From Tolumonas auensis DSM 9187 (GTDB taxonomy: Bacteria; Pseudomonadota; Gammaproteobacteria; Enterobacterales; Aeromonadaceae), in contig NC_012691.1 in NCBI RefSeq assembly GCF_000023065.1, positions 92,001 through 156,000 of the forward strand: a DNA stretch of 64,000 nt, in the 5' to 3' direction. The position numbers were made by a program, and so were the translations under genes. Positions 1 through 64,000 of this stretch are shown here, one piece after another. The notes below the pieces were generated by a model. That model worked only from the letters and a program-made list of their open reading frames with translations. It did no database searches and was not told where the DNA came from. Each line of letters opens with the position of its first letter. Position 1 is the first letter of the stretch.

Positions 1-1168
<1,168 letters not shown>

Positions 1169-1202
1169 TTATTTATTGCGCGCTCAGATCTCGCGCATAA
1201 AA

Positions 1203-1220
1203 ATGTTCGAATGCATTCAT
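1203..1220. promoter_or_regulatory. Candidate GlpR operator upstream of glpK
   Basis: The 18-mer ATGTTCGAATGCATTCAT lies 47 bp upstream of the glpK start. Its left half matches the ATGTTCGA half of the GlpR operator as I remember it for enterobacteria; the right half (ATTCAT) is degenerate. Repression by GlpR in the absence of glycerol 3-phosphate is the family expectation. The assignment rests on one good half-site only, and no glpR gene is in the window. Confidence 0.4.
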
Positions 1221-1323
1221 TTTAGATCTTAAAAACAGAATGTGAGGTGGTTTTGGGGAAATAAAGAAAAAATAGAGTGGGTTTTAAGCAGCTATTTGTT
1301 GTTTTAGGTACATTTGATGAGCG

Positions 1324-1491
1324 TTAGTGCGTGATGAATAACATCAGACTAAAGAATGCGACCAGAACGCCACTGACACCGATGATCCAGTAGAAGCCTT
1401 TGCGGCCCTGATAGAGCGGAATACGGAAATAGACCAGCCAGAGAGTCCAGCCCAAGGCCAGCAAAAAGGGTAACAGGAATAATCGCGCCAT
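1324..1491 (-). CDS. Small membrane protein, function unknown
   Basis: The predicted 55-residue protein has two hydrophobic stretches, roughly residues 4-19 and 30-52, separated by a short polar loop with RIPLYQGRKGF. This suggests a two-helix inner-membrane hairpin. I chose the ATG at 1489-1491 (MARLFLLPF) over a GTG eight codons upstream because an AAGAGAG ribosome site sits at the right distance and the extension is hydrophilic. It is divergent from the oxidoreductase gene to the right. I recognise no family; it could be a real small membrane protein or, less likely, a chance frame. Confidence 0.55.
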   Translation of the reverse strand: MARLFLLPFLLALGWTLWLVYFRIPLYQGRKGFYWIIGVSGVLVAFFSLMLFITH

Positions 1492-1544
1492 GGCGGCTCT
1501 CTTGTTATGCTGCACATAATATTGATGGTAGTAGGGGATCGGTG

Positions 1545-2498
1545 ATGGCTCAACTGCAAATCACCCGCTTTGGCGGCGTGGACGTATTACAACTGACGGA
1601 AAAGGAACTCCCGGCACCGGCTGCAGATCAGGTATTGCTGGCGGTGCTGCTTGCCAGTGTGAACCCAATCGATGCCAAAACCCGTGCCGGATTAGGCTGG
1701 GCGGCACAGAAGTTTAAAGATGCGCTGCCATGGACGCCGGGGTTTGATGTCTGTGGTGTGGTACGCGAAGCTGGCTCTGACGTGACGACGTTCAGTGTCG
1801 GTCAGCGGGTCTGCGGTATGACCTCCGGCGGTGGGGCTTATGCTTCGGCGATGCTGGCTCCGGCCGCAGAACTTTTACCGGTACCGAAAAATATTACTCA
1901 CGCGCAGGCAGCCGCCTTGCCACTGGCCGGACTGACCGCCCGTCAGGGGTTATTTGAATTCGGCCAGCTGCAGGCGGGTGAAACCGTGCTGATTTCTGCC
2001 GCGGCCGGTGGTGTCGGGCATATTGCCGTGCAACTGGCCAAACAGGCGGGTGCTACCGTTGTTGCCACTGCTTCCGAAGCTAATCATGATTTTCTGTTAA
2101 AGCTGGGTGCGGATAAAGTCGTCGATTACCATGATGCAGAGGCAATGGCAGCGTTAACCGGACAAGTTGATTTCGTATTTGATCTGGTCGGTTTTGACAG
2201 CGGATTAACGGCGCTCTCCCTGCTGAAAGCGGGCGGACGACAAGTGACCGTGCCGACCATTGCGGTTCCGGCCATTAAAGCCGTCGCGGAGACACAGGGT
2301 AAAACTGTGTCCGGTATGCTGGTGCATCAGGATGCTGATGGTCTGGCTGCCCTGCTGGCATTGTGTTCAGCCGGCAAATTACAGGTTCATGTCAGTAAGA
2401 TTTATCCACTGGCTGAAGGTGCCAAGGCGCATCAGGCCATTGAAAGCGGACGTACCCGCGGCAAGCTGTTGCTCGATCCGGGTAGTCAGGAGATGTAA
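1545..2498 (+). CDS. MDR-family NADP-dependent alcohol dehydrogenase / quinone oxidoreductase
   Basis: A zinc-independent medium-chain dehydrogenase/reductase of 317 residues. The N-terminal GroES-like fold (VNPIDAKTRAG, TPGFDVCGVVREAG) is followed by a Rossmann domain with the dinucleotide loop SAAAGGVGHIAVQLAKQAGA at about residues 146-165. There are no structural-zinc cysteine clusters, which fits the NADPH:quinone reductase side of the superfamily. The substrate cannot be deduced. I start at the ATG at 1545 rather than the GTG just before it because an AGGGGAT ribosome site precedes it. The stop codon is directly abutted by the ATG of the following phosphatase gene, so the two are probably co-translated. 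Confidence 0.85.
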   Translation: MAQLQITRFGGVDVLQLTEKELPAPAADQVLLAVLLASVNPIDAKTRAGLGWAAQKFKDALPWTPGFDVCGVVREAGSDVTTFSVGQRVCGMTSGGGAYASAMLAPAAELLPVPKNITHAQAAALPLAGLTARQGLFEFGQLQAGETVLISAAAGGVGHIAVQLAKQAGATVVATASEANHDFLLKLGADKVVDYHDAEAMAALTGQVDFVFDLVGFDSGLTALSLLKAGGRQVTVPTIAVPAIKAVAETQGKTVSGMLVHQDADGLAALLALCSAGKLQVHVSKIYPLAEGAKAHQAIESGRTRGKLLLDPGSQEM

Positions 2499-3107
2499 AT
2501 GTTTGATGTTAATGCTTATCAGAATTATGCCGCCTGGATTTTTGATCTCGACGGTACCCTTTCCAACACGCTGCAGGCGCATGATCTGGCGTGGCAGCAT
2601 GCACTGACGCAGTTTGCTATTCCTTTTACCAGCGAGCGTATGCAGCAGCTGGGTGGTGTGCCGATCCCCGATACGGTTGAAATTCTGGCGGATGAAGCCG
2701 GTATCCGCGTGGATGTTCCGGCCGTAGTGAATGTGCGTGATCGCCGGTTCTACGAATTACTGCCAACAACTTTATCGCCGACACCACTGGTTGCCGGTGT
2801 GGTATTGCCCTTTTTAGGCGAAAAACCGATGGCGGTTGGGACCGGTTGTCACACTGACATGGCCCGCCGTATCCTCGCCGGGTTATCGCTGGATCACTAT
2901 CTGCCGGTCGTGGTGGGGGCGGATCAGGTTACCAACCCGAAACCCGCGCCGGATACTTTCCTGCTGGCCGCAGAAAAGCTGGGTGTGAAACCGGAACGCT
3001 GTCTGGTATTTGAAGATGCAGACGCCGGTCTGAAGGCAGCTGCAGCGGCTGGTATGGCAGCAGTGGATGTACGTAAACTCTGGCCGGTACAGCGTCCATT
3101 ACAGTAG
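2499..3107 (+). CDS. yqaB: HAD-family sugar phosphatase, YqaB-like
   Basis: A 202-residue haloacid-dehalogenase phosphatase. Motif I is FDLDGTLSN, motif II lies in the KPMAVGTG region, motif III is the lysine of NPKPAPDTF, and motif IV is VFEDADAGLKAA. The MAVGTG...HYLPVVVGAD...KPAPDTFLL...VFEDAD...AAGMAAVDVR series closely follows E. coli YqaB, which acts on fructose 1-phosphate and 6-phosphogluconate. Residue Ser in DGTLSNT replaces the more usual Val/Leu-Asp stretch, so substrate preference may differ. It begins immediately after the stop of the upstream oxidoreductase, with no intergenic base. A hairpin with TGAAGC/GCTTCA arms follows the stop. Confidence 0.8.
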   Translation: MFDVNAYQNYAAWIFDLDGTLSNTLQAHDLAWQHALTQFAIPFTSERMQQLGGVPIPDTVEILADEAGIRVDVPAVVNVRDRRFYELLPTTLSPTPLVAGVVLPFLGEKPMAVGTGCHTDMARRILAGLSLDHYLPVVVGADQVTNPKPAPDTFLLAAEKLGVKPERCLVFEDADAGLKAAAAAGMAAVDVRKLWPVQRPLQ

Positions 3108-3168
3108 AAAAATCCGTCTGAAGCTGTCGCAACTGACGGCTTCATATGAGTTGTTTTATATTCTAAAC

Positions 3169-3240
3169 TCCCGTTTATCGCGGCGATTTCGCCGCCCGTT
3201 GCCTGCACGCAGTGACGGATTAATCCAACAATAAACGGGA
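3169..3240 (+). promoter_or_regulatory. Structured 5' leader of vgrG with RBS inside a stem arm
   Basis: TCCCGTTTAT (3169-3178) and ATAAACGGGA (3231-3240) are perfect 10-bp inverted arms. The left arm is followed directly by a nested hairpin, GCGGCG-attt-CGCCGC (3180-3195). The right arm ends six bases before the vgrG ATG, so its GGGA is the only plausible Shine-Dalgarno and would be paired in the folded RNA. The repeats are seen directly; control of translation is my inference. A DNA operator is the alternative. Confidence 0.5.
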
Positions 3241-3246
3241 TAAAAT

Positions 3247-5280
3247 ATGTTTTTCGAGGCCAATGAAGCCCGGTTTCTGTTCGCAGTCCCGGGTCATGCT
3301 GCTGCTTTTCAGGTTTTGCGATTCAGCGGCGAAGAATACATCAGTAAAAGCTTTGATTTCCGCGTAACACTGGTCTGTGAAGATAATCAGCTCGATCTGG
3401 CTTCTTTCCTCTATCAGCCCTGCGTTCTGAAAATAAAAAGTCCCGACCGCATTCGTGAAATTACCGGCGTGGTGTATGACATCAGTCAGCACGATACCGG
3501 TTTGCGTTTCACCGAATACCACATCACCGTGAAACCCCGGTTTGACCTGCTGCAGCTTCGGGTGAACTACCGTATCTATCAGCAACTGGCGACGCAGCAA
3601 ATCGTTGAGCAACTTTTGCAGGAAGCGGGCTTCACCACACTGGATTACCGCTGGCGTCTGCACGAACAACATCAGCCGCGTGAATATTGCGTGCAGTATG
3701 CGGAGTCGGACTACGATTTTATCCACCGGATTTTATCGGAGGAGGGCATTCACTATCACTATGCAACACAAAATGGCCAGACGGTGCTGGTGTTCGGTGA
3801 CAGCAATGCTGCTTTCGCCAACGGTGTGGCAATGGACTACCTTCCGGCCAGTGGCCTAAACCCCGACAAACCGGCATTACGGGAATGTCAGACCTTCTGG
3901 CGTACCGTTTCCGGCAAGGTCAGTGGCCGTGATTTCACCTTTCTGCGTCCGGTTACACCACTAGACAGCGAAGTCACGCCACCACCTGTGGCGCAAAATC
4001 ACCAGACGCAGATTTCTGCTAAAAACCAGCCTTCCGCACAGGCGAACCCTTCTGACAAACTGGAGGAATACCGCTGGCCAAACTTAAGTGATACCGAGGC
4101 TGAAAATCTGCGTCAGAACAAACTGGCACTGGCGCGGCACATGCAGGCGGCTATCGAACTGCAGGGTGTGACCGATCACGGAGATCTGGTCGCCGGAAAA
4201 TTCACCACCTTCCATGAACTGCCGCGCCGTGAATTTGAACCCTTATGGCTGGTCAGACAGGTGCATCACGAAGGTGAACAGCCGCAGGTGCTGGAGGAAA
4301 CCAGTGGCGGTCAGGCCAGCTACCACAACCAGTTTGTTGCGGTCCCGTGGCAGGTGCTGTTTGTCCCCGGCTGGTGGTCCAAACGCCCTGATCTGCCGGG
4401 TTATCAGACCGCGATTGTCACCGGTCCGAAAGGCGAAGAAATTTACACCGACGTCTATGGCCGTATCAAAGTGCAGTTCCATTGGGACAAAGAAGGTCAG
4501 GGGGATGATAAAACCTCCTGCTGGCTGCGGGTTGCACAAGGCTGGGCCGGTGATCGCTACGGCAGTCACTGGATCCCGCGGGTCGGGCAGGAAGTGGTGG
4601 TCAGCTTTGAACATGGCAATCCCGACCGGCCACTGGTGTTGGGCTGTGTCTATAACGGGGCGAACCAGCATCCGTATGCCTTACCGGCGCATAAAACCAG
4701 AACCGTGTTCAAGACCCTGTCCACCCCCGGTGGTGGCGGCTTTAACGAACTGCGCTTTGAAGACAAAAAGGGCCGTGAACAGATCTTCCTGCATGCCCAG
4801 CGCGACTGGGAACTGATGGTCAAAGCCAATGCCTATGCCACCATCGACGGTGATAGCCATCGTCTGACACAAGGCAATGTCATTGAGCGGGTAAAACACG
4901 ATCGCAGCGAAACGGTAAAAAAAGAGCGTTTTGAAGAGCTCAATGCCGATGATCGGCTCAAGCTTAAAGGTACTCAGCAACAGCAAATCGAGCAGTCATT
5001 TATGGTGTCAGTGGCGGATGAACTGCACCAGAACGCCGCCATCAAAATCAACATGGAAGCGGGAGCCGGACTAACACTTAAAGTCGGCGGCAGCTTTATT
5101 ACCCTCAGCCCAGCCGGCGTGCAGATGGTTGCTCCTGCTATCAGCCTCAACGGCGGTGGCGCACCGCTGGTCGGGTCAGATTTGAGCCTGCTGGATATGA
5201 TTAAACCTATCGGGGCGGTTGTCGCGGCGGCCCGCAGTGCAAAAGCTGCCGCATCGAAACGTTGCCGGAAGCAGAAATAA
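3247..5280 (+). CDS. vgrG: Type VI secretion tip protein VgrG
   Basis: VgrG trimers cap the Hcp tube and carry effectors. The 677-residue protein has the gp27-like N-terminal half (FRVTLVCEDNQLDLASFL, YRIYQQLATQQIVEQLL) and the gp5-like OB-fold around residues 395-475, with YTDVYGRIKVQFHWD, SCWLRVAQGWAG and GNPDRPLVLGCVYN. A beta-helix region with short repeats follows. It ends in a short Ala/Lys/Arg tail with no added enzymatic domain, so cargo is presumably non-covalent. It heads a tightly spaced cassette with an adaptor and a putative effector/immunity pair. No other T6SS structural gene is in the window, making it an orphan vgrG island. Confidence 0.96.
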   Translation: MFFEANEARFLFAVPGHAAAFQVLRFSGEEYISKSFDFRVTLVCEDNQLDLASFLYQPCVLKIKSPDRIREITGVVYDISQHDTGLRFTEYHITVKPRFDLLQLRVNYRIYQQLATQQIVEQLLQEAGFTTLDYRWRLHEQHQPREYCVQYAESDYDFIHRILSEEGIHYHYATQNGQTVLVFGDSNAAFANGVAMDYLPASGLNPDKPALRECQTFWRTVSGKVSGRDFTFLRPVTPLDSEVTPPPVAQNHQTQISAKNQPSAQANPSDKLEEYRWPNLSDTEAENLRQNKLALARHMQAAIELQGVTDHGDLVAGKFTTFHELPRREFEPLWLVRQVHHEGEQPQVLEETSGGQASYHNQFVAVPWQVLFVPGWWSKRPDLPGYQTAIVTGPKGEEIYTDVYGRIKVQFHWDKEGQGDDKTSCWLRVAQGWAGDRYGSHWIPRVGQEVVVSFEHGNPDRPLVLGCVYNGANQHPYALPAHKTRTVFKTLSTPGGGGFNELRFEDKKGREQIFLHAQRDWELMVKANAYATIDGDSHRLTQGNVIERVKHDRSETVKKERFEELNADDRLKLKGTQQQQIEQSFMVSVADELHQNAAIKINMEAGAGLTLKVGGSFITLSPAGVQMVAPAISLNGGGAPLVGSDLSLLDMIKPIGAVVAAARSAKAAASKRCRKQK

Positions 5281-6143
5281 TGATGACGTTGGACGATTGG
5301 CAACAAAAACTGCCTGCAACCTATATGGTGTATGCACTTATTGACCCGCTGGCGGACAACAAACCACTGGAATACTGGTACCGGCAGGCCGACCAAACCG
5401 ACGCCTGGCCGCTCTATGCCGGAACCGAATTTAAAGATGAAGTTCTGTATGGCCTGTGGTTACTGCCTCTGGCACAACTGCCCGGCTGGCAGGCATGGTG
5501 GCGGGAACAGGAAGCTGCCGGCTATGCGACCGGCATGCTGATAGCGTCAGAACACATGCCGGGAAAACTGGTTCAGCACTGGCAAAGCCTGTTGCTTGCC
5601 GGGCTGGATGGCGAAGAAGTGATTTTTCGCTACTACGACCCGCGAATACTGGGTCCCATGCTCTATACCTTCACCGAAGAGGAAACCCGCCGTTTTCTGG
5701 GGCCAACCAATGAACTGGTCGTGTGGCATCAAAATGATTGGCTTATCACCTCTCCTTATCCGGAACTGGATTTAACTGAACATGCTGAACCCTGGTGGCG
5801 GATGCAAGACGGGCATTTTGTCGGGCAGCCGGGAGAGAAAGAAATAACGCTGTTCAATCTCGAACAATGGCTTTGGCGGAATGCCAATGAGCTTACAACC
5901 GTGTTATATGAGCGAAATGGTCCGATATCAGAACAGCTTGAACAGACATATCAACGGGCAATGTCAGGCAGTATTCCCGAGCTGTGGCAACCGGCATGGA
6001 TGATCCTTGATCTCATGGGATATCTGCATTGGTGGCCTAAGATCCAAAGCCTGAAAGAGATTCGAGGCGCTGACGAACAACGGGATGTGATGGCGAAAGT
6101 CATCCAACAAATAAAAAAAGCACAAACAGGCGGAGCAGAATAA
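5280..6143 (+). CDS. DUF4123 T6SS effector-loading adaptor (Tap/TEC-like)
   Basis: DUF4123 proteins are chaperones that dock a specific cargo onto a cognate VgrG. This 287-residue protein shows the N-terminal YMVYALIDPLADN pattern, WPLYAGTEFKDE, and GEEVIFRYYDPRILGPML around residues 100-140, which is the hallmark segment of the family. I start at the ATG that overlaps the vgrG stop (TAATG), preceded by a GGA ribosome site. The C-terminal third (after about residue 170) is unlike the conserved part and may be the cargo-specific region. Position between vgrG and the candidate effector supports the loading role. Confidence 0.88.
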   Translation: MMTLDDWQQKLPATYMVYALIDPLADNKPLEYWYRQADQTDAWPLYAGTEFKDEVLYGLWLLPLAQLPGWQAWWREQEAAGYATGMLIASEHMPGKLVQHWQSLLLAGLDGEEVIFRYYDPRILGPMLYTFTEEETRRFLGPTNELVVWHQNDWLITSPYPELDLTEHAEPWWRMQDGHFVGQPGEKEITLFNLEQWLWRNANELTTVLYERNGPISEQLEQTYQRAMSGSIPELWQPAWMILDLMGYLHWWPKIQSLKEIRGADEQRDVMAKVIQQIKKAQTGGAE

Positions 6144-6145
6144 AA

Positions 6146-7360
6146 ATGACAGCAAAAATAAATCAGTGCCGGGATTGTCAGCCAAAAGATCAGTGGATAG
6201 AGATCCGGTTGGTCGATGAAATGAATCAGCCATTCGGCTCATTGTCTGGCAAATTAAAGGATTCCTCTGGCGTTGAACATCAGGTGACGTTGTCTGGCGG
6301 CTATCTGTTGCTTACAGATCTCCCGGCTGGTCCTGTCGAACTGAAAATTGAAACCTCAGCGTTATTGAATGAAGCGAAAAAACATAAACCCCGACCGTCA
6401 CCACAGACATCACCGGCTAAAGAGTATGCTGATAAACATAAAGGATATGAGAAAAGTAAAATAAAATATCAATTTATAACCATGGGTGATGTGTGGCAGT
6501 TAGAGCCTGGAATGGTCTCTGACCGACACAAAGCAGGGCAAACTGGCAAGCTATTACGTATGGTTAGCAATAATAGTTATTTTCTTGAAGTCAGAGCATT
6601 AACTCAGTTACATCTACCTCTGGTCATCTTTCAATCACAAAAACCAATGGATGATATAAAAGCCGATGATATGCAATCCGGAGATATGTCCAGGAACCAA
6701 ATAATGAATCTTGGAATGTTTAAACCATTCAGTAAGCTGGATTATGAATTTGATCTGCCAGCAAGTGATCATTTTGCCAATTTCAGACTGTTTGCCAGCT
6801 CGGTATCTTGGGGGGAATATGGTTCATTGACGAAAATGATGATAGATCGATTTGAGCAAAACGTTGGGGGTAAATTTACACATCCGTTGTTAGATAAAGC
6901 AGCCAAATCGCATCAAAACACGGATGCTGTAGTAGATAAGATATCTGATGCAATATCAGCTGAACTGAAGAAAAAAAGTGGGGAGCTGGAAGATAACGAT
7001 ATTAAAAAGATATGGAATAGCCTAGCTACAGGAAAAAATTCCATTCATCTGCCAGGTTTTGACACTACACCTGATTGGTTTAATGGATTAGGTATTACAG
7101 TCCACGGTATATGGTCTTTACAGCTCACGTTACAGAATTTGAGTATTGATTTGGTTAATAGAACATTTAATGGGGTAGTATCATTCAAAGCTCAGGATCA
7201 CTTTGGACTTAATGTTGATGATGTAAGTGGAGATAAATATTTTGAATTTTTGAGACTATTCAGGTCGTGGTTTATTTTGCAGAGGTATAAAGGCTTTGGT
7301 TACAAACCATTTATAACGGAAATGAATCATACTAGAAAAATAAGCGGGGACTTTAGATGA
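6146..7360 (+). CDS. Putative T6SS effector with DUF3289-like C-terminal domain
   Basis: The 404-residue protein follows the adaptor gene by two bases. Its N-terminus (CRDCQPKDQWIEIRLVDE...) followed by a small beta-rich module (residues ~15-70) resembles the leader module of many DUF4123-linked cargo proteins. Residues ~165-400 carry DDIKADDMQSGDMS, HPLLDKAAKSH and DHFGLNVDD...YKGFGYKPF, which I recognise as the pattern of DUF3289. The biochemical activity is not known to me. It has no signal peptide, consistent with T6SS delivery. From about 6,400 the base composition becomes AT-rich compared with vgrG, suggesting horizontal exchange of the cargo end. Its stop overlaps the next gene by ATGA. 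Confidence 0.65.
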   Translation: MTAKINQCRDCQPKDQWIEIRLVDEMNQPFGSLSGKLKDSSGVEHQVTLSGGYLLLTDLPAGPVELKIETSALLNEAKKHKPRPSPQTSPAKEYADKHKGYEKSKIKYQFITMGDVWQLEPGMVSDRHKAGQTGKLLRMVSNNSYFLEVRALTQLHLPLVIFQSQKPMDDIKADDMQSGDMSRNQIMNLGMFKPFSKLDYEFDLPASDHFANFRLFASSVSWGEYGSLTKMMIDRFEQNVGGKFTHPLLDKAAKSHQNTDAVVDKISDAISAELKKKSGELEDNDIKKIWNSLATGKNSIHLPGFDTTPDWFNGLGITVHGIWSLQLTLQNLSIDLVNRTFNGVVSFKAQDHFGLNVDDVSGDKYFEFLRLFRSWFILQRYKGFGYKPFITEMNHTRKISGDFR

Positions 7361-7872
7361 TATATAATTTAAAGATGAAGAAATCACATGTTGGGTGGCT
7401 TTTCTTTATTTTCGTTATTTTGTATTTTACATCTGATTACTGGTTACCATCAAAGATTGACACAATATATAAATCTGAGTTTGAGTCAGACCAAGGTTCA
7501 TTCGTGATCACGATTGCAAATCCACCATTGACAAAAAAAGACATGTTATCTTTTTGGAGTGAAAACAAAAAATACATTCTTGATGAAGTAAATGGTCTTG
7601 ATGAGGGGGAAAGCATTCTTTTTGTTAAAAATGAATTTGAAAATAAATCAAAAGAAGAGGCAGTTCAGTTTTGTTTATTAGAACAAAAAAATGATGAAGA
7701 ACCATGTGTAAGCTATTCTGACAGACTTTTTATTGCTGAGCGCGAAAATATTAATCGAGTTAAAAGTTATAGATTAACATTCTCAGATTATTATGGTGCA
7801 TCCAGTTGTGCTATATATGAGAGGGATGATGGTGAAAAAGAATACAATAATGATTGTACTGATGTGAAGTAA
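7357..7872 (+). CDS. Putative membrane-anchored immunity protein for the T6SS effector
   Basis: The 171-residue protein has one N-terminal hydrophobic helix (about residues 11-28, GWLFFIFVILYFTSDYW) and then a hydrophilic, acidic domain predicted to face the periplasm. Four cysteines (in FCLLEQ, EPCVSY, SSCAIY and DCTDVK) could form two disulfides. I recognise no family. Translational coupling to the effector through an ATGA overlap and the AT-rich composition shared with it are the standard signature of an effector/immunity pair. A periplasmic domain would imply that the toxin acts in the periplasm or on the envelope; this is inference. An alternative start is the ATG six codons downstream. 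Confidence 0.55.
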   Translation: MIYNLKMKKSHVGWLFFIFVILYFTSDYWLPSKIDTIYKSEFESDQGSFVITIANPPLTKKDMLSFWSENKKYILDEVNGLDEGESILFVKNEFENKSKEEAVQFCLLEQKNDEEPCVSYSDRLFIAERENINRVKSYRLTFSDYYGASSCAIYERDDGEKEYNNDCTDVK

Positions 7873-7916
7873 TTTAATATTTGTTATCAGTGGATGGTAT
7901 ATTTTTATCTTCTGAT

Positions 7917-7952
7917 AAAAAAGACCGCATTCATTGGCGGTCTTTTAAAAAA
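7917..7952. terminator. Bidirectional intrinsic terminator between T6SS cassette and carbonic-anhydrase-like gene
   Basis: Arms AAAAGACCGC (7919-7928) and GCGGTCTTTT (7937-7946) form a 10-bp stem with T-tracts on both strands. It separates two convergent genes and can serve both. Confidence 0.85.
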
Positions 7953-7964
7953 TCCAGGATTAAA

Positions 7965-8525
7965 TCAAAACTCATTCTGCAGCGCTTTATAACCCTTCAC
8001 CAAATCGATATTGGTATGGGCCACGTCTTCCGAGAATTCGGTTGCGGCAACAGTAACACGCGGAATTTCATCCAGGTTGGTCTGCGGGCAGATGCGGGTG
8101 CTGGACGGCACATAGAATTCGGCCGGCAAATCCTGACCATCAATAACCGAGTTATGGCGGATCACGGCACCGTCACCCACTTCACAGTTGAACAGTACGG
8201 TATTAAAACCGATGAAGACGCGGTTACCGACTTTGCACGGGCCATGGACGATAGAACGGTGGGCGATAGAACTGTATTCGCCAATCGTTACGGCGGCACC
8301 GGATTTGGAGTGGATCACCACGCCATCCTGAATATTGGAATTAGCGCCGATCACAATCGGTTCCATCTCACCGTTTGCATCCACTTCATCGGCACGGATC
8401 ACGGCATAAGGACCGACGAAGACGTTATCTTTGATGATGACCTTGCCGCAGATAATCGCGGTTTTGTCGACATAAGCTGATTCAGCAATAACGGGTAAGT
8501 GACCTGAGGGGTTTTTGCGGATCAT
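7965..8525 (-). CDS. Gamma-class carbonic anhydrase-like hexapeptide-repeat protein
   Basis: A 186-residue left-handed beta-helix protein with repeated I/V-G-x-x hexapeptide turns (VIIKDNVFVGPYAVI, VTIGEYSSIAHRSIVHG, CKVGNRVFIGFNTVL). Three histidines in VVIHS and SIAHRSIVHG occupy the metal-ligand positions of gamma-carbonic anhydrases. A C-terminal helix closes the protein. Homologues hydrate CO2 or act as acyl/thioester-linked enzymes; catalytic activity here is plausible but unproven. The start at 8525 is set by a strong GGGAG ribosome site; an in-frame extension upstream is poorly conserved-looking and dismissed. Confidence 0.85.
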   Translation of the reverse strand: MIRKNPSGHLPVIAESAYVDKTAIICGKVIIKDNVFVGPYAVIRADEVDANGEMEPIVIGANSNIQDGVVIHSKSGAAVTIGEYSSIAHRSIVHGPCKVGNRVFIGFNTVLFNCEVGDGAVIRHNSVIDGQDLPAEFYVPSSTRICPQTNLDEIPRVTVAATEFSEDVAHTNIDLVKGYKALQNEF

Positions 8526-8670
8526 GTTAGCTCCCTGGCGTCTGTGAATAGACGTCTGATGGTTTGGCAAAAATTGATCTTGATCACGTTTGTGAGCGAT
8601 GCACATGATGACAGCGACAGCCGGTGAATTGCAATCCCCGTTTTTATGAAGAGTGAGTCATTCCGGATGA

Positions 8671-8696
8671 AAAATGGCGCCATTAAGCGCCATTTA
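8671..8696 (-). terminator. Intrinsic terminator downstream of the COG0523 GTPase gene
   Basis: AAATGGCGC and GCGCCATTT form a 9-bp stem with a six-base loop; on the minus strand it is followed by a short T-tract. It lies about 45 bp past the GTPase stop codon. Confidence 0.7.
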
Positions 8697-8741
8697 AGAA
8701 AGTTATATAAGAAATACCATTATTTCTGAGTGTTTTGTCTG

Positions 8742-9848
8742 TCATTCATACTGAAAACGCGGATATTTGGGGAAAAATTCTTCCTGCAGCATCTCTTCCA
8801 CTTCCTGACGATCGGTCTGTTTCATGATGAACACCAATTCACTGGCGGGTTCACCATTCGGCCACGCCGGCAGGTTCATGATGGGATAGAGCTGGTCATG
8901 AACACCATGTACCACCACCGGTGTATCCTGTTCTTCCAGCCAGAGAATGGCTTTGAAACGTAATAAGCGCTCCGGGTAACGCATCTGTACCATGCGCAGA
9001 CCATCAAGAAAGCGCGCGGTGGGTATCGGCTTGGTATAGCGGAGGCAGAAAGCGTCTATATCGCTGTGGGCACTGGCAACAGGGGCATTGGCTATCAGTG
9101 GCGAGACAGTCGGTGTGGCCGGTTTCATGGGTGAAGCTAAGCCTAACTCAGCAATGGCTCCCTGCAGCCATTTACGGATTTCCTGTGTACTGCGTTGTGA
9201 GCCACTGCCGAACGGACCATTCTGTTCCAGCACAGCCGGGGATAATTCACCCTTGATGGCAATATGCCGCGGTGCCATCGGGTTGATGCGCTGTAACAGG
9301 TTTTCCACCTCCGGCAAGACACCAAAATCGGCGATATCGCTTTTGGTCAGCACCAGCAGATCGGCCAGTGCGACCTGTTTTACCGCTTCATATTGCTGGT
9401 TAAGCTGCCGGGTGATATGGCAGACATCGACCACTGTCACCGTGCCATCGAAACGGTAACGCTGGGCGAAAAACGGGTCGTTACGCAGTGTGAATAATAC
9501 CGGGCCGGGATCGGCGAGGCCGGTGGTTTCAATCAGTACACGCTGGAATGGTTTGATTTCACGGCGCATCGCGCGCATAAACAGGTCGCGCAGTGCATTG
9601 ACCAGATCGCCCTGTACGGTGCAGCAGACACAGCCGGATTCGAGCATGACGACGTTGTCATCCAGCTTCTCTACCAGATGATGATCCAGTCCGACAGCCC
9701 CGAATTCATTGATCAGGACGGCACAGTTTGCCATTTCCGGTTGTTTGACCCAGTAGTTGAGCAGGGTGGTTTTACCACTGCCAAGAAAGCCGGTGAGTAC
9801 GGTAACCGGAATACGAAAATCCTCGGTATCAAAACGAGATTCAGACAT
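8742..9848 (-). CDS. COG0523 / CobW-family GTPase, putative metal chaperone
   Basis: This 368-residue G3E GTPase has Walker A GFLGSGKTT (residues ~20-28), the metal-binding CxCC motif in LESGCVCCTVQGDL, switch region ETTGLADPGP and the guanine-specificity motif TKSD. A CobW C-terminal domain follows (RLLRFKAILWLEEQDTPVVVHGVH). The E. coli relative YjiA and the ZNG1/ZigA group use GTP hydrolysis to load Zn or other transition metals into client proteins. The client here is not shown by the context: the flanking genes are a gamma-carbonic-anhydrase-like protein (a metalloenzyme, which is suggestive) and an acidic small protein. It sits on its own transcript, between two terminators. Confidence 0.88.
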   Translation of the reverse strand: MSESRFDTEDFRIPVTVLTGFLGSGKTTLLNYWVKQPEMANCAVLINEFGAVGLDHHLVEKLDDNVVMLESGCVCCTVQGDLVNALRDLFMRAMRREIKPFQRVLIETTGLADPGPVLFTLRNDPFFAQRYRFDGTVTVVDVCHITRQLNQQYEAVKQVALADLLVLTKSDIADFGVLPEVENLLQRINPMAPRHIAIKGELSPAVLEQNGPFGSGSQRSTQEIRKWLQGAIAELGLASPMKPATPTVSPLIANAPVASAHSDIDAFCLRYTKPIPTARFLDGLRMVQMRYPERLLRFKAILWLEEQDTPVVVHGVHDQLYPIMNLPAWPNGEPASELVFIMKQTDRQEVEEMLQEEFFPKYPRFQYE

Positions 9849-9942
9849 GCAGTTTTTTCCTGATTTCGGCGTGCCGGGTGTGTCAGACAGATTAAAGGCC
9901 GTTATGGTATAACAGCTGCCGCCGAAAGTTCAGCGCTGCCGG

Positions 9943-9970
9943 AAAAAACAACGCCGGCAGCAGCCGGCGT
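9943..9970 (-). terminator. Intrinsic terminator of the acidic small-protein gene
   Basis: ACGCCGGC (9951-9958) and GCCGGCGT (9963-9970) flank a four-base loop and are followed on the minus strand by TTGTTTTTT. Confidence 0.85.
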
Positions 9971-9979
9971 CAGCAGGGA

Positions 9980-10168
9980 TTACTCTTCTTCATCGTCAGG
10001 ATCGAGGTCGAAGTCATCTTCACCTTCGCTCCAGTCGCCAGTCTCTTCATCCCATTCTTCGTCTTCATCGTCATCCCAGTCCGGCTCAACACCTTCCTCT
10101 TCTTCATCCGGACCTTCACCCCAAACATCTTCATCTTCGTCGCCGTAACCGGCGCGGTATCCTGCCAT
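9980..10168 (-). CDS. Extremely acidic 62-residue protein, function unknown
   Basis: The protein starts MAGYRAGYGDEDED and is otherwise an almost unbroken Asp/Glu/Trp/Gly sequence ending in DDEEE. More than half of the residues are acidic, with four tryptophans spaced among them and only two basic residues. The start is fixed by an AAGGAG ribosome site; an upstream in-frame extension is rejected. It has its own strong terminator and clean flanks, so it is very likely expressed as a single-gene unit. I recognise no named family. Such composition suggests a disordered polyanion that may bind a basic partner or divalent metal, but that is only inference. Confidence 0.75.
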   Translation of the reverse strand: MAGYRAGYGDEDEDVWGEGPDEEEEGVEPDWDDDEDEEWDEETGDWSEGEDDFDLDPDDEEE

Positions 10169-10266
10169 GTCGAGTCTCCTTTGAGTGAAAAACATCTTCA
10201 GTGTAGACATAAATGTTACGGTTTTGTGTTTTCAGCAACATGAGAAGAAAAAAATTTGATGCAGTT

Positions 10267-10301
10267 ATAAAAACGGCGATGCTGTACCCGTTATCGCCGT
10301 T
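10267..10301 (-). terminator. Intrinsic terminator after the uspA-like gene
   Basis: AACGGCGAT and ATCGCCGTT form a 9-bp stem with a 12-base loop; on the minus strand TTTTT follows. It ends the kefG-kefB-uspA run. Confidence 0.85.
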
Positions 10302-10314
10302 CCCGGAAGTGTGA

Positions 10315-10755
10315 TTATTTAGCCGGAATAGGAATAATCAGCAGGTCGCAGCGGACCGAATTCATCAACTGACGGGCGGCGGAAGCCAGGAGATTCCAGA
10401 ATGACTGATGGTGACCACAAATGAGCAAATCGATGTTCTGGGCATCCACCACCTGATTGACCTCTTCGACCAGATCACCGCACATCACCATGCTGCGCTC
10501 CAGCGGATAATCAATACCGGCCAGGATGGTATCAAGTTTGTTTTTGGTGTCTGCCAGCACTTTGCGCTGTACCCGCTCGACATCAATATCGACCATTTCG
10601 GTGTAGAGGTCGCGCAGATTAATATCCACATGCAGGACGGATAGTTTGGCATTATGCCGGCGCGCAACGGCAATCGCTCTTTCCAGCAGTGGCTGAAAGT
10701 CGTCGTTAATATCCAGAGCTACCAGTACATGGTTATAAGAGTGTTCCTGATTCAT
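10315..10755 (-). CDS. uspA: Universal stress protein, UspA family
   Basis: The 146-residue protein has the UspA alpha/beta fold: VLVALDINDDFQPLLERAI at the start, LSVLHVDINLRDLYTEMVDID, and the C-terminal DLLICGHHQSFWNLLASAARQLMNS segment that is nearly diagnostic of true UspA orthologues. UspA is a cytosolic dimer induced by growth arrest and diverse stresses. It has no ATP-binding G-2x-G-9x-G(S/T) motif, in agreement with the non-nucleotide-binding UspA subgroup. It is 14 bp downstream of kefB in the same direction, so it may be cotranscribed with the potassium efflux genes. Confidence 0.88.
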   Translation of the reverse strand: MNQEHSYNHVLVALDINDDFQPLLERAIAVARRHNAKLSVLHVDINLRDLYTEMVDIDVERVQRKVLADTKNKLDTILAGIDYPLERSMVMCGDLVEEVNQVVDAQNIDLLICGHHQSFWNLLASAARQLMNSVRCDLLIIPIPAK

Positions 10756-10769
10756 AAGTGCTCCTTGGG

Positions 10770-12632
10770 CTAATGAATGCCCTCATGTTCATCTTCCTCA
10801 TCCTCATCGTCCATGTGTTCCCAGGCGTGCATCAGTTCGCTATGACGGTCTTGCTGCGTTGCCTGAAGCATTTCCGCCAGGATATGGCGGTATTGCACAC
10901 TCTTGGTGATATACATTTTTTCGTCGTCGAGGAATGCGGTCTGTTCACGCAATAGTTTTTCATCATGTTCTTTAAACGTCTGTCCGGCACGCCATGCCAG
11001 ATTTCCTCTGATCCCCAGCTGACGGAGTGCCGAAACACCCAGATCAACAGCAGAGCCTACTGTTTCACGATAGATCAATTCGACGCCTAATTGCAGCAAC
11101 TGATGCGCGTGCGCGCGATCTACAGCACGAACCAGAATTTTTAATTGCGGGAAATGGCGTTGTGCCAGCTCACACAGCGCTATCGATTTGGCCTGATTAC
11201 TGACCGCGACAATCAGCAGTTTGGCTTTGTCAGCTCCGGCGGCCTGCAGCAAATCGATGCGGTCGGCATCACCGTAAAACACCTTGTAACCGTATTTCCG
11301 CAGCATATCGATATGCGAGACGTCATTATCCAATACCGTGGTGCCGATGCCGTGGGCATGCAGCAGACGGCCAATCACCTGACCAAAACGGCCGAAGCCG
11401 ACAATAATCACCGGGTTATCCTGTTCATCGATCTGATCGGCTGCGCGCTCTTCTTTTTCTTCTGCCTGCCATTTGCTCTGCAGATAGTGATTCAGCATCA
11501 GCAGTAACGGAGTAAAGGCCATCGACAGGGCCACAGTCAGTGTCAGCAGTGCGGTAAGCTGGGTGTCGAACAGTTTGAGTTGTTGTGCAAACGAGAACAA
11601 TACAAACGCAAATTCACTGCCCTGAGCCAGTGCAAAGGCAAATGACCAGCGGTGACCATGAGTCATATGTGCCAGTCCGCCGACACCCTGCAGGATCAGG
11701 AACTTGACGCTCAGTAACAGCAGCAGCAGACCGGCGATCAGAAACGGATGCTCCGCCAGCAATGAGAAGTTAATACCAGCTCCCACCGAGATGAAAAACA
11801 GACCGAGCAGTAATCCTTTGAATGGTTCAATGTTCGCTTCCAGCTCGTGGCGGTATTCACTTTCTGCCAGAACCACGCCCGCCAGGAAGGTGCCTAATGC
11901 CGGTGACAGACCGACCGCTTCGGTAGCCAGTGCCGTCAGGATCACCAGCAATAACGCAGCCGCGACGAAAATCTCCCGCAGACCAGATTGCGCGATAAAA
12001 CGGAAGACCGGGCGCATCAGGTAATGCCCCCCCAGTACAATTCCGGAGATGACCAGCGCAATCAGTAAGCCGTTCTGCCAGCCACTCAGTGCCGACGGTT
12101 CGGGTTCAAATCTGATACCGGGAGCCAGAAATGGCAGCAAGGCCAGCATCGGGATCACGGCGATATCCTGAAACAGCAGTACGGAGAAGCTGGTCTGACC
12201 GGCTTCGCTTTTCAGCATGCGCCGTTCGGTCAGGCTCTGCAGTACAATCGCGGTGGAGGAGAGCGCCAGTATCATGCCGACGGCCAGTGCCTGTTGCCAG
12301 CGCAGCCCAAACACGAGCGCGATCAGTGTGAATGCGGTGGAGGTAAACAGCACCTGACTGCCACCGATACCGATAATCGGACCCTTCAGTTGCCACAGCA
12401 GCGCCGGTTTCAGTTCCAGCCCGATCAAAAACAGCATCAGTACGACACCGAATTCGGCAACGTGCATCACCTCATCACTGGCGCCGACAAAATTAAACAG
12501 ATAGGGGCCGATAATCACCCCGGCAATCAGATACCCCAGCACCGAGCCTAAACCCAAGCGGCGGGCAAGCGGCACTGAAACTACCGCAGCGGTCAGAAAG
12601 ATGGCAGCATCAAACAGCATATTTTGCTCCAT
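10770..12632 (-). CDS. kefB: Glutathione-regulated potassium/proton antiporter, KefB type
   Basis: A CPA2 antiporter of 620 residues. The N-terminal two thirds hold about a dozen membrane helices with GLELKP and the inhibitory-loop motif HELEANIEPFKGLLLGLFF that is typical of KefB/KefC. A cytosolic KTN/RCK domain follows (VIIVGFGRFGQVIGRLL, GDADRIDLLQAAGA). The tail ends in a run of acidic residues (HMDDEDEEDEHEG). The protein exports K+ in exchange for protons when glutathione adducts of electrophiles bind. The start codon overlaps the kefG stop (TGATG), showing coupling to its ancillary subunit. The partner gene favours KefB over KefC. Confidence 0.9.
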   Translation of the reverse strand: MEQNMLFDAAIFLTAAVVSVPLARRLGLGSVLGYLIAGVIIGPYLFNFVGASDEVMHVAEFGVVLMLFLIGLELKPALLWQLKGPIIGIGGSQVLFTSTAFTLIALVFGLRWQQALAVGMILALSSTAIVLQSLTERRMLKSEAGQTSFSVLLFQDIAVIPMLALLPFLAPGIRFEPEPSALSGWQNGLLIALVISGIVLGGHYLMRPVFRFIAQSGLREIFVAAALLLVILTALATEAVGLSPALGTFLAGVVLAESEYRHELEANIEPFKGLLLGLFFISVGAGINFSLLAEHPFLIAGLLLLLLSVKFLILQGVGGLAHMTHGHRWSFAFALAQGSEFAFVLFSFAQQLKLFDTQLTALLTLTVALSMAFTPLLLMLNHYLQSKWQAEEKEERAADQIDEQDNPVIIVGFGRFGQVIGRLLHAHGIGTTVLDNDVSHIDMLRKYGYKVFYGDADRIDLLQAAGADKAKLLIVAVSNQAKSIALCELAQRHFPQLKILVRAVDRAHAHQLLQLGVELIYRETVGSAVDLGVSALRQLGIRGNLAWRAGQTFKEHDEKLLREQTAFLDDEKMYITKSVQYRHILAEMLQATQQDRHSELMHAWEHMDDEDEEDEHEGIH

Positions 12633-13228
12633 CACAGCTCCTTAAGCAGATCGGTCAGATAGGTGGCATTATGCAGTTGCTGCGGTGTGAACTCCTCATC
12701 CCGCAGTGCGGTCAGCAGACGACGGTATTGCTGACCTTTCATCTTCAGATAATCCGGATCGTTCACACTGTGATAACCATACACCACAAACGGTGGCAGC
12801 CAGCGCATCCCGCACATCAGGCCGCTTTGCTGGATTGGCAGCAGATAATCGGTAATAGGATGATGGTTGTGACCGGTCGTAGAATAGGATGCGGCACTGC
12901 CCCCGGTCGTTACGGCGGCCAGCAGGTATTTATGTTTCAGTGCATTACCTTCCGGTCCGAAAGCGTAACCATATTCCAGCACCTGCTCCATCCACTCTTT
13001 CAGGATCGCCGGGCAGGAATACCAGTAAATCGGGTGCTGAAACACAATGATATCGTAATCGCGCAGCATGCGTTGTTCGCGGGCCACATCGATAAACATA
13101 TTGGGATAATGCTGGTACAAATCATGTACTTTGACATCTTCCAGCCCTTTAAGGCCTCTCAGCATGGCCCGGTTGGCATGCGAACGGTGGTAACCCGGAT
13201 GCGCGAAGATAATCAAAATACGTTTCAT
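12632..13228 (-). CDS. kefG: KefG-type flavoprotein, ancillary subunit of the K+ efflux system
   Basis: A flavodoxin-like NAD(P)H quinone reductase of 198 residues: RILIIFAHPGYHRSHANRAML at the FMN phosphate loop, DIIVFQHPIYWYSCPAILKEWMEQVL and TTGGSAASYSTTGHN. KefF/KefG proteins bind the KTN domain of their antiporter and are required for full activity. It is upstream of and translationally coupled to kefB. A GGAGG ribosome site lies rather far (about 9 nt) from the ATG. An imperfect palindrome TCACTTAAGAGTGA lies about 70 bp upstream and could be an operator. Confidence 0.88.
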   Translation of the reverse strand: MKRILIIFAHPGYHRSHANRAMLRGLKGLEDVKVHDLYQHYPNMFIDVAREQRMLRDYDIIVFQHPIYWYSCPAILKEWMEQVLEYGYAFGPEGNALKHKYLLAAVTTGGSAASYSTTGHNHHPITDYLLPIQQSGLMCGMRWLPPFVVYGYHSVNDPDYLKMKGQQYRRLLTALRDEEFTPQQLHNATYLTDLLKEL

Positions 13229-13461
13229 AGACTGCCACCACCTCCCGGGTCGCTGAATAAGATAAAAACATCCGATGCTCTTATTCAGCTTAGTTCACTT
13301 AAGAGTGACAAGGATAAAACATAATTGAACCGGAGCGGGGCATTTCTTTTGCTGAAATCCCACTTTGTTATCATCCTGTTAACTGCGTCGGATGCCATTG
13401 AGTGCCGCTGTGATATGCTTTTGATATGTTTATAGCATTTCAACAGGACAAGAGGCGTTGT

Positions 13462-15528
13462 ATGAACTCGATTCTGCCCCCGATTGCCACCCAACACCCG
13501 CATTCTCTGATTTTTCATGGTGATGAGCGCATCGACCCCTATTACTGGCTACGTGATGACACGCGCAGTAACCCGGAAGTGCTCGATTATCTGCATGCCG
13601 AAAATGGTTATGCCGAAGCCATGTTGCGGCCAACCGAAGCGCTGCAGAAGACGCTGTATCAGGAAATGGTGGATCGCCAGCTGCCGGATGACAGCTCCGT
13701 TCCGTATTACCTGAAAGGTTACTGGTATCGCAGTCGTTATCTGCCGGAGCAGGAATATCCGCTGTATGAACGACTGGCCGCGCGGCCGGATGCACCGACG
13801 GAACTGTTGCTGGATGGTAATCAGCGTGCCGCCGGGGTGGACTTCTACGATCTGGGTGCGCTGGAAGTCAGCCCCAGCAATCACTGGATGGCCTGCGGCG
13901 AGGATTTTGTTTCCCGCCGGCAGTATCAGATCAGTGTCCGTAATCTGCAGACCGGCGAATGGTTACCGGATCTGCTGGAGAATACCTCCGGTGATGTGGT
14001 GTGGAGCGCCGACAGTGCAGGTTTCTTCTATGTCCGTTTAGACAGCGAAACCCTGTTGCCGTATCAGGTCTGGTATCACACGCTGGGCGCGGATCCGGCG
14101 CAGGATAAGCTGGTGTATGAGGAAGCCGATAACACCTATTACCTGCATATCAGTCATAGTCGTTCCGAAGAGTATCTGCTGATCTCTCTTTCCAGCACGC
14201 TGAGTTCCGAAGTGCACTTGCTGTCACTGAAAACCCCGCATGGTACGCCGACACTGTTTCTGGCGCGCCGTCGCGGGCATGAATACGGGCTGGATCATTT
14301 CCAGCAACATTTCTATGTACGTTCGAACCGTGAAGGCCGTAATTTCGCTCTTTATCTGGCGGATGACGGTGCGGAACAACACTGGCAGTGCCTGTTGCCT
14401 GTCCGGGAACACACACTGCTGCAGGACTTCGTCCTGTTCCGGAATGCGTTGTTTGTAGAAGAGCGGGATGCGGGGCTGACCCGGTTGCGCGAACTCGATC
14501 TGCAGGGAAAAGAGGTCCGGACTATCGCTGTCGACGATCCGGCGTATGTGCTGTGGCTGGGTACGAATCCTGATCCGGATAATCCGGAGTTCCGTTATGG
14601 TTATGCGTCACTGACGACACCGACCACCCACTATGCCCTGGACATTGCCAGCGGCGAACGCAAGATGCTGAAACGACAGCCGGTGCTGGGTGATTTCAAA
14701 CCGGATTATTACCAGAGCCAGCGGCTGTGGATCGAAGCGCGTGACGGCACCCAGGTGCCGGTGTCACTGGTGTATCGTAAGGATCTGTACCAGCCGGGCC
14801 AGAACCCATTGCTGGTCTATGGGTACGGTGCTTATGGCATGAGTGAAGATCCTTATTTCGCTTCCTCCCGTTTAAGCCTGCTCGACAGAGGTTTTATCTT
14901 TGCCATTGCGCATGTCCGCGGTGGGGAAGAGCTGGGACGTCACTGGTATGAACAGGGACGACAGCTCAAAAAGATGAACAGTTTCACTGATTTTATCGAC
15001 GCTACCGAGGGGATTCTCGCCGCCGGTTATGGTGATCCGAAACGGGTGTTCGCAACCGGCGGCAGTGCCGGTGGTCTGCTGATGGGGGCTGTGGCCAATA
15101 TGGCGCCGGAGCGTTATCTCGGCGTGGTAGCGGTGGTGCCATTTGTGGATACGCTGACTTCGATGCTGGATGAGTCAATCCCGCTGACCACCGGTGAATA
15201 TGATGAATGGGGTGATCCGCGTGACCCTGCGGTGTATCAGTACATCAAGAGTTACAGCCCTTACGATCAGATTAAGCCGCAGGCTTATCCGCATCTGCTG
15301 GTGGTTAGCGGCTTGCATGATTCCCAGGTGCAATATTGGGAACCGGCAAAATGGGTTGCGAAATTGCGGGCTAACAAAACGGATGACCATCTGCTATTAC
15401 TGAGCATGGATATGGATGCCGGACATGGCGGGAAATCAGGGCGTTATCGTTATTTCCTCGATATTGCACAGGAATATGCCTTCATGCTGGCGCTGGCAGA
15501 TACTAGTATAAATTCTGCATCTATTTGA
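13462..15528 (+). CDS. ptrB: Oligopeptidase B (protease II)
   Basis: A serine peptidase of family S9A that cleaves peptides after Lys/Arg in the cytosol. The 688-residue protein has an N-terminal beta-propeller (DPYYWLRDD...) and a C-terminal alpha/beta-hydrolase domain. The nucleophile is Ser535 in ATGGSAGGLLMG; the catalytic Asp lies in LLVVSGLHDSQV and the His in MDAGHGGKSGR. TTGEYDEWGDP is typical of oligopeptidase B rather than prolyl oligopeptidase. I start at the ATG at 13462 with AAGAGG upstream; a longer in-frame start 12 codons earlier lacks a ribosome site and family support. Confidence 0.95.
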   Translation: MNSILPPIATQHPHSLIFHGDERIDPYYWLRDDTRSNPEVLDYLHAENGYAEAMLRPTEALQKTLYQEMVDRQLPDDSSVPYYLKGYWYRSRYLPEQEYPLYERLAARPDAPTELLLDGNQRAAGVDFYDLGALEVSPSNHWMACGEDFVSRRQYQISVRNLQTGEWLPDLLENTSGDVVWSADSAGFFYVRLDSETLLPYQVWYHTLGADPAQDKLVYEEADNTYYLHISHSRSEEYLLISLSSTLSSEVHLLSLKTPHGTPTLFLARRRGHEYGLDHFQQHFYVRSNREGRNFALYLADDGAEQHWQCLLPVREHTLLQDFVLFRNALFVEERDAGLTRLRELDLQGKEVRTIAVDDPAYVLWLGTNPDPDNPEFRYGYASLTTPTTHYALDIASGERKMLKRQPVLGDFKPDYYQSQRLWIEARDGTQVPVSLVYRKDLYQPGQNPLLVYGYGAYGMSEDPYFASSRLSLLDRGFIFAIAHVRGGEELGRHWYEQGRQLKKMNSFTDFIDATEGILAAGYGDPKRVFATGGSAGGLLMGAVANMAPERYLGVVAVVPFVDTLTSMLDESIPLTTGEYDEWGDPRDPAVYQYIKSYSPYDQIKPQAYPHLLVVSGLHDSQVQYWEPAKWVAKLRANKTDDHLLLLSMDMDAGHGGKSGRYRYFLDIAQEYAFMLALADTSINSASI

Positions 15529-15535
15529 TCTGACG

Positions 15536-15561
15536 GCAGCATCCGGCAAAGTGGATGCTGC
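15536..15561 (+). terminator. Hairpin after ptrB, possible weak terminator
   Basis: GCAGCATCC and GGATGCTGC form a 9-bp stem eight bases after the ptrB stop. There is no T-run directly after it, so termination or mRNA end protection are both possible. Confidence 0.4.
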
Positions 15562-15632
15562 TACACTAACTTTATAAAGCTTGGTTGCGAGATCCTGTGC
15601 GCGGCCCGATTTATTTATTTAAGGAGCAGAAC

Positions 15633-15932
15633 ATGACAACAGTAGATCATATGGAAGAAGTGTGCGAAGCCTGTGGCTGTGTGGCCGAGGTAGGCACCAT
15701 CATTCGTGATGGCGATGATCTCGTAATGATTCCGGTTGAAGGTGACAACGAAGAAGATGCCCGTGCGCGTCAGGAACGTTATATTGCCGTGGCGAAAGAA
15801 GCCTGCCCGGATGTGTTGGTGAGCAGTGAGCTGCAAACTGTGGAAGATGGTGTTGTGCTGAATACCACGCTGCAATTTACCTGCACTGCTGAGAAGATGA
15901 TATTTGAGATGCGCGCACGTTTCGTGCGTTAA
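15633..15932 (+). CDS. YfcZ/YiiS-family (DUF406) small protein
   Basis: The 99-residue protein has the conserved N-terminal CEACGCVAEVGTI cysteine cluster and the C-terminal FTCTAEKMIFEMRARF signature of the YfcZ/YiiS family. The molecular function of that family is not established. The cysteines could bind a metal, which is inference. The ATG at 15633 is preceded by AAGGAG; an in-frame upstream start is rejected for lack of one. It stands alone, bounded by the ptrB hairpin and a strong terminator. Confidence 0.85.
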   Translation: MTTVDHMEEVCEACGCVAEVGTIIRDGDDLVMIPVEGDNEEDARARQERYIAVAKEACPDVLVSSELQTVEDGVVLNTTLQFTCTAEKMIFEMRARFVR

Positions 15933-15940
15933 TCTGTAAT

Positions 15941-15985
15941 CCGCCGCCATTTCTCTCCCCGCTGGCGGCGGTTCCTGCTTTTTTT
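15941..15985 (+). terminator. Intrinsic terminator of the YfcZ-like gene
   Basis: CCGCCGCCA and TGGCGGCGG form a 9-bp GC-rich stem, followed after seven bases by a run of seven T. Confidence 0.85.
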
Positions 15986-16028
15986 CACCCTTTCATTCCA
16001 GCCCTCGCCATCTTGGCGGCTTACACTC

Positions 16029-16050
16029 GTGTAGGATATTTGCCATAGTT
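16029..16050 (+). promoter_or_regulatory. Upstream element shared by both Csr sRNA genes (GacA/UvrY-type box candidate)
   Basis: TGTAGGATATTTGCCATAG and its flanks (22 bp in all) occur identically at 20077-20098, and nowhere else that I noticed. It lies about 160-180 bp upstream of the predicted csrB start. Response regulators of the BarA/UvrY (GacS/GacA) system bind an 18-bp imperfect palindrome at similar distances upstream of csrB/csrC; this element agrees at about 10 of 18 positions with the enterobacterial consensus I remember. Binding is inferred. Confidence 0.6.
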
Positions 16051-16173
16051 GTTGTGAGCCTGAGCGCTTATTTATGCAAGCCACCCTGATTTCATTTTTT
16101 GTATAGCATTGATTTTTAAGGTTTTTGATAATTAATTGATGGGTTTTCTGGCATAAATAGCTTTTTCAGCTAC

Positions 16174-16201
16174 TTGTAGGAAATGCATAAATCTTTAGTA
16201 T
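16174..16201 (+). promoter_or_regulatory. Predicted csrB promoter
   Basis: TTGTAG and TAGTAT separated by 16 bp give a modest sigma-70 promoter, placing the transcript start near 16208, directly before the ACTTCTGCAGGAC-like 5' end remembered from E. coli CsrB. Confidence 0.45.
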
Positions 16202-16207
16202 TACTTC

Positions 16208-16697
16208 TGCAGGACGCGCTGCGGTTTCCCAGGATAAGGAAGCCTGTCAGGATGACAAAGGATAACCTCAGGACGAGGTAACTGTTACTCAGGAAGAGTA
16301 ACTGTCAGGATGGCAAAAGGATCATACCTCAGGATGAGGTAACTGTTACTCAGAAGAGTAACTGTCAGGATGACAAAGGATAACCTCAGGATGAGGTAAC
16401 TGTTGCTCAGGAAGAGTAACTGTCAGGACGACAAAGGAACACCTCAGGATGGAGTCGTTGTTACTCAGGAAGAGTAGCAAGCCAGGATGGCAGAAGGATC
16501 CACCACAAGATGTGGTTATCAGGAACTCTTCACGGATGAAGAAAGTAACAGTCACGGATTGATTGTTACGCAGGATGCTTAAAAGGATGTCCCGATGGAT
16601 CGGGGAAGGCCTTCAAGGATGAGATAAGACGATGCTGTAGCATCGCCGGCTTGGGCAACCAAGATTTTATAGGGGGTGACTCATGTCGCCCTTTTAT
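16208..16697 (+). ncRNA. csrB: CsrB-family sRNA, CsrA-sequestering
   Basis: This gene-free stretch encodes an RNA of about 490 nt with roughly 29 GGA trinucleotides by my count. Most lie in the loops of short hairpins such as GTCAGGATGAC, CCTCAGGATGAGG and TTACTCAGGAAGAGTAA, with single-stranded AAAGGA linkers between them. That alternation is the defining CsrB architecture: each GGA is a CsrA site, and the RNA titrates the CsrA translational regulator. It ends in an intrinsic terminator, GGGTGAC-tcat-GTCGCCC followed by TTTTATTTTTT. The body is built from four ~59-nt tandem units plus a degraded fifth. No credible protein-coding frame exists. The 5' end is approximate. Confidence 0.92.
16244..16537 (+). 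repeat. Tandem ~59-nt repeats inside csrB
   Basis: Units start at 16244, 16302, 16362 and 16420, each opening with CTGTCAGGA, with a degenerate fifth from about 16479. Each carries three GGA hairpins and one AAAGGA linker. The spacing of 58-60 nt is constant; differences are mostly compensatory or in loops, except that the third hairpin of unit two has lost one G of its GGA (CTCAGAAGAG). Confidence 0.88.
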
Positions 16698-16712
16698 TTT
16701 TTGTGCGTCCGG

Positions 16713-16748
16713 CAAAAACTCCGGGCGTTGATTCACCCCGCCCGAAGT
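16713..16748 (-). terminator. Intrinsic terminator of wrbA
   Basis: ACTCCGGGCG and CGCCCGAAGT form a 10-bp stem with one G-U pair; on the minus strand TTTTT follows. It lies between the convergent csrB terminator and wrbA. Confidence 0.8.
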
Positions 16749-16761
16749 TTCCTTCCCGTTA

Positions 16762-17361
16762 TCAGCCTTTCATTTTTGCAGCGACCGTCGCCACATGTTT
16801 TCCCTGGAAACGGGCAATAGCCAGTTCACGGGCATCCGGTTGCCGCGAACCATCCCCGCCGGCGAGGGTGGTCGCGCCGTATGGCGTACCGCCACCGACA
16901 TGACTGATATCAAACATCTCTGCTGTGCCATAACCAATTGGCACAATCACCATGCCGTGATGGGCCAGCGTCGTCCAGGTCGAGGTAATGGTCATTTCCT
17001 GTCCGCCACCGACACCGGTAGAAGCAAAGACACTGGCAATTTTGCCGAACAGTGCACCTTTAGCCCACAAGCCACCGGTTTGATCGAGGAAATTACGCAT
17101 TTGTGCGGTCATATTGCCGAACCGGGTCGGAACTCCGAAGATGATGGCATCATAATCAACCAGTTCAGCCGGGGTAGCGACTGGTGCGCTTTGTTCAGTT
17201 TTTCCACCGGCAGCTGCAAATCTGGCGGGATCCATGGTTTCCGGCACACGTTTGATCGTGACTTCAACCCCGCTTACTTCCCGCGCTCCCTCGGCGATAC
17301 TGTTTGCCATGGTTTCAATATGACCATACATGGAATGATAGAGTACAAGCACTTTCGTCAT
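16762..17361 (-). CDS. wrbA: NAD(P)H:quinone oxidoreductase WrbA
   Basis: A 199-residue flavodoxin-like FMN protein that performs two-electron quinone reduction, thought to limit redox cycling. The phosphate loop is [13 protein letters not shown], followed by [24 protein letters not shown] and [10 protein letters not shown]-like segments ([13 protein letters not shown]), the classical WrbA series. The C-terminal [19 protein letters not shown] loop is also diagnostic. It is transcribed alone, with AGGGAA as ribosome site. It sits between csrB and the psp genes. Confidence 0.96.
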
Positions 17362-17527
17362 CGTATGTTCCCTTTATGCAATGAATGATGGCGTATCATT
17401 CACAACAGGTACGCCGGCAATGGTTCAGCATTAAGCATAGTCAAACAATAGACTTTGGTTTGTTATTCCGACAGTTCAATTCGGGAAATACAACGTTGCC
17501 GGATCCGGAACAATGCACGGAAAACCT

Positions 17528-17899
17528 TCATAATTTATTAAACTCTTTATCAAAGCGGTAACGGCTGGACGTGACGTACCGTTCCATTGCCTGTAAGCGT
17601 TGATCGAGTTTTTTCATCCGTTCGCCTAACTGACGTGCGCGCTGGGCAGTATCTTCGCCATAGCCGAATTGCGGGCGGATCCCCGGCTGCGGTGGCAGTT
17701 GCGTCGGCTGTTTTTCCAGCAGGAATACACCGGCCAGATACACCAGTATCCCCAGACTGCCACTGAACACAAACAGTGTTATCATCAGAATACGCACCAG
17801 CCAGACCGGCTGGCCATAGCACTCGGCGACACCGGCACAGACGCCGCCCAGCCAGGCCTGATTACTGCTGCGGTATAGTTTACGGCCGGAACTGTTCAT
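17528..17899 (-). CDS. pspC: Phage shock protein C
   Basis: The 123-residue inner-membrane protein has the PspC domain (KLYRSSNQAWLGGVCAGVAEC) followed by one strong membrane helix (residues ~33-62). Its C-terminus is a basic/acidic helix (RARQLGERMKKLDQRLQAMERYV). PspC and PspB sense envelope stress such as secretin mislocalisation and release PspF from PspA. It is the last gene of a pspA-pspB-pspC operon; pspD, pspE and pspG are not in the window. Confidence 0.93.
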   Translation of the reverse strand: MNSSGRKLYRSSNQAWLGGVCAGVAECYGQPVWLVRILMITLFVFSGSLGILVYLAGVFLLEKQPTQLPPQPGIRPQFGYGEDTAQRARQLGERMKKLDQRLQAMERYVTSSRYRFDKEFNKL

Positions 17900-17912
17900 G
17901 ATTTACCTCCCG

Positions 17913-18170
17913 TTATGAAGAGCGGTGATTGCGGTTATCGTCGTGGCGGCGCCAGTCCGGCTGCTGCACATCCAGAATGGTTTCCAGTGCCGAGATGCGC
18001 TGTTCCAGCCGGTTGGCCAGCGCCAGCGCATCTTCCATCTGCAGGCGTTCTTCCGCGGATAATCCCCGGTTGAGCCGTGACTGTGTCCAGTAATGCAGGA
18101 TCAGCCAGACTGGCGCCACCAGCGCCAGAAACACCACCGCAGGTACAAAAAAGAACATCATCAGTGACAT
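17913..18170 (-). CDS. pspB: Phage shock protein B
   Basis: The 85-residue protein has an N-terminal membrane helix (FFFVPAVVFLALVAPVWLILHYW) and a cytosolic amphipathic helix (RLQMEDALALANRLEQRISALETILD) ending near PDWR, the conserved PspB pattern. It works with PspC in stress sensing. Its ATG overlaps the pspA stop by one base (TAATG), showing translational coupling. It is somewhat longer than E. coli PspB because of a polar tail (RRHDDNRNHRSS). Confidence 0.92.
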   Translation of the reverse strand: MSLMMFFFVPAVVFLALVAPVWLILHYWTQSRLNRGLSAEERLQMEDALALANRLEQRISALETILDVQQPDWRRHDDNRNHRSS

Positions 18171-18844
18171 TAATGTTCACTCCTCTGGTTTGTCATACTG
18201 GCTTTCAGTGCCTCCAGCTCAGACTCAACCTTATCGTTACGCGTCAGTTCGGTAAATTCATCGTGCAAGGTGCGTGTACGGCCCAGATCCTGCGCCTCAA
18301 CCTCAGCTTCCATGTTATCCATCTTGCGTTCATAGGCTTCGAATTTACGGAATGCCTCTTCCAGTTTTTCCCGGTTGCTGCTGCGACGAATGTCCATGCG
18401 TGAACGGCTGGTCTGTTCCCGCGCCAGCAGAGACTGCTGTTTCGCTTTGGCATCATCGAGTTTCTGCTGCAGCTGACTGATCTCTTCATTCAGCACACAC
18501 AGCTGATCCTCTATCACTTTTAGCTCACGCCCGGCCAATTGCAATGTTTCTTCAACCGCCTGTTTTTCTGCCAGCGCAGCCCGGGCCAGATCATCCCGGC
18601 CTTTACTCAGTGCCAGGCGGGCTTTGTGTTCCCAATCGAGCACGTCAGATTGCAGACGCTGCAGACGTCGTTCCTGTTCCTTGCGGTCTGCCAGTACGCG
18701 TGCAGAACTGGTGCGCACTTCCACCAGTGTTTCTTCCATCTCCTGAATCATCATCCGGACCATCTTGGCCGGGTCTTCGGCGCGATCCAGCAGCGCGGTC
18801 AGGTTGGAATTAATGATGTCGCTGAAACGAGAAAAGATACCCAT
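18170..18844 (-). CDS. pspA: Phage shock protein A
   Basis: PspA is a peripheral membrane protein of the ESCRT-III-like superfamily. It binds and inhibits PspF in the resting cell and oligomerises on damaged membranes. The 224-residue protein starts MGIFSRFSDIINSNLTALLD with the N-terminal amphipathic helix, followed by EDPAKMVRMMIQEMEETLVEV and long coiled-coil helices through about residue 190. Length and order match the family. It is preceded by a sigma-54 promoter and lies divergent to pspF. Confidence 0.96.
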   Translation of the reverse strand: MGIFSRFSDIINSNLTALLDRAEDPAKMVRMMIQEMEETLVEVRTSSARVLADRKEQERRLQRLQSDVLDWEHKARLALSKGRDDLARAALAEKQAVEETLQLAGRELKVIEDQLCVLNEEISQLQQKLDDAKAKQQSLLAREQTSRSRMDIRRSSNREKLEEAFRKFEAYERKMDNMEAEVEAQDLGRTRTLHDEFTELTRNDKVESELEALKASMTNQRSEH

Positions 18845-18880
18845 GATGAACTCCTGTTTACGGATTGACCTCTATAACAG

Positions 18881-18896
18881 AGCGAAAGTCATGCCA
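18881..18896 (-). promoter_or_regulatory. Sigma-54 promoter of pspABC
   Basis: On the minus strand TGGCATGACTTTCGCT has the GG and GC dinucleotides exactly ten bases apart, as required for sigma-54 -24/-12 elements. It differs from the consensus mainly by TCGC instead of TTGC. It lies 36 bp upstream of pspA, in the intergenic region shared with pspF, the expected activator. Confidence 0.8.
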
Positions 18897-19020
18897 CTTT
18901 TATAACTGGCTGTTTTTACATCGGTTTACTTTTGATGCATAAAAAATAGCCACTCTCTGGTTAAATAATTGGCTATATTGACCATGTTTATAGTCAATAA
19001 AACCAAATCAGGCGGATTCT

Positions 19021-20055
19021 ATGACCACTCCCAAACAGCATGTGATCGGCAGTTCCGAAATCTGGCATCAGGTCTTGCAGCAGGCGTCGCAGCTGGCACC
19101 GCTGAACCGTCCCGTATTGCTCATTGGTGAACGCGGTACCGGCAAAGAACTGATTGCTGAACGCCTTCACTATCTGTCAAAACGTTGGCAGCAGCCTTAC
19201 TTGCAGGTCAATTGTGCGGCGATGCAGGAAAACCTGCTGGAGTCAGAATTGTTCGGTCACGAAGTGGGGTCATTTACCGGTGCTACCCGCAGTCGGGAAG
19301 GGCTGTTTGAGCGTGCGGATGGTGGCACCTTGTTTCTGGATGAACTGGCGACAGCCAGTCTGCAAGTGCAGGAAAAATTACTGCGGGTCATTGAATATGG
19401 TCGTTTCGAGCGACTGGGCGGCAGTAAAACCCTGCGGGTGGATGTCAGGGTCGTGGCCGCCTGTAACGAAGATCTGCCGGCGCTGGTCGGGCAGGGGCGT
19501 TTCCGGGGTGACTTGCTGGATCGGCTGGCATTTGATGTGCTGAATCTGCCACCACTGCGTTACCGCAAAGAGGATATCGCCGAGCTTGCAGAGCATTTTG
19601 CGCTGCGGATGTGTCTGGAGCTGGGGTATGACTATTTCTCCGGGTTCACGGTACATGCACTGCAGCAACTGATGGAGCATGACTGGCCGGGTAATGTGCG
19701 TGAGCTGAAAAATGTGGTCGAACGCAGTATCTACCGGCATGCAGATCCGGCAAAGCCAGTTGCCGATATCGTGCTGGATCCCTTTGCCAGTCCGTGGCGG
19801 ACGTCATCTGCCATGATTTCACCTTCTGTCATTCCGGTATCAGCAGAACCGCATATATCACCTGTTTTGCAGACCTGCGATCTGAAAACCGAACTGGCCC
19901 GGCTGGAGCAGCGTCTGATCCTGCAGGCATTGCAACAGCAGCATTTTCATCAGCGCCGCACGGCGCAGGCGCTGGGTGTGAGTTACGATCAATTGCGGGC
20001 GGCACTGCGCAAATATCCGCATCTTTTAACTAAGCGAAGCAGTAACGAAGGTTGA
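19021..20055 (+). CDS. pspF: PspF, sigma-54-dependent activator of the psp operon
   Basis: A bacterial enhancer-binding protein of 344 residues that begins directly with the AAA+ domain and lacks a receiver domain, as PspF does. Walker A is GERGTGKE (residues 36-43), Walker B GGTLFLDEL, and the sigma-54 contact loop at residues 83-88 reads GSFTGA rather than the usual GAFTGA. The C-terminus is a Fis-type helix-turn-helix (RRTAQALGVSYDQLRAALRKY). A linker of about 55 residues between AAA+ and HTH makes it slightly longer than the 325-residue E. coli protein. It activates the divergent pspABC operon. Confidence 0.95.
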   Translation: MTTPKQHVIGSSEIWHQVLQQASQLAPLNRPVLLIGERGTGKELIAERLHYLSKRWQQPYLQVNCAAMQENLLESELFGHEVGSFTGATRSREGLFERADGGTLFLDELATASLQVQEKLLRVIEYGRFERLGGSKTLRVDVRVVAACNEDLPALVGQGRFRGDLLDRLAFDVLNLPPLRYRKEDIAELAEHFALRMCLELGYDYFSGFTVHALQQLMEHDWPGNVRELKNVVERSIYRHADPAKPVADIVLDPFASPWRTSSAMISPSVIPVSAEPHISPVLQTCDLKTELARLEQRLILQALQQQHFHQRRTAQALGVSYDQLRAALRKYPHLLTKRSSNEG

Positions 20056-20076
20056 TGTCATTTAACGCTGATCTGT

Positions 20077-20098
20077 GTGTAGGATATTTGCCATAGTT
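20077..20098 (+). promoter_or_regulatory. Second copy of the shared upstream element, before the csrC-like gene
   Basis: All 22 bases match the copy at 16029-16050, whereas the flanks do not. It begins 21 bp after the pspF stop and lies about 140 bp upstream of the predicted sRNA, as expected for a GacA/UvrY-family activating site. Regulation is inferred from position and identity only. Confidence 0.6.
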
Positions 20099-20214
20099 TC
20101 TGTGCGTATAATCCGTTTTTATTGTGATGAAAGAAGATGATTTTGATTTTATCTTGATGAATATAAATATCTTTTTAAGAGTTGAAATCCATTCTCAATG
20201 CTTTTTTCGCTGAA

Positions 20215-20546
20215 TATTCAACCTCCGCTTTCCGGATAACAAACTACTATTAGTCATAAGGAAACCGACAGCGGGGTAATATGAGTCGTTGTTCAGGAAG
20301 AGATAAGTAGGACCCCTGCCGGAGGCGGGTTTAAAGGACATCAGAAGGATCTGATGATAGCCGGTGACGGAACAGCGGTTATGCAGGAAGCAGAGCGGGA
20401 ATGTGAGCCCACGGATGGAATGATGCCTGCAAGGAAGCCTGCGCTGTACGCAAGAAAAAATGCTATATGTTTCACGTAAAGCAATCTTCGGTTTAGGCAA
20501 CCGATGCCTGTGGAGGGGGTGACATGAAGTCGCCCCTTTGTTTTTT
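20215..20546 (+). ncRNA. csrC: Second CsrB/CsrC-type sRNA
   Basis: The 573-bp gap between pspF and yecH holds no credible gene but about 14 GGA motifs between 20233 and 20514, many in hairpin loops (CTTCC-type pairs such as TTCAGGAAGAG, GCCGGAGGC, CATCAGAAGGATCTGATG). It ends with GGGGTGAC-atgaa-GTCGCCCC and TTTGTTTTTT, closely matching the csrB terminator, and both RNAs have GGCAACC about 25 nt before it. This fits a CsrC-like CsrA sponge of about 330 nt. The 5' end is uncertain because no clear promoter could be chosen. The name csrC denotes type, not proven orthology. Confidence 0.78.
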
Positions 20547-20629
20547 GTGCTACTTTTTTGATCTGTACCGGCATGGCTGAACGGTAATGATGTTTAAATT
20601 ATGCATCATTATCCAATCAGGAGTTTGTT

Positions 20630-20872
20630 ATGAGTCAATCAGTACACGGTCACGACGTGATGCATATGATGCTGGAGCTGGGTGGTCAGTTCACCCGCGA
20701 CAGTCTGAAGTCCGCTATTGAAACCCGCTTTGGTGCTGATACCCGTTTTCATACCTGCAGCGCGGAAGATATGACAGCGGAACAGCTGATCGACTTCCTG
20801 CAGGCAAAAGGCAAATTTGTTGCCTCCGATGCCGGTTTTAACACTCGTGAAGAACATATCTGCCAGCACTGA
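20630..20872 (+). CDS. yecH: YecH-family small metal-binding-like protein
   Basis: The 80-residue protein carries the full YecH pattern: HGHDVMHMMLELGGQFT, RFHTCSAEDMTAEQLIDFL, KGKF and the C-terminal EEHICQH. The His/Cys residues (HGH, HTC, CxH) suggest a metal site, as the family name implies, but the function is not established. AGGAG lies eight bases before the ATG. It is the first gene downstream of the second sRNA. Confidence 0.9.
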   Translation: MSQSVHGHDVMHMMLELGGQFTRDSLKSAIETRFGADTRFHTCSAEDMTAEQLIDFLQAKGKFVASDAGFNTREEHICQH

Positions 20873-20895
20873 TCACTCAGTTGCAGATTTGGTAG

Positions 20896-20936
20896 CCGGG
20901 CAAGGTGCTCATCACACCGCCCGGTTCTTGCGGTTT
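20896..20936 (+). terminator. Probable terminator between yecH and the deacylase gene
   Basis: CCGGGC and GCCCGG (with an inner GTG/CAC pair) form an interrupted hairpin followed by TTCTTGCGGTTTTT. It is placed after yecH and opposite the convergent deacylase stop codon. Confidence 0.45.
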
Positions 20937-20937
20937 T

Positions 20938-21480
20938 TCAGAAATCAAACCGGTAGTAAATGTTATACGATTCGATCCCTGCATTATCGGAGCTGATACC
21001 TGCATTCGAATAATGTAAAGCCTGTGCGCCGATGGTATGACGCTGATAAAAGCGGATGCCGAAACCAAACCGATCTTCGAAATTGACACTGGAACCCAGT
21101 TCCCGATCTTCTATCTTATTCCGGCTGAAGGCTGCCAGACCAATACCGGCCTCAATAAACGGTTGAACGTCGGCACCACGCGCCCCAAATTCCCAGGTCA
21201 GTACTGGTGATGCGGACAAGCTATGGGTATTGACCTTATCCTGACTGTCCCAGTAGGTATAACCTACCGTCCAGTAACCACTCAGCCGGCCTGCTTCTGT
21301 CTCAAACCAACTTTGCTGCCAGGGAAACTGTATACCGGTACGATAAGTCATGGTGCTGTCCCCGGAATGACCCAAAGCCAGAGATAGATCTGCTGCCGAA
21401 CTTGCGGCACTGATAAACATCGCCATGCTACTCAGCAGGATGGTTACAGACCTGATCGGAGTAACAGAAGTAATCGACAT
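20938..21480 (-). CDS. pagL: PagL-like lipid A 3-O-deacylase
   Basis: PagL is an outer-membrane beta-barrel that removes the 3-O-linked acyl chain of lipid A. The 180-residue precursor has a signal peptide (cleavage likely after SAASSA, residue ~29) and alternating beta-strands ending in the aromatic YYRFDF required for outer-membrane insertion. The catalytic His-Ser pair is in HYSNAGI, with the acidic residue in NAGIES, matching the family active site. It is a single gene, convergent with yecH. Deacylated lipid A lowers TLR4 stimulation in other bacteria; relevance here is unknown. Confidence 0.88.
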   Translation of the reverse strand: MSITSVTPIRSVTILLSSMAMFISAASSAADLSLALGHSGDSTMTYRTGIQFPWQQSWFETEAGRLSGYWTVGYTYWDSQDKVNTHSLSASPVLTWEFGARGADVQPFIEAGIGLAAFSRNKIEDRELGSSVNFEDRFGFGIRFYQRHTIGAQALHYSNAGISSDNAGIESYNIYYRFDF

Positions 21481-21664
21481 GATGCGCCTCCTGCGAAACA
21501 GAAAATTCTCTCACACTGTGTTGTGTGGATTTTCCTTATTTAAGTATAGGTTTGTTCCGGGATAATGCTGTTGTGCCGACTTACATCGCCTGCTGTTATA
21601 GGTTTTGCTAGACTGTTGCCGGTTTAGCCATTTTTTCTTTTGTCTTTCTTTCGGATTACAGCAT

Positions 21665-22252
21665 ATGAGTGTGATTACAGCGGCAGTAATGCTATTTCTG
21701 ATTATGGATCCTGTTGGTAACCTGCCGGTATTCTTGTCAATTCTGCGGCATCTTCCGGCAGAACGTCGCCGCAAGGTGATGATCCGGGAATTACTGATTT
21801 CTCTGGCGGTCATGCTGCTTTTCCTGTTTACCGGTCAGGAGTTGCTGAATCTGCTGAACCTGAAGCAGGAGGCGGTCAGTATTGCCGGTGGCATCGTACT
21901 GTTCCTGATCGCGTTGCGGATGATTTTTCCCGGTCAGGGTGGTGTGACCGGTTTGCCGGAGGGTGAGGAGCCGCTGATTGTACCCATGGCGATCCCGATG
22001 ATTGCCGGCCCCTCGATTCTGGCAGCACTGGTGCTGTTGTCTCATCAGTATCCGGATCAGATGACCGATTGGGTTCTGGCGTTATTGCTGTCGTGGGGGG
22101 CGTCAGCTGTGATCCTGATGTTCTATGAACAGGTGCATAAACTACTGGGCGAACGAGTGCTGACTGCCATGGAACGTCTGATGGGGATGCTGCTGGTGAT
22201 GATTTCAGTACAGATGTTGCTGGATGGCGCTGTGCAATATTTACATCGCTGA
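21665..22252 (+). CDS. yhgN: MarC/YhgN-family membrane protein
   Basis: The 195-residue protein has six predicted membrane helices and matches YhgN nearly end to end: MDPVGNLPVFLSILRHL, RELLISLAVMLLFLF, EEPLIVPMAIPMIAGPSILA, and ERLMGMLLVMISVQMLLDG. The family was labelled NAAT transporters but transport activity is unproven. I start at the ATG at 21665 by homology; the ribosome site (CGGA) is weak and a longer non-ATG frame upstream is rejected. Confidence 0.9.
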   Translation: MSVITAAVMLFLIMDPVGNLPVFLSILRHLPAERRRKVMIRELLISLAVMLLFLFTGQELLNLLNLKQEAVSIAGGIVLFLIALRMIFPGQGGVTGLPEGEEPLIVPMAIPMIAGPSILAALVLLSHQYPDQMTDWVLALLLSWGASAVILMFYEQVHKLLGERVLTAMERLMGMLLVMISVQMLLDGAVQYLHR

Positions 22253-22266
22253 TAACGGAACAGTAA

Positions 22267-22294
22267 TAAAAAAGGAGGCTTGATCGCCTCCTTT
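22267..22294. terminator. Bidirectional terminator between yhgN and ppc
   Basis: AAAGGAGGC (22271-22279) and GCCTCCTTT (22286-22294) flank a six-base loop; A-tracts upstream give the T-tract for the minus strand (ppc). The genes are convergent. Confidence 0.8.
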
Positions 22295-22312
22295 GTCGTG
22301 TGCGGTTACAGA

Positions 22313-24946
22313 CTAACCCGTATTGCGCATACCGGCTGCAATACCGGCAATGGTCACCATTAATGCCTGGTCAACCTGCGGATTCACTTCATCCGGTGTC
22401 GCACGTGAACGATGCAGCAGTTCAACCTGCAGTACGTTCAGCGGGTCGGTGTAGGGATTACGCAACTTGATGGATTCTTTGATCCATGGCTGATCATCCA
22501 GTAACTCACCGCGTTTAGGCAGCAGTTGCAGCACCACATTGATGGAGTCCTGCAATTCCTGACGTAACCGTTTGCCTAACGGCCACAGGTTTTCAGGTGC
22601 CAGACGCAGGTCATAGTATTCAGCCAGCCACAGATCCGCTTTCAGGAATACCATTTCCAGCATTTCCAGACGGGTATGGAAGAATGGCCATTGCTGATCC
22701 ATCTCTTTCAGCAGGTCTTCTTTACCTTCATCCATCACTGCCTGCAGCGCCACATGAGCACCCAGCCAGGATGGCAGCATCAGACGGTTCTGTGTCCAGG
22801 CGAAGATCCACGGAATGGCACGTAGCGATTCAACGCCACCATTCGGCTTACGTTTGGATGGACGTGAACCCAGCGGCAGTTTGCCCAATTCCATTTCCGG
22901 CGTAGCGGCACGGAAGTAAGGTACAAAGTCAGGTTCATCACGGACGATACTGCGATAATGCTGGCAGGAAATTTCTGACAGCTTATCCATGACGTCATAC
23001 CACGCTGCTTCCGGTTTCGGCGGTGGCAGCAGGTTCGCTTCCAGTACCGCACTGGTATAGAGCTTGAAGTTATGAATCGCCACTTCCGGCAAACCAAACT
23101 TGAAGCGGATCATTTCGCCCTGTTCAGTGACACGGAAACCACCTTTCAGTGATCCCGGAGGCTGAGACAAAATCGCCTGATGTGCTGGTCCGCCGCCACG
23201 GCCGATAGTGCCGCCACGACCATGGAACAGCGTCAGTTTGAGATCTTCACGTTCTGCAATGGCGACCAGATCTTCCATCGCGCGATATTGTGCCCAGCCC
23301 GCTGACATCATGCCGGCATCTTTCGCCGAGTCAGAGTAACCGATCATCACATATTGCTGACCGCGGATGTAATTACGGTACCATTCAACAGACAGCAGAC
23401 GGTTCAATACAGCGGCCGCATTCTGCAGGTCATTCTGGGTTTCGAACAGTGGCGCAATCGGCATATGGAATTTACAGCCGACTTCTTTCAGCAGTAATTG
23501 CACCGCTAATACGTCGGATGGCTGACGCGCCATAGAAATAATGTAGATACCAAAGGCATCCGGATCGGTTTGTGCAATCACGCGGCAGGTATCAACAACT
23601 TCCTGTGATTCGGCACTTGGCTGCCAGTTGGCCGGCAGTAACGGACGACGGGAGGCCAGTTCTTTCAGCAGGAACTCTTGCTTCTCGGTTTCGCGCCATT
23701 CTGCGTAATCGCCCAGTTCCAGATACTGGGTCAGCTCAGACAACACCTGACCATGACGCTCGCCATCCTGACGGATATCCAGTTTCAGCAGATTAACGCC
23801 GAAGCAGGCCAGCTTGCGCAGCACATCCAGCAACATGCCATCCGCAATGATGCTCATGCCGCAGGACTGCAGAGAGCGGTAGCACAGCTCCAGAGGTTCG
23901 CGCAGTTGTTCGGTGCGGGTGATCAAATCGCGGTTTTCGGTGTACTGACCTTGCAGCTTCGCGGTGACCGCCTGTTGCGTTTCGCGCAGTGAATCACGAA
24001 CGACACGCAGGATCGCGCGATAAGGCTCGCTGCATTCGCCGACGCGCTGACGCAGTTCTTCATTACAGTCGGTCATCGACAGTTCAGATACCAGCTCCTG
24101 AATATCGGTCAGGAACAGGTTGATCGCCACCCAGCGGGAAAGCAGCAGCACTTCCTGGGTCACTTTTGCGGTCACGAACGGGTTACCGTCACGGTCACCA
24201 CCCATCCAGGATGCAATACGGACAGGATGCGCACGCAGCGGTAAGCGGATACCAAAGTTTTCCTGCAAACGATCATCCAGCTGACGCAGGAATAACGGTA
24301 TGGCAGGCCACAGGTTATTCTCGATAACCGCAAAGCCCCATTTGGCTTCATCAACCGGTGTCGGGCGCTGCTCGCGAATTTCATTGGTATGCCATGACTG
24401 GTTTACCAGCTGTTCAATGCGGTGCTGGATAAATTTGCATTCACGCGGCGTCAGATCCTGCAGCTCCAGCTCTTCCAGACATTCGTTCAGCTGAACGTGT
24501 TTGTGGATCAGGGTCCGGCGGGTGACTTCAGTCGGATGCGCAGTCAGTACCAGTTCAATATCCAGTTCGCAGACGGTATCAATGATTTCCTGTTCGGATA
24601 AATTGGCATTTTTTAATTTATCGAACAGGCTATCCAATGGATCCAGAGTCGTATGCAGTTCACCCTGACGTGACATCGAGTGAAATTGTTCTGCTACGTT
24701 GGCCAGATTCAGAAATTGGCTGAATGCACGCGCGACAGGTAATAATTCGTCATCACTCAGGTTCTTTAATGTAGTTATCAGTTTTTGTCTGTCTTCTTCG
24801 TTACCCTGACGGGACGATTTAGCCAGCTGACGAATATTTTCTATCTTGTCGAGAAACTCATCGCCAAGATGCTCCTTGATGGTTTTGCCCAGTAGATGGC
24901 CAAGCATGCCAACATTACCGCGCAACGCCGCGTACATATCGTTCAT
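22313..24946 (-). CDS. ppc: Phosphoenolpyruvate carboxylase
   Basis: The enzyme fixes bicarbonate onto phosphoenolpyruvate to give oxaloacetate, refilling the TCA cycle. The 877-residue sequence has [13 protein letters not shown] (catalytic His), the [11 protein letters not shown] segment, [13 protein letters not shown] and the C-terminal [10 protein letters not shown] that ends all bacterial PEPCs. The start [16 protein letters not shown] aligns with E. coli; an in-frame start 20 codons upstream is rejected. The gene is monocistronic and precedes argE divergently from nothing: both read leftward, with a 130-bp gap between them. Confidence 0.98.
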
Positions 24947-25075
24947 TATGTGTCGTCCTTTCAAAAATAGCGGGGCATACAGCCTTGGCCCCGCAAGCAA
25001 TCCCAATTATCAGTAATCTTACTGGCAGATCAATTAGTGAGCGCCGTTAAAACGCAAAAAAATGCACGGTGGTAG

Positions 25076-26221
25076 CTATAAGCAGAAACGCTGTACCAAA
25101 TGACGCAATAATTCCGTCGTCGGTTTAACAAACGACAGATCGAGGTACTCATCCGGCTGGTGAGCCTGGGCGATATGACCGGGTCCCATCACGATCGTTT
25201 CGCAGCCGAGCTGCTGAATAAACGGGGCTTCGGTACAGTAGTTAACGACTTCCGCCTGATTTCCGCTTAATTGTTCCGCTTCTTTAACCAGCAGCGAGTT
25301 CTCATCACAACCATAAGGCGGAACCGGCTCATGCAGATGCGTCAGACTGATCGCCCCCGGGAACTCCGCTTCTACAGGTGCCAGGTGACGTTTTAATTCC
25401 GCAATCAAATCTTCCGGCATCACACCAGGGATCGGACGCAGATCGATACAGAGTTCACAGCCGCCGCAAATGCGGTTCGCACTGTCACCACCATGAATAC
25501 TGCCCAGATTCAGCGTCGGGTAGGGCACGTCAAAGTGCGCGTTATGGTATTTCTGTTTCAGTTCCTGTTGCATGATCAGTACTTGGGTCAGCACTTTATG
25601 CATGATTTCAATGGCATTGACGCCATTGGCCGGATTAGACGAATGCCCACTTTTCCCTGTCACCCGGATGGCTTCCGACATATGCCCTTTATGCATAAAA
25701 ACAGGCACCAGACCGGTCGGTTCACCGATCACCGCATAATCCGGTCGTATCGGATGGGTATCCGCAATCGCCTTGGCACCAGCCATACTGGTTTCTTCGT
25801 CAGCGGTAGCCAGGATCCGTAATGGTTTTTTCAGCTGAGTTAAATCAATATCTTTCAGGGCTTCAACGATAAAAACGAAAAAGCCTTTCATATCTATAGT
25901 TCCGAGACCATAGATACGATCACCGTCCTGTGTCAGCTGGAAAGGATCTTTCTGCCAGCGACCGGCATCAAAGGGTACGGTATCTGTGTGCCCGGCAAGG
26001 AGCAGTCCGCCATCACCACTACCAATAGTGGCAATCAGATTGAATTTTCCTGCAGTGCCGGGAACAGGGGTAATATCTATCTGCATACCTAATTTTTCAA
26101 ACCAGGAAGCCAGCAGTTCAATTACACTCTGATTACTTTGATCCCAGGCAGGATCTGTGCTGCTGATGGATGGCAGCGCGATAATATCGCGGTACATCTG
26201 AAAAAAATCGAGATTACTCAT
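25076..26221 (-). CDS. argE: Acetylornithine deacetylase
   Basis: An M20-family metallohydrolase that releases ornithine from N-acetylornithine, completing the linear arginine pathway. The 381-residue protein shows the metal ligands in [13 protein letters not shown] and [12 protein letters not shown], the IDMKGFF motif ([10 protein letters not shown]) and the [15 protein letters not shown] dimerisation region. It is transcribed divergently from argCBFH across a region with tandem ARG boxes, the same layout as in E. coli. Its presence implies the linear (ArgE) route rather than an ArgJ cycle. Confidence 0.96.
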
Positions 26222-26254
26222 GTTTCCTCCTTGCGCGGCACAGTTTAATTTGGT

Positions 26255-26293
26255 AAATAATAGAAATGCAATCGAAATGCATAAATATTAACT
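26255..26293. promoter_or_regulatory. Tandem ARG boxes (ArgR operator) between argE and argC
   Basis: Two 18-bp boxes centred on ATAATAGAAATGCA (core 26257-26270) and TGCATAAATATTAA (core 26278-26291) fit the TGAAT-N4-ATTCA core at about 7 of 10 and 8 of 10 conserved positions. They are separated by exactly 3 bp, the spacing that lets one ArgR hexamer hold two boxes. The site lies closer to argE and could repress both directions. Confidence 0.7.
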
Positions 26294-26464
26294 TCTGAAG
26301 GCGATCTATAGCGACTTCAGTCACAGGGCACCAAATATGTTCATTCAGCAATTTTTCATCGAACGACGATATATTTCTGTTTGAATCTGCCACACTATGT
26401 GCCGCAGAAGTCCGCATTTCACTTCGCTATGAATTAATCTGAATTGAGATAAATGGAAAGCGCT

Positions 26465-27472
26465 ATGCTTAATGTCGTAATTATTGGTGCCAGTGGCTAC
26501 GCCGGGGCTGAATTAGCCTTATTAGTACATAAACATCCTGAGCTTAACCTGAAAGGACTCTATGTGTCTGCAGGCAGTCAGGATGCCAACAAACCTTTTT
26601 CTGCATTGCATCCGCAGTGCCTGGGCCTGGTCGATCTGCCGGTAAAACCGTTAGATGAAGCTGGCATGCTGGAAGCCAAAACCGGTACCGATCTGGTCTG
26701 TCTGGCTACTGCACATGAAGTCAGTATGAACCTGGCACCGCAATTCCTGGATGCAGGCATTCCGGTGTTTGATCTGTCCGGTGCTTTCCGTGTGCAACAG
26801 GATGGTTTCTACGATAAATATTACGGTTTCACTCATGATCAACCGGAATGGTTGGCTAAGGCTGTTTATGGTCTGGCAGAGTGGAATGCAGAGCAAATCA
26901 AGAAAACTGATCTGGTCGCGGTTGCTGGCTGTTACCCGACCGCATCACTGCTGGCGCTGAAACCGTTGATGGAAGCCGGTCTGATCAAGGCGGATACCAC
27001 ACCAATCATCAATGCCGTATCCGGTGTTTCCGGTGCTGGCCGTAAAGCCGCTATCGGTACCAGCTTCTGCGAAGTCAGTCTGAACCCGTACGGTGTTTTC
27101 AATCACCGTCATCAGCCGGAAATCAGTTATCACCTGGGTGGTAAAGTGGTATTCCAGCCACATCTTGGTAATTTTGTACGCGGCATTCTGGCGACTATTT
27201 ATGTACAGCTGGCCGACGGCGTTACTGCTGAACAGATTGATGCCGCTTATCAGCAGGCTTACAGCCACAGCCCGATTGTGCGTTTAAGCAAACAATGGCC
27301 TTCTATTCGTAGTGTTGCCGGTACCCCATTCTGTGATCTGCACTGGCAAATGCAGGACGGATTGCTGATTGTTGGTTCTGCGATCGATAACTTGTTGAAA
27401 GGTGCCTCTTCTCAGGCGCTGCAATGTATTAACCTGCGGTTCGGTTTTGCACCAACCACTGGCTTGATGTAA
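26465..27472 (+). CDS. argC: N-acetyl-gamma-glutamyl-phosphate reductase
   Basis: The third enzyme of arginine synthesis reduces N-acetylglutamyl phosphate to the semialdehyde with NADPH. The 335-residue protein opens with the Rossmann motif [15 protein letters not shown] and contains the catalytic cysteine in [15 protein letters not shown], plus [11 protein letters not shown] and HRHQPEI. I choose the ATG at 26465, preceded by GGAAAG and matching E. coli (MLN...), over one four codons upstream. It is the first gene of the argCBFH operon. Confidence 0.96.
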
Positions 27473-27489
27473 GTACAAGGAAAGTAGCA

Positions 27490-28272
27490 ATGACACAACA
27501 AGTTCCATTGATCATCAAACTCGGTGGTGCCTTACTGGAAACTGAAGGCGCGCTGACTGCGTTTATTGGCGGCATTCAACATTTCCTGAAACAGTATCCG
27601 CGTCCGCTGGTGCTGGTTCACGGCGGCGGTTGTCTGGTTGATGACCTGCTGAAAGCCTTGGGTAAAACCAGCACCAAGAAAAATGGTCTGCGGGTTACGC
27701 CATTCGATCAGATCCCTTACGTTGTAGGTGCTCTGGCCGGTACCGCTAATAAGCAGATGATGGCAGAAGCGATTGCACAAGGACTGAATCCGGTTGGTTT
27801 AAGTCTGGCGGATGGTGGTCTGTGTGAAGTGACCCAGCTTGATCCTGAACTGGGCGCGGTGGGTGATTGCAAACCGAAGAATCCGGCACTGCTGAAAGCG
27901 CTGCTGGCACAGGACTTCCTGCCGGTGATCAGCTCTATCGGTATTACCGCGCAAGGTCAGCTGATGAATGTGAATGCGGATCAGGCGGCGATCGCACTGG
28001 CAGAATTGCTGGATGCCGATCTGCTCATGCTGTCGGATGTCGTTGGTATTCTGGATGCCAACAAACAGCTTATCCCTGAACTGGACCCGGCTAAAACAGA
28101 ACAACTGATCGCAGATGGTGTGATTACTGACGGTATGGCGGTTAAGGTTAAAGCCGCACTGCAGGTTTCCGCTGCGATACAAAAACCGATTGTGGTTGCC
28201 AGCTGGCGTGACCCTGAACTGTTAGTGAAGCTCGCTAATGGTGAAGCAGCAGGTACTCGTCTTCAAGCTTAA
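27490..28272 (+). CDS. argB: Acetylglutamate kinase
   Basis: The enzyme phosphorylates N-acetylglutamate with ATP. The 260-residue protein has the amino-acid-kinase glycine loops IIKLGGALLE and LVHGGGCLVDDLL, and the nucleotide/substrate segments NVNADQAAIALAELLDADLLMLSDV and GMAVKVKAAL. The length and absence of an N-terminal extension match the E. coli-type enzyme, which is not arginine-inhibited. It lies 17 bp after argC. Confidence 0.96.
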   Translation: MTQQVPLIIKLGGALLETEGALTAFIGGIQHFLKQYPRPLVLVHGGGCLVDDLLKALGKTSTKKNGLRVTPFDQIPYVVGALAGTANKQMMAEAIAQGLNPVGLSLADGGLCEVTQLDPELGAVGDCKPKNPALLKALLAQDFLPVISSIGITAQGQLMNVNADQAAIALAELLDADLLMLSDVVGILDANKQLIPELDPAKTEQLIADGVITDGMAVKVKAALQVSAAIQKPIVVASWRDPELLVKLANGEAAGTRLQA

Positions 28273-28298
28273 TCAATGGATTGTTAAGGAGCGCAGCG

Positions 28299-29210
28299 AT
28301 GCGTCATCTGTTAGATACTACTGAGTTCAATAAAAGCGAATTAGAAGCCCTGATTGCATTAGGTCGGGAAATGAAAGCGAATCCGGCGGCATTCCGTACC
28401 GGGCTGGCTGGCAAAAACATCGTCACACTGTTTGAAAAACAGTCGCTGCGTACCCGCGTGACCTTTGATATTGGCATCAATCGTCTCGGTGGCCATGCGG
28501 TATATCTGGATCAGCAGAATGGCGTTATGGGCCAGCGTGAATCAGTAAAAGATTTCGCGATGAACCTGTCCCGCTGGTGTGATGGTATTGTTGCCCGCGT
28601 ATTTGATCATAAAACCTTACTGGGTTTACGCGAACATGCCACTGTACCGGTCGTGAACTCGCTGTGTAACCTGTATCATCCATGTCAGGCACTGGCAGAT
28701 TTCATGACCATTGCTGAAAACTACGATGACCTGAGCAAAGTGAAACTGGCCTATCTGGGGGATGGCAATAATGTTGCGCACTCCCTGCTGATCACCGGGG
28801 CCATTCTGGGTACGGATGTAACCGTGGTATCGCCAAAAGGTTCAGGTCCGGATGCTCAAATCTTTAATCTGGCAGCTGAGCTGGCACGTCAATCCGGCGC
28901 TAAACTGGCGGTCACTGACAACTGTGCGGATATTCGTGGTTTTGATGTGGCGTACACGGATACCTGGGTTTCCATGGGTGACAATACCCCGATGGACGCA
29001 GTAAAAGACAAGTTTATGCCATATCAGATCAATCAGGCATTACTGGATAACACCGGTATTCGTCATGTATTACACTGCCAGCCTGCTCACCGCGAACTGG
29101 AAATCACTTCGGAAGTGATGGATGGACCGGCTTCACTGATAATGGATGAAGCGGAAAACCGCATGCATATTCAAAATGCCATCCTGCATACCTTAATCAA
29201 TCAAGCATAA
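28299..29210 (+). CDS. argF: Ornithine carbamoyltransferase
   Basis: The enzyme makes citrulline from ornithine and carbamoyl phosphate. The 303-residue protein has the carbamoyl-phosphate loop as FEKQSLRTRVTFD, the ornithine-binding DTWVSMGD, NLYHPCQALADF, and at residues 259-265 HCQPAHR where E. coli has HCLPAF. The Leu-to-Gln change is in the domain-closing loop; I recall the HCQPAHR form in other marine gammaproteobacteria. An AAGGAG ribosome site precedes the ATG at 28299. A 10-bp hairpin follows the stop, between argF and argH. Confidence 0.94.
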   Translation: MRHLLDTTEFNKSELEALIALGREMKANPAAFRTGLAGKNIVTLFEKQSLRTRVTFDIGINRLGGHAVYLDQQNGVMGQRESVKDFAMNLSRWCDGIVARVFDHKTLLGLREHATVPVVNSLCNLYHPCQALADFMTIAENYDDLSKVKLAYLGDGNNVAHSLLITGAILGTDVTVVSPKGSGPDAQIFNLAAELARQSGAKLAVTDNCADIRGFDVAYTDTWVSMGDNTPMDAVKDKFMPYQINQALLDNTGIRHVLHCQPAHRELEITSEVMDGPASLIMDEAENRMHIQNAILHTLINQA

Positions 29211-29215
29211 TTCTG

Positions 29216-29242
29216 AGAGGAGTCATCAAAAGTGACTCCTCT
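29216..29242 (+). terminator. Hairpin between argF and argH, partial terminator or processing site
   Basis: AGAGGAGTCA and TGACTCCTCT make a perfect 10-bp stem with a seven-base loop, followed only by TAACTTC. It begins five bases after the argF stop and may lower or separate argH expression. Confidence 0.45.
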
Positions 29243-29299
29243 TAACTTCATTGCCTCGCTACACTAAGCAATATCGTAAGAGTTAAAAAGGAACCTGAC

Positions 29300-30685
29300 A
29301 TGGCTTTATGGGGTGGACGTTTCAGCCAGGCGGCTGATACCCGATTCAAACAATTCAATGATTCACTGCGTTTTGACTATCGTCTGGCTGAGCAGGATAT
29401 CGTCGGCTCCATTGGCTGGTCAAAAGCATTGGTCAGTGTTGGGATCCTGACTGCAGAAGAACAAGCAAAACTGGAAGTCGCCTTGCTGGCATTAAAAGCC
29501 GAAGTCGAAGCTGACCCGGAGCAGATCCTGCGTTCTGATGCAGAAGATATTCACTCTTGGGTTGAAGGCAAACTGATCGAGCGGGTAGGTGATCTGGGTA
29601 AGAAATTACATACCGGTCGTAGCCGTAATGACCAGGTAGCAACTGACCTGAAACTGTGGTGCAAACAACAGGGCAATCTGCTGCTGGACAGCATTCACGG
29701 CCTGCAGACCAAGCTGGTGGCTACCGCCCGTCAGTATCAAACCACCGTTTTACCGGGTTACACCCATCTGCAGCGCGCTCAACCAGTGACGTTTTCTCAC
29801 TGGGCATTAGCTTATGTAGAAATGCTGGATCGTGACTACTCCCGTCTGCAGGATGCGCTGAAACGCCTGAATACCAGCCCGCTGGGCTCCGGCGCGCTGG
29901 CTGGTACCGCTTATGCGATTGACCGCCAGGTGCTAGCTCTGGATCTTGGTTTCGACCGTGCTACCCGCAACAGTCTTGATTCCGTTTCTGATCGTGACCA
30001 TGTTATTGAACTGATGAGTTCTGCCGCGTTATCCATGATCCATTTATCCCGTTTTGCCGAAGATTTGATCTTCTACGCCTCAGGCGAAGCGGGTTTCATC
30101 GAGTTATCGGATAAAGTAACCTCCGGTTCATCACTGATGCCGCAGAAGAAAAATCCGGATGCGCTGGAACTGATCCGTGGTAAAACAGGCCGTGTTGCCG
30201 GTGCCCTGAACGGTATGCTGATGACACTGAAGGCGCTTCCTTTAGCCTATAACAAAGACATGCAGGAAGATAAAGAAGGCCTGTTTGATGCGCTTGATAC
30301 CTGGCATGACTGTCTGGATATGGCGCAACTGGTGCTGGAAGATCTGAAAGTCAACGAACCAGTCACCAAAGCAGCAGCGATGGGCGGTTATTCCAATGCC
30401 ACTGAATTAGCTGATTACCTGGTTGCAAAAGGTATTCCGTTCCGCGAAGCTCACCATATTGTAGGTGAAGCCGTGGTGTATGCCATTACTCAGCAGAAGC
30501 CACTGGAAGATCTGAGCGTTGCCGAATTTAAGCAATTCAATGCGGTGATAGCAGACGATGTATACCCAATTCTGTCTTTGGAATCCACGCTGGCAAAACG
30601 TCAGGCGCTGGGTGGTGTTTGTGCGGAACAGATTGCCTTTGCATTACAACAAGCAGAGCAACATCTGAGTACCCGCCATAAATAG
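29300..30685 (+). CDS. argH: Argininosuccinate lyase
   Basis: The enzyme splits argininosuccinate into arginine and fumarate. The 461-residue protein has the fumarase/aspartase superfamily signature [13 protein letters not shown] with the catalytic serine, [14 protein letters not shown], and [16 protein letters not shown]. It ends at the normal length with no fused acetyltransferase domain, unlike the ArgH-ArgA fusions of some vibrios. The argininosuccinate synthase gene argG, often between argF and argH in related genera, is missing here and must be elsewhere. Confidence 0.97.
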
Positions 30686-30708
30686 ATTTGAGAGAGAAGT
30701 GTGCCAGT

Positions 30709-31283
<575 letters not shown>

Positions 31284-31305
31284 TTCGGAAAGAGGTTGAT
31301 AGACA

Positions 31306-31944
31306 ATGACTCTCGGTCTTGTAGGTCGCAAATTGGGTATGACTCGCGTTTTCACTGAAGACGGCGTATCTATTCCAGTGACTGTTATTGAAGTAGAAGC
31401 CAACCGTGTTACCCAGCTGAAAACTCTGGAAACTGACGGTTACACCGCTGTTCAGGTAACAACTGGTGTTAAAAAGGCAAGCCGCCTGACTAAAGCTGAA
31501 GCTGGCCATTTCGCCAAAGCTGAAGTAGAAGCAGGTCGCGGTCTGTGGGAATTCCGTCTGAACGACGGCGAAGGTGCTGACTTAACTGTTGGTTCTGAGC
31601 TGAAAGTAGACATTTTCGCTGACGTTAAAAAAGCAGACGTTACTGGTATCTCTAAAGGTAAAGGCTTTGCTGGCGTTGTTAAACGTTGGAACTTCCGCAC
31701 CCAAGACATGACCCATGGTAACTCGCGTTCACATCGTGTTCCGGGTTCTATCGGTCAAAACCAGTCTCCGGGTAAAGTGTTCAAAGGCAAAAAAATGGCT
31801 GGCCATTTGGGTTGTGAACGTGTAACCGTTCAGAGCCTGGATATTGTTCGCGTTGATGTTGAACGTAACCTGCTGCTCATCAAAGGTGCAGTGCCAGGTG
31901 CGACCAACGGCGACGTTATCGTCAAGCCTGCCGTTAAAGCGTAA
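31306..31944 (+). CDS. rplC: 50S ribosomal protein L3
   Basis: A 212-residue L3 protein: [17 protein letters not shown] at the start and the long central loop [20 protein letters not shown] reaching the peptidyl-transferase centre. [10 protein letters not shown] holds the glutamine that PrmB methylates in E. coli. It follows rpsJ by 22 bp. Confidence 0.98.
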
Positions 31945-31961
31945 CGTCTGAGGAGATAGTA

Positions 31962-32567
31962 ATGGAATTGGTATTGAAAGACGCGCAGAGCGCTCTTCAG
32001 GTTTCCGAAACTACCTTCGGTCGTGAGTTCAACGAAGCTCTGGTTCACCAGGTAGTCGTTGCCTATGCTGCTGGAGCCCGTCAGGGTACTCGCGCGCAGA
32101 AGACTCGCTCTGAAGTGTCTGGCGGCGGTAAGAAACCGTGGCGTCAGAAAGGTACTGGCCGTGCTCGTGCTGGTACTATCCGTTCGCCAATTTGGCGTGG
32201 CGGTGGTGTGACATTTGCTGCTAAACCGCAAGATCACAGCCAGAAAGTAAACCGTAAAATGTATCGTGGTGCGATTCAAAGCATCCTGTCTGAGCTGGTT
32301 CGTCAGGACCGTCTGGTAGTTGTAGAGAAATTTGGTGTTGACGCTCCGAAAACTAAAGAGCTGCTGACCAAACTGCAAGCACTGGATCTGAAAGACGTGC
32401 TGATCGTTACCCCAGAAGTTGAAGAAAATCTGTTCCTGGCTGCACGTAACCTGTACAAGGTTGACGTACGCGATGTGACAGGTATTGATCCGGTTAGCCT
32501 GATCGCCTTCGACAAGGTACTGATGACTGCTGATGCAGTGAAGCAAATCGAGGAGATGCTGGCATGA
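31962..32567 (+). CDS. rplD: 50S ribosomal protein L4
   Basis: A 201-residue L4. The exit-tunnel loop is seen in [23 protein letters not shown]-like sequence around residues 45-70. L4 is also the repressor of the S10 operon in E. coli through the leader RNA. Its stop overlaps the rplW start (ATGA). Confidence 0.98.
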
Positions 32568-32869
32568 TCCGTGAAGAGCGTCTACTAAAAGTTCTGAAGG
32601 CTCCGCACATCTCTGAAAAGAGCACCATGGTAGCTGAAAAACTGAATACTATCGTATTCAAAGTTGCTACTGATGCTACTAAAGCAGAAATCAAAGCGGC
32701 AGTTGAAAAACTGTTCGAAGTTAAGGTTGAAGCTGTTCGTACCCTGAACGTTGTTGGCAAGACCAAACGTACTGGGTCACGTATGGGCCGTCGTTCCGAT
32801 TGGAAAAAAGCCTATGTGACTCTGGTTGAAGGTCAGGACATCGACTTCGTGGGCGGCGCTGCCGAGTAA
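32564..32869 (+). CDS. rplW: 50S ribosomal protein L23
   Basis: A 101-residue L23: [19 protein letters not shown] at the N-terminus and the basic loop [22 protein letters not shown]23 lines the tunnel exit and is the docking site for trigger factor and SRP. It is translationally coupled to rplD by a four-base overlap. Confidence 0.98.
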
Positions 32870-32883
32870 GAGGAGTTTAAAAA

Positions 32884-33705
32884 ATGGCAATCGTAAAATG
32901 TAAGCCTACCTCTCCGGGCCGTCGTCACGTCGTTAAAGTCGTCACACCGGAGCTGCACAAGGGTAAACCGTTTGCTGGTCTGCTGGAAGAAAAGCGTAAG
33001 ACTGGTGGTCGTAATAACAACGGTCGTATCACTACCCGTCATATCGGTGGTGGTCACAAACAGCATTATCGTCTGATTGACTTCAAACGCAACAAAGACG
33101 GTATCCCAGCTAAGATCGAACGTCTGGAATATGATCCAAACCGTTCTGCTAACATCGCACTGGTGTTGTACGCAGATGGTGAGCGTCGTTACATTCTGGC
33201 ACCGAAAAATCTGAAAGCTGGCGATCCAATCGTTTCTGGTGTGGATGCGCCAATCAAAGCTGGTAATGCGTTGCCAATGCGTAATATCCCGGTTGGTACT
33301 ACTGTTCACGCAGTAGAAATGAAACCAGGTAAAGGCGCACAGATCGCTCGTTCTGCTGGTGCAAGCGTACAGATCCTGGCGCGTGAAGGTGCATATGTAA
33401 CCTTACGCCTGCGTTCAGGTGAAGTTCGTAAAGTTCTGGCTGAATGCCGTGCTACTGTTGGTGAAGTTGGCAATGCTGAGCATATGCTGCGTCAATTGGG
33501 TAAAGCTGGTGCTAATCGCTGGCGTGGTATTCGTCCTACCGTTCGTGGTATGGCGATGAACCCGGTTGACCATCCACACGGTGGTGGTGAGGGTCGCAAC
33601 AAAGGTATCCAGCCTGTATCCCCATGGGGTACTCCGGCTAAAGGTTATCGCACCCGTAGCAACAAGCGCACTGACAAGTACATCGTACGTCGTCGTAATA
33701 AGTAA
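32884..33705 (+). CDS. rplB: 50S ribosomal protein L2
   Basis: A 273-residue L2, with [13 protein letters not shown] at the start and the highly conserved [17 protein letters not shown] containing the histidine near the peptidyl-transferase centre. Length equals the E. coli protein. Confidence 0.98.
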
Positions 33706-34005
<300 letters not shown>

Positions 34006-34015
34006 GGGGTAAATG

Positions 34016-34360
34016 ATGGAAGCTATCGCTAAACACCGTTTCGCCCGGACTTCTGCACAGAAAGCCCGCCTGGTTGCTGATCAGGTCCGTGGTTTGCCTG
34101 TGGATCGGGCCTTGAACCTGTTGGCTTTCAGCCCGAAAAAGGCTGCTGAGCTGATCAAAAAGGTTCTGGAGTCTGCTGTTGCTAATGCTGAGCATAACGA
34201 AGGCGCGGATATCGACACCCTGAAAGTGCAAACTATCATGGTTGACGAAGGTCCATCTTTGAAGCGTATTCGTGCTCGTGCTAAAGGCCGTGCAGACCGT
34301 ATCGTCAAGCGTACTGCCCACATCACTGTGGTGGTATCCGACGCTAAGGCTGGGAGATAA
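34016..34360 (+). CDS. rplV: 50S ribosomal protein L22
   Basis: A 114-residue L22: [21 protein letters not shown] and the tunnel hairpin region [27 protein letters not shown]. Two ATGs are adjacent; I use the second (34016) by match to E. coli MET-IAKHR and spacing to AAGGGG. Confidence 0.97.
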
Positions 34361-34363
34361 GCA

Positions 34364-35080
34364 ATGGGTCAGAAAGTTCATCCGAATGGTATCCGTTTAG
34401 GGATTACCAAACCGTTTAACTCTACCTGGTATGCAAATACCAAAGAGTTTGCAGACAATCTGCACGGTGATTTTCAGGTGCGTCAGTATCTGACCAAAGA
34501 GCTGAAAGCAGCTTCTTTGTCTCGCATTGTTATTGAACGTCCAGCTAAAAGTATTCGCGTAACTATCCACACTGCCCGTCCAGGCGTAGTGATTGGTAAG
34601 AAAGGTGAAGATGTTGAGAAACTGCGCAAGCAAATCGCCAGCATTGCTGGTGTGCCTGCACAAATCAACATTGCTGAAGTTCGTAAGCCAGAGTTGGACT
34701 CTCAGCTGGTTGCTGACAGTATCTCCTCTCAGCTGGAACGTCGTGTTATGTTCCGTCGCGCTATGAAGCGTGCGGTACAAAACGCAATGCGTCTGGGTGC
34801 CAAGGGTATCAAAGTTGAAGTTAGCGGCCGTTTAGGTGGTGCAGAAATCGCACGTACTGAATGGTATCGTGAAGGTCGTGTACCTCTGCACACACTGCGT
34901 GCAGACATTGACTATGCTACCTCTGAAGCACACACCACTTATGGTGTTATCGGTGTTAAGGTATGGATCTTCAAAGGTGAAGTCCTGGGCGGTCTGGCTG
35001 CTGTTACTGCTGCAGCTGCAGCTGCACAGCAAGAGCCGGCTCCTGCCAAGCCGAAACGCAAACCGCGTGGTGCTAAGTAA
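34364..35080 (+). CDS. rpsC: 30S ribosomal protein S3
   Basis: A 238-residue S3 with the KH domain ([17 protein letters not shown]) and [30 protein letters not shown]. The C-terminus is an Ala-rich tail ending [11 protein letters not shown], a little longer than in E. coli. It starts three bases after the rplV stop. Confidence 0.98.
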
Positions 35081-35093
35081 GGAGAACCGGTAA

Positions 35094-35507
35094 ATGTTGC
35101 AACCAAAGCGTACAAAGTTCCGTAAGGTTCATAAAGGCCGTAACCGCGGTCTGGCTAATGCAGGTAGCGATGTATCCTTCGGTACCTATGGCCTGAAAGC
35201 GGTAACTCGTGGCCAGCTGACTGCTCGTCAGATCGAAGCTGCACGTCGTGCGATGACTCGTGCTGTTAAGCGTCAAGGTAAGATTTGGATCCGTGTTTTC
35301 CCGGACAAACCAATCACCGAAAAACCGCTTGAAGTGCGTATGGGTAAAGGTAAGGGTAACGTAGAATATTGGGTTGCCTTGATCCAGCCTGGCAAAGTGC
35401 TGTACGAGATGGACGGTGTACCGGAAGAGACAGCGCGTGAAGCATTTGCGCTGGCAGCCGCTAAACTGTCTGTTAAGACCACCTTTGTAATTCGGACGGC
35501 AATGTGA
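35094..35507 (+). CDS. rplP: 50S ribosomal protein L16
   Basis: A 137-residue L16: [18 protein letters not shown] and [13 protein letters not shown], with the [14 protein letters not shown] loop that carries the hydroxylated arginine in E. coli. Its stop overlaps the rpmC start by one base (TGATG). Confidence 0.98.
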
Positions 35508-35698
35508 TGAAAGCTCAAGATCTGCGTCAAAAAAGTGTGGAAGAGCTGAAAACTGAGCTGCTGGGCCTGCTGCGTGCGCAGTTTAATCTGCGTATCCAGA
35601 AGAGCACTGGTCAGCTGAACCAGACTCACACTATCAAACAAGTACGTCGCGACATCGCGCGCGTCAAAACTGTACTGAACGAGAAGGCAGGTGCGTAA
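35507..35698 (+). CDS. rpmC: 50S ribosomal protein L29
   Basis: A 63-residue L29: [22 protein letters not shown]...QFNLRIQ and the C-terminal [17 protein letters not shown]. It is coupled to rplP and to rpsQ by single-base overlaps at both ends. Confidence 0.98.
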
Positions 35699-35946
35699 TG
35701 ACTGATCAAATCCGTACTCTGCAAGGTCGTGTAGTTAGTGACAAAATGGACAAGTCCATTACTGTAGCTATTGAACGTAAGGTAAAACACCCAATGCTTG
35801 GGAAAATTATCGTGCGCACAACCAAGCTGCATGTCCATGATGAAAACAACGAATGCAAGACTGGCGACCTGGTGGAAATCCGCGAGTGTCGTCCATTGTC
35901 CAAGACCAAGTGTTGGACTCTGGTATCCGTTGTAGAGAAAGCCTAA
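35698..35946 (+). CDS. rpsQ: 30S ribosomal protein S17
   Basis: An 82-residue S17 with the OB-fold sequence [21 protein letters not shown] and [16 protein letters not shown]. It is the last gene of the S10 operon and overlaps rpmC by TAATG. A strong terminator follows. Confidence 0.98.
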
Positions 35947-35968
35947 TCATCGATTAGGATTGGAATGT

Positions 35969-36000
35969 GAGCGGCCCTTTATCTGGGCCGCTCATTTTTT
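35969..36000 (+). terminator. Terminator between the S10 and spc operons
   Basis: GAGCGGCCC and GGGCCGCTC form a 9-bp stem followed by ATTTTTT. A smaller CCTAATC/GATTAGG hairpin lies just upstream, overlapping the end of rpsQ. Confidence 0.88.
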
Positions 36001-36004
36001 GGCT

Positions 36005-36032
36005 ATGACTTTGTTTGGTGCTGTGATATTAT
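36005..36032 (+). promoter_or_regulatory. spc operon promoter
   Basis: ATGACT and TATTAT separated by 16 bp lie right after the terminator and about 70 bp before rplN, so the spc operon is probably initiated independently. Confidence 0.55.
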
Positions 36033-36100
36033 GCTGCGCCTTTCAAAGGTAGCCAGATGCCCACATTTTGTGGGAAGTAGTTATTTAGCGGAGCACTAAC

Positions 36101-36469
36101 ATGATCCAAATGCAAAGTATGCTGGACGTCGCCGACAACTCCGGCGCACGCAGCGTAATGTGTATTAAGGTTCTGGGTGGTTCGCACCGCCGTTATGCCG
36201 GTGTCGGCGACATCATCAAAGTTTCCATCAAAGAAGCAATTCCGCGTGGAAAAGTGAAAAAAGGTGATGTGTACAATGCGGTGGTCGTTCGCACCCGTAA
36301 AGGCGTTCGCCGTCAGGATGGTTCTTTGATCCGTTTTGATCGCAACGCGGCTGTGCTGTTGAACAACCAACATCAGCCGATCGGTACTCGTATCTTCGGC
36401 CCAGTGACTCGTGAACTGCGTAATGATAAGTTCATGAAGATCGTGTCCCTGGCCCCGGAAGTACTGTAA
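36101..36469 (+). CDS. rplN: 50S ribosomal protein L14
   Basis: A 122-residue L14: [27 protein letters not shown] and [13 protein letters not shown] near the end. It contacts 16S rRNA at bridge B8 and is the docking site of RsfS. First gene of the spc operon. Confidence 0.98.
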
Positions 36470-36481
36470 GGAGCACAGAAC

Positions 36482-36799
36482 ATGGCAGCAAAAATCCGTC
36501 GTGAAGACGAAGTAATTGTTTTGACCGGTAAAGACAAAGGCAAACGTGGCAAAGTCACTAAAGTCTTGGTTGAACAGGGCAAAGTAATTGTTGAAGGCAT
36601 CAACGTGAAGAAAAAACATCAGAAGCCTGTTCCGGCTTTAGGTGTTGCTGGCGGTATCGTTAGCAAAGAAGCAGCTGTTGATGTATCAAATGTAGCGCTT
36701 TTCAACCCTGCTACTGGCAAGGGAGATCGCGTTGGTTTCCGATTTGAAGATGGTAACAAAGTTCGTTTCTTCAAATCTAACGGTGAACTTGTAAAGTAA
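36482..36799 (+). CDS. rplX: 50S ribosomal protein L24
   Basis: A 105-residue L24 with the KOW motif [21 protein letters not shown] and [13 protein letters not shown]. It is an early assembly initiator of the 50S subunit. Twelve bases separate it from rplN. Confidence 0.98.
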
Positions 36800-36812
36800 T
36801 TGGAGTTTAACG

Positions 36813-37352
36813 ATGGCGAAACTGCATGATACCTACAGACAAACTGTAGTCCAGGAACTGATGAACCAGTTCGGCTACAATTCTGTCATGCAAGTCCCTC
36901 GGATCGAGAAGATCACCCTAAACATGGGTGTCGGTGAAGCCTTGGCTGATAAAAAAGTACTGGAAAATGCTGCTGGTGATTTAGCTGCAATTTCTGGTCA
37001 AAAGCCACTGATCACCAAAGCACGCAAATCTGTTGCGGGCTTCAAGATTCGTGAAGGCTACCCGATCGGTTGTAAAGTAACCCTGCGCGGCGAGCGTATG
37101 TGGGAGTTTTTGGAGCGCTTGATTTGCATCTCTATGCCACGTATTCGTGACTTCCGTGGTGTTAGTGCTAAGTCCTTTGATGGTCGTGGCAACTACTCTA
37201 TGGGCGTACGTGAGCAAATCATCTTCCCCGAAATCGACTACGATAAAGTCGATAAAGTACGTGGTCTGGATATCACTATCACAACGACTGCGAAGACTGA
37301 CGAGGAAGGCCGTGCTCTGCTGGCTGCCTTTAGCTTCCCATTCCGTAAGTAA
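36813..37352 (+). CDS. rplE: 50S ribosomal protein L5
   Basis: A 179-residue L5: [37 protein letters not shown] and [23 protein letters not shown]. It binds 5S rRNA. In E. coli the S8 repressor binds the mRNA at the rplE start; I did not test the fold here. Confidence 0.98.
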
Positions 37353-37363
37353 GGTGTAGGGTT

Positions 37364-37669
37364 ATGGCAAAACTGTCCATGATTGCACGTGAAGATAAAC
37401 GTGCAAAATTGATTGCAAAACACTTCGAGAAGCGTGTTGCACTGAAAGCGATCATCGCCGACGTGAATGCTTCTGATGAAGCTCGTTGGGACGCAGTGCT
37501 CAAGCTGCAACAACTGCCGCGTGACTCCAGCCCGAGCCGTCAACGTAATCGTTGCAATATCACAGGTCGTCCACATGGCTACCTGCGTAAATTCGGTCTT
37601 TGCCGCATCAAAGTGCGTGAGCACATGATGAAAGGCGAAATTCCTGGCCTGAAAAAGGCTAGCTGGTAA
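37364..37669 (+). CDS. rpsN: 30S ribosomal protein S14 (zinc-free form)
   Basis: A 101-residue S14 of the long, zinc-independent type. The paired CxxC motifs are absent, and the tail reads [31 protein letters not shown]. It lies 11 bp after rplE. Confidence 0.98.
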
Positions 37670-37691
37670 TTAATCACGGGAGTTAAGACAC

Positions 37692-38084
37692 ATGAGCATG
37701 CAAGATCCGATCGCGGACATGCTGACCCGCATCCGCAACGGTCAGGCGGCCCACAAGGTTTCCGTCTCTATGCCTTCTTCCAAGCTGAAAGTAGCTATTG
37801 CTAATCTGCTGAAAGAAGAAGGTTACATCGCTGACATTAAAGTGAGCGGAGATGTTAAACCTGAACTGGAAATTGAATTAAAATATTTCCAGGGTAAGCC
37901 TGTTGTTGAGCTGATCCAGCGCGTAAGTCGCCCTGGTCTGCGTATTTATAAGAAACGTGGCGACCTGCCAAAGATCATGAATGGTCTGGGTATCGCTGTT
38001 GTTTCTACTTCTAAAGGTGTGATGACTGACCGTGCTGCGCGTAAAGCTGGCATGGGCGGTGAGATCATCTGCTACGTAGCGTAA
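37692..38084 (+). CDS. rpsH: 30S ribosomal protein S8
   Basis: A 130-residue S8: [18 protein letters not shown], the [12 protein letters not shown] turn and the C-terminal [10 protein letters not shown]8 is the translational repressor of the spc operon in E. coli. Confidence 0.98.
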
Positions 38085-38095
38085 GGAGCTAGGAA

Positions 38096-38629
38096 ATGTC
38101 TCGTGTTGCGAAAGCACCTGTTACTATTCCGGCTGGCGTGGAAGTAACCCTGAACGGCCAGGAAATAGCTGTTAAAGGTAAAAATGGCACCCTGAAGCGC
38201 ATTCTGAACGCTGCAGTTATCGTCACCAAAGAAGAAAATGTGTTGAAGTTCGCACCTCAAGAGGGTGTGACTGGTGCTGACGCGCAGGCTGGTACAGCAC
38301 GCGCACTGGTAAACAACATGGTTATTGGTGTTACTACTGGCTTCGAGCGCAAACTGGTGCTGGTTGGTGTAGGTTACCGTGCACAGGCGAAAGGTAAGTC
38401 TGTTGGTCTGGCTCTGGGTTTTTCCCATCCAATTGACCACGAACTGCCTGAAGGTGTTACCGCTGAATGTCCGACTCAGACTGAAATCGTACTGAAAAGT
38501 GCTGATAAAGCTATGTTGGGTCAGGTTGCGGCTGATATCCGTGCCTATCGTAGCCCGGAGCCTTACAAAGGCAAAGGTGTACGCTATTCTGACGAAGTTG
38601 TGCGTACTAAAGAAGCTAAGAAGAAGTAA
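38096..38629 (+). CDS. rplF: 50S ribosomal protein L6
   Basis: A 177-residue L6: [27 protein letters not shown] and the C-terminal signature [26 protein letters not shown]. It lies near the sarcin-ricin loop. Confidence 0.98.
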
Positions 38630-38638
38630 GGTAACACT

Positions 38639-38992
38639 ATGGACAAGAAAGCAGCTCGTATCCGTCGTGCTACTAAAGCACGTCGTAAAATGCTGGAACT
38701 GGGCGCGACTCGTCTGGTGGTTCACCGTACTCCGCGTCATATTTATGCGCAGGTTATCGCAGCAAGCGGTGCCGAAGTTTTAGCTTCTGCATCAACTGTT
38801 GAGTCAACCATTCGTGAGCAAGTGAAATACACCGGTAACGCCGATGCGGCCGCCGCTGTGGGTAAAGCTATTGCAGAGCGTGCTCTGGCAAAAGGTGTTA
38901 CCACTGTAGCGTTCGATCGCTCTGGGTTCCAATATCACGGTCGCGTAGCCGCACTAGCTGCTGCTGCACGTGAAGCTGGTCTTCAGTTCTAA
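38639..38992 (+). CDS. rplR: 50S ribosomal protein L18
   Basis: A 117-residue L18: [38 protein letters not shown] and [26 protein letters not shown]. It binds 5S rRNA with L5. Confidence 0.98.
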
Positions 38993-39006
38993 GCCAGGAG
39001 TCGACA

Positions 39007-39507
39007 ATGTCTAAAATCGAATCTCAAGCCGGTGAACTGCAAGAAAAGTTAGTCGCAGTAAACCGTGTTTCAAAAGTAGTTAAAGGTGGTCGTATTTTCT
39101 CCTTCACAGCTCTGACTGTTGTTGGTGATGGTTCTGGCCGCGTTGGTTTCGGTTACGGTAAAGCGCGTGAAGTTCCTGCTGCTATTCAAAAAGCAATGGA
39201 ACAAGCTCGTCGTAACATGGTTAAAGTAGAGCTGATTGAAGGCACTCTGCACCATCATGTTAAAGGAACCCATGCTGGTTCTACCGTATTCATGCAGCCT
39301 GCTTCTCAGGGTACCGGTATCATTGCCGGTGGTGCAATGCGCGCCGTTCTGGAAGTGGCTGGTGTACATAACGTTCTGGCTAAGACCTATGGCTCAACCA
39401 ATCCGATGAATGTAGTTCGTGCAACAATTGAAGCACTGGCTGACATCAAATCACCGGAACAAGTTGCTGCTAAACGTGGTCTGCGCGTGGAAGAAATCCT
39501 GGGGTAA
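39007..39507 (+). CDS. rpsE: 30S ribosomal protein S5
   Basis: A 166-residue S5 with the double-stranded RNA-binding-like N-terminal domain ([37 protein letters not shown]) and [16 protein letters not shown]. Mutations in this protein affect decoding accuracy and spectinomycin response in E. coli. Confidence 0.98.
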
Positions 39508-39514
39508 TAACGAC

Positions 39515-39697
39515 ATGGCTAACAAGACTGTAAAAGTTACACAGACTCGCAGCTCCATCGGTCGTTTGCCGAAGCACAAAGCCTCTTTGCTGGGCTTGGG
39601 TTTGCGTCGTATTGGTCATACTGTTGAAGTGGAAGATACTCCATGTGTTCGCGGCATGATCAACCAGGTTTATTACATGGTGAAGGTGGAGGAGTAA
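39515..39697 (+). CDS. rpmD: 50S ribosomal protein L30
   Basis: A 60-residue L30: [29 protein letters not shown]...[16 protein letters not shown]. The ATG at 39515 is used; an in-frame open stretch upstream is rpsE in another frame. Confidence 0.97.
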
Positions 39698-39699
39698 TC

Positions 39700-40134
39700 A
39701 TGCGTTTAAACACTCTTTCTCCGGCTGCTGGTGCAAAATCTGCTAAAAAGCGTGTAGGTCGTGGTATCGGTTCTGGTTTAGGTAAAACTGGTGGCCGTGG
39801 TGTTAAAGGTGCCGGTTCACGCTCTGGCGGCGGTGTGCGTGCGGGTTTTGAAGGTGGTCAAATGCCTTTAAAAATTCGTATGCCAAAATTTGGTTTCTAC
39901 TCTCGTAAAGGCGCGGTAACTGCCGAAGTTCGCTTGAGCGAAGTTGCTAAAGTTGAAGGCGACGTAGTAGATCTGAACACCCTGAAGCAAGCTGGTGTAA
40001 TCACTAAAGGCATGCAGTTTGCCAAGATCGTTCTCTCTGGGAACATCGATCGTGCAGTGACTGTGCGTGGTGTGAGCGTTACTAAAGGTGCTCGTGCTGC
40101 AATCGAAGCTGCCGGTGGCAAAATCGAGGAATAA
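39700..40134 (+). CDS. rplO: 50S ribosomal protein L15
   Basis: A 144-residue L15: [30 protein letters not shown] with the Gly-rich rRNA-threading tail, and [15 protein letters not shown]. It starts two bases after the rpmD stop with GGAG overlapping the end of rpmD. Confidence 0.98.
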
Positions 40135-40141
40135 TAAGTAG

Positions 40142-41473
40142 ATGGCCAAGAAACCAGGATTAGTAACACGGGGCTCGCAGGGGGGCCTGAGCGAACTGAA
40201 AAGTCGTTTACTTTTCGTTCTAGGTGCTATCATCGTCTTCCGTGCGGGCGCTTATGTGCCGATTCCTGGTATTGACGCTACTGTGCTGGGACAGTTGTTC
40301 CAGCAACAGAAGGGAACCATCATTGAAATGTTTAACATGTTCAGTGGTGGTGCCCTGTCTCGTGCATCTATTTTTGCGTTGGGTATTATGCCGTATATTT
40401 CGGCTTCAATTATTATCCAGCTACTGACCGTCATCAGTCCTTATTATGCTGAGCTTAAGAAGGAAGGTGAGAGCGGTCGGCGTGTTATCAGCAAGCATAC
40501 CCGGTGGGGTACTCTGGTTTTAGCCACAGTACAAGCATCCGGAATTGCTACTGGTTTACCAAATATGATGCATGGCTTGGTGCTCAACCCCGGTTTCGGC
40601 TTCTACTTTACTGCTGTGGTTAGTCTGGTTACCGGAACCATGTTCCTGATGTGGTTAGGTGAACAAATTACCGAACGTGGTATTGGTAATGGTATTTCGC
40701 TGATCATCTTCGCGGGTATTGTTGCTGGTTTGCCCCAAGCTATTGGTGCAACAGCAGAACAGGCTCGTCAGGGTGAGTTGCATATTCTGTTGCTATTGTT
40801 GCTCGTTGTTATTGTGTTTGCTGTTACTTACTTTGTTGTATTTGTTGAGCGTGGTCAGCGACGTATCGTCGTAAATTATGCGAAACGTCAGCAAGGTAAT
40901 CAGATATTTGCAGCACAAAGCACGCATTTGCCGTTAAAACTGAATATGGCGGGTGTTATCCCTGCGATTTTTGCATCAAGTATTATTCTGTTCCCGGGGA
41001 CGATTGCGTCTTGGTTTGGTCAGGGTGATTCATGGATTGCAAATATCCTGCAAGAAATTTCGATGAGCTTGCAGCCAGGTCAGCCGTTATATGAATTGTT
41101 GTATGCAGTTGCCATCATTTTCTTCAGTTTCTTCTATACTGCGTTGGTATTTAACCCTCGTGAGACTGCGGATAATCTGAAGAAGAGTGGTGCATTTATC
41201 CCGGGTATCCGCCCAGGAGAGCAGACAGCTCGTTTTATCGATAAAGTAATGACACGTCTAACACTGGCCGGAGCCTTGTACATCACAGCGATTTGCTTGG
41301 TACCCCAGTTACTGATGACCTTCTGGCACGTGCAGTTCTACTTCGGTGGTACTTCCTTGCTGATTATCGTTGTTGTCATCATGGACTTTATGGCACAGGT
41401 ACAAACTCATATGATGTCTCATCAGTATGGGGATGTACTGAAAAAAGCCAATCTTAAAGGCGTAGGCCGTTAA
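40142..41473 (+). CDS. secY: Preprotein translocase channel subunit SecY
   Basis: SecY forms the protein-conducting channel of the inner membrane with SecE and SecG. The 443-residue protein has ten predicted helices. Recognisable parts are the plug/TM2 region ([28 protein letters not shown]), the cytosolic loop [12 protein letters not shown], and TM7-TM10 with [23 protein letters not shown]. It lies between rplO and rpmJ as in E. coli. Confidence 0.98.
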
Positions 41474-41500
41474 TCCGGTCTAATATTGCGGAGTTAAGCA

Positions 41501-41614
41501 ATGAAAGTTCGCGCTTCCGTTAAAGCAATCTGCCGTAACTGCAAAATCATCAAACGCCACGGTGTGGTGCGTGTGATTTGCACTGAGCCGAAGCATAAAC
41601 AACGCCAAGGCTAA
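41501..41614 (+). CDS. rpmJ: 50S ribosomal protein L36 (zinc form)
   Basis: A 37-residue protein, [20 protein letters not shown]... ending EPKHKQRQG. The zinc ribbon ligands Cys11, Cys14, Cys27 and His32 are all present, so this is the C+ form. It is the last gene of the spc operon. Confidence 0.97.
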
Positions 41615-41644
41615 TATATTTTCGGTAGAGACTTGAAAAGTCGG

Positions 41645-41669
41645 GGCTGGCTAAGTACATTAGCCAGCC
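41645..41669 (+). terminator. Strong hairpin between rpmJ and the alpha leader
   Basis: GGCTGGCTAA and TTAGCCAGCC form a perfect 10-bp stem with a five-base loop. TACATTTGTGTG follows instead of a clean T-run, so it may be a partial terminator or RNA-processing site. Confidence 0.45.
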
Positions 41670-41757
41670 TACATTTGTGTGTAGGAAGATCACCATGTAT
41701 CCGGAACGGGCTTTGTGGTGGTCGTAAAATTACTATTTGTTTAGGAGTGGAATAGTG
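41670..41757 (+). promoter_or_regulatory. Alpha-operon leader (S4-binding pseudoknot type)
   Basis: The sequence TATCCGGAACGGGCTTTGTGG followed by ACTATTTGTTTAGGAGTGGAATAGTG matches, segment for segment, the E. coli alpha leader I remember (ATCCTGAAAACGGGCTTT...TAGTAGGAGTG.ATAGTG). In E. coli, S4 binds this pseudoknot and traps the ribosome at the GTG start of rpsM. Confidence 0.7.
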
Positions 41758-42111
41758 GCCCGTATCGCTGGCATTAACATTCCTGACCATAAACATGCAG
41801 TTATCGCGTTAACTGCGATTTATGGCGTTGGCGACACCCGTGCAAAGAGCATTTGCGCAGCAGCTGGTATCGCCGAGGATGTGAAAGTTAAAGATCTGGA
41901 CGAAGCTCAAATTGAAGCGCTTCGTACTGAAGTTGGTAAGTTTACTGTCGAGGGTGACCTGCGCCGTGAAGTATCCATGAACATCAAACGTTTGATGGAC
42001 TTGGGTTGCTACCGTGGTTTGCGTCATCGTCGTGGTCTGCCGGTTCGTGGACAACGTACCAAAACTAACGCGCGCACCCGTAAGGGTCCTCGTAAACCGA
42101 TTAAGAAGTAA
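41755..42111 (+). CDS. rpsM: 30S ribosomal protein S13
   Basis: A 118-residue S13: [58 protein letters not shown]. The start is GTG with TTAGGAG eight bases upstream. The upstream frame has no homology. The non-ATG start fits S4 control through the leader. Confidence 0.97.
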
Positions 42112-42123
42112 ACGGGAAGGTAG

Positions 42124-42516
<393 letters not shown>

Positions 42517-42547
42517 CGTTGTCTAGTAGGATTGTTGGAGAAAGAAC

Positions 42548-43168
42548 ATGGCAAGATATTTAGGCCCAAAGCTGAAGCTTAGCCGTCGTGAAGGCACCGA
42601 TCTGTTCCTGAAATCAGGCGTTCGTGCTATCGACTCTAAGTGTAAAATTGACACAGCTCCTGGTCAGCACGGTGCGCGTAAGCCACGTCTGTCTGACTAT
42701 GGTGTACAGCTGCGTGAAAAACAGAAAGTCCGTCGTATTTACGGCATTCTGGAAAAACAATTCCGTAACTATTACCGTGAAGCTACACGCTTGAAAGGTA
42801 ATACTGGTGAAAACCTACTGCAGTTGCTGGAAGGTCGTCTGGATAACGTAGTTTATCGTATGGGTTTTGCAACGACCCGTGCTGAAGCTCGCCAGCTGGT
42901 TAGCCACAAAGCCATCGTAGTAAATGGCAAAGTAGTTAACATTCCTTCTTCTCAGGTTTCTCCTGAAGATGTAGTCACTGTTCGTGAGAAGGCGAAAAAA
43001 CAAGCTCGTATCAAGGCCGCACTGGACTTGGCTGCGCAGCGTGAAAAGCCAACTTGGATTGAGATCAATGCAGACAAAATGGAAGGCGTTTACAAGCGTC
43101 TGCCAGAGCGTTCAGATCTGTCTGCTGACATCAATGAACAGTTGATCGTCGAGCTTTACTCTAAGTAA
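42548..43168 (+). CDS. rpsD: 30S ribosomal protein S4
   Basis: A 206-residue S4: [21 protein letters not shown], the S4 RNA-binding domain [31 protein letters not shown]. It is a primary 16S binder and the expected autorepressor of the alpha operon. Confidence 0.98.
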
Positions 43169-43193
43169 GGCTTAGCTTCTAAGAGAGGACATA

Positions 43194-44183
43194 ATGCTGG
43201 GTTCTGTAACAGATTTTCTCAAGCCACGTTTGGTTGATATCGAGCAACTCAGTCCGACTCATGCCAAGGTAACTCTTGAGCCGTTGGAGCGTGGTTTCGG
43301 TCATACTTTAGGTAATGCGTTACGACGCATTCTCCTGTCGTCCATGCCGGGATGTGCAGTTGCTGAGGTTGAGATCGACGGCGTATTGCACGAGTACAGC
43401 AGTAAAGAAGGTGTTCAGGAAGATATCCTGGAAATCTTGCTGAACTTGAAAGGCATTGCAGTAAAGCTGGAAGGTAAAGATGAAGTAATCCTTTCGCTGA
43501 CCAAGTCTGGTGCGGGCCCGGTCACGGCAGGTGATATCATCCATGGTGATGATGTTGTCATTGTCAATCCGGAGCATGTGATTTGTCATCTGACCGGTGC
43601 TAATGCTGAAATTAGTATGCGTCTGCGTGTTCAACGTGGTCGCGGCTATGTTCCGGCATCAGCTCGTTTACATACAGATGATGAAGATCGTCCTATTGGT
43701 CGTTTGTTACTGGATGCTGCGTTCAGCCCTGTAGTGCGTATTGCCTATAATGTTGAAGCCGCTCGTGTGGAACAACGTACTGATTTGGATAAGTTGGTTA
43801 TCGATATGGAAACCAACGGCACGCTGGATCCGGAAGAAGCCATTCGTCGTGCAGCCACTATTTTGGCTGAACAATTGGATGCCTTCGTTGATTTGCGTGA
43901 TGTTTCCGTTCCGGAGAAGAAAGAAGACAAGCCGGAGTTCGATCCGATCCTGCTGCGTCCTGTTGATGATCTGGAATTGACAGTTCGTTCTGCGAACTGC
44001 CTGAAAGCAGAAGCAATCCATTATATTGGTGATCTGGTACAACGTACCGAGGTTGAGTTGCTGAAGACTCCTAACCTGGGTAAGAAGTCTTTGACCGAAA
44101 TCAAAGACGTACTGGCTTCCCGCGGTCTGTCTCTGGGCATGCGCCTTGAGAACTGGCCACCGGCAAGTCTGGCTGATAATTAA
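43194..44183 (+). CDS. rpoA: RNA polymerase alpha subunit
   Basis: A 329-residue alpha subunit, same length as E. coli. The N-terminal dimerisation domain has [27 protein letters not shown] flexible linker ([12 protein letters not shown]) leads to the C-terminal domain [19 protein letters not shown], which contacts UP elements and activators, and ends GLRLENWPP-like ([13 protein letters not shown]). Confidence 0.99.
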
Positions 44184-44226
44184 TCCAGATCGCAGGTTCT
44201 ACCGATTTTGTTAGAAGGATAAGGTC

Positions 44227-44613
44227 ATGCGCCATCGTTTGAGTGGTCGTCAACTGAACCGGAATGCTAGCCACCGTCAGGCTATGTTCCGCAACATGGC
44301 CAGCTCCCTTGTTCGTCATGAGATCATCAAGACGACTTTGCCTAAAGCAAAGGAGCTACGTCGTGTAGTTGAGCCCTTGATTACTCTTGCTAAGAGTGAC
44401 AGTGTTGCAAATCGCCGTCTGGCATTTGCTCGTACCCGTGACAGAGATGTTGTTGGTAAACTGTTTACTGAACTTGGCCCACGTTTTCAAGGTCGCCCAG
44501 GTGGTTACACTCGCATTCTGAAATGCGGTTTCCGCGCTGGTGATAATGCACCAATGGCTTATATTGAGCTGGTTGGTCGTCCGGTAGATGCTGAAGCAGT
44601 TACCGAAGAATAA
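44227..44613 (+). CDS. rplQ: 50S ribosomal protein L17
   Basis: A 128-residue L17: [28 protein letters not shown] and [33 protein letters not shown]. It ends the alpha operon; a terminator follows at once. Confidence 0.98.
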
Positions 44614-44614
44614 A

Positions 44615-44646
44615 ATAAGGCCGGGGTTTCCCGGCTTTATTTTTTC
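44615..44646 (+). terminator. Terminator of the alpha operon
   Basis: AATAAGGCCGGG and CCCGGCTTTATT pair over 12 bp with one G-U, and TTTTT follows. Confidence 0.88.
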
Positions 44647-44809
44647 AGACTATAGTCTGATTGCCATATCCTTTCTTCTCATCTTATGATCTGATCCTTC
44701 CTCTGCTATACTGTAACCATAATGAGCAACCGGGATTATCTTCCTGTTTTTTAAGCAGAAATTCATGGTTCGTTTTTAGTTATCTATTGCCAGTGATCTA
44801 AAGGATTCG

Positions 44810-45397
44810 ATGCTGATCTCTTCCCGAATTGAGTTAAAGCCCCCATCGCTTGAATGGGTTGAACCACTGCGTCTTGCTTTATCTGAAAGTTATGAATTAC
44901 ATCAATTATTTTTAGATTGGGCAGAACCAGACCCATCTCTGCTGACTGTGACCGCTACAATGAATGTGGCGAAAGAGCAGTTCGAACGTAAAGAACATGA
45001 ATTACGTTTTATGATTGTGCGACGGGAAGATCAGGCGTTAGTGGGAAGCATCAGTCTGCATGTCAGGGATGTCTCTGTTCCCTATTACGAAATAGGTTAT
45101 TGGGTCCGGCAATCCGCAACAGGGAAAGGCTATATTACAGAAGCTGTTTTGCTGCTGGCTGACTATGCATTTATTCATTTGCATGCGACAAGGCTAGAGA
45201 TTCGTACCGCAGCCAGTAATGACAAAAGCCGTGCTGTAGCGGAGCGTGCCGGTTTCAGACTTGAGGCCACATTACAAAATGCGTGCCGTACGCAGGGACA
45301 TCTGGACGATATGCTGGTGTATAGCCGCATCGGGCATGAAGACATGATCCCGGAGATTGATCTGGTGGATATATCTCCGGAAGAGCTGGATTATTGA
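44810..45397 (+). CDS. GNAT acetyltransferase, RimJ/RimL type
   Basis: A 195-residue N-acetyltransferase. The N-terminal part SSRIELKPPSLEWVEPLRLAL and the acetyl-CoA loop YWVRQSATGKGYITEAV (Q/R-x-x-G-x-G/A) with RLEIRTAASNDKSRAVAERAGFRLEATL define the RimL-like group, which acetylates protein N-termini or small amines. A C-terminal acidic extension (EDMIPEIDLVDISPEELDY) is unusual. AAGGATT precedes the ATG. The substrate cannot be told. It is convergent with metJ. Confidence 0.85.
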   Translation: MLISSRIELKPPSLEWVEPLRLALSESYELHQLFLDWAEPDPSLLTVTATMNVAKEQFERKEHELRFMIVRREDQALVGSISLHVRDVSVPYYEIGYWVRQSATGKGYITEAVLLLADYAFIHLHATRLEIRTAASNDKSRAVAERAGFRLEATLQNACRTQGHLDDMLVYSRIGHEDMIPEIDLVDISPEELDY

Positions 45398-45411
45398 GAG
45401 ATAATCAGTAA

Positions 45412-45732
45412 TTACTCATCGTATTTTTCAATCGGCTTACCCATTTCCGCCATGAGTTGCTGCACGGCCAGCGGGATATCATCCGGATAGTCTTTGCGAA
45501 GATCGTCGTCTGCTGGTAGTGGTTGCCCAGTGTAAGCATGTAAAAAAGCTTCGCAGAGTAGTTCACTGTTAGTTGCATGCCGCAGGTTATTTATCTGACG
45601 GCGAGTCCGTTCATCTGTCAGTATTTTTAATACTTTCAGAGGAATGGATACAGTGATTTTTTTAACCTGTTCACTTTTCTTGCCATGTTCTGCATATGGA
45701 CTGATATATTCGCCATTCCACGCCGTTTTCAT
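45412..45732 (-). CDS. metJ: Methionine repressor MetJ
   Basis: A 106-residue ribbon-helix-helix repressor using S-adenosylmethionine as corepressor. It has [34 protein letters not shown] with the DNA-binding strand [12 protein letters not shown], and [30 protein letters not shown]. It is transcribed divergently from metBL, exactly as in E. coli. The met boxes between them suggest autoregulation and repression of metBL. Confidence 0.98.
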
Positions 45733-45811
45733 TTCACACCTGTCATTTCATCCACTCTTCAGCATAGTAACCCGTATGGGCTGTAATGGCAATCCATAGG
45801 CAAAGCCATGT

Positions 45812-45835
45812 AGACGTCCAGAAGTGTTGACGTCT
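45812..45835. promoter_or_regulatory. Three contiguous met boxes (MetJ operator)
   Basis: AGACGTCC, AGAAGTGT and TGACGTCT follow each other without a gap. They match the 8-bp consensus AGACGTCT at 7, 5 and 7 positions. Contiguous boxes are what cooperative MetJ dimers need. The array lies 51 bp before the metB start. Confidence 0.9.
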
Positions 45836-45886
45836 TATTGGTGGTGGGTTACCGTGATACAACGAGCGGCCATCAAGGAACTAGTC

Positions 45887-47047
45887 ATGTCGGATTACCA
45901 ACAGGAAACATATGCTGTCAAATCGGGAATTGCTGTCGATACACAATTCGGTGCTGTAGTCCCGCCTATTTATTTGTCAACTAATTACACGTTTGCTGGC
46001 TTTGGTGAAAAAAGAGAATTTGACTATAGTCGTTCCGGTAATCCAACCCGTAGCACCTTGGCTGGTGCGTTGGCTGCACTTGAGGGGGGGGCAGGTGCCG
46101 TTTTCACCGGGAGTGGCATGGGCGCTATTAACCTAGTAACCGCACTGTTATCTGCGGATGATTTGCTGGTCGCGCCACATGATTGTTATGGCGGGACTTA
46201 TCGGTTATTTCAGCATGTTGCCGCTAAGGGTTCTTACCGCGTGTTGTTTGTTGACCAAACTGATCCGGAAGCATTAGCACAGGCTTTAGCACAAAAGCCG
46301 AAACTGGTATGGATTGAGACGCCATCTAATCCATTGCTCCGCGTGGTTGATATTGCGGCTATTTGCCAGCAGGCGCATGCAGTCGGGGCTTTGGTGGCGG
46401 TTGATAATACCTTCCTGTCGCCGTTACTGCAGCAACCCCTGGCATTAGGTGCTGATATTGTTGTGCACTCGACAACTAAATATATAAATGGTCACTCCGA
46501 TGTCGTTGGCGGAGCTGTTATTGCGAAAGAAACCGAATTACACGAAAAACTGGCTTGGTGGGGTAATTGTCTGGGTCATACCGGTGGTGCTTTTGATGCT
46601 TATCTGACCTTGCGTGGTCTGCGAACATTAGCACCACGTATGCGTGCGCATCAGGAAAATGCCGCCGCTATTCTGGCATATCTGCAGCAAAAACCACAGG
46701 TGACTAAAATTTATCATCCGGGTTTACCTGATCATCCGGGGCATGAGATTGCAAAGCGGCAACAAAAAGGTTTTGGTGCCATGCTGAGCTTTGAAGTTGA
46801 TTTTGATATCGAACAGTTAAAGCAATTTTTGGGTGGTTTGCAGTTGTTTTGTCTGGCAGAGTCATTAGGTGGAGTAGAAAGTCTGGTAGCTCATCCGGCC
46901 AGTATGACTCACGCAGGAATGGATCCGGAAGCCCGGCGTGTGGCGGGCATTTCGGATCAGTTATTACGTTTATCTGTCGGGATTGAGCATATCACCGATC
47001 TGCTGGCCGATTTGGAACAGGCTTTCGCTTGTGTTGCCAGCAAGTAG
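45887..47047 (+). CDS. metB: Cystathionine gamma-synthase
   Basis: A PLP enzyme that joins O-succinylhomoserine and cysteine to cystathionine. The 386-residue protein has SGIAVDTQFGAVVPPIYLSTNY, the phosphate-binding FTGSGMGAI, the Schiff-base lysine in HSTTKYINGHSD, and SLGGVESLVAHPASMTH. It starts MSDYQQETYAVKSG with AAGGAA upstream; an in-frame extension of 21 codons would overlap the met boxes and is rejected. It is followed by metL in the same operon. Confidence 0.96.
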   Translation: MSDYQQETYAVKSGIAVDTQFGAVVPPIYLSTNYTFAGFGEKREFDYSRSGNPTRSTLAGALAALEGGAGAVFTGSGMGAINLVTALLSADDLLVAPHDCYGGTYRLFQHVAAKGSYRVLFVDQTDPEALAQALAQKPKLVWIETPSNPLLRVVDIAAICQQAHAVGALVAVDNTFLSPLLQQPLALGADIVVHSTTKYINGHSDVVGGAVIAKETELHEKLAWWGNCLGHTGGAFDAYLTLRGLRTLAPRMRAHQENAAAILAYLQQKPQVTKIYHPGLPDHPGHEIAKRQQKGFGAMLSFEVDFDIEQLKQFLGGLQLFCLAESLGGVESLVAHPASMTHAGMDPEARRVAGISDQLLRLSVGIEHITDLLADLEQAFACVASK

Positions 47048-47099
47048 AACAAAAATGATCAATACAGCACGAAGGGGCTGCATTAAGGGGTAATGAAGT

Positions 47100-49538
47100 A
47101 TGCCGCATACTGCAACGGGTCACCTGCCAGGACGACAGGTACATAAATTTGGTGGAAGTAGCCTGGCTGATCCGAATTGTTATCGCCGTGTCGCCGGATT
47201 AATCGAACAGGAGTCGGATCCGCGGGCTTTAATCGTAGTTTCTGCCGCAGGGAAAACCACGAATCGTTTACTGCAGGTACTGGAACTGAGCGAAGCAGGC
47301 GATGATGCTGTTGTTGCGGCACTGAATGGATTGCGAAGCTATCAATTAAGTCTCATCGAAGATGTATTGGATGGGCCGGCTCGTCAGGCGCTGTCGTTAC
47401 AGCTGATGGAAGATATAGATACAATAACCGGTGTATTGAAGCGTAGTTATGATCGTTATGAACGTAACGGAATATTAGCTAACGGTGAAGTATGGTCCGC
47501 TCGTCTGCTGGCAGCACTGTTAACGGAACGTGGCAATCCGGCTGCCTGGCTGGATGCGCGTCGTTTTCTTTCGGCTGAAGAGGGGGCACTGGCCCGGGTC
47601 AATGAGCTATTGTCCCGTGAAAAGCTACGTGAAGTCCTGGCGGGTACAGGTGAGCAACGGGTTGTTGTTACCGGATTTATTGCCGCAGACAGTGAGGGGC
47701 GGACATTATTGTTGGGCCGCAATGGTTCTGACTATTCCGCTACATTGCTGGGAGCCTTGGCCGATGCAGAATCGACGGCTATCTGGAGTGATGTCGCTGG
47801 CGTATATAGTGCAGATCCGCGTTGCGTAAAAGATGCGAAATTGCTGGAGCGTTTGTCACTGACCGAAGCCAATGAACTGGCCAGATTAGGGGCGCCGGTA
47901 TTGCATTCACGGACGTTACAACCGCTGTTGCACAGTCAGCAAAAACTGGTGCTACGTTCAAGTTATGCGCCTAACGGGGGTGCGTCACATATATTACGCC
48001 GTAAATCACAGGTGAAAGGCGCGCGGATTGTGACCTCGCTGGATCAGATTGCTTTAATTGAATTACGTATTCAACCGGGCTGTGACTATGTTGATGCGGT
48101 TGCGCACCTGGAAGAGTTATTAGCCGCCCGGCAATTGTCACCATTGGTCAGCAAATGTCAGGAAGATCGCCGGATAGTCCGGCTGGCTTATACGCTGGAA
48201 ATGGTATCAGATGCGTATCAATTCATGCTGCAGCAACAAGAGCATGCAAATGTCAAAGAAGTCATTCGCCGCGATGGATTCAGTCTGATTGGACTGGTTG
48301 GAACGGGTGTTTGCGATAATGCGGAGCAATGTCATCGCTTCTATCGTTTACTGGTCGATCAGCCGCTGGAATTTATTTATACCTCACCTGAGGGTTTGAG
48401 TCTGGTTGCCGTTGTACGTGAAATCACTCTGGAGCCGCTGTTGATCGCGCTGCACCATGCTATGTTTCTGCAGACGAAACGAGTCGGTCTGGTCGTATTA
48501 GGGAAAGGGAATATTGGCAGTCAGTGGCTGAAGTTGCTGGCGAAAGAGAAGCATCATGTTGAACAGGCCCATCAGCTGACACTGACCTTATACGGATTAT
48601 TTGATTCCCGGGGCGGCATTCTGAGTGATGACGGACTTGATCCACTGCAGGTTCTGGATAGCTTTGATCCTCAGCCGGTGATTTGGGCCGAATTGCTGGT
48701 GCAACTGGAGCAGCACCCATTTGACGAATTGATTATTCTCGATCTTACCGCCAGTGAGACCGTCAGCAGTTATTATCCTGAGTTTGCGCAGATCGGTGCT
48801 CACCTGATTACAGCGAACAAATTGGCGGGCGCGGCGGAAAGCGCCTTTTATCAGCGGGTCCGGCAGAGCTTCGCTGAGCATCAGGTACAGTGGCGGTATA
48901 ACGCTACCGTTGGTGCCGGTTTGCCAGTACAGGCTTGTATCCGCATGATGCTGGAATCGGGGGATCGGGTTCATGGCATCTCCGGTATTTTTTCCGGGAC
49001 CCTGAGCTGGTTATTCCAGCAGTATGATGGTTCGGTTCCTTTTTCTGAATTGGTGGATCAGGCATGGCAGCATGGTCTGACTGAACCGGATCCTCGGGAA
49101 GATCTCTCCGGGCATGATGTAAGGCGTAAGCTGTTGATCCTGGCTCGCGAAGCAGGGCTGGAGCTGGAACCGGATCATATCTCTTTGCAGAGTCTGGTGC
49201 CGGTTGAGCTGGCAGATATCCCGCTGGAAGCATTTTTTGAGCGGTTGACCGAGCTGGACAAGACTATTGTGGCGGCTTTTGATGAAGCGAAAGCTCGTGG
49301 CAAGGTACTGCGCTATGTTGCCAGACTGGATCGGGATGGTTCTGCCCGGGTAGGTTTGGATATGCTTTCAGCCGAACACCCGTTTGCCAACCTTCGTCCT
49401 TGCGATAATATTTTCTCAATTGAAACAGATTTTTATCGTACGAATCCGCTGATCCTGCAGGGGCCGGGTGCCGGACGGGAAGTGACCGCGGCGGCTGTTC
49501 AGGCCGATCTCTGGAAAATCTGTGCGACATTAAGATAA
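47100..49538 (+). CDS. metL: Bifunctional aspartokinase II / homoserine dehydrogenase II
   Basis: An 812-residue fusion. The N-terminal kinase has VHKFGGSSLADPNCYRRVA and VVTGFIAADSEGRTLLLGRNGSDYSAT. A central degenerate ACT-like region follows, and the C-terminal dehydrogenase has VVLGKGNIGSQWL, TANKLAGAAES, YNATVGAGLPV and SGIFSGTLSWLFQ. Two steps of homoserine synthesis for methionine are thus covered. The MetL type is chosen over ThrA because of metB linkage and the VHKFGGSSLAD start. It is under the metB promoter and met boxes. Confidence 0.96.
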   Translation: MPHTATGHLPGRQVHKFGGSSLADPNCYRRVAGLIEQESDPRALIVVSAAGKTTNRLLQVLELSEAGDDAVVAALNGLRSYQLSLIEDVLDGPARQALSLQLMEDIDTITGVLKRSYDRYERNGILANGEVWSARLLAALLTERGNPAAWLDARRFLSAEEGALARVNELLSREKLREVLAGTGEQRVVVTGFIAADSEGRTLLLGRNGSDYSATLLGALADAESTAIWSDVAGVYSADPRCVKDAKLLERLSLTEANELARLGAPVLHSRTLQPLLHSQQKLVLRSSYAPNGGASHILRRKSQVKGARIVTSLDQIALIELRIQPGCDYVDAVAHLEELLAARQLSPLVSKCQEDRRIVRLAYTLEMVSDAYQFMLQQQEHANVKEVIRRDGFSLIGLVGTGVCDNAEQCHRFYRLLVDQPLEFIYTSPEGLSLVAVVREITLEPLLIALHHAMFLQTKRVGLVVLGKGNIGSQWLKLLAKEKHHVEQAHQLTLTLYGLFDSRGGILSDDGLDPLQVLDSFDPQPVIWAELLVQLEQHPFDELIILDLTASETVSSYYPEFAQIGAHLITANKLAGAAESAFYQRVRQSFAEHQVQWRYNATVGAGLPVQACIRMMLESGDRVHGISGIFSGTLSWLFQQYDGSVPFSELVDQAWQHGLTEPDPREDLSGHDVRRKLLILAREAGLELEPDHISLQSLVPVELADIPLEAFFERLTELDKTIVAAFDEAKARGKVLRYVARLDRDGSARVGLDMLSAEHPFANLRPCDNIFSIETDFYRTNPLILQGPGAGREVTAAAVQADLWKICATLR

Positions 49539-49540
49539 AA

Positions 49541-49822
49541 CTAGTAGGCGCGGAATGAAGAAGCATTCACCGCGCCGGCTGCCAATTCGGTGATTTCTAT
49601 ATAATCTACACTGGCTGTTCTCGGACCTGTTTTCAGCCAGTGGATCAATTTTTCCACGGCCTGTGCATCACCCTGCGCGAGCACTTCAACGGAACCATCA
49701 GACAGGTTTGTCGCCCGGCCACACAGGCCGAGACGGCTGGCTTCCTGCTGGGTGAAGTAACGGAAGCCCACGCCCTGAACTATCCCGTAAACCTGTATTC
49801 TGACGCTGCGTGGCGGTGTCAT
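49541..49822 (-). CDS. yccX: Acylphosphatase
   Basis: A 93-residue acylphosphatase fold protein that hydrolyses acyl phosphates. The active-site arginine and loop are in [15 protein letters not shown], with the catalytic asparagine in [17 protein letters not shown]. The start [13 protein letters not shown] is chosen for the GGAG site nine bases before it, in preference to an ATG seven codons upstream. It converges on metL with only two bases between the stop codons. Confidence 0.93.
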
Positions 49823-49993
49823 CTTGTCTGCTCCATCTATCACTTTTATCTGTTTAACTTAGTCACAGCTCCGAATTTCGACAAGTATTACTGCCGATGA
49901 AGAACGATCTGAATCGCAATCTGCTCCGTATATGCTGAATGTTACTGTGGAATACAATAAGTCATCAGATCGTTTAACGCTCAGGAATGCAGC

Positions 49994-51330
<1,337 letters not shown>

Positions 51331-51452
51331 TTAATGTTTATTATTATAAAGGCGATATCTGGTGTTTAGATACTGCAATGGATATGCTGCGTAACACTAA
51401 AATATCAAGTTGTTATTATACATACAGTAAAAAAACACAAAGGGGATATGGT

Positions 51453-51836
51453 ATGTCTGCATTTTGGGGTGTAATGGCTCGTTTGCTGGTCGTTTCATTA
51501 TTGGCACTCTCGTTACCTGCTAAAGCATCTATGATGTCGGCACAGGAAACAATGTCTGTACATCAGACCAGTGAACGTACTCAGGTGATGCAATTCCTGG
51601 CCAGAGAAGATGTTGCGAAACACATCGCCGCTCAGGGCGTGGACATTGCGCTGGTTCAGCAACGTGTTGCCGCGATGAGTGATGACGAGATTAATCAGTT
51701 ATCCGATAAAATTGATCAATTACCTGCTGCGGGTAATGCTGTACTGGGTGCAGTGGTATTTGTATTTGTTCTCTTACTGGTGACGGACATTCTTGGTTTA
51801 ACCAAAGTATTCCCGTTCACGCGTTCTGTTCGCTGA
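51453..51836 (+). CDS. PA2779-family small exported membrane protein
   Basis: The 127-residue protein has a signal peptide (residues 1-25, ending LPAKAS), an Ala/Gln-rich helical middle (RTQVMQFLAREDVAKHIAAQGVD, MSDDEINQLSDKID), then LPAAGNAVLGAV leading into one C-terminal membrane helix (VVFVFVLLLVTDILGL) and a basic end (FPFTRSVR). It corresponds to the family named after P. aeruginosa PA2779. AGGGGAT precedes the ATG. The gene is three bases before the peptidase gene, a pairing seen in other proteobacteria. The function is unknown. Confidence 0.8.
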   Translation: MSAFWGVMARLLVVSLLALSLPAKASMMSAQETMSVHQTSERTQVMQFLAREDVAKHIAAQGVDIALVQQRVAAMSDDEINQLSDKIDQLPAAGNAVLGAVVFVFVLLLVTDILGLTKVFPFTRSVR

Positions 51837-51839
51837 GTT

Positions 51840-52766
51840 ATGCGGTTAATAATTCAAGCCCTCCTGCTGGTGGGCTTTTTATTTTTATCTGCCTGTGCGC
51901 AGCGTCCTGTTATCTCCGCTTCAGCCGTTAGCTCTTCGTATAAACAGTTATCGGTGCCATTTATTCAGCAGGATGACGCATATTGTGGCCCTTCGGCTCT
52001 GGCAATGGTGCTGGCAGAACAAAATAAGACGGTGTCAGTATCGGATTTGGCTCAGGAAATGCTGCTGCCAGCCAGAGGCGGTTCGTTACAGGCCGAGCTG
52101 AAAGCCAGTGTCCGCCGGCAGGGCTATCTGGCGTATGAAATCAAACCTGAGTTGCCTGCATTACTGGCAGAAATCGATGAAGGTCGACCAGTAATTGTGC
52201 TGTTAAATCTGGCATTTAACTGGTATCCGAAATGGCATTATGCGGTGGTCACCGGTTATGATTTATCGCATCAGGAGATCATTCTGCATTCCGGTTCTCT
52301 GGCGAATCAGCGCTGGACATTCACTCAATTTGACAATCTCTGGCAGCGCGGCGGCCGCTGGGGGTTATTGGCGCTTTCTCCGGTGCAATTACCGCCAGCG
52401 TCAGCACAGGAAGATCGTTATCTTCAGGCCGTACTGGATTTAGAGAAGACATCGGGTTCAGCTATTGCTCAATCCGCCTACCAGACCGCATTGCAGCGCT
52501 GGCCAGACAACCTGACTGCATTGATCGGTTTAGGGTTAGCCGCATACCAGCAGCAGGATCTGTTGCTTGCCCGACAATGGTTTCAGCGGGCCGCAATTCA
52601 GCATCCGTCATCTGCGGTAGCAGCCAACAATCTGGCTCAGACTTTACTGGAGAGCGGTGAGCCGGCAGAAGCGTTTGTCTGGGCGCAAAAAGCGGTCCTG
52701 GCCGATGGCGGAGCGCCGGCCAGAGATACCCTGCAGCAAGTTCTGCGTGCCTTGCATGCGGAATAA
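51840..52766 (+). CDS. PA2778-family C39-like cysteine peptidase, lipoprotein with TPR repeats
   Basis: The 308-residue protein has a lipobox (LFLSACAQ, lipidated Cys19). Next comes a papain-like C39 domain with the nucleophile cysteine in DDAYCGPSALAMVL, and the histidine in WYPKWHYAVVTGYD with the Asp partner following. The C-terminal third (from about residue 200) contains TPR-like repeats (ALIGLGLAAYQQQDLLLARQWFQRAA, SAVAANNLAQTLLESGEPAEA). It is anchored in the inner or outer membrane facing the periplasm; the residue after Cys is Ala-Gln, without the Asp retention signal, so the outer membrane is favoured. The substrate is unknown; the preceding gene product is a candidate. Confidence 0.85.
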   Translation: MRLIIQALLLVGFLFLSACAQRPVISASAVSSSYKQLSVPFIQQDDAYCGPSALAMVLAEQNKTVSVSDLAQEMLLPARGGSLQAELKASVRRQGYLAYEIKPELPALLAEIDEGRPVIVLLNLAFNWYPKWHYAVVTGYDLSHQEIILHSGSLANQRWTFTQFDNLWQRGGRWGLLALSPVQLPPASAQEDRYLQAVLDLEKTSGSAIAQSAYQTALQRWPDNLTALIGLGLAAYQQQDLLLARQWFQRAAIQHPSSAVAANNLAQTLLESGEPAEAFVWAQKAVLADGGAPARDTLQQVLRALHAE

Positions 52767-52834
52767 TATGGCCGATATGCAAAGTTACGCCGACGCGGGT
52801 AGAATTGCGCGTTCATTTCGCTGAGAGCTATTCC

Positions 52835-53554
52835 ATGACTGCTTCCCGTATTCTGAAAAGTGCCGGACAAATTTGTTGTTTTGACCCTTTGCTGGCACCT
52901 GATTTCACACCGGATTACTTTTCGGCTGAATACTGGCAGCAGCAAAATGCGATCACCGGGAAATCCCATGGCCGGGGCGTAACCTGGTTTCTTCAGCATC
53001 ACTCGGCTCACTGGGTTCTGCGTCATTACTGGCGTGGCGGCCTGATCGGCCGTTATATTCCGGATCAGTTTTTTTATACCGGTCTGAGTTCTTCGCGTGC
53101 GTTTGCGGAATTTAATCTGCTGCAAAGGCTGGTGGAGGATGAATTACCCGTGCCGCGACCAGTGGCTGCCCGGATGGTGCGCCAGCGCTGGTATTATCAG
53201 GCAGACATCCTGATTGAACGTATTCCGGAAGCCGAAGATCTGGTTCAGATCCTCAAGCGGGAGGCATTATCCCGGGAGACCTGGCAGCAGATTGGACAAG
53301 TGCTGGCGCAGTTCCATCAGGCCGGTGTTTATCATTCGGATTTGAACGCACACAATATTTTACGTGATGCCAACGGGAAGATCTGGCTGATTGATTTTGA
53401 TAAGGGAGCCATCCGCCGTCCGGGGCGTTGGCAGACCAAAAATCTGGCACGGTTGTTACGCTCACTGCAAAAAGAATCGGCATTGCATCCGCTGTTTCAC
53501 TGGCAGACGGATGACTGGCAAAATCTGCTGGTCGCGTATCACTCCTATCGCTGA
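52835..53554 (+). CDS. kdkA: 3-deoxy-D-manno-octulosonic acid kinase
   Basis: A cytosolic lipopolysaccharide core kinase of 239 residues that phosphorylates Kdo on lipid IVA. The kinase-like fold is shown by GKSHGRGVTWFL, VLRHYWRGGLIGRY (conserved KdkA motif), the catalytic loop VYHSDLNAHNIL and the metal-binding LIDFDKG. The start MTASRILKSAG has GAGAG upstream; a longer in-frame TTG start is rejected. It converges on waaA with two bases between the stops, and both act on the same inner-core Kdo. Confidence 0.93.
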   Translation: MTASRILKSAGQICCFDPLLAPDFTPDYFSAEYWQQQNAITGKSHGRGVTWFLQHHSAHWVLRHYWRGGLIGRYIPDQFFYTGLSSSRAFAEFNLLQRLVEDELPVPRPVAARMVRQRWYYQADILIERIPEAEDLVQILKREALSRETWQQIGQVLAQFHQAGVYHSDLNAHNILRDANGKIWLIDFDKGAIRRPGRWQTKNLARLLRSLQKESALHPLFHWQTDDWQNLLVAYHSYR

Positions 53555-53556
53555 TT

Positions 53557-54813
53557 TTATTGCACGATTTTGCTTATTGCCGCGAGACTCTTGGCTATTG
53601 CGCCCTGATTAGCGGCAACCACATCAAATCCAACCATACCCATCTCCAACCGTTGCTCCTCTGAGCGGAGTAATGTGATCACGTTTCTTGCCAGCTCATC
53701 GTCATTCTGAATGATGTAACAGGCTTTTTTCTCTACGAGTTGTCTGGTTATATCATTGAAATTAAAGAAATGAGGACCGATCAGTGTTGGTTTGGCCAGC
53801 GCTGCCGGTTCCAGCAAATTATGCCCGCCAACCGGAACGAGGCTGCCCCCCATAAAGGCCAGATCGGCGATCTGGAAGTAATAAGCCATTTCGCCCATGC
53901 TGTCGCCCAGCAATATATTTTCATCTGACGTGGCCGTGCGTTGTTCACTGCGACGACAGAGTGTGAAGCCCTGATTCTGGCAAAGCTGAGCCACATCAGT
54001 GAATCGCTCCGGATGACGGGGAACCAGAAGCAGCAAAGTGTCTGGTATCTGCTGCAGGATCTGCCGATGCGCCCGGAGGATCAATTCGTCTTCACCTTTG
54101 TGGGTACTGGCTGCGATCCAGACCGGACGATGATTTAATTCCTGACGATATTGCTCACCGGCTTCAATTTGCTTTTGATCCAACTGGATATCAAATTTAA
54201 TCGAACCTGTGACGGCAATTTGCTGTTCGGCAACGCCTAAGCGTTTAAAGCGTGCGGCATCCTCATGATGCTGACACAGGAGCAACGTTAGCGAATGGCT
54301 CATTTGCTGAAAGAAATGGCGTATATGCTGATAACGCTGGCAGGAACGTTCGGACAAGCGCGCATTCAGGATCACGACCGGTATTTTCCGGTGGCCACAG
54401 CTGGCTAATAAGTTTGGCCATAATTCTGTTTCCATGATGAGCAACGCCCGGGGCTTGATCTGTTGCAGAAAACGGGCAACGGCACCGGGATAATCCAGCG
54501 GTGCGTATCGATGTTCAACCAGATCTCCCAGTCGTGCCGCCTGATCGGCACCGGTACGGGTGGTGGTGGTTAGCAGGATTGGCAAATCCGGATGTTGTTG
54601 TTTTAACGCTTTGATTAGAGGCGTTACCGCAATCGTTTCACCAACGCTGACCGCGTGGATCCAGAGCGGAAAGCGGGCATTTGGTGCGGTTACGAAGCCA
54701 AAGTGTTCTTTCCAGCGGGAGCCAAAACCCGGTTTGCCTCGTTGAGGGCGATAAAGCAGAAATAAGATTACCGGCAGCAACAAATAAATGAGAAAAGTAT
54801 AAAGTAAACGCAT
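53557..54813 (-). CDS. waaA: Kdo transferase WaaA
   Basis: The enzyme attaches Kdo residues from CMP-Kdo to lipid IVA at the inner membrane. The 418-residue protein has an N-terminal membrane anchor (LLYTFLIYLLLPVILFLLY) and then WIHAVSVGETIAV with the catalytic Glu, METELWPNLL, STHKGEDE, VPRHPERF and MGGSLVPVGGHNLLEPA. A kdkA neighbour suggests a mono-Kdo, phosphorylated core as in Haemophilus/Vibrio, which implies a monofunctional enzyme; this is inference. The start MRLLYTFL is by homology; the ribosome site is weak. Confidence 0.95.
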   Translation of the reverse strand: MRLLYTFLIYLLLPVILFLLYRPQRGKPGFGSRWKEHFGFVTAPNARFPLWIHAVSVGETIAVTPLIKALKQQHPDLPILLTTTTRTGADQAARLGDLVEHRYAPLDYPGAVARFLQQIKPRALLIMETELWPNLLASCGHRKIPVVILNARLSERSCQRYQHIRHFFQQMSHSLTLLLCQHHEDAARFKRLGVAEQQIAVTGSIKFDIQLDQKQIEAGEQYRQELNHRPVWIAASTHKGEDELILRAHRQILQQIPDTLLLLVPRHPERFTDVAQLCQNQGFTLCRRSEQRTATSDENILLGDSMGEMAYYFQIADLAFMGGSLVPVGGHNLLEPAALAKPTLIGPHFFNFNDITRQLVEKKACYIIQNDDELARNVITLLRSEEQRLEMGMVGFDVVAANQGAIAKSLAAISKIVQ

Positions 54814-55245
54814 AGAGAGCGACCGGCAGAGAGTTTGGGCGACAGTATCAGAAAAACCGATCATGCTGGCAAGCAGCGTTTGTTGGTGCACTCACTTTAC
54901 GGTATTGCTTCATATTAGAGCAATACAGCAGGAAACAGCGGAATTGATAAAAATATACTCTGCTGAGCAGATGGATATCTCGTTTTTCACTTTAGTTAAT
55001 AAAACTGGATATTTTTACAATTGTGGTATATTCGTCTAGTTTTGGTGATTAATGCTAATTCTGGCTCTATTTTTGCAATTTATAGCAACGATCTATGTTG
55101 TAAGAGCTCTGTTTTACCAAAGAATATTTTTCACTCCCGCTCTTGTCTTTCGCCATATGGCAGTGATAGAAAGCGGTAAAACTATTCCGGTTGTGAATAA
55201 AAAAGGCCCAAATGGACTTTGTGTCCAATAATCGAGGGAATCTGC
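54814..55245. other. Divergent intergenic region between waaA and livJ
   Basis: This 432-bp gene-free stretch is AT-rich and holds the promoters of two divergent genes. GTATTGCT (54902-54909) and AGCAATAC (54919-54926) are perfect 8-bp inverted arms 90 bp upstream of waaA. Near livJ, TGGACTTTGTGTCCA forms a small palindrome (55213-55227). Several A/T tracts could suit Lrp or IHF, but no site was defined. I see no convincing sRNA or ORF. Confidence 0.5.
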
Positions 55246-56361
55246 ATGAAAAAAATGTCAAAACTGATTGTGGCTGCTGCGGTATCGACAGCACTGTTCG
55301 GTACTGCTTCTGCGATGGCTGAAGAAACCATCAAAGTGGGTATTGCCGGGCCGGTAACGGGTCCTGTTGCACAGTATGGTGACATGGAATTTACTGGTGG
55401 CCTGATGGCAGTTGAGCAGATTAACGCTGCTGGTGGCATCAAGGGTAAAAAGCTGGAAGCGATCAAATATGATGACGCCTGCGATCCAAAACAGGCTGTT
55501 GCGGTTGCTAACAAAGTAGTTAACGACGGTGTGAAATATGTGATTGGTCATCTGTGCTCTGACAGTACCTTACCATCCTCTGATGTTTATGAAGATGAAG
55601 GTATTCTGATGATCACGCCGGCGGCGACTGCACCGAAAATTACTCAGCGTGATTACCAACTGGTATTACGTACTACTGGTCTGGACAGTGACCAGGGCCC
55701 AACCGCGGCAAACTACATCACTTCCGTGATCAAGCCAAAAACTATCGCTGTTATTCATGATAAGAAACAGTACGGTGAAGGCATTGCTACTTCCGTATAT
55801 GAAACACTGAAGAAAAACGGTGCGAACGTCGTTGATTTCGAAGGTGTTACTGCCGGTGATAAAGACTTTTCTGCTCTGATTGCGAAACTGAAAAAACTGA
55901 ACGTTGACTTCGTATACTACGGTGGTTATCACCCGGAACTGGGTCTGATCCTGCGTCAGTCTGCCGAAAAAGGGTTCACTGCTAAATATATGGGACCAGA
56001 AGGTGTAGGTAACAAAGATATCTCTGCTATCGCGGGTAAAGCGTCAGAAGGCATGTATGTGACCATGCTGAAAAAATACGATGAAGATCCGGCTAACGCC
56101 AAAATCGTAGAGGCATTCAAAGCGAAGAAGCAGGATTACTCTGGCCCGTTTGTATGGACCACGTATGCAGCAGTTCAGTCTCTGGCTGCAGGTCTCAATG
56201 CAGCTGGTGAAGAACCAGCAGATATCGCTGATTATCTGCGTGCTAATAAGGTCGACACTGTGATGGGTCCACTGGAGTGGTCTGCATCCGGCGATCTGAA
56301 AAACTTTAAATTTGGTGTCTATCAGTGGCACGCGGATGGTACATCCAGCGTTCTGCAATAA
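55246..56361 (+). CDS. livJ: Branched-chain amino acid ABC transporter, periplasmic binding protein
   Basis: The 371-residue protein has a signal peptide cleaved after ASAMA (residue ~24) and the type I periplasmic-binding fold. Typical LivJ/LivK sequence follows: [65 protein letters not shown] and [15 protein letters not shown]. The CDP...HLC cysteine pair forms the conserved disulfide. It heads the liv operon, and there is only one binding protein gene (E. coli has livJ and livK). A leaky hairpin separates it from livH, probably giving a surplus of binding protein. AGGGAA precedes the ATG. Confidence 0.94.
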
Positions 56362-56379
56362 ATATCCGCTAAACTATAA

Positions 56380-56409
56380 AGCGGGGCTGTTATTACGGCC
56401 CTGCTTTTT
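56380..56409 (+). terminator. Attenuating hairpin between livJ and livH
   Basis: AGCGGGGC and GCCCTGCT pair with one mismatch around a ten-base loop and end in TTTTT. The 120-bp livJ-livH gap and this hairpin suggest partial termination. Confidence 0.65.
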
Positions 56410-56481
56410 ATTTATCGGGTCAGTCACTTTTCTTTCCGCGCTGATCCACGTCCTTCGCGGATCGCTCAGGAACAACGGTAT

Positions 56482-57402
56482 ATGTCAGAACAGATTTTTT
56501 ACTTTATTCAGCAGTTGCTGAATGGCTTGACTATCGGCAGCACCTACGCGCTGATAGCGATTGGCTATACGATGGTGTACGGCATCATCGGCATGATTAA
56601 CTTTGCCCACGGCGAAGTCTATATGATCGGCTCCTATATTGGCTTTATGGTCATAACGGCGCTGATGATGATGGGTATCGACAGTTCAGTCCTGCTGATG
56701 GGTGCTGCATTTATCGTCTCTATCCTGATTACCAGTTGCTATGGCTGGAGTATTGAGCGTGTAGCCTACCGCCCGTTGCGCGGCAGTAACCGCCTTATTC
56801 CGCTGATTTCTGCGATTGGTATGTCGATTTTTCTGCAGAACCTGGTCCGTTTTGCGCAAGGTTCGCGTGATATTGCCATGCCTTCACTGGTGCAGGGCGG
56901 AATTGAGTTTGGTCCGGGTAATGCAGCCAGCCTTTCTTATATGCAGATCATCATCTTTGTGGTGACCTTCATTTCTATGTATGGATTATCGAAATTTATT
57001 TCCCGCTCCCGTATGGGGCGCGCCTGCCGTGCCTGTGCCGAAGATATCAAAATGGCCAACCTGCTGGGTATTGATACCAACAGTGTGATTGCACTGACGT
57101 TCGTCATTGGTGCCGCGCTGGCGTCGATTGCCGGGATCCTGCTCGGACTCTATTACGGTGTGATCAATCCATCTCTGGGCTTTATGGCTGGCCTGAAAGC
57201 CTTTACCGCAGCGGTATTGGGTGGCATCGGTTCTATCCCTGGTGCCATGATTGGTGGTCTGATCCTTGGGGTGACCGAGGCACTGACCTCTGCGTACTTA
57301 AGTTCTGAATATAAAGATGTGGTGGCGTTCGGCCTGCTGATTGCCATTCTGTTACTGATGCCAACCGGCATTTTAGGTCGTCCAGAGGTGGAAAAAGTAT
57401 GA
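56482..57402 (+). CDS. livH: Branched-chain amino acid ABC transporter permease LivH
   Basis: A 306-residue inner-membrane protein with about eight helices: [56 protein letters not shown] and the EAA loop [38 protein letters not shown] closes the family pattern. Its stop overlaps the livM start (ATGA). Confidence 0.96.
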
Positions 57403-58646
57403 AGCATCTTAAACAGGCCTCTGTTGCCGGTTTGCTGACGCTGATTTTGACGCTGTGGTTGTTTTGTTACCAACTGCAGACAGAGGGCGTGGGGATTACC
57501 GTCGTTAGCCGTTTGCAGGAAAATGGTCCGCTGATTGCGCTGGCTGTGGTGGTTGTATTTCTGTTCCAGTTATTCCGTGATCAAATCTCAGGCGGTTTTT
57601 CTGCGCTGAAAGAAAGTGTTCCTGTGTTGTCGCTGCCAACCACGACCGGAAATCCGCGTTTATACCGGATCCTGCAATTGTTGCTGCTGGCAGGCGTTCT
57701 GCTGATAGCATGTTTTGCCTCCCGTAATTTGCTGGATCTGGGTACGCTGATCCTGATCTATGTCATGCTGGGGCTTGGCCTGAATATCCAGGTGGGTCTG
57801 GCTGGCTTGCTGGATCTGGGATATGTCGGTTTCTACGCAATTGGCGCTTATACCTATGCCTTGTTAAACCAATATCTTGGTTTGTCCTTCTGGATATGTC
57901 TGCCGCTAGCGGGTGGTATGGCTGCGCTGTTTGGTTTCCTGCTGGGTTTCCCGGTATTGCGGCTCCGCGGTGACTATCTGGCAATTGTGACGCTGGGTTT
58001 TGGTGAAATCATCCGTATTATGCTGAATAACCTGACCACCATTACCGGTGGGCCAAACGGTATTTCCGGTATTCCGAAACCAACGTTGTTCGGTCTGGAG
58101 TTTTCCCGTCGTGCAGAAGATGGTGGTCGTACTTTCCACGAATTTTTCGGTATCAGCTATGACGCTAACTACAAGATTATCTTCCTGTATGTGATGGCGG
58201 TTTTATTGGTGCTGCTGACATTGCTGGTTATCAAGCGTCTGCTGCGTATGCCGCTGGGCCGGGCCTGGGAAGCGTTACGTGATGATGAAATTGCCTGTCG
58301 TTCACTGGGGCTGAATCCAACAATTATTAAGTTGACCGCATTCTCCATCGGCGCGGCGTTTGCCGGTTTTGCCGGTAGTTTCTTCGCCGCCCGTCAGGGT
58401 TTTATCAGTCCGGAATCATTTACCTTTATTGAATCGGCCATCATTCTGGCGATTGTGGTATTGGGCGGAATGGGCTCACTGGCCGGTGTTGTGCTGGCAG
58501 CAATTATCATGACCGTATTGCCAGAATTGCGAGCCTTTAATGAATACCGGATGCTGATGTTTGGTCTGCTGATGGTGGTTATGATGTTGTGGCGTCCACA
58601 GGGTCTGGTGCCAATGACTCGTCATCATGTGGAGTTGCCGAAATGA
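57399..58646 (+). CDS. livM: Branched-chain amino acid ABC transporter permease LivM
   Basis: A 415-residue permease with the extended N-terminal region that marks LivM over LivH (two extra hydrophobic segments before residue 100), then [28 protein letters not shown], the EAA loop [20 protein letters not shown] and [18 protein letters not shown]. It is coupled to livH and livG by four-base overlaps on both sides. Confidence 0.96.
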
Positions 58647-59407
58647 GTAAGTTATTAGAAGTCTCCGATCTGTCCATGCGTTTCGGCGGTTTGCTGGCGG
58701 TTAACGGTGTGAAACTGCAGCTGAAAGAGAAAGAAATTGTCTCGATTATCGGTCCGAATGGTGCCGGTAAGACCACCGTATTTAACTGTCTGACCGGATT
58801 CTATAAACCAACGAACGGCATCATTCGTTTCCGCGGTGAGGAAATTCAGGGTTTGCCTGGTCACGAGATTGCCCGTAAAGGGGTGGTCCGTACCTTCCAG
58901 CACGTGCGTCTGTTTAAAGAGATGACCGTACTGGAAAACCTGCTGGTGGCTCAGCACCGCCACATGAATACCAATTTCATCGCAGGTTTACTGAAAACCC
59001 CGGCATTCCGTCGTTCTGAACGTGAAGCGCTGGAACGGGCAAAGTTCTGGCTGGACACCATCGGTCTGACCGATCTGTCGAACCGTTCTGCGGGTAATCT
59101 GGCTTATGGTCAGCAACGTCGCCTGGAAATTGCACGTTGTATGTGTACTCAGCCAAAGATCCTGATGCTGGATGAACCGGCTGCCGGTCTGAACCCGAAA
59201 GAAACAGAAGATCTGAATAATCTGATCCGTCAGTTGCGAGATCAGTTTGATGTATCTGTATTACTGATTGAACACGATATGAAGCTGGTTATGGATATTT
59301 CCGACCATATTTTCGTGGTGAATCAGGGAACACCTTTGGCTGACGGGAAACCGGCAGAAGTGCGTGATAATCCGGCCGTGATCAAGGCCTATCTGGGCGA
59401 GTCATAG
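58643..59407 (+). CDS. livG: Branched-chain amino acid ABC transporter ATPase LivG
   Basis: A 254-residue ABC ATPase: Walker [11 protein letters not shown]-loop RTFQHVRLF, signature [14 protein letters not shown], Walker [15 protein letters not shown] and the H-loop EHDMKLV. The ABC signature reads AYGQQ rather than SGGQ, as in E. coli LivG. The ATG overlaps the livM stop; a longer start inside livM is rejected. Confidence 0.97.
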
Positions 59408-59417
59408 GAGATAGCCG

Positions 59418-60125
59418 ATGTTAGAAGTAAAAAACGTCTCTACCTTCTACGGTAAGATCGCGGCATTAACTGATGTCAGCGTACATATCAAAAAGGGTGA
59501 AATCGTTTCACTGATTGGTGCGAACGGTGCGGGTAAAACTACACTGCTGATGACCATTTGTGGTGATCCAAAACCGTCACAAGGTCAGATCATTTTCGAA
59601 GGTCGTGACATTACTCAGGATTCCACCTCGACCATCATGCGTGGGGATATTGCGATTGTGCCGGAAGGTCGTCGTATTTTCTCCCGTCTGACCGTGGAAG
59701 AGAACCTGAGCATGGGTGCGTTCTTCATTAATGATAAAGCTGAAAAAGTCGCGTTGATGGACGAAGTGTTCAATCTGTTCCCTCGTTTGAAAGAACGTAT
59801 TAACCAGCGTGCCGGTACCATGTCTGGTGGTGAACAGCAGATGCTGGCGATTGGCCGCGCTTTGATGAGTAAACCACGTTTGCTGTTTCTGGATGAACCT
59901 TCACTGGGGCTGGCTCCGCTGGTGATCCAGCAGATTTTCGATATCGTGCAGCAATTACGTGAAGAGCGCGGTATGACTATCTTCCTGGTAGAGCAGAATG
60001 CAAATCAGGCGCTGAAACTGGCGGATCGCGGTTACGTTCTGGAAACGGGGCGTATCGTACTGGAAGATACCGGTGCTGCGTTGCTTGCGAACCCGGCAGT
60101 ACGCAATGCCTATCTGGGTGGTTAA
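59418..60125 (+). CDS. livF: Branched-chain amino acid ABC transporter ATPase LivF
   Basis: A 235-residue ABC ATPase: Walker A GANGAGKTT, Q-loop PEGRRIFSRLTV, signature MSGGEQQMLAIGRAL, Walker B LLFLDEPSLGLAP and EQNANQAL. It forms the ATPase heterodimer with LivG and is the last gene of livJHMGF. No clear terminator follows before glpE. Confidence 0.97.
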   Translation: MLEVKNVSTFYGKIAALTDVSVHIKKGEIVSLIGANGAGKTTLLMTICGDPKPSQGQIIFEGRDITQDSTSTIMRGDIAIVPEGRRIFSRLTVEENLSMGAFFINDKAEKVALMDEVFNLFPRLKERINQRAGTMSGGEQQMLAIGRALMSKPRLLFLDEPSLGLAPLVIQQIFDIVQQLREERGMTIFLVEQNANQALKLADRGYVLETGRIVLEDTGAALLANPAVRNAYLGG

Positions 60126-60158
60126 TTATTTTCAAAAATAGATCTTTTCTGTAACAAT

Positions 60159-60211
60159 CGGGTAAACTGTGCTCATTCCTCTGAGGAGACCGTGATGTCA
60201 CAGTTTACCCG
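60159..60211 (+). repeat. 13-bp perfect inverted repeat bracketing the glpE start
   Basis: CGGGTAAACTGTG (60159-60171) and CACAGTTTACCCG (60199-60211) are exact complements. The left arm is upstream of glpE; the right arm is codons 2-6 of glpE. The 27-base spacer holds the GAGGAG ribosome site and the ATG. The arms are seen directly; a role as mRNA hairpin or protein operator is inference. Confidence 0.75.
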
Positions 60212-60515
60212 CATTTCCATCCAACAGGCCGCTGCGCTGTTACAACTCCCATCCGTGTGTCTGGCTGATATCCGGGATCCTTCATCCTTTAATGCCGCGC
60301 ATGTTACTGGTGCCTTTCACCTGACGAATGATACCTTGCCGCAATTCACGCAGCAGATCACTAAAGAAACGCCTGTACTGGTTATGTGTTATCACGGTAA
60401 TAGCAGCCAGGGAGTTGCTAATTATCTGACCAGTATCGGGTATGAAAAAGTCTACAGTATTGATGGCGGTTTCGAAGGCTGGCGGCACGTATATCCCTAT
60501 ACGGCAACAGTATGA
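60195..60515 (+). CDS. glpE: Thiosulfate sulfurtransferase GlpE (single-domain rhodanese)
   Basis: A 106-residue cytosolic rhodanese that moves sulfane sulfur to cyanide or thioredoxin. The active-site loop is MCYHGNSSQGVANYL with the catalytic Cys in CYHGNSS, and ADIRDPSSFNAAHVTGAFHL precedes it. The ATG is preceded by GAGGAG; a GTG codon directly before it is not needed. Its stop overlaps the glpG start. In E. coli the order is glpE-glpG-glpR, but glpR is not found here. Confidence 0.95.
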   Translation: MSQFTRISIQQAAALLQLPSVCLADIRDPSSFNAAHVTGAFHLTNDTLPQFTQQITKETPVLVMCYHGNSSQGVANYLTSIGYEKVYSIDGGFEGWRHVYPYTATV

Positions 60516-61342
60516 TTCAGCTGATCCAATTGAATGATCCGCATCTGGCTCAGATGCTGGCGGATTATCTGCAAACGCAGAATATGCCTTGTCAGGTACA
60601 AAGCTCTGAAACAGGTATCTCAGTTTGGCTGCTGGATGAGACGAAAACCTCTGCTGCCGAGAGGGAAGTGCAGCGCTTTATCCTTGAACCCCATCATCCC
60701 CGGTACCGGGAGGCCGCCTGGCAACAGGAAAAGCCGGCGACCTGGCGATCAGCTACCGATTCCAGCTTAATGACAGAGTTAATGCTGCAGGCGCAACCGC
60801 TGATGCTGGTGGTGTCATTCTTAATGATCGCTGTGTTCCTGCTGTATTGGTTAACTATCCCGGTAGAGTCCCTACTGACTTTTGAATGGCCGTGGCAACG
60901 TGGTCAAATCTGGCGGTTGTTCACACCGGTGTTTCTGCACTTTTCTGTTCTGCATCTGGTATTCAATCTTGCCTGGTGGTGGTATCTCGGCGGACGCACA
61001 GAACAGCGGTATGGTGTTATCAAGCTGGCTATTGTGCTGATTTCCGGCGCACTGATCCCGAATGTCTTACAGGCTATGGTTTCCGGTTCATTATTTGGCG
61101 GCATGTCAGGTGTCACCTACGCTCTGCTTGGTTATCTATGGCTGCGGGAACGGAACTCAGAAGACCCCTCACAAGTCACTGTTTCGAATGGCCTGTTTAT
61201 TTTTATGCTCGTCTGGCTGGTGCTGGGGTTTACCAATCTATTAGGATTCAATACCGCTAATCTGGCTCATCTGGGTGGTTTACTGGTCGGGTTGATACAG
61301 GGATGGCGGGACAGTCACCGGACTATTTCCGGCCCGGCTTAA
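60512..61342 (+). CDS. glpG: Rhomboid intramembrane serine protease GlpG
   Basis: A 276-residue protease with an N-terminal cytosolic domain (residues 1-80) and six membrane helices. Ser199 in GGMSGVTYAL and His253 in LAHLGGLLVG form the catalytic dyad, with Asn152 in HLVFNLAWWWYLGG. It cleaves membrane helices within the lipid bilayer; the native substrate is unknown. Coupled to glpE by an ATGA overlap. Confidence 0.96.
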   Translation: MIQLIQLNDPHLAQMLADYLQTQNMPCQVQSSETGISVWLLDETKTSAAEREVQRFILEPHHPRYREAAWQQEKPATWRSATDSSLMTELMLQAQPLMLVVSFLMIAVFLLYWLTIPVESLLTFEWPWQRGQIWRLFTPVFLHFSVLHLVFNLAWWWYLGGRTEQRYGVIKLAIVLISGALIPNVLQAMVSGSLFGGMSGVTYALLGYLWLRERNSEDPSQVTVSNGLFIFMLVWLVLGFTNLLGFNTANLAHLGGLLVGLIQGWRDSHRTISGPA

Positions 61343-61468
61343 CGGTCAACTCAATTTTGATACGGACATATCCCATTTCATTGTTGATCATGATGTAATT
61401 AGTAATGATTTCAGGATCAGATGAAAAATAGGGTATAACGGGTTTGTTCAGATCAACGGTTAAATTTG

Positions 61469-62059
61469 GTGGTTAGTCAATTGCTCAAGGCAAACGCCAG
61501 CTCGTCAGGCAAGATTGCTCCGCAACAACGAGCGCCATTGCTCCATGTCAGCAGTTTAGATGATCTTGGCTGGTCTTCTGCTTCAGCGCTCATGCTGGAA
61601 AAAAAACAGACTGACTGGCTGCTGGATCCCGGTTCGTTAACGGCAAGATTGCAGCAACACACCAATACTTTGTCATTGCAATTACTGACTGCAGGCTGGC
61701 AGTCAAAAGATCAGGATACATCCCAACTGGTGCGTCAGGTACTGTTATCTGACGGAGAACGTCCCTGGATTTGGGGGCTGACCCAGGTTGATGCCTGTCA
61801 GCTTCAGAAAGAGTCCGAATTGCTGAACTGGTCAACTCAGCCACTGGGACAACTGCTGTTTGCGGAAGAGCAGAGTAATGTCCGATGCTTTGACATAGCT
61901 GATTTTGCGACAAGTGCTGAATTCTGCCAGATGCTGCCACGTTGGGGATGTATCCAGACCCGGCCTCTCTGGGGGCGACGGTGTGAGTTACAGTTCCGCT
62001 CCTGCCGGCTGTTGCTGACAGAAGTATTTCTTCCTGAACACCCGATGTATGGAGTGTAA
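61469..62059 (+). CDS. ubiC: Chorismate pyruvate-lyase
   Basis: The enzyme removes pyruvate from chorismate to give 4-hydroxybenzoate, the first step in ubiquinone synthesis. The frame ends with the family pattern [28 protein letters not shown], and [11 protein letters not shown] plus [14 protein letters not shown] match the N-terminal half. There is no in-frame ATG before codon ~42, so initiation must use a GTG/TTG; I mark the GTG at 61469 but the TTG at 61481 is as likely. It is followed by ubiA after two bases. Confidence 0.9.
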
Positions 62060-62061
62060 AC

Positions 62062-62922
62062 ATGATGTCGGTGATACCCGCACAATGGCAGCCATACTGG
62101 CAATTAGCCCGGCTGGATAAACCTATCGGCACATTATTGTTGTTATGGCCGACATTGTGGGCGCTGTGGCTGGCATCTGCCGGAGTTCCGTCTTTTTCAT
62201 TGCTGCTTATTTTTACCGCCGGCGTTTTCGTCATGCGTTCTGCCGGCTGTGTTATCAATGATTATGCCGATCGCAAGTTTGACGGTTATGTCAAAAGAAC
62301 CGCTTCCCGGCCTTTACCCGCCGGTCGCCTTACGGCTGTCCGGGCGCTGCTGTTTTTCCTGTTACTGGTGTTGATCGCATTTGTTCTGGTCTGGCAACTG
62401 AATCAGTTCACGATTTATCTCTCGGTTGGCGGGTTGCTGCTGGCGGCAATTTATCCTTTCATGAAGCGTGTCACCTCATTGCCTCAGGTGGTGCTGGGAA
62501 TGGCTTTTTCATGGGCAATACCGATGGCATACGGGGCGGTCGTCGGACAACTAACGGTTACCACCTGGCTGCTGTTCCTGGCGAACCTGGTGTGGACTAT
62601 CGCCTATGACACTATGTACGCCATGGTCGATCGCGATGATGATCTGAAGATTGGCGTGAAATCGACCGCCATTCTTTTCGGACAGAATGATCGGCTGTAT
62701 ATCGCTCTGCTGCAACTGGGCACGCTGACCCTGCTGGCAATCATCGGCTGGCTGGAGCAGCTTACAGTGAGTTATTACTTCTCTCTGTTACTGGCGGCAG
62801 GGCTGTTTATTTATCAACAGTGGCTGATCCGTCACCGGCAGCGAGATGCCTGTTTTCGTGCATTCCTGAATAATAACTGGGTCGGGATGCTGATTTTTGC
62901 CGGGATCATGCTGGCCTGCTGA
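62062..62922 (+). CDS. ubiA: 4-hydroxybenzoate octaprenyltransferase
   Basis: An inner-membrane prenyltransferase that adds the polyprenyl tail to 4-hydroxybenzoate. The 286-residue protein has [22 protein letters not shown], the first Asp-rich motif [21 protein letters not shown] and the second [23 protein letters not shown]. About eight helices are predicted. Two ATGs are adjacent at the start. It forms an operon with ubiC. Confidence 0.97.
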
Positions 62923-62963
62923 CGCTAAAGTTTCATGATCACTCTTTGTTTTTATACAGATAA

Positions 62964-62999
62964 CTGTATATACTCACAGTTATCTGTATAAAAACACAG
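62964..62999. promoter_or_regulatory. Twin LexA (SOS) boxes before lexA
   Basis: CTGTATATACTCACAG (62964-62979) and CTGTATAAAAACACAG (62984-62999) both fit CTGT-N8-ACAG perfectly. Their starts are 20 bp apart, two helical turns, as in the E. coli lexA promoter. The second ends nine bases before the ATG, covering the ribosome-site region of the DNA. Confidence 0.93.
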
Positions 63000-63008
63000 G
63001 CTTATCTC

Positions 63009-63629
63009 ATGAAGCAACTTACCCCACGCCAAGCCGAAGTGCTGGCTCTCATTCGTTCTGCGGTACAACAAACAGGTATGCCGCCGACACGCGCTGAAAT
63101 TGCTTCCGAGCTTGGTTTTAAATCTGCGAATGCGGCGGAAGAACATCTGAAGGCATTAGCCCGTAAAGGTGTTATCCGTATGATGCCTGGCACTTCCCGC
63201 GGCATTCAGCTACTGACTGATGAGCCTGAAGAAGACGAAGGATTGCCTCTGATCGGGCGGGTTGCGGCCGGAGAGCCAATCCTGGCACAGCAGCATATCG
63301 AAACTCATTACCAGATCGATGGTTCATTGTTCCATCCCCGGGCAGATTTTCTGTTGCGGGTGCATGGTATGAGTATGAAAAACATCGGTATTCTGGATGG
63401 TGACTTGCTGGCGGTTCATAAGACAACCCAGGCAAACAATGGGCAGGTTGTTGTCGCCCGGGTGGGTGACGACGAAGTGACGGTTAAACGGTTCGAGCGT
63501 AAAGGTCATATCGTACAGTTATTGCCGGAAAACGAAGAGTTACAGCCGATTGTTGTCGATCTGACGCAGGAAAATTTAAGTATCGAAGGGCTGGCAGTCG
63601 GCGTGATCCGTAACGGAAACTGGCTGTAA
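63009..63629 (+). CDS. lexA: LexA repressor
   Basis: The SOS repressor, 206 residues. The N-terminal winged helix-turn-helix is [15 protein letters not shown]...[24 protein letters not shown]. The self-cleavage site is Ala87-Gly88 in GRVAAGEP, and the catalytic dyad is Ser122 (VHGMSMKN) and Lys160 (VTVKRFE). All elements for RecA-stimulated autocleavage are present. Autoregulated by the twin boxes. The Shine-Dalgarno is weak. Confidence 0.98.
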
Positions 63630-63637
63630 TTTGTCTC

Positions 63638-63668
63638 ACAGTGAGCCGGAGATGGTCTGGCTCACTGT
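63638..63668. terminator. Hairpin between lexA and trmL
   Basis: ACAGTGAGCC and GGCTCACTGT form a 10-bp stem with an 11-base loop between convergent genes. T-runs are poor on both strands, so strength is doubtful. Confidence 0.5.
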
Positions 63669-63677
63669 ATTCTCCGT

Positions 63678-64000
63678 CTAGACTGCACCGGGAAAACCCA
63701 GCTGACGCCAGCTTTCATAGACGAACACAGATACCGCATTCGAGAGATTCATGCTGCGACTTTGAGGCAGCATTGGAATTCTCAGGCGCTGCGCTTCAGG
63801 CAAACTTTCAATGATCGACATCGGCAAACCGCGGGTTTCCGGGCCAAACAGCAATACATCCCCTGCTATAAAACCGGCCTCAGAAGGATAAGCTTTACCT
63901 TTCGTGGTACAGGCAAAGATTCGTGCATTGCCTATCGTGCTCAGGAAGTTTTCAAAATTGGCGTGGCGCTTGATCTCTGCAAACTCGTGATAGTCCAGAC
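63678..64000 (-). CDS. trmL: tRNA (cytidine/uridine-34-2'-O)-methyltransferase TrmL, partial
   Basis: The minus-strand frame is open from the right edge to a TAG at 63678-63680 and encodes the C-terminal ~107 residues of a SPOUT methyltransferase. It reads [19 protein letters not shown], then [35 protein letters not shown], the trefoil-knot SAM-binding motif typical of TrmL (YibK). The enzyme methylates the wobble base of certain tRNA-Leu isoacceptors. The N-terminus is beyond the window. Confidence 0.95.

Follow-up and report, generated by a model that had tools for sequence, protein, structure and literature searches.

CsrB is a well-known family of RNAs, whose E. coli representative and family model (RF00018) share with the locus described here an intergenic position, many GGA hairpin loops, an intrinsic terminator, and a candidate element placed far upstream. 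As in the wider CsrB/RsmB family, the genome under study encodes CsrA and a UvrY-like regulator, and the repeated unit of our RNA is similar to the CsrB core found in other genera. The RNA differs from E. coli CsrB, to which the consulted portions of PMC7652899 attribute 22 GGA motifs, in having 29 of them in about 494 nt and in containing four tandem core modules. Such a tandem-module architecture is unusual. In the portions of PMC6262261 and PMC7911923 considered here, the gain of Csr/Rsm RNAs took the form of whole gene copies. We found no account of tandem module arrays inside CsrB among the titles and abstract openings of the literature matches listed, which is not proof of absence.

We analyzed a window of 64,000 nucleotides (the whole stretch of DNA studied here) from the single-contig genome of Tolumonas auensis DSM 9187 (3,471,292 bases). 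The predicted CsrB-type sRNA, whose start is putative, spans positions 16208-16701 (+ strand). Its identity had been proposed from the sequence and was borne out by the covariance search suggested at the time: RF00018 matches 16343-16701 with 73.6 bits, for a cut-off of 71, a margin of just 2.6 bits. The match begins within the array of repeats and leaves the first units outside because the model, with its 356 positions, is too short for them. Nine of the 11 Tolumonas genomes pass the same cut-off, with G066 (70.1 bits) and G074 (69.3 bits) lying just below, and all 75 genomes of the family have a match, 71 of which pass. The 29 GGA motifs compare with a mean of 16.3 and a maximum of 23 in dinucleotide shuffles (n=300), the fold energy of the whole RNA has a z of -7.0, and the stretch is apparently non-coding, as it is overlapped by no open reading frame of at least 90 amino acids.

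The gene is flanked on one side by a DUF406 gene (15636-15932, +) and on the other by a flavodoxin-like gene (16762-17361), which lies on the opposite strand and which we take to resemble WrbA. The 5' leader (16208-16243, +) contains TGCAGGACGC, present in 11 of 11 genomes of the genus, while the remaining leader is variable. A candidate -10 hexamer, TAGTAT (16196-16201, +), was picked by eye and is absent from the output of a simple consensus scan. After the repeats, the sequence and GGA count delimit a single-copy 3' part with more GGA motifs (16517-16664, +). The intrinsic terminator (16671-16701, +) has 10 pairs at 16671-16694 and then a run of T. We are confident that 16208-16701 encodes a CsrB-type RNA that would sequester CsrA, and that its 5' half has grown by tandem duplication of a core module; the gene is presumably transcribed and the RNA presumably bound by CsrA.

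Plasmid kinship of csrB was rejected, with 16100-16720 giving no match in the plasmid collection. When 148 genomes of the order, a draw that may lack relatives from the genus, were searched with the DNA sequence, the matches were limited to the genome itself and a weak one of 41 bits in G128; the Rfam model was used in place of this search. Pattern matches in two Photobacterium records and in Nevskia soli carry 10, 10, and 12 GGA, respectively, over about 525 nt and were taken as chance.

The upstream element TGTAGGATATTTGCCATA (16030-16047, +) is a candidate UvrY/GacA-type site and has its centre about 170 nt before the putative start of the RNA; the portions of PMC4682653 consulted centre the E. 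coli csrB site at -183/-182. This 18-mer is contained in a 22-mer that occurs exactly at 16029 and 20077, upstream of both Csr RNAs of the window. When the first 20 letters of the 22-mer were searched with at most three mismatches, just these two places were found genome-wide (none for the reversed control). The 18-mer agrees weakly with the inverted repeat of E. coli csrC as given in the same portions of PMC4682653, at 12 of 18 positions, a value reached by 22 of the 63983 positions of the window's + strand, including both sites; the form found in G065 and G067 agrees with it at 14 of 18. In a looser form, the element occurs twice in the fetched loci of four of the 10 relatives (G066, G069, G070, and G073) and once in those of the remaining six, among which there are several short loci; the sole match in L038 is not the one before csrB.

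The second, weaker Csr-like RNA (20271-20546, +) scores 23.4 bits, below the RF00018 cut-off of 71, with 13 GGA in 20250-20546. It has no tandem units, and 98 of 200 module shuffles score at least as high as the actual order. The CsrA gene is the single match to PF02599 in the genome (89.7 bits), and a response regulator is 67% identical to UvrY. Elsewhere, locus L128 has a row of five tRNA genes at 804-1298, adjoining csrA, of which four are for tRNA-Arg (acg) and one is for tRNA-Ser. The window also contains an Alpha operon ribosome-binding-site leader at 41682-41787 (+; RF00140, 72.3 bits).

The tandem units of csrB start at 16244, 16302, 16362, and 16420, as first read from the sequence, and on these positions the sequence, the repeat finder, and TRF agree. 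TRF reports the array at 16244-16499, with a period of 58, 4.3 copies, 85% matches, and a score of 355. All four units have the proposed order of parts, i.e., a hairpin A (GTCAGGAYGRC), a linker GGA, a hairpin B, and a hairpin C, and their lengths are 58, 60, 58, and 59 nt. Unit 1 (16244-16301, +) and unit 3 (16362-16419, +) have 4 GGA each and are 97% identical; unit 1 folds alone into three hairpins. Unit 2 (16302-16361, +) has 3 GGA, one loop GGA having gone: the G reported as missing from its C loop (CTCAGAAGAG) is indeed missing in the sequence, where a sequencing error is possible. Unit 4 (16420-16480, +) has 5 GGA, folds less well alone, and is the top match of this RNA to a core profile made from other CsrB RNAs (see below). 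The GGA-to-GGA distances are 10, 11, and 21 within unit 1 and 16 from its last GGA to unit 2, and therefore the hairpin loops are spaced by 21, 21, and 16 nt. The parts of PMC7652899 considered here describe CsrA as able to bridge a pair of sites separated by 10 to 63 nt, preferably by more than 18.

One element of the original prediction had to be revised. What had been taken for a degraded fifth unit near 16479 is instead an A'-linker-B' element (16481-16516, +), delimited by comparing the sequence with those of relatives in the genus, and in each of the 11 genomes it comes after the last unit. Its B' loop reads CCACAAGATGTGG in this genome, against CAGGATG in 10 of 10 relatives, so that a second GGA is missing here.

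GGA hairpins are repeated in all CsrB RNAs, and the units might be alike merely since every CsrB hairpin is similar, with CAGGA loops and short stems. The original prediction had itself named this general likeness as what would count against unit duplication. Each CsrB was cut between adjacent GGA motifs, the resulting pieces were rearranged at random, and the best off-diagonal self-alignment was scored. The csrB of the window scores 252, whereas the maximum over 1000 module-order shuffles is 70; with 200 shuffles at each of four cut positions, the best shuffles reach 67-72. Order shuffling keeps the hairpins yet never attains the observed score, hence hairpin likeness alone is not the cause.

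We computed the same score, with 60 shuffles each, for 136 GGA-rich segments (112 + 24), which are clusters with at least 12 GGA and a density of at least 5.5% in the fetched loci rather than all model matches. Outside this set stand L001 and L033, which repeat the csrB of the window, and L002, the second RNA, which was tested alone; L049 repeats L029. An order signal is not rare, since 52 of the 136 segments exceed all 60 of their own shuffles, and the frequency of these weaker signals lends something to the explanation by ordinary hairpin similarity, although most are far weaker than that of the window. Self-alignment z values are 16-35 for the 11 csrB segments of Tolumonas, and the 30 segments of genus g2 range from 2.0 to 32.8. 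In 28 segments from 27 loci (L071-L097) of family f19, probably Enterobacteriaceae, the values range from -1.5 to 1.9, which argues that hairpin likeness by itself is insufficient. Six further GGA clusters in the loci of the genus, none of them csrB, gave z values from -1.1 to 0.3. The order of the units is moreover retained in the relatives. Ordinary hairpin similarity is thus refuted at the level of the sequence by the gap between 70 and 252, and we give it almost no credence. The reading in which a module was duplicated in tandem remains the preferred one.

Across 38 units of the genus, GGA is kept at 149 of 152 sites (A loops 37, linkers 37, B loops 38, and C loops 37). The named stems of the three hairpins have standard pairs in 97.9% of cells in an alignment of 22 of the 38 units, a percentage favoured by the omission of duplicates and of units with inserted bases or shifted loops. 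More precisely, the omitted units are G000 unit 2, G066 unit 2, G067 units 3 and 4, G068 units 2 and 3, the first units of G069-G074, and repeats of G069 and G072 units. Sliding the stem partners lowers the pairing from 97.9% to 24-72%. Of 500 shuffles, one attains the covariation score; however, no more than two pairs have changes on both sides, and 225 of 500 shuffles have as many. When folded alone, units 1-3 give three hairpins and unit 4 does so less well, with z values from -0.2 to -1.8, little better than shuffles. The GGA motifs of csrB are largely in the loops of hairpins A, B, and C, and the minimum-energy fold of the whole RNA pairs some units together, with stems formed across different units. 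Stems that are repeated could indeed pair in this way, and the binding of protein might or might not keep them from doing so.

DNA often contains tandem repeats, and the transcript is a predicted one, so one may ask if the repeats are a DNA-level element, such as a minisatellite or a protein-binding array, in a non-functional csrB-like stretch. The near-complete retention of GGA at the unit sites and the pairing of stem cells in the aligned units speak against this, as do the terminator and the upstream element, both in place, and the family model, with its matches throughout the family. We consider a DNA-level element highly improbable, and return to the duplication of an RNA module.

The CsrB unit is present in all 11 Tolumonas genomes examined, and its number differs between species. 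The comparison of relatives called for by the original prediction revealed three units in seven genomes (G068 and G069-G074), four in three (G000, i.e., the genome of the window, G065, and G066, taken as Tolumonas osonensis DSM 22975), and five in one (G067). We take G067, G068, G069, G071, and G072 to be Tolumonas metagenome bins; the five units of G067 come from a bin of 450 contigs, in which near-identical units could be misassembled. Units 1-4 of G067 are nearly identical; among units 2-4 the largest difference is a single inserted base. The identity in G065 is 98% between units 1 and 4 and 95% between units 2 and 3.

We compared unit identity within and between genomes using six lineages, with G073 representing its clade. 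The identity is 0.84 within genomes (34 pairs) and 0.79 between them (219 pairs), a difference reached by none of 5000 label shuffles. The excess comes from three of the six lineages (G000, G065, and G067) and is not seen in G066, G068, and G073. The best match of the 23 units is in their own genome for 12, tied for two, and elsewhere for nine. Growth by unit duplication, as originally proposed, is hence well supported by the order-shuffle null, the presence of three, four, or five units in the 11 genomes, the near-identical neighbours in G067 and G065, and the larger identity within than between genomes.

In a different account of the same alignments, the units date from long ago and owe their similarity to selection on a fixed higher-order structure, such as a defined CsrA-CsrB particle, rather than to ongoing duplication, the copy differences being rare relics. 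It draws on the clade G069-G074, six close species that all keep three units, with an identity of 0.96 for units at the same position (45 pairs) and 0.76 for those at different positions (90 pairs). Given this position-by-position match, the units of this clade have been stable since those species parted. The identical last units of G066 and G068 fit this account as well. Against it, the number of units varies, and four of the five units of G067 and all four of G065 have their closest match in a different unit of the same genome, suggesting that duplication or conversion was recent in these sequences. We therefore find old and fixed units rather unlikely, though deserving of more weight than the two explanations discussed above, and continue to favour growth by duplication. 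We claim no order of duplication, because the tree of the 3' single-copy parts has no well-supported fork. The identities of leader, array, and tail were set aside (the tails of G068 and G067 are short slices).

What was duplicated can be recognized by comparison with CsrB RNAs outside the genus. From the 76 non-genus segments with z under 3, we built a profile of 64 cores, taken from the GGACACC linker onward; the 12 unused segments are two of L034, left out by choice, and ten without a fitting GGACACC. This outgroup profile matches units in 11 of 11 genus RNAs, and the unit is thus best read as a CsrB core module in tandem. The best match is the last unit in seven of the 11 (one clade of six, plus the RNA of the window) and another unit in four.

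The cores themselves contain a hint of repetition. Of the 64 cores, 38 have a second GGACAC-type linker 45-67 nt after the first (58-67 nt in 34 of these), compared with a mean of 6.6 and a maximum of 13 of 64 in shuffled cores. Outside f19, this linker is present in 32 of 36 cores; within f19, it is present in 6 of 28. We treat this pattern only as a lead because it was defined after the cores had been seen and because the 64 cores, of which 59 are distinct, are related to one another.

Arrays also occur in other lineages. TRF finds a period of at least 40 in 18 of the 136 segments, namely all 11 Tolumonas segments plus L013, L015, L029 (with its duplicate L049), L048, L050, and L102. Tolumonas has a period of about 58, G050 one of 60, and three g2 loci have periods of 76-80, while the values for G038 and G277 are 99 and 133. 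The 60-nt array of G050, from genus g4 of the same family, is its own and has its parts in the same order as the Tolumonas unit; TRF found no array in 18 other g4 genomes, for which one locus each was fetched, be it the counterpart of the G050 locus or not. TRF detected no array in the 28 segments of f19, where the putative seed repeat is rare.

Several of these loci deserve mention in their own right. The cluster starting at base 5742 of L048 (G038, reverse strand) is a CsrB-like RNA with 50 GGA in 637 nt and 3.5 copies of its 99-nt period, and the one starting at base 518 of L102 (G277, reverse strand) is likewise CsrB-like, with 44 GGA in 634 nt and 2.0 copies of its 133-nt period. In genus g2 (L003-L032), the csrB clusters span about 385-520 nt with 31-43 GGA, against 22 in E. 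coli CsrB, and in many of them the order recurs with a lag of about 73-87 or 152-162. L101 (G083) has three adjacent GGA clusters of 344-345 nt with 20 GGA each, which are probably whole-gene tandem copies, unlike the module copies described here.

The module that would have been duplicated consists of hairpin A with a GGA loop, a single-stranded GGA linker, hairpin B, and hairpin C, about 58 nt in all and usually with 4 GGA. The built-in imperfect repeat of about 60 nt, marked by the second GGACAC-type linker, could seed slippage or unequal exchange, the presumed routes of duplication. Each added unit would bring about four candidate sites and could accommodate up to two CsrA dimers, if the dimer bridging described in the portions of PMC7652899 considered here applies to them. 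Differences in unit number would in this way alter the capacity to titrate CsrA. We tentatively put forward, as an idea somewhat more apt to fail than to hold, that the cryptic repeat of the CsrB core is a standing hot spot of duplication, making the number of sites a heritable dial of the CsrA network that has been turned repeatedly and independently and that possibly varies among strains. Species with three, four, and five units offer a natural dose series for asking how the number of sites determines the output of a global regulator.

The closest parallels to such growth are found in the duplication of whole genes. In Vibrio tasmaniensis, the duplication of csrB, as presented in the parts of PMC6262261 considered here, adds CsrA-binding capacity, as we suppose module duplication does in Tolumonas; there, whole genes were duplicated and relocated, whereas here modules multiply within one RNA. 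Similarly, Rsm sRNAs are amplified by duplication in Pseudomonas brassicacearum, where rsmX-2 is, in the corresponding portions of PMC7911923, a separate gene copy of 110 nt. Compared with the gain of whole genes, the internal gain of modules would be a finer route to tune the amount of CsrA that is sequestered.
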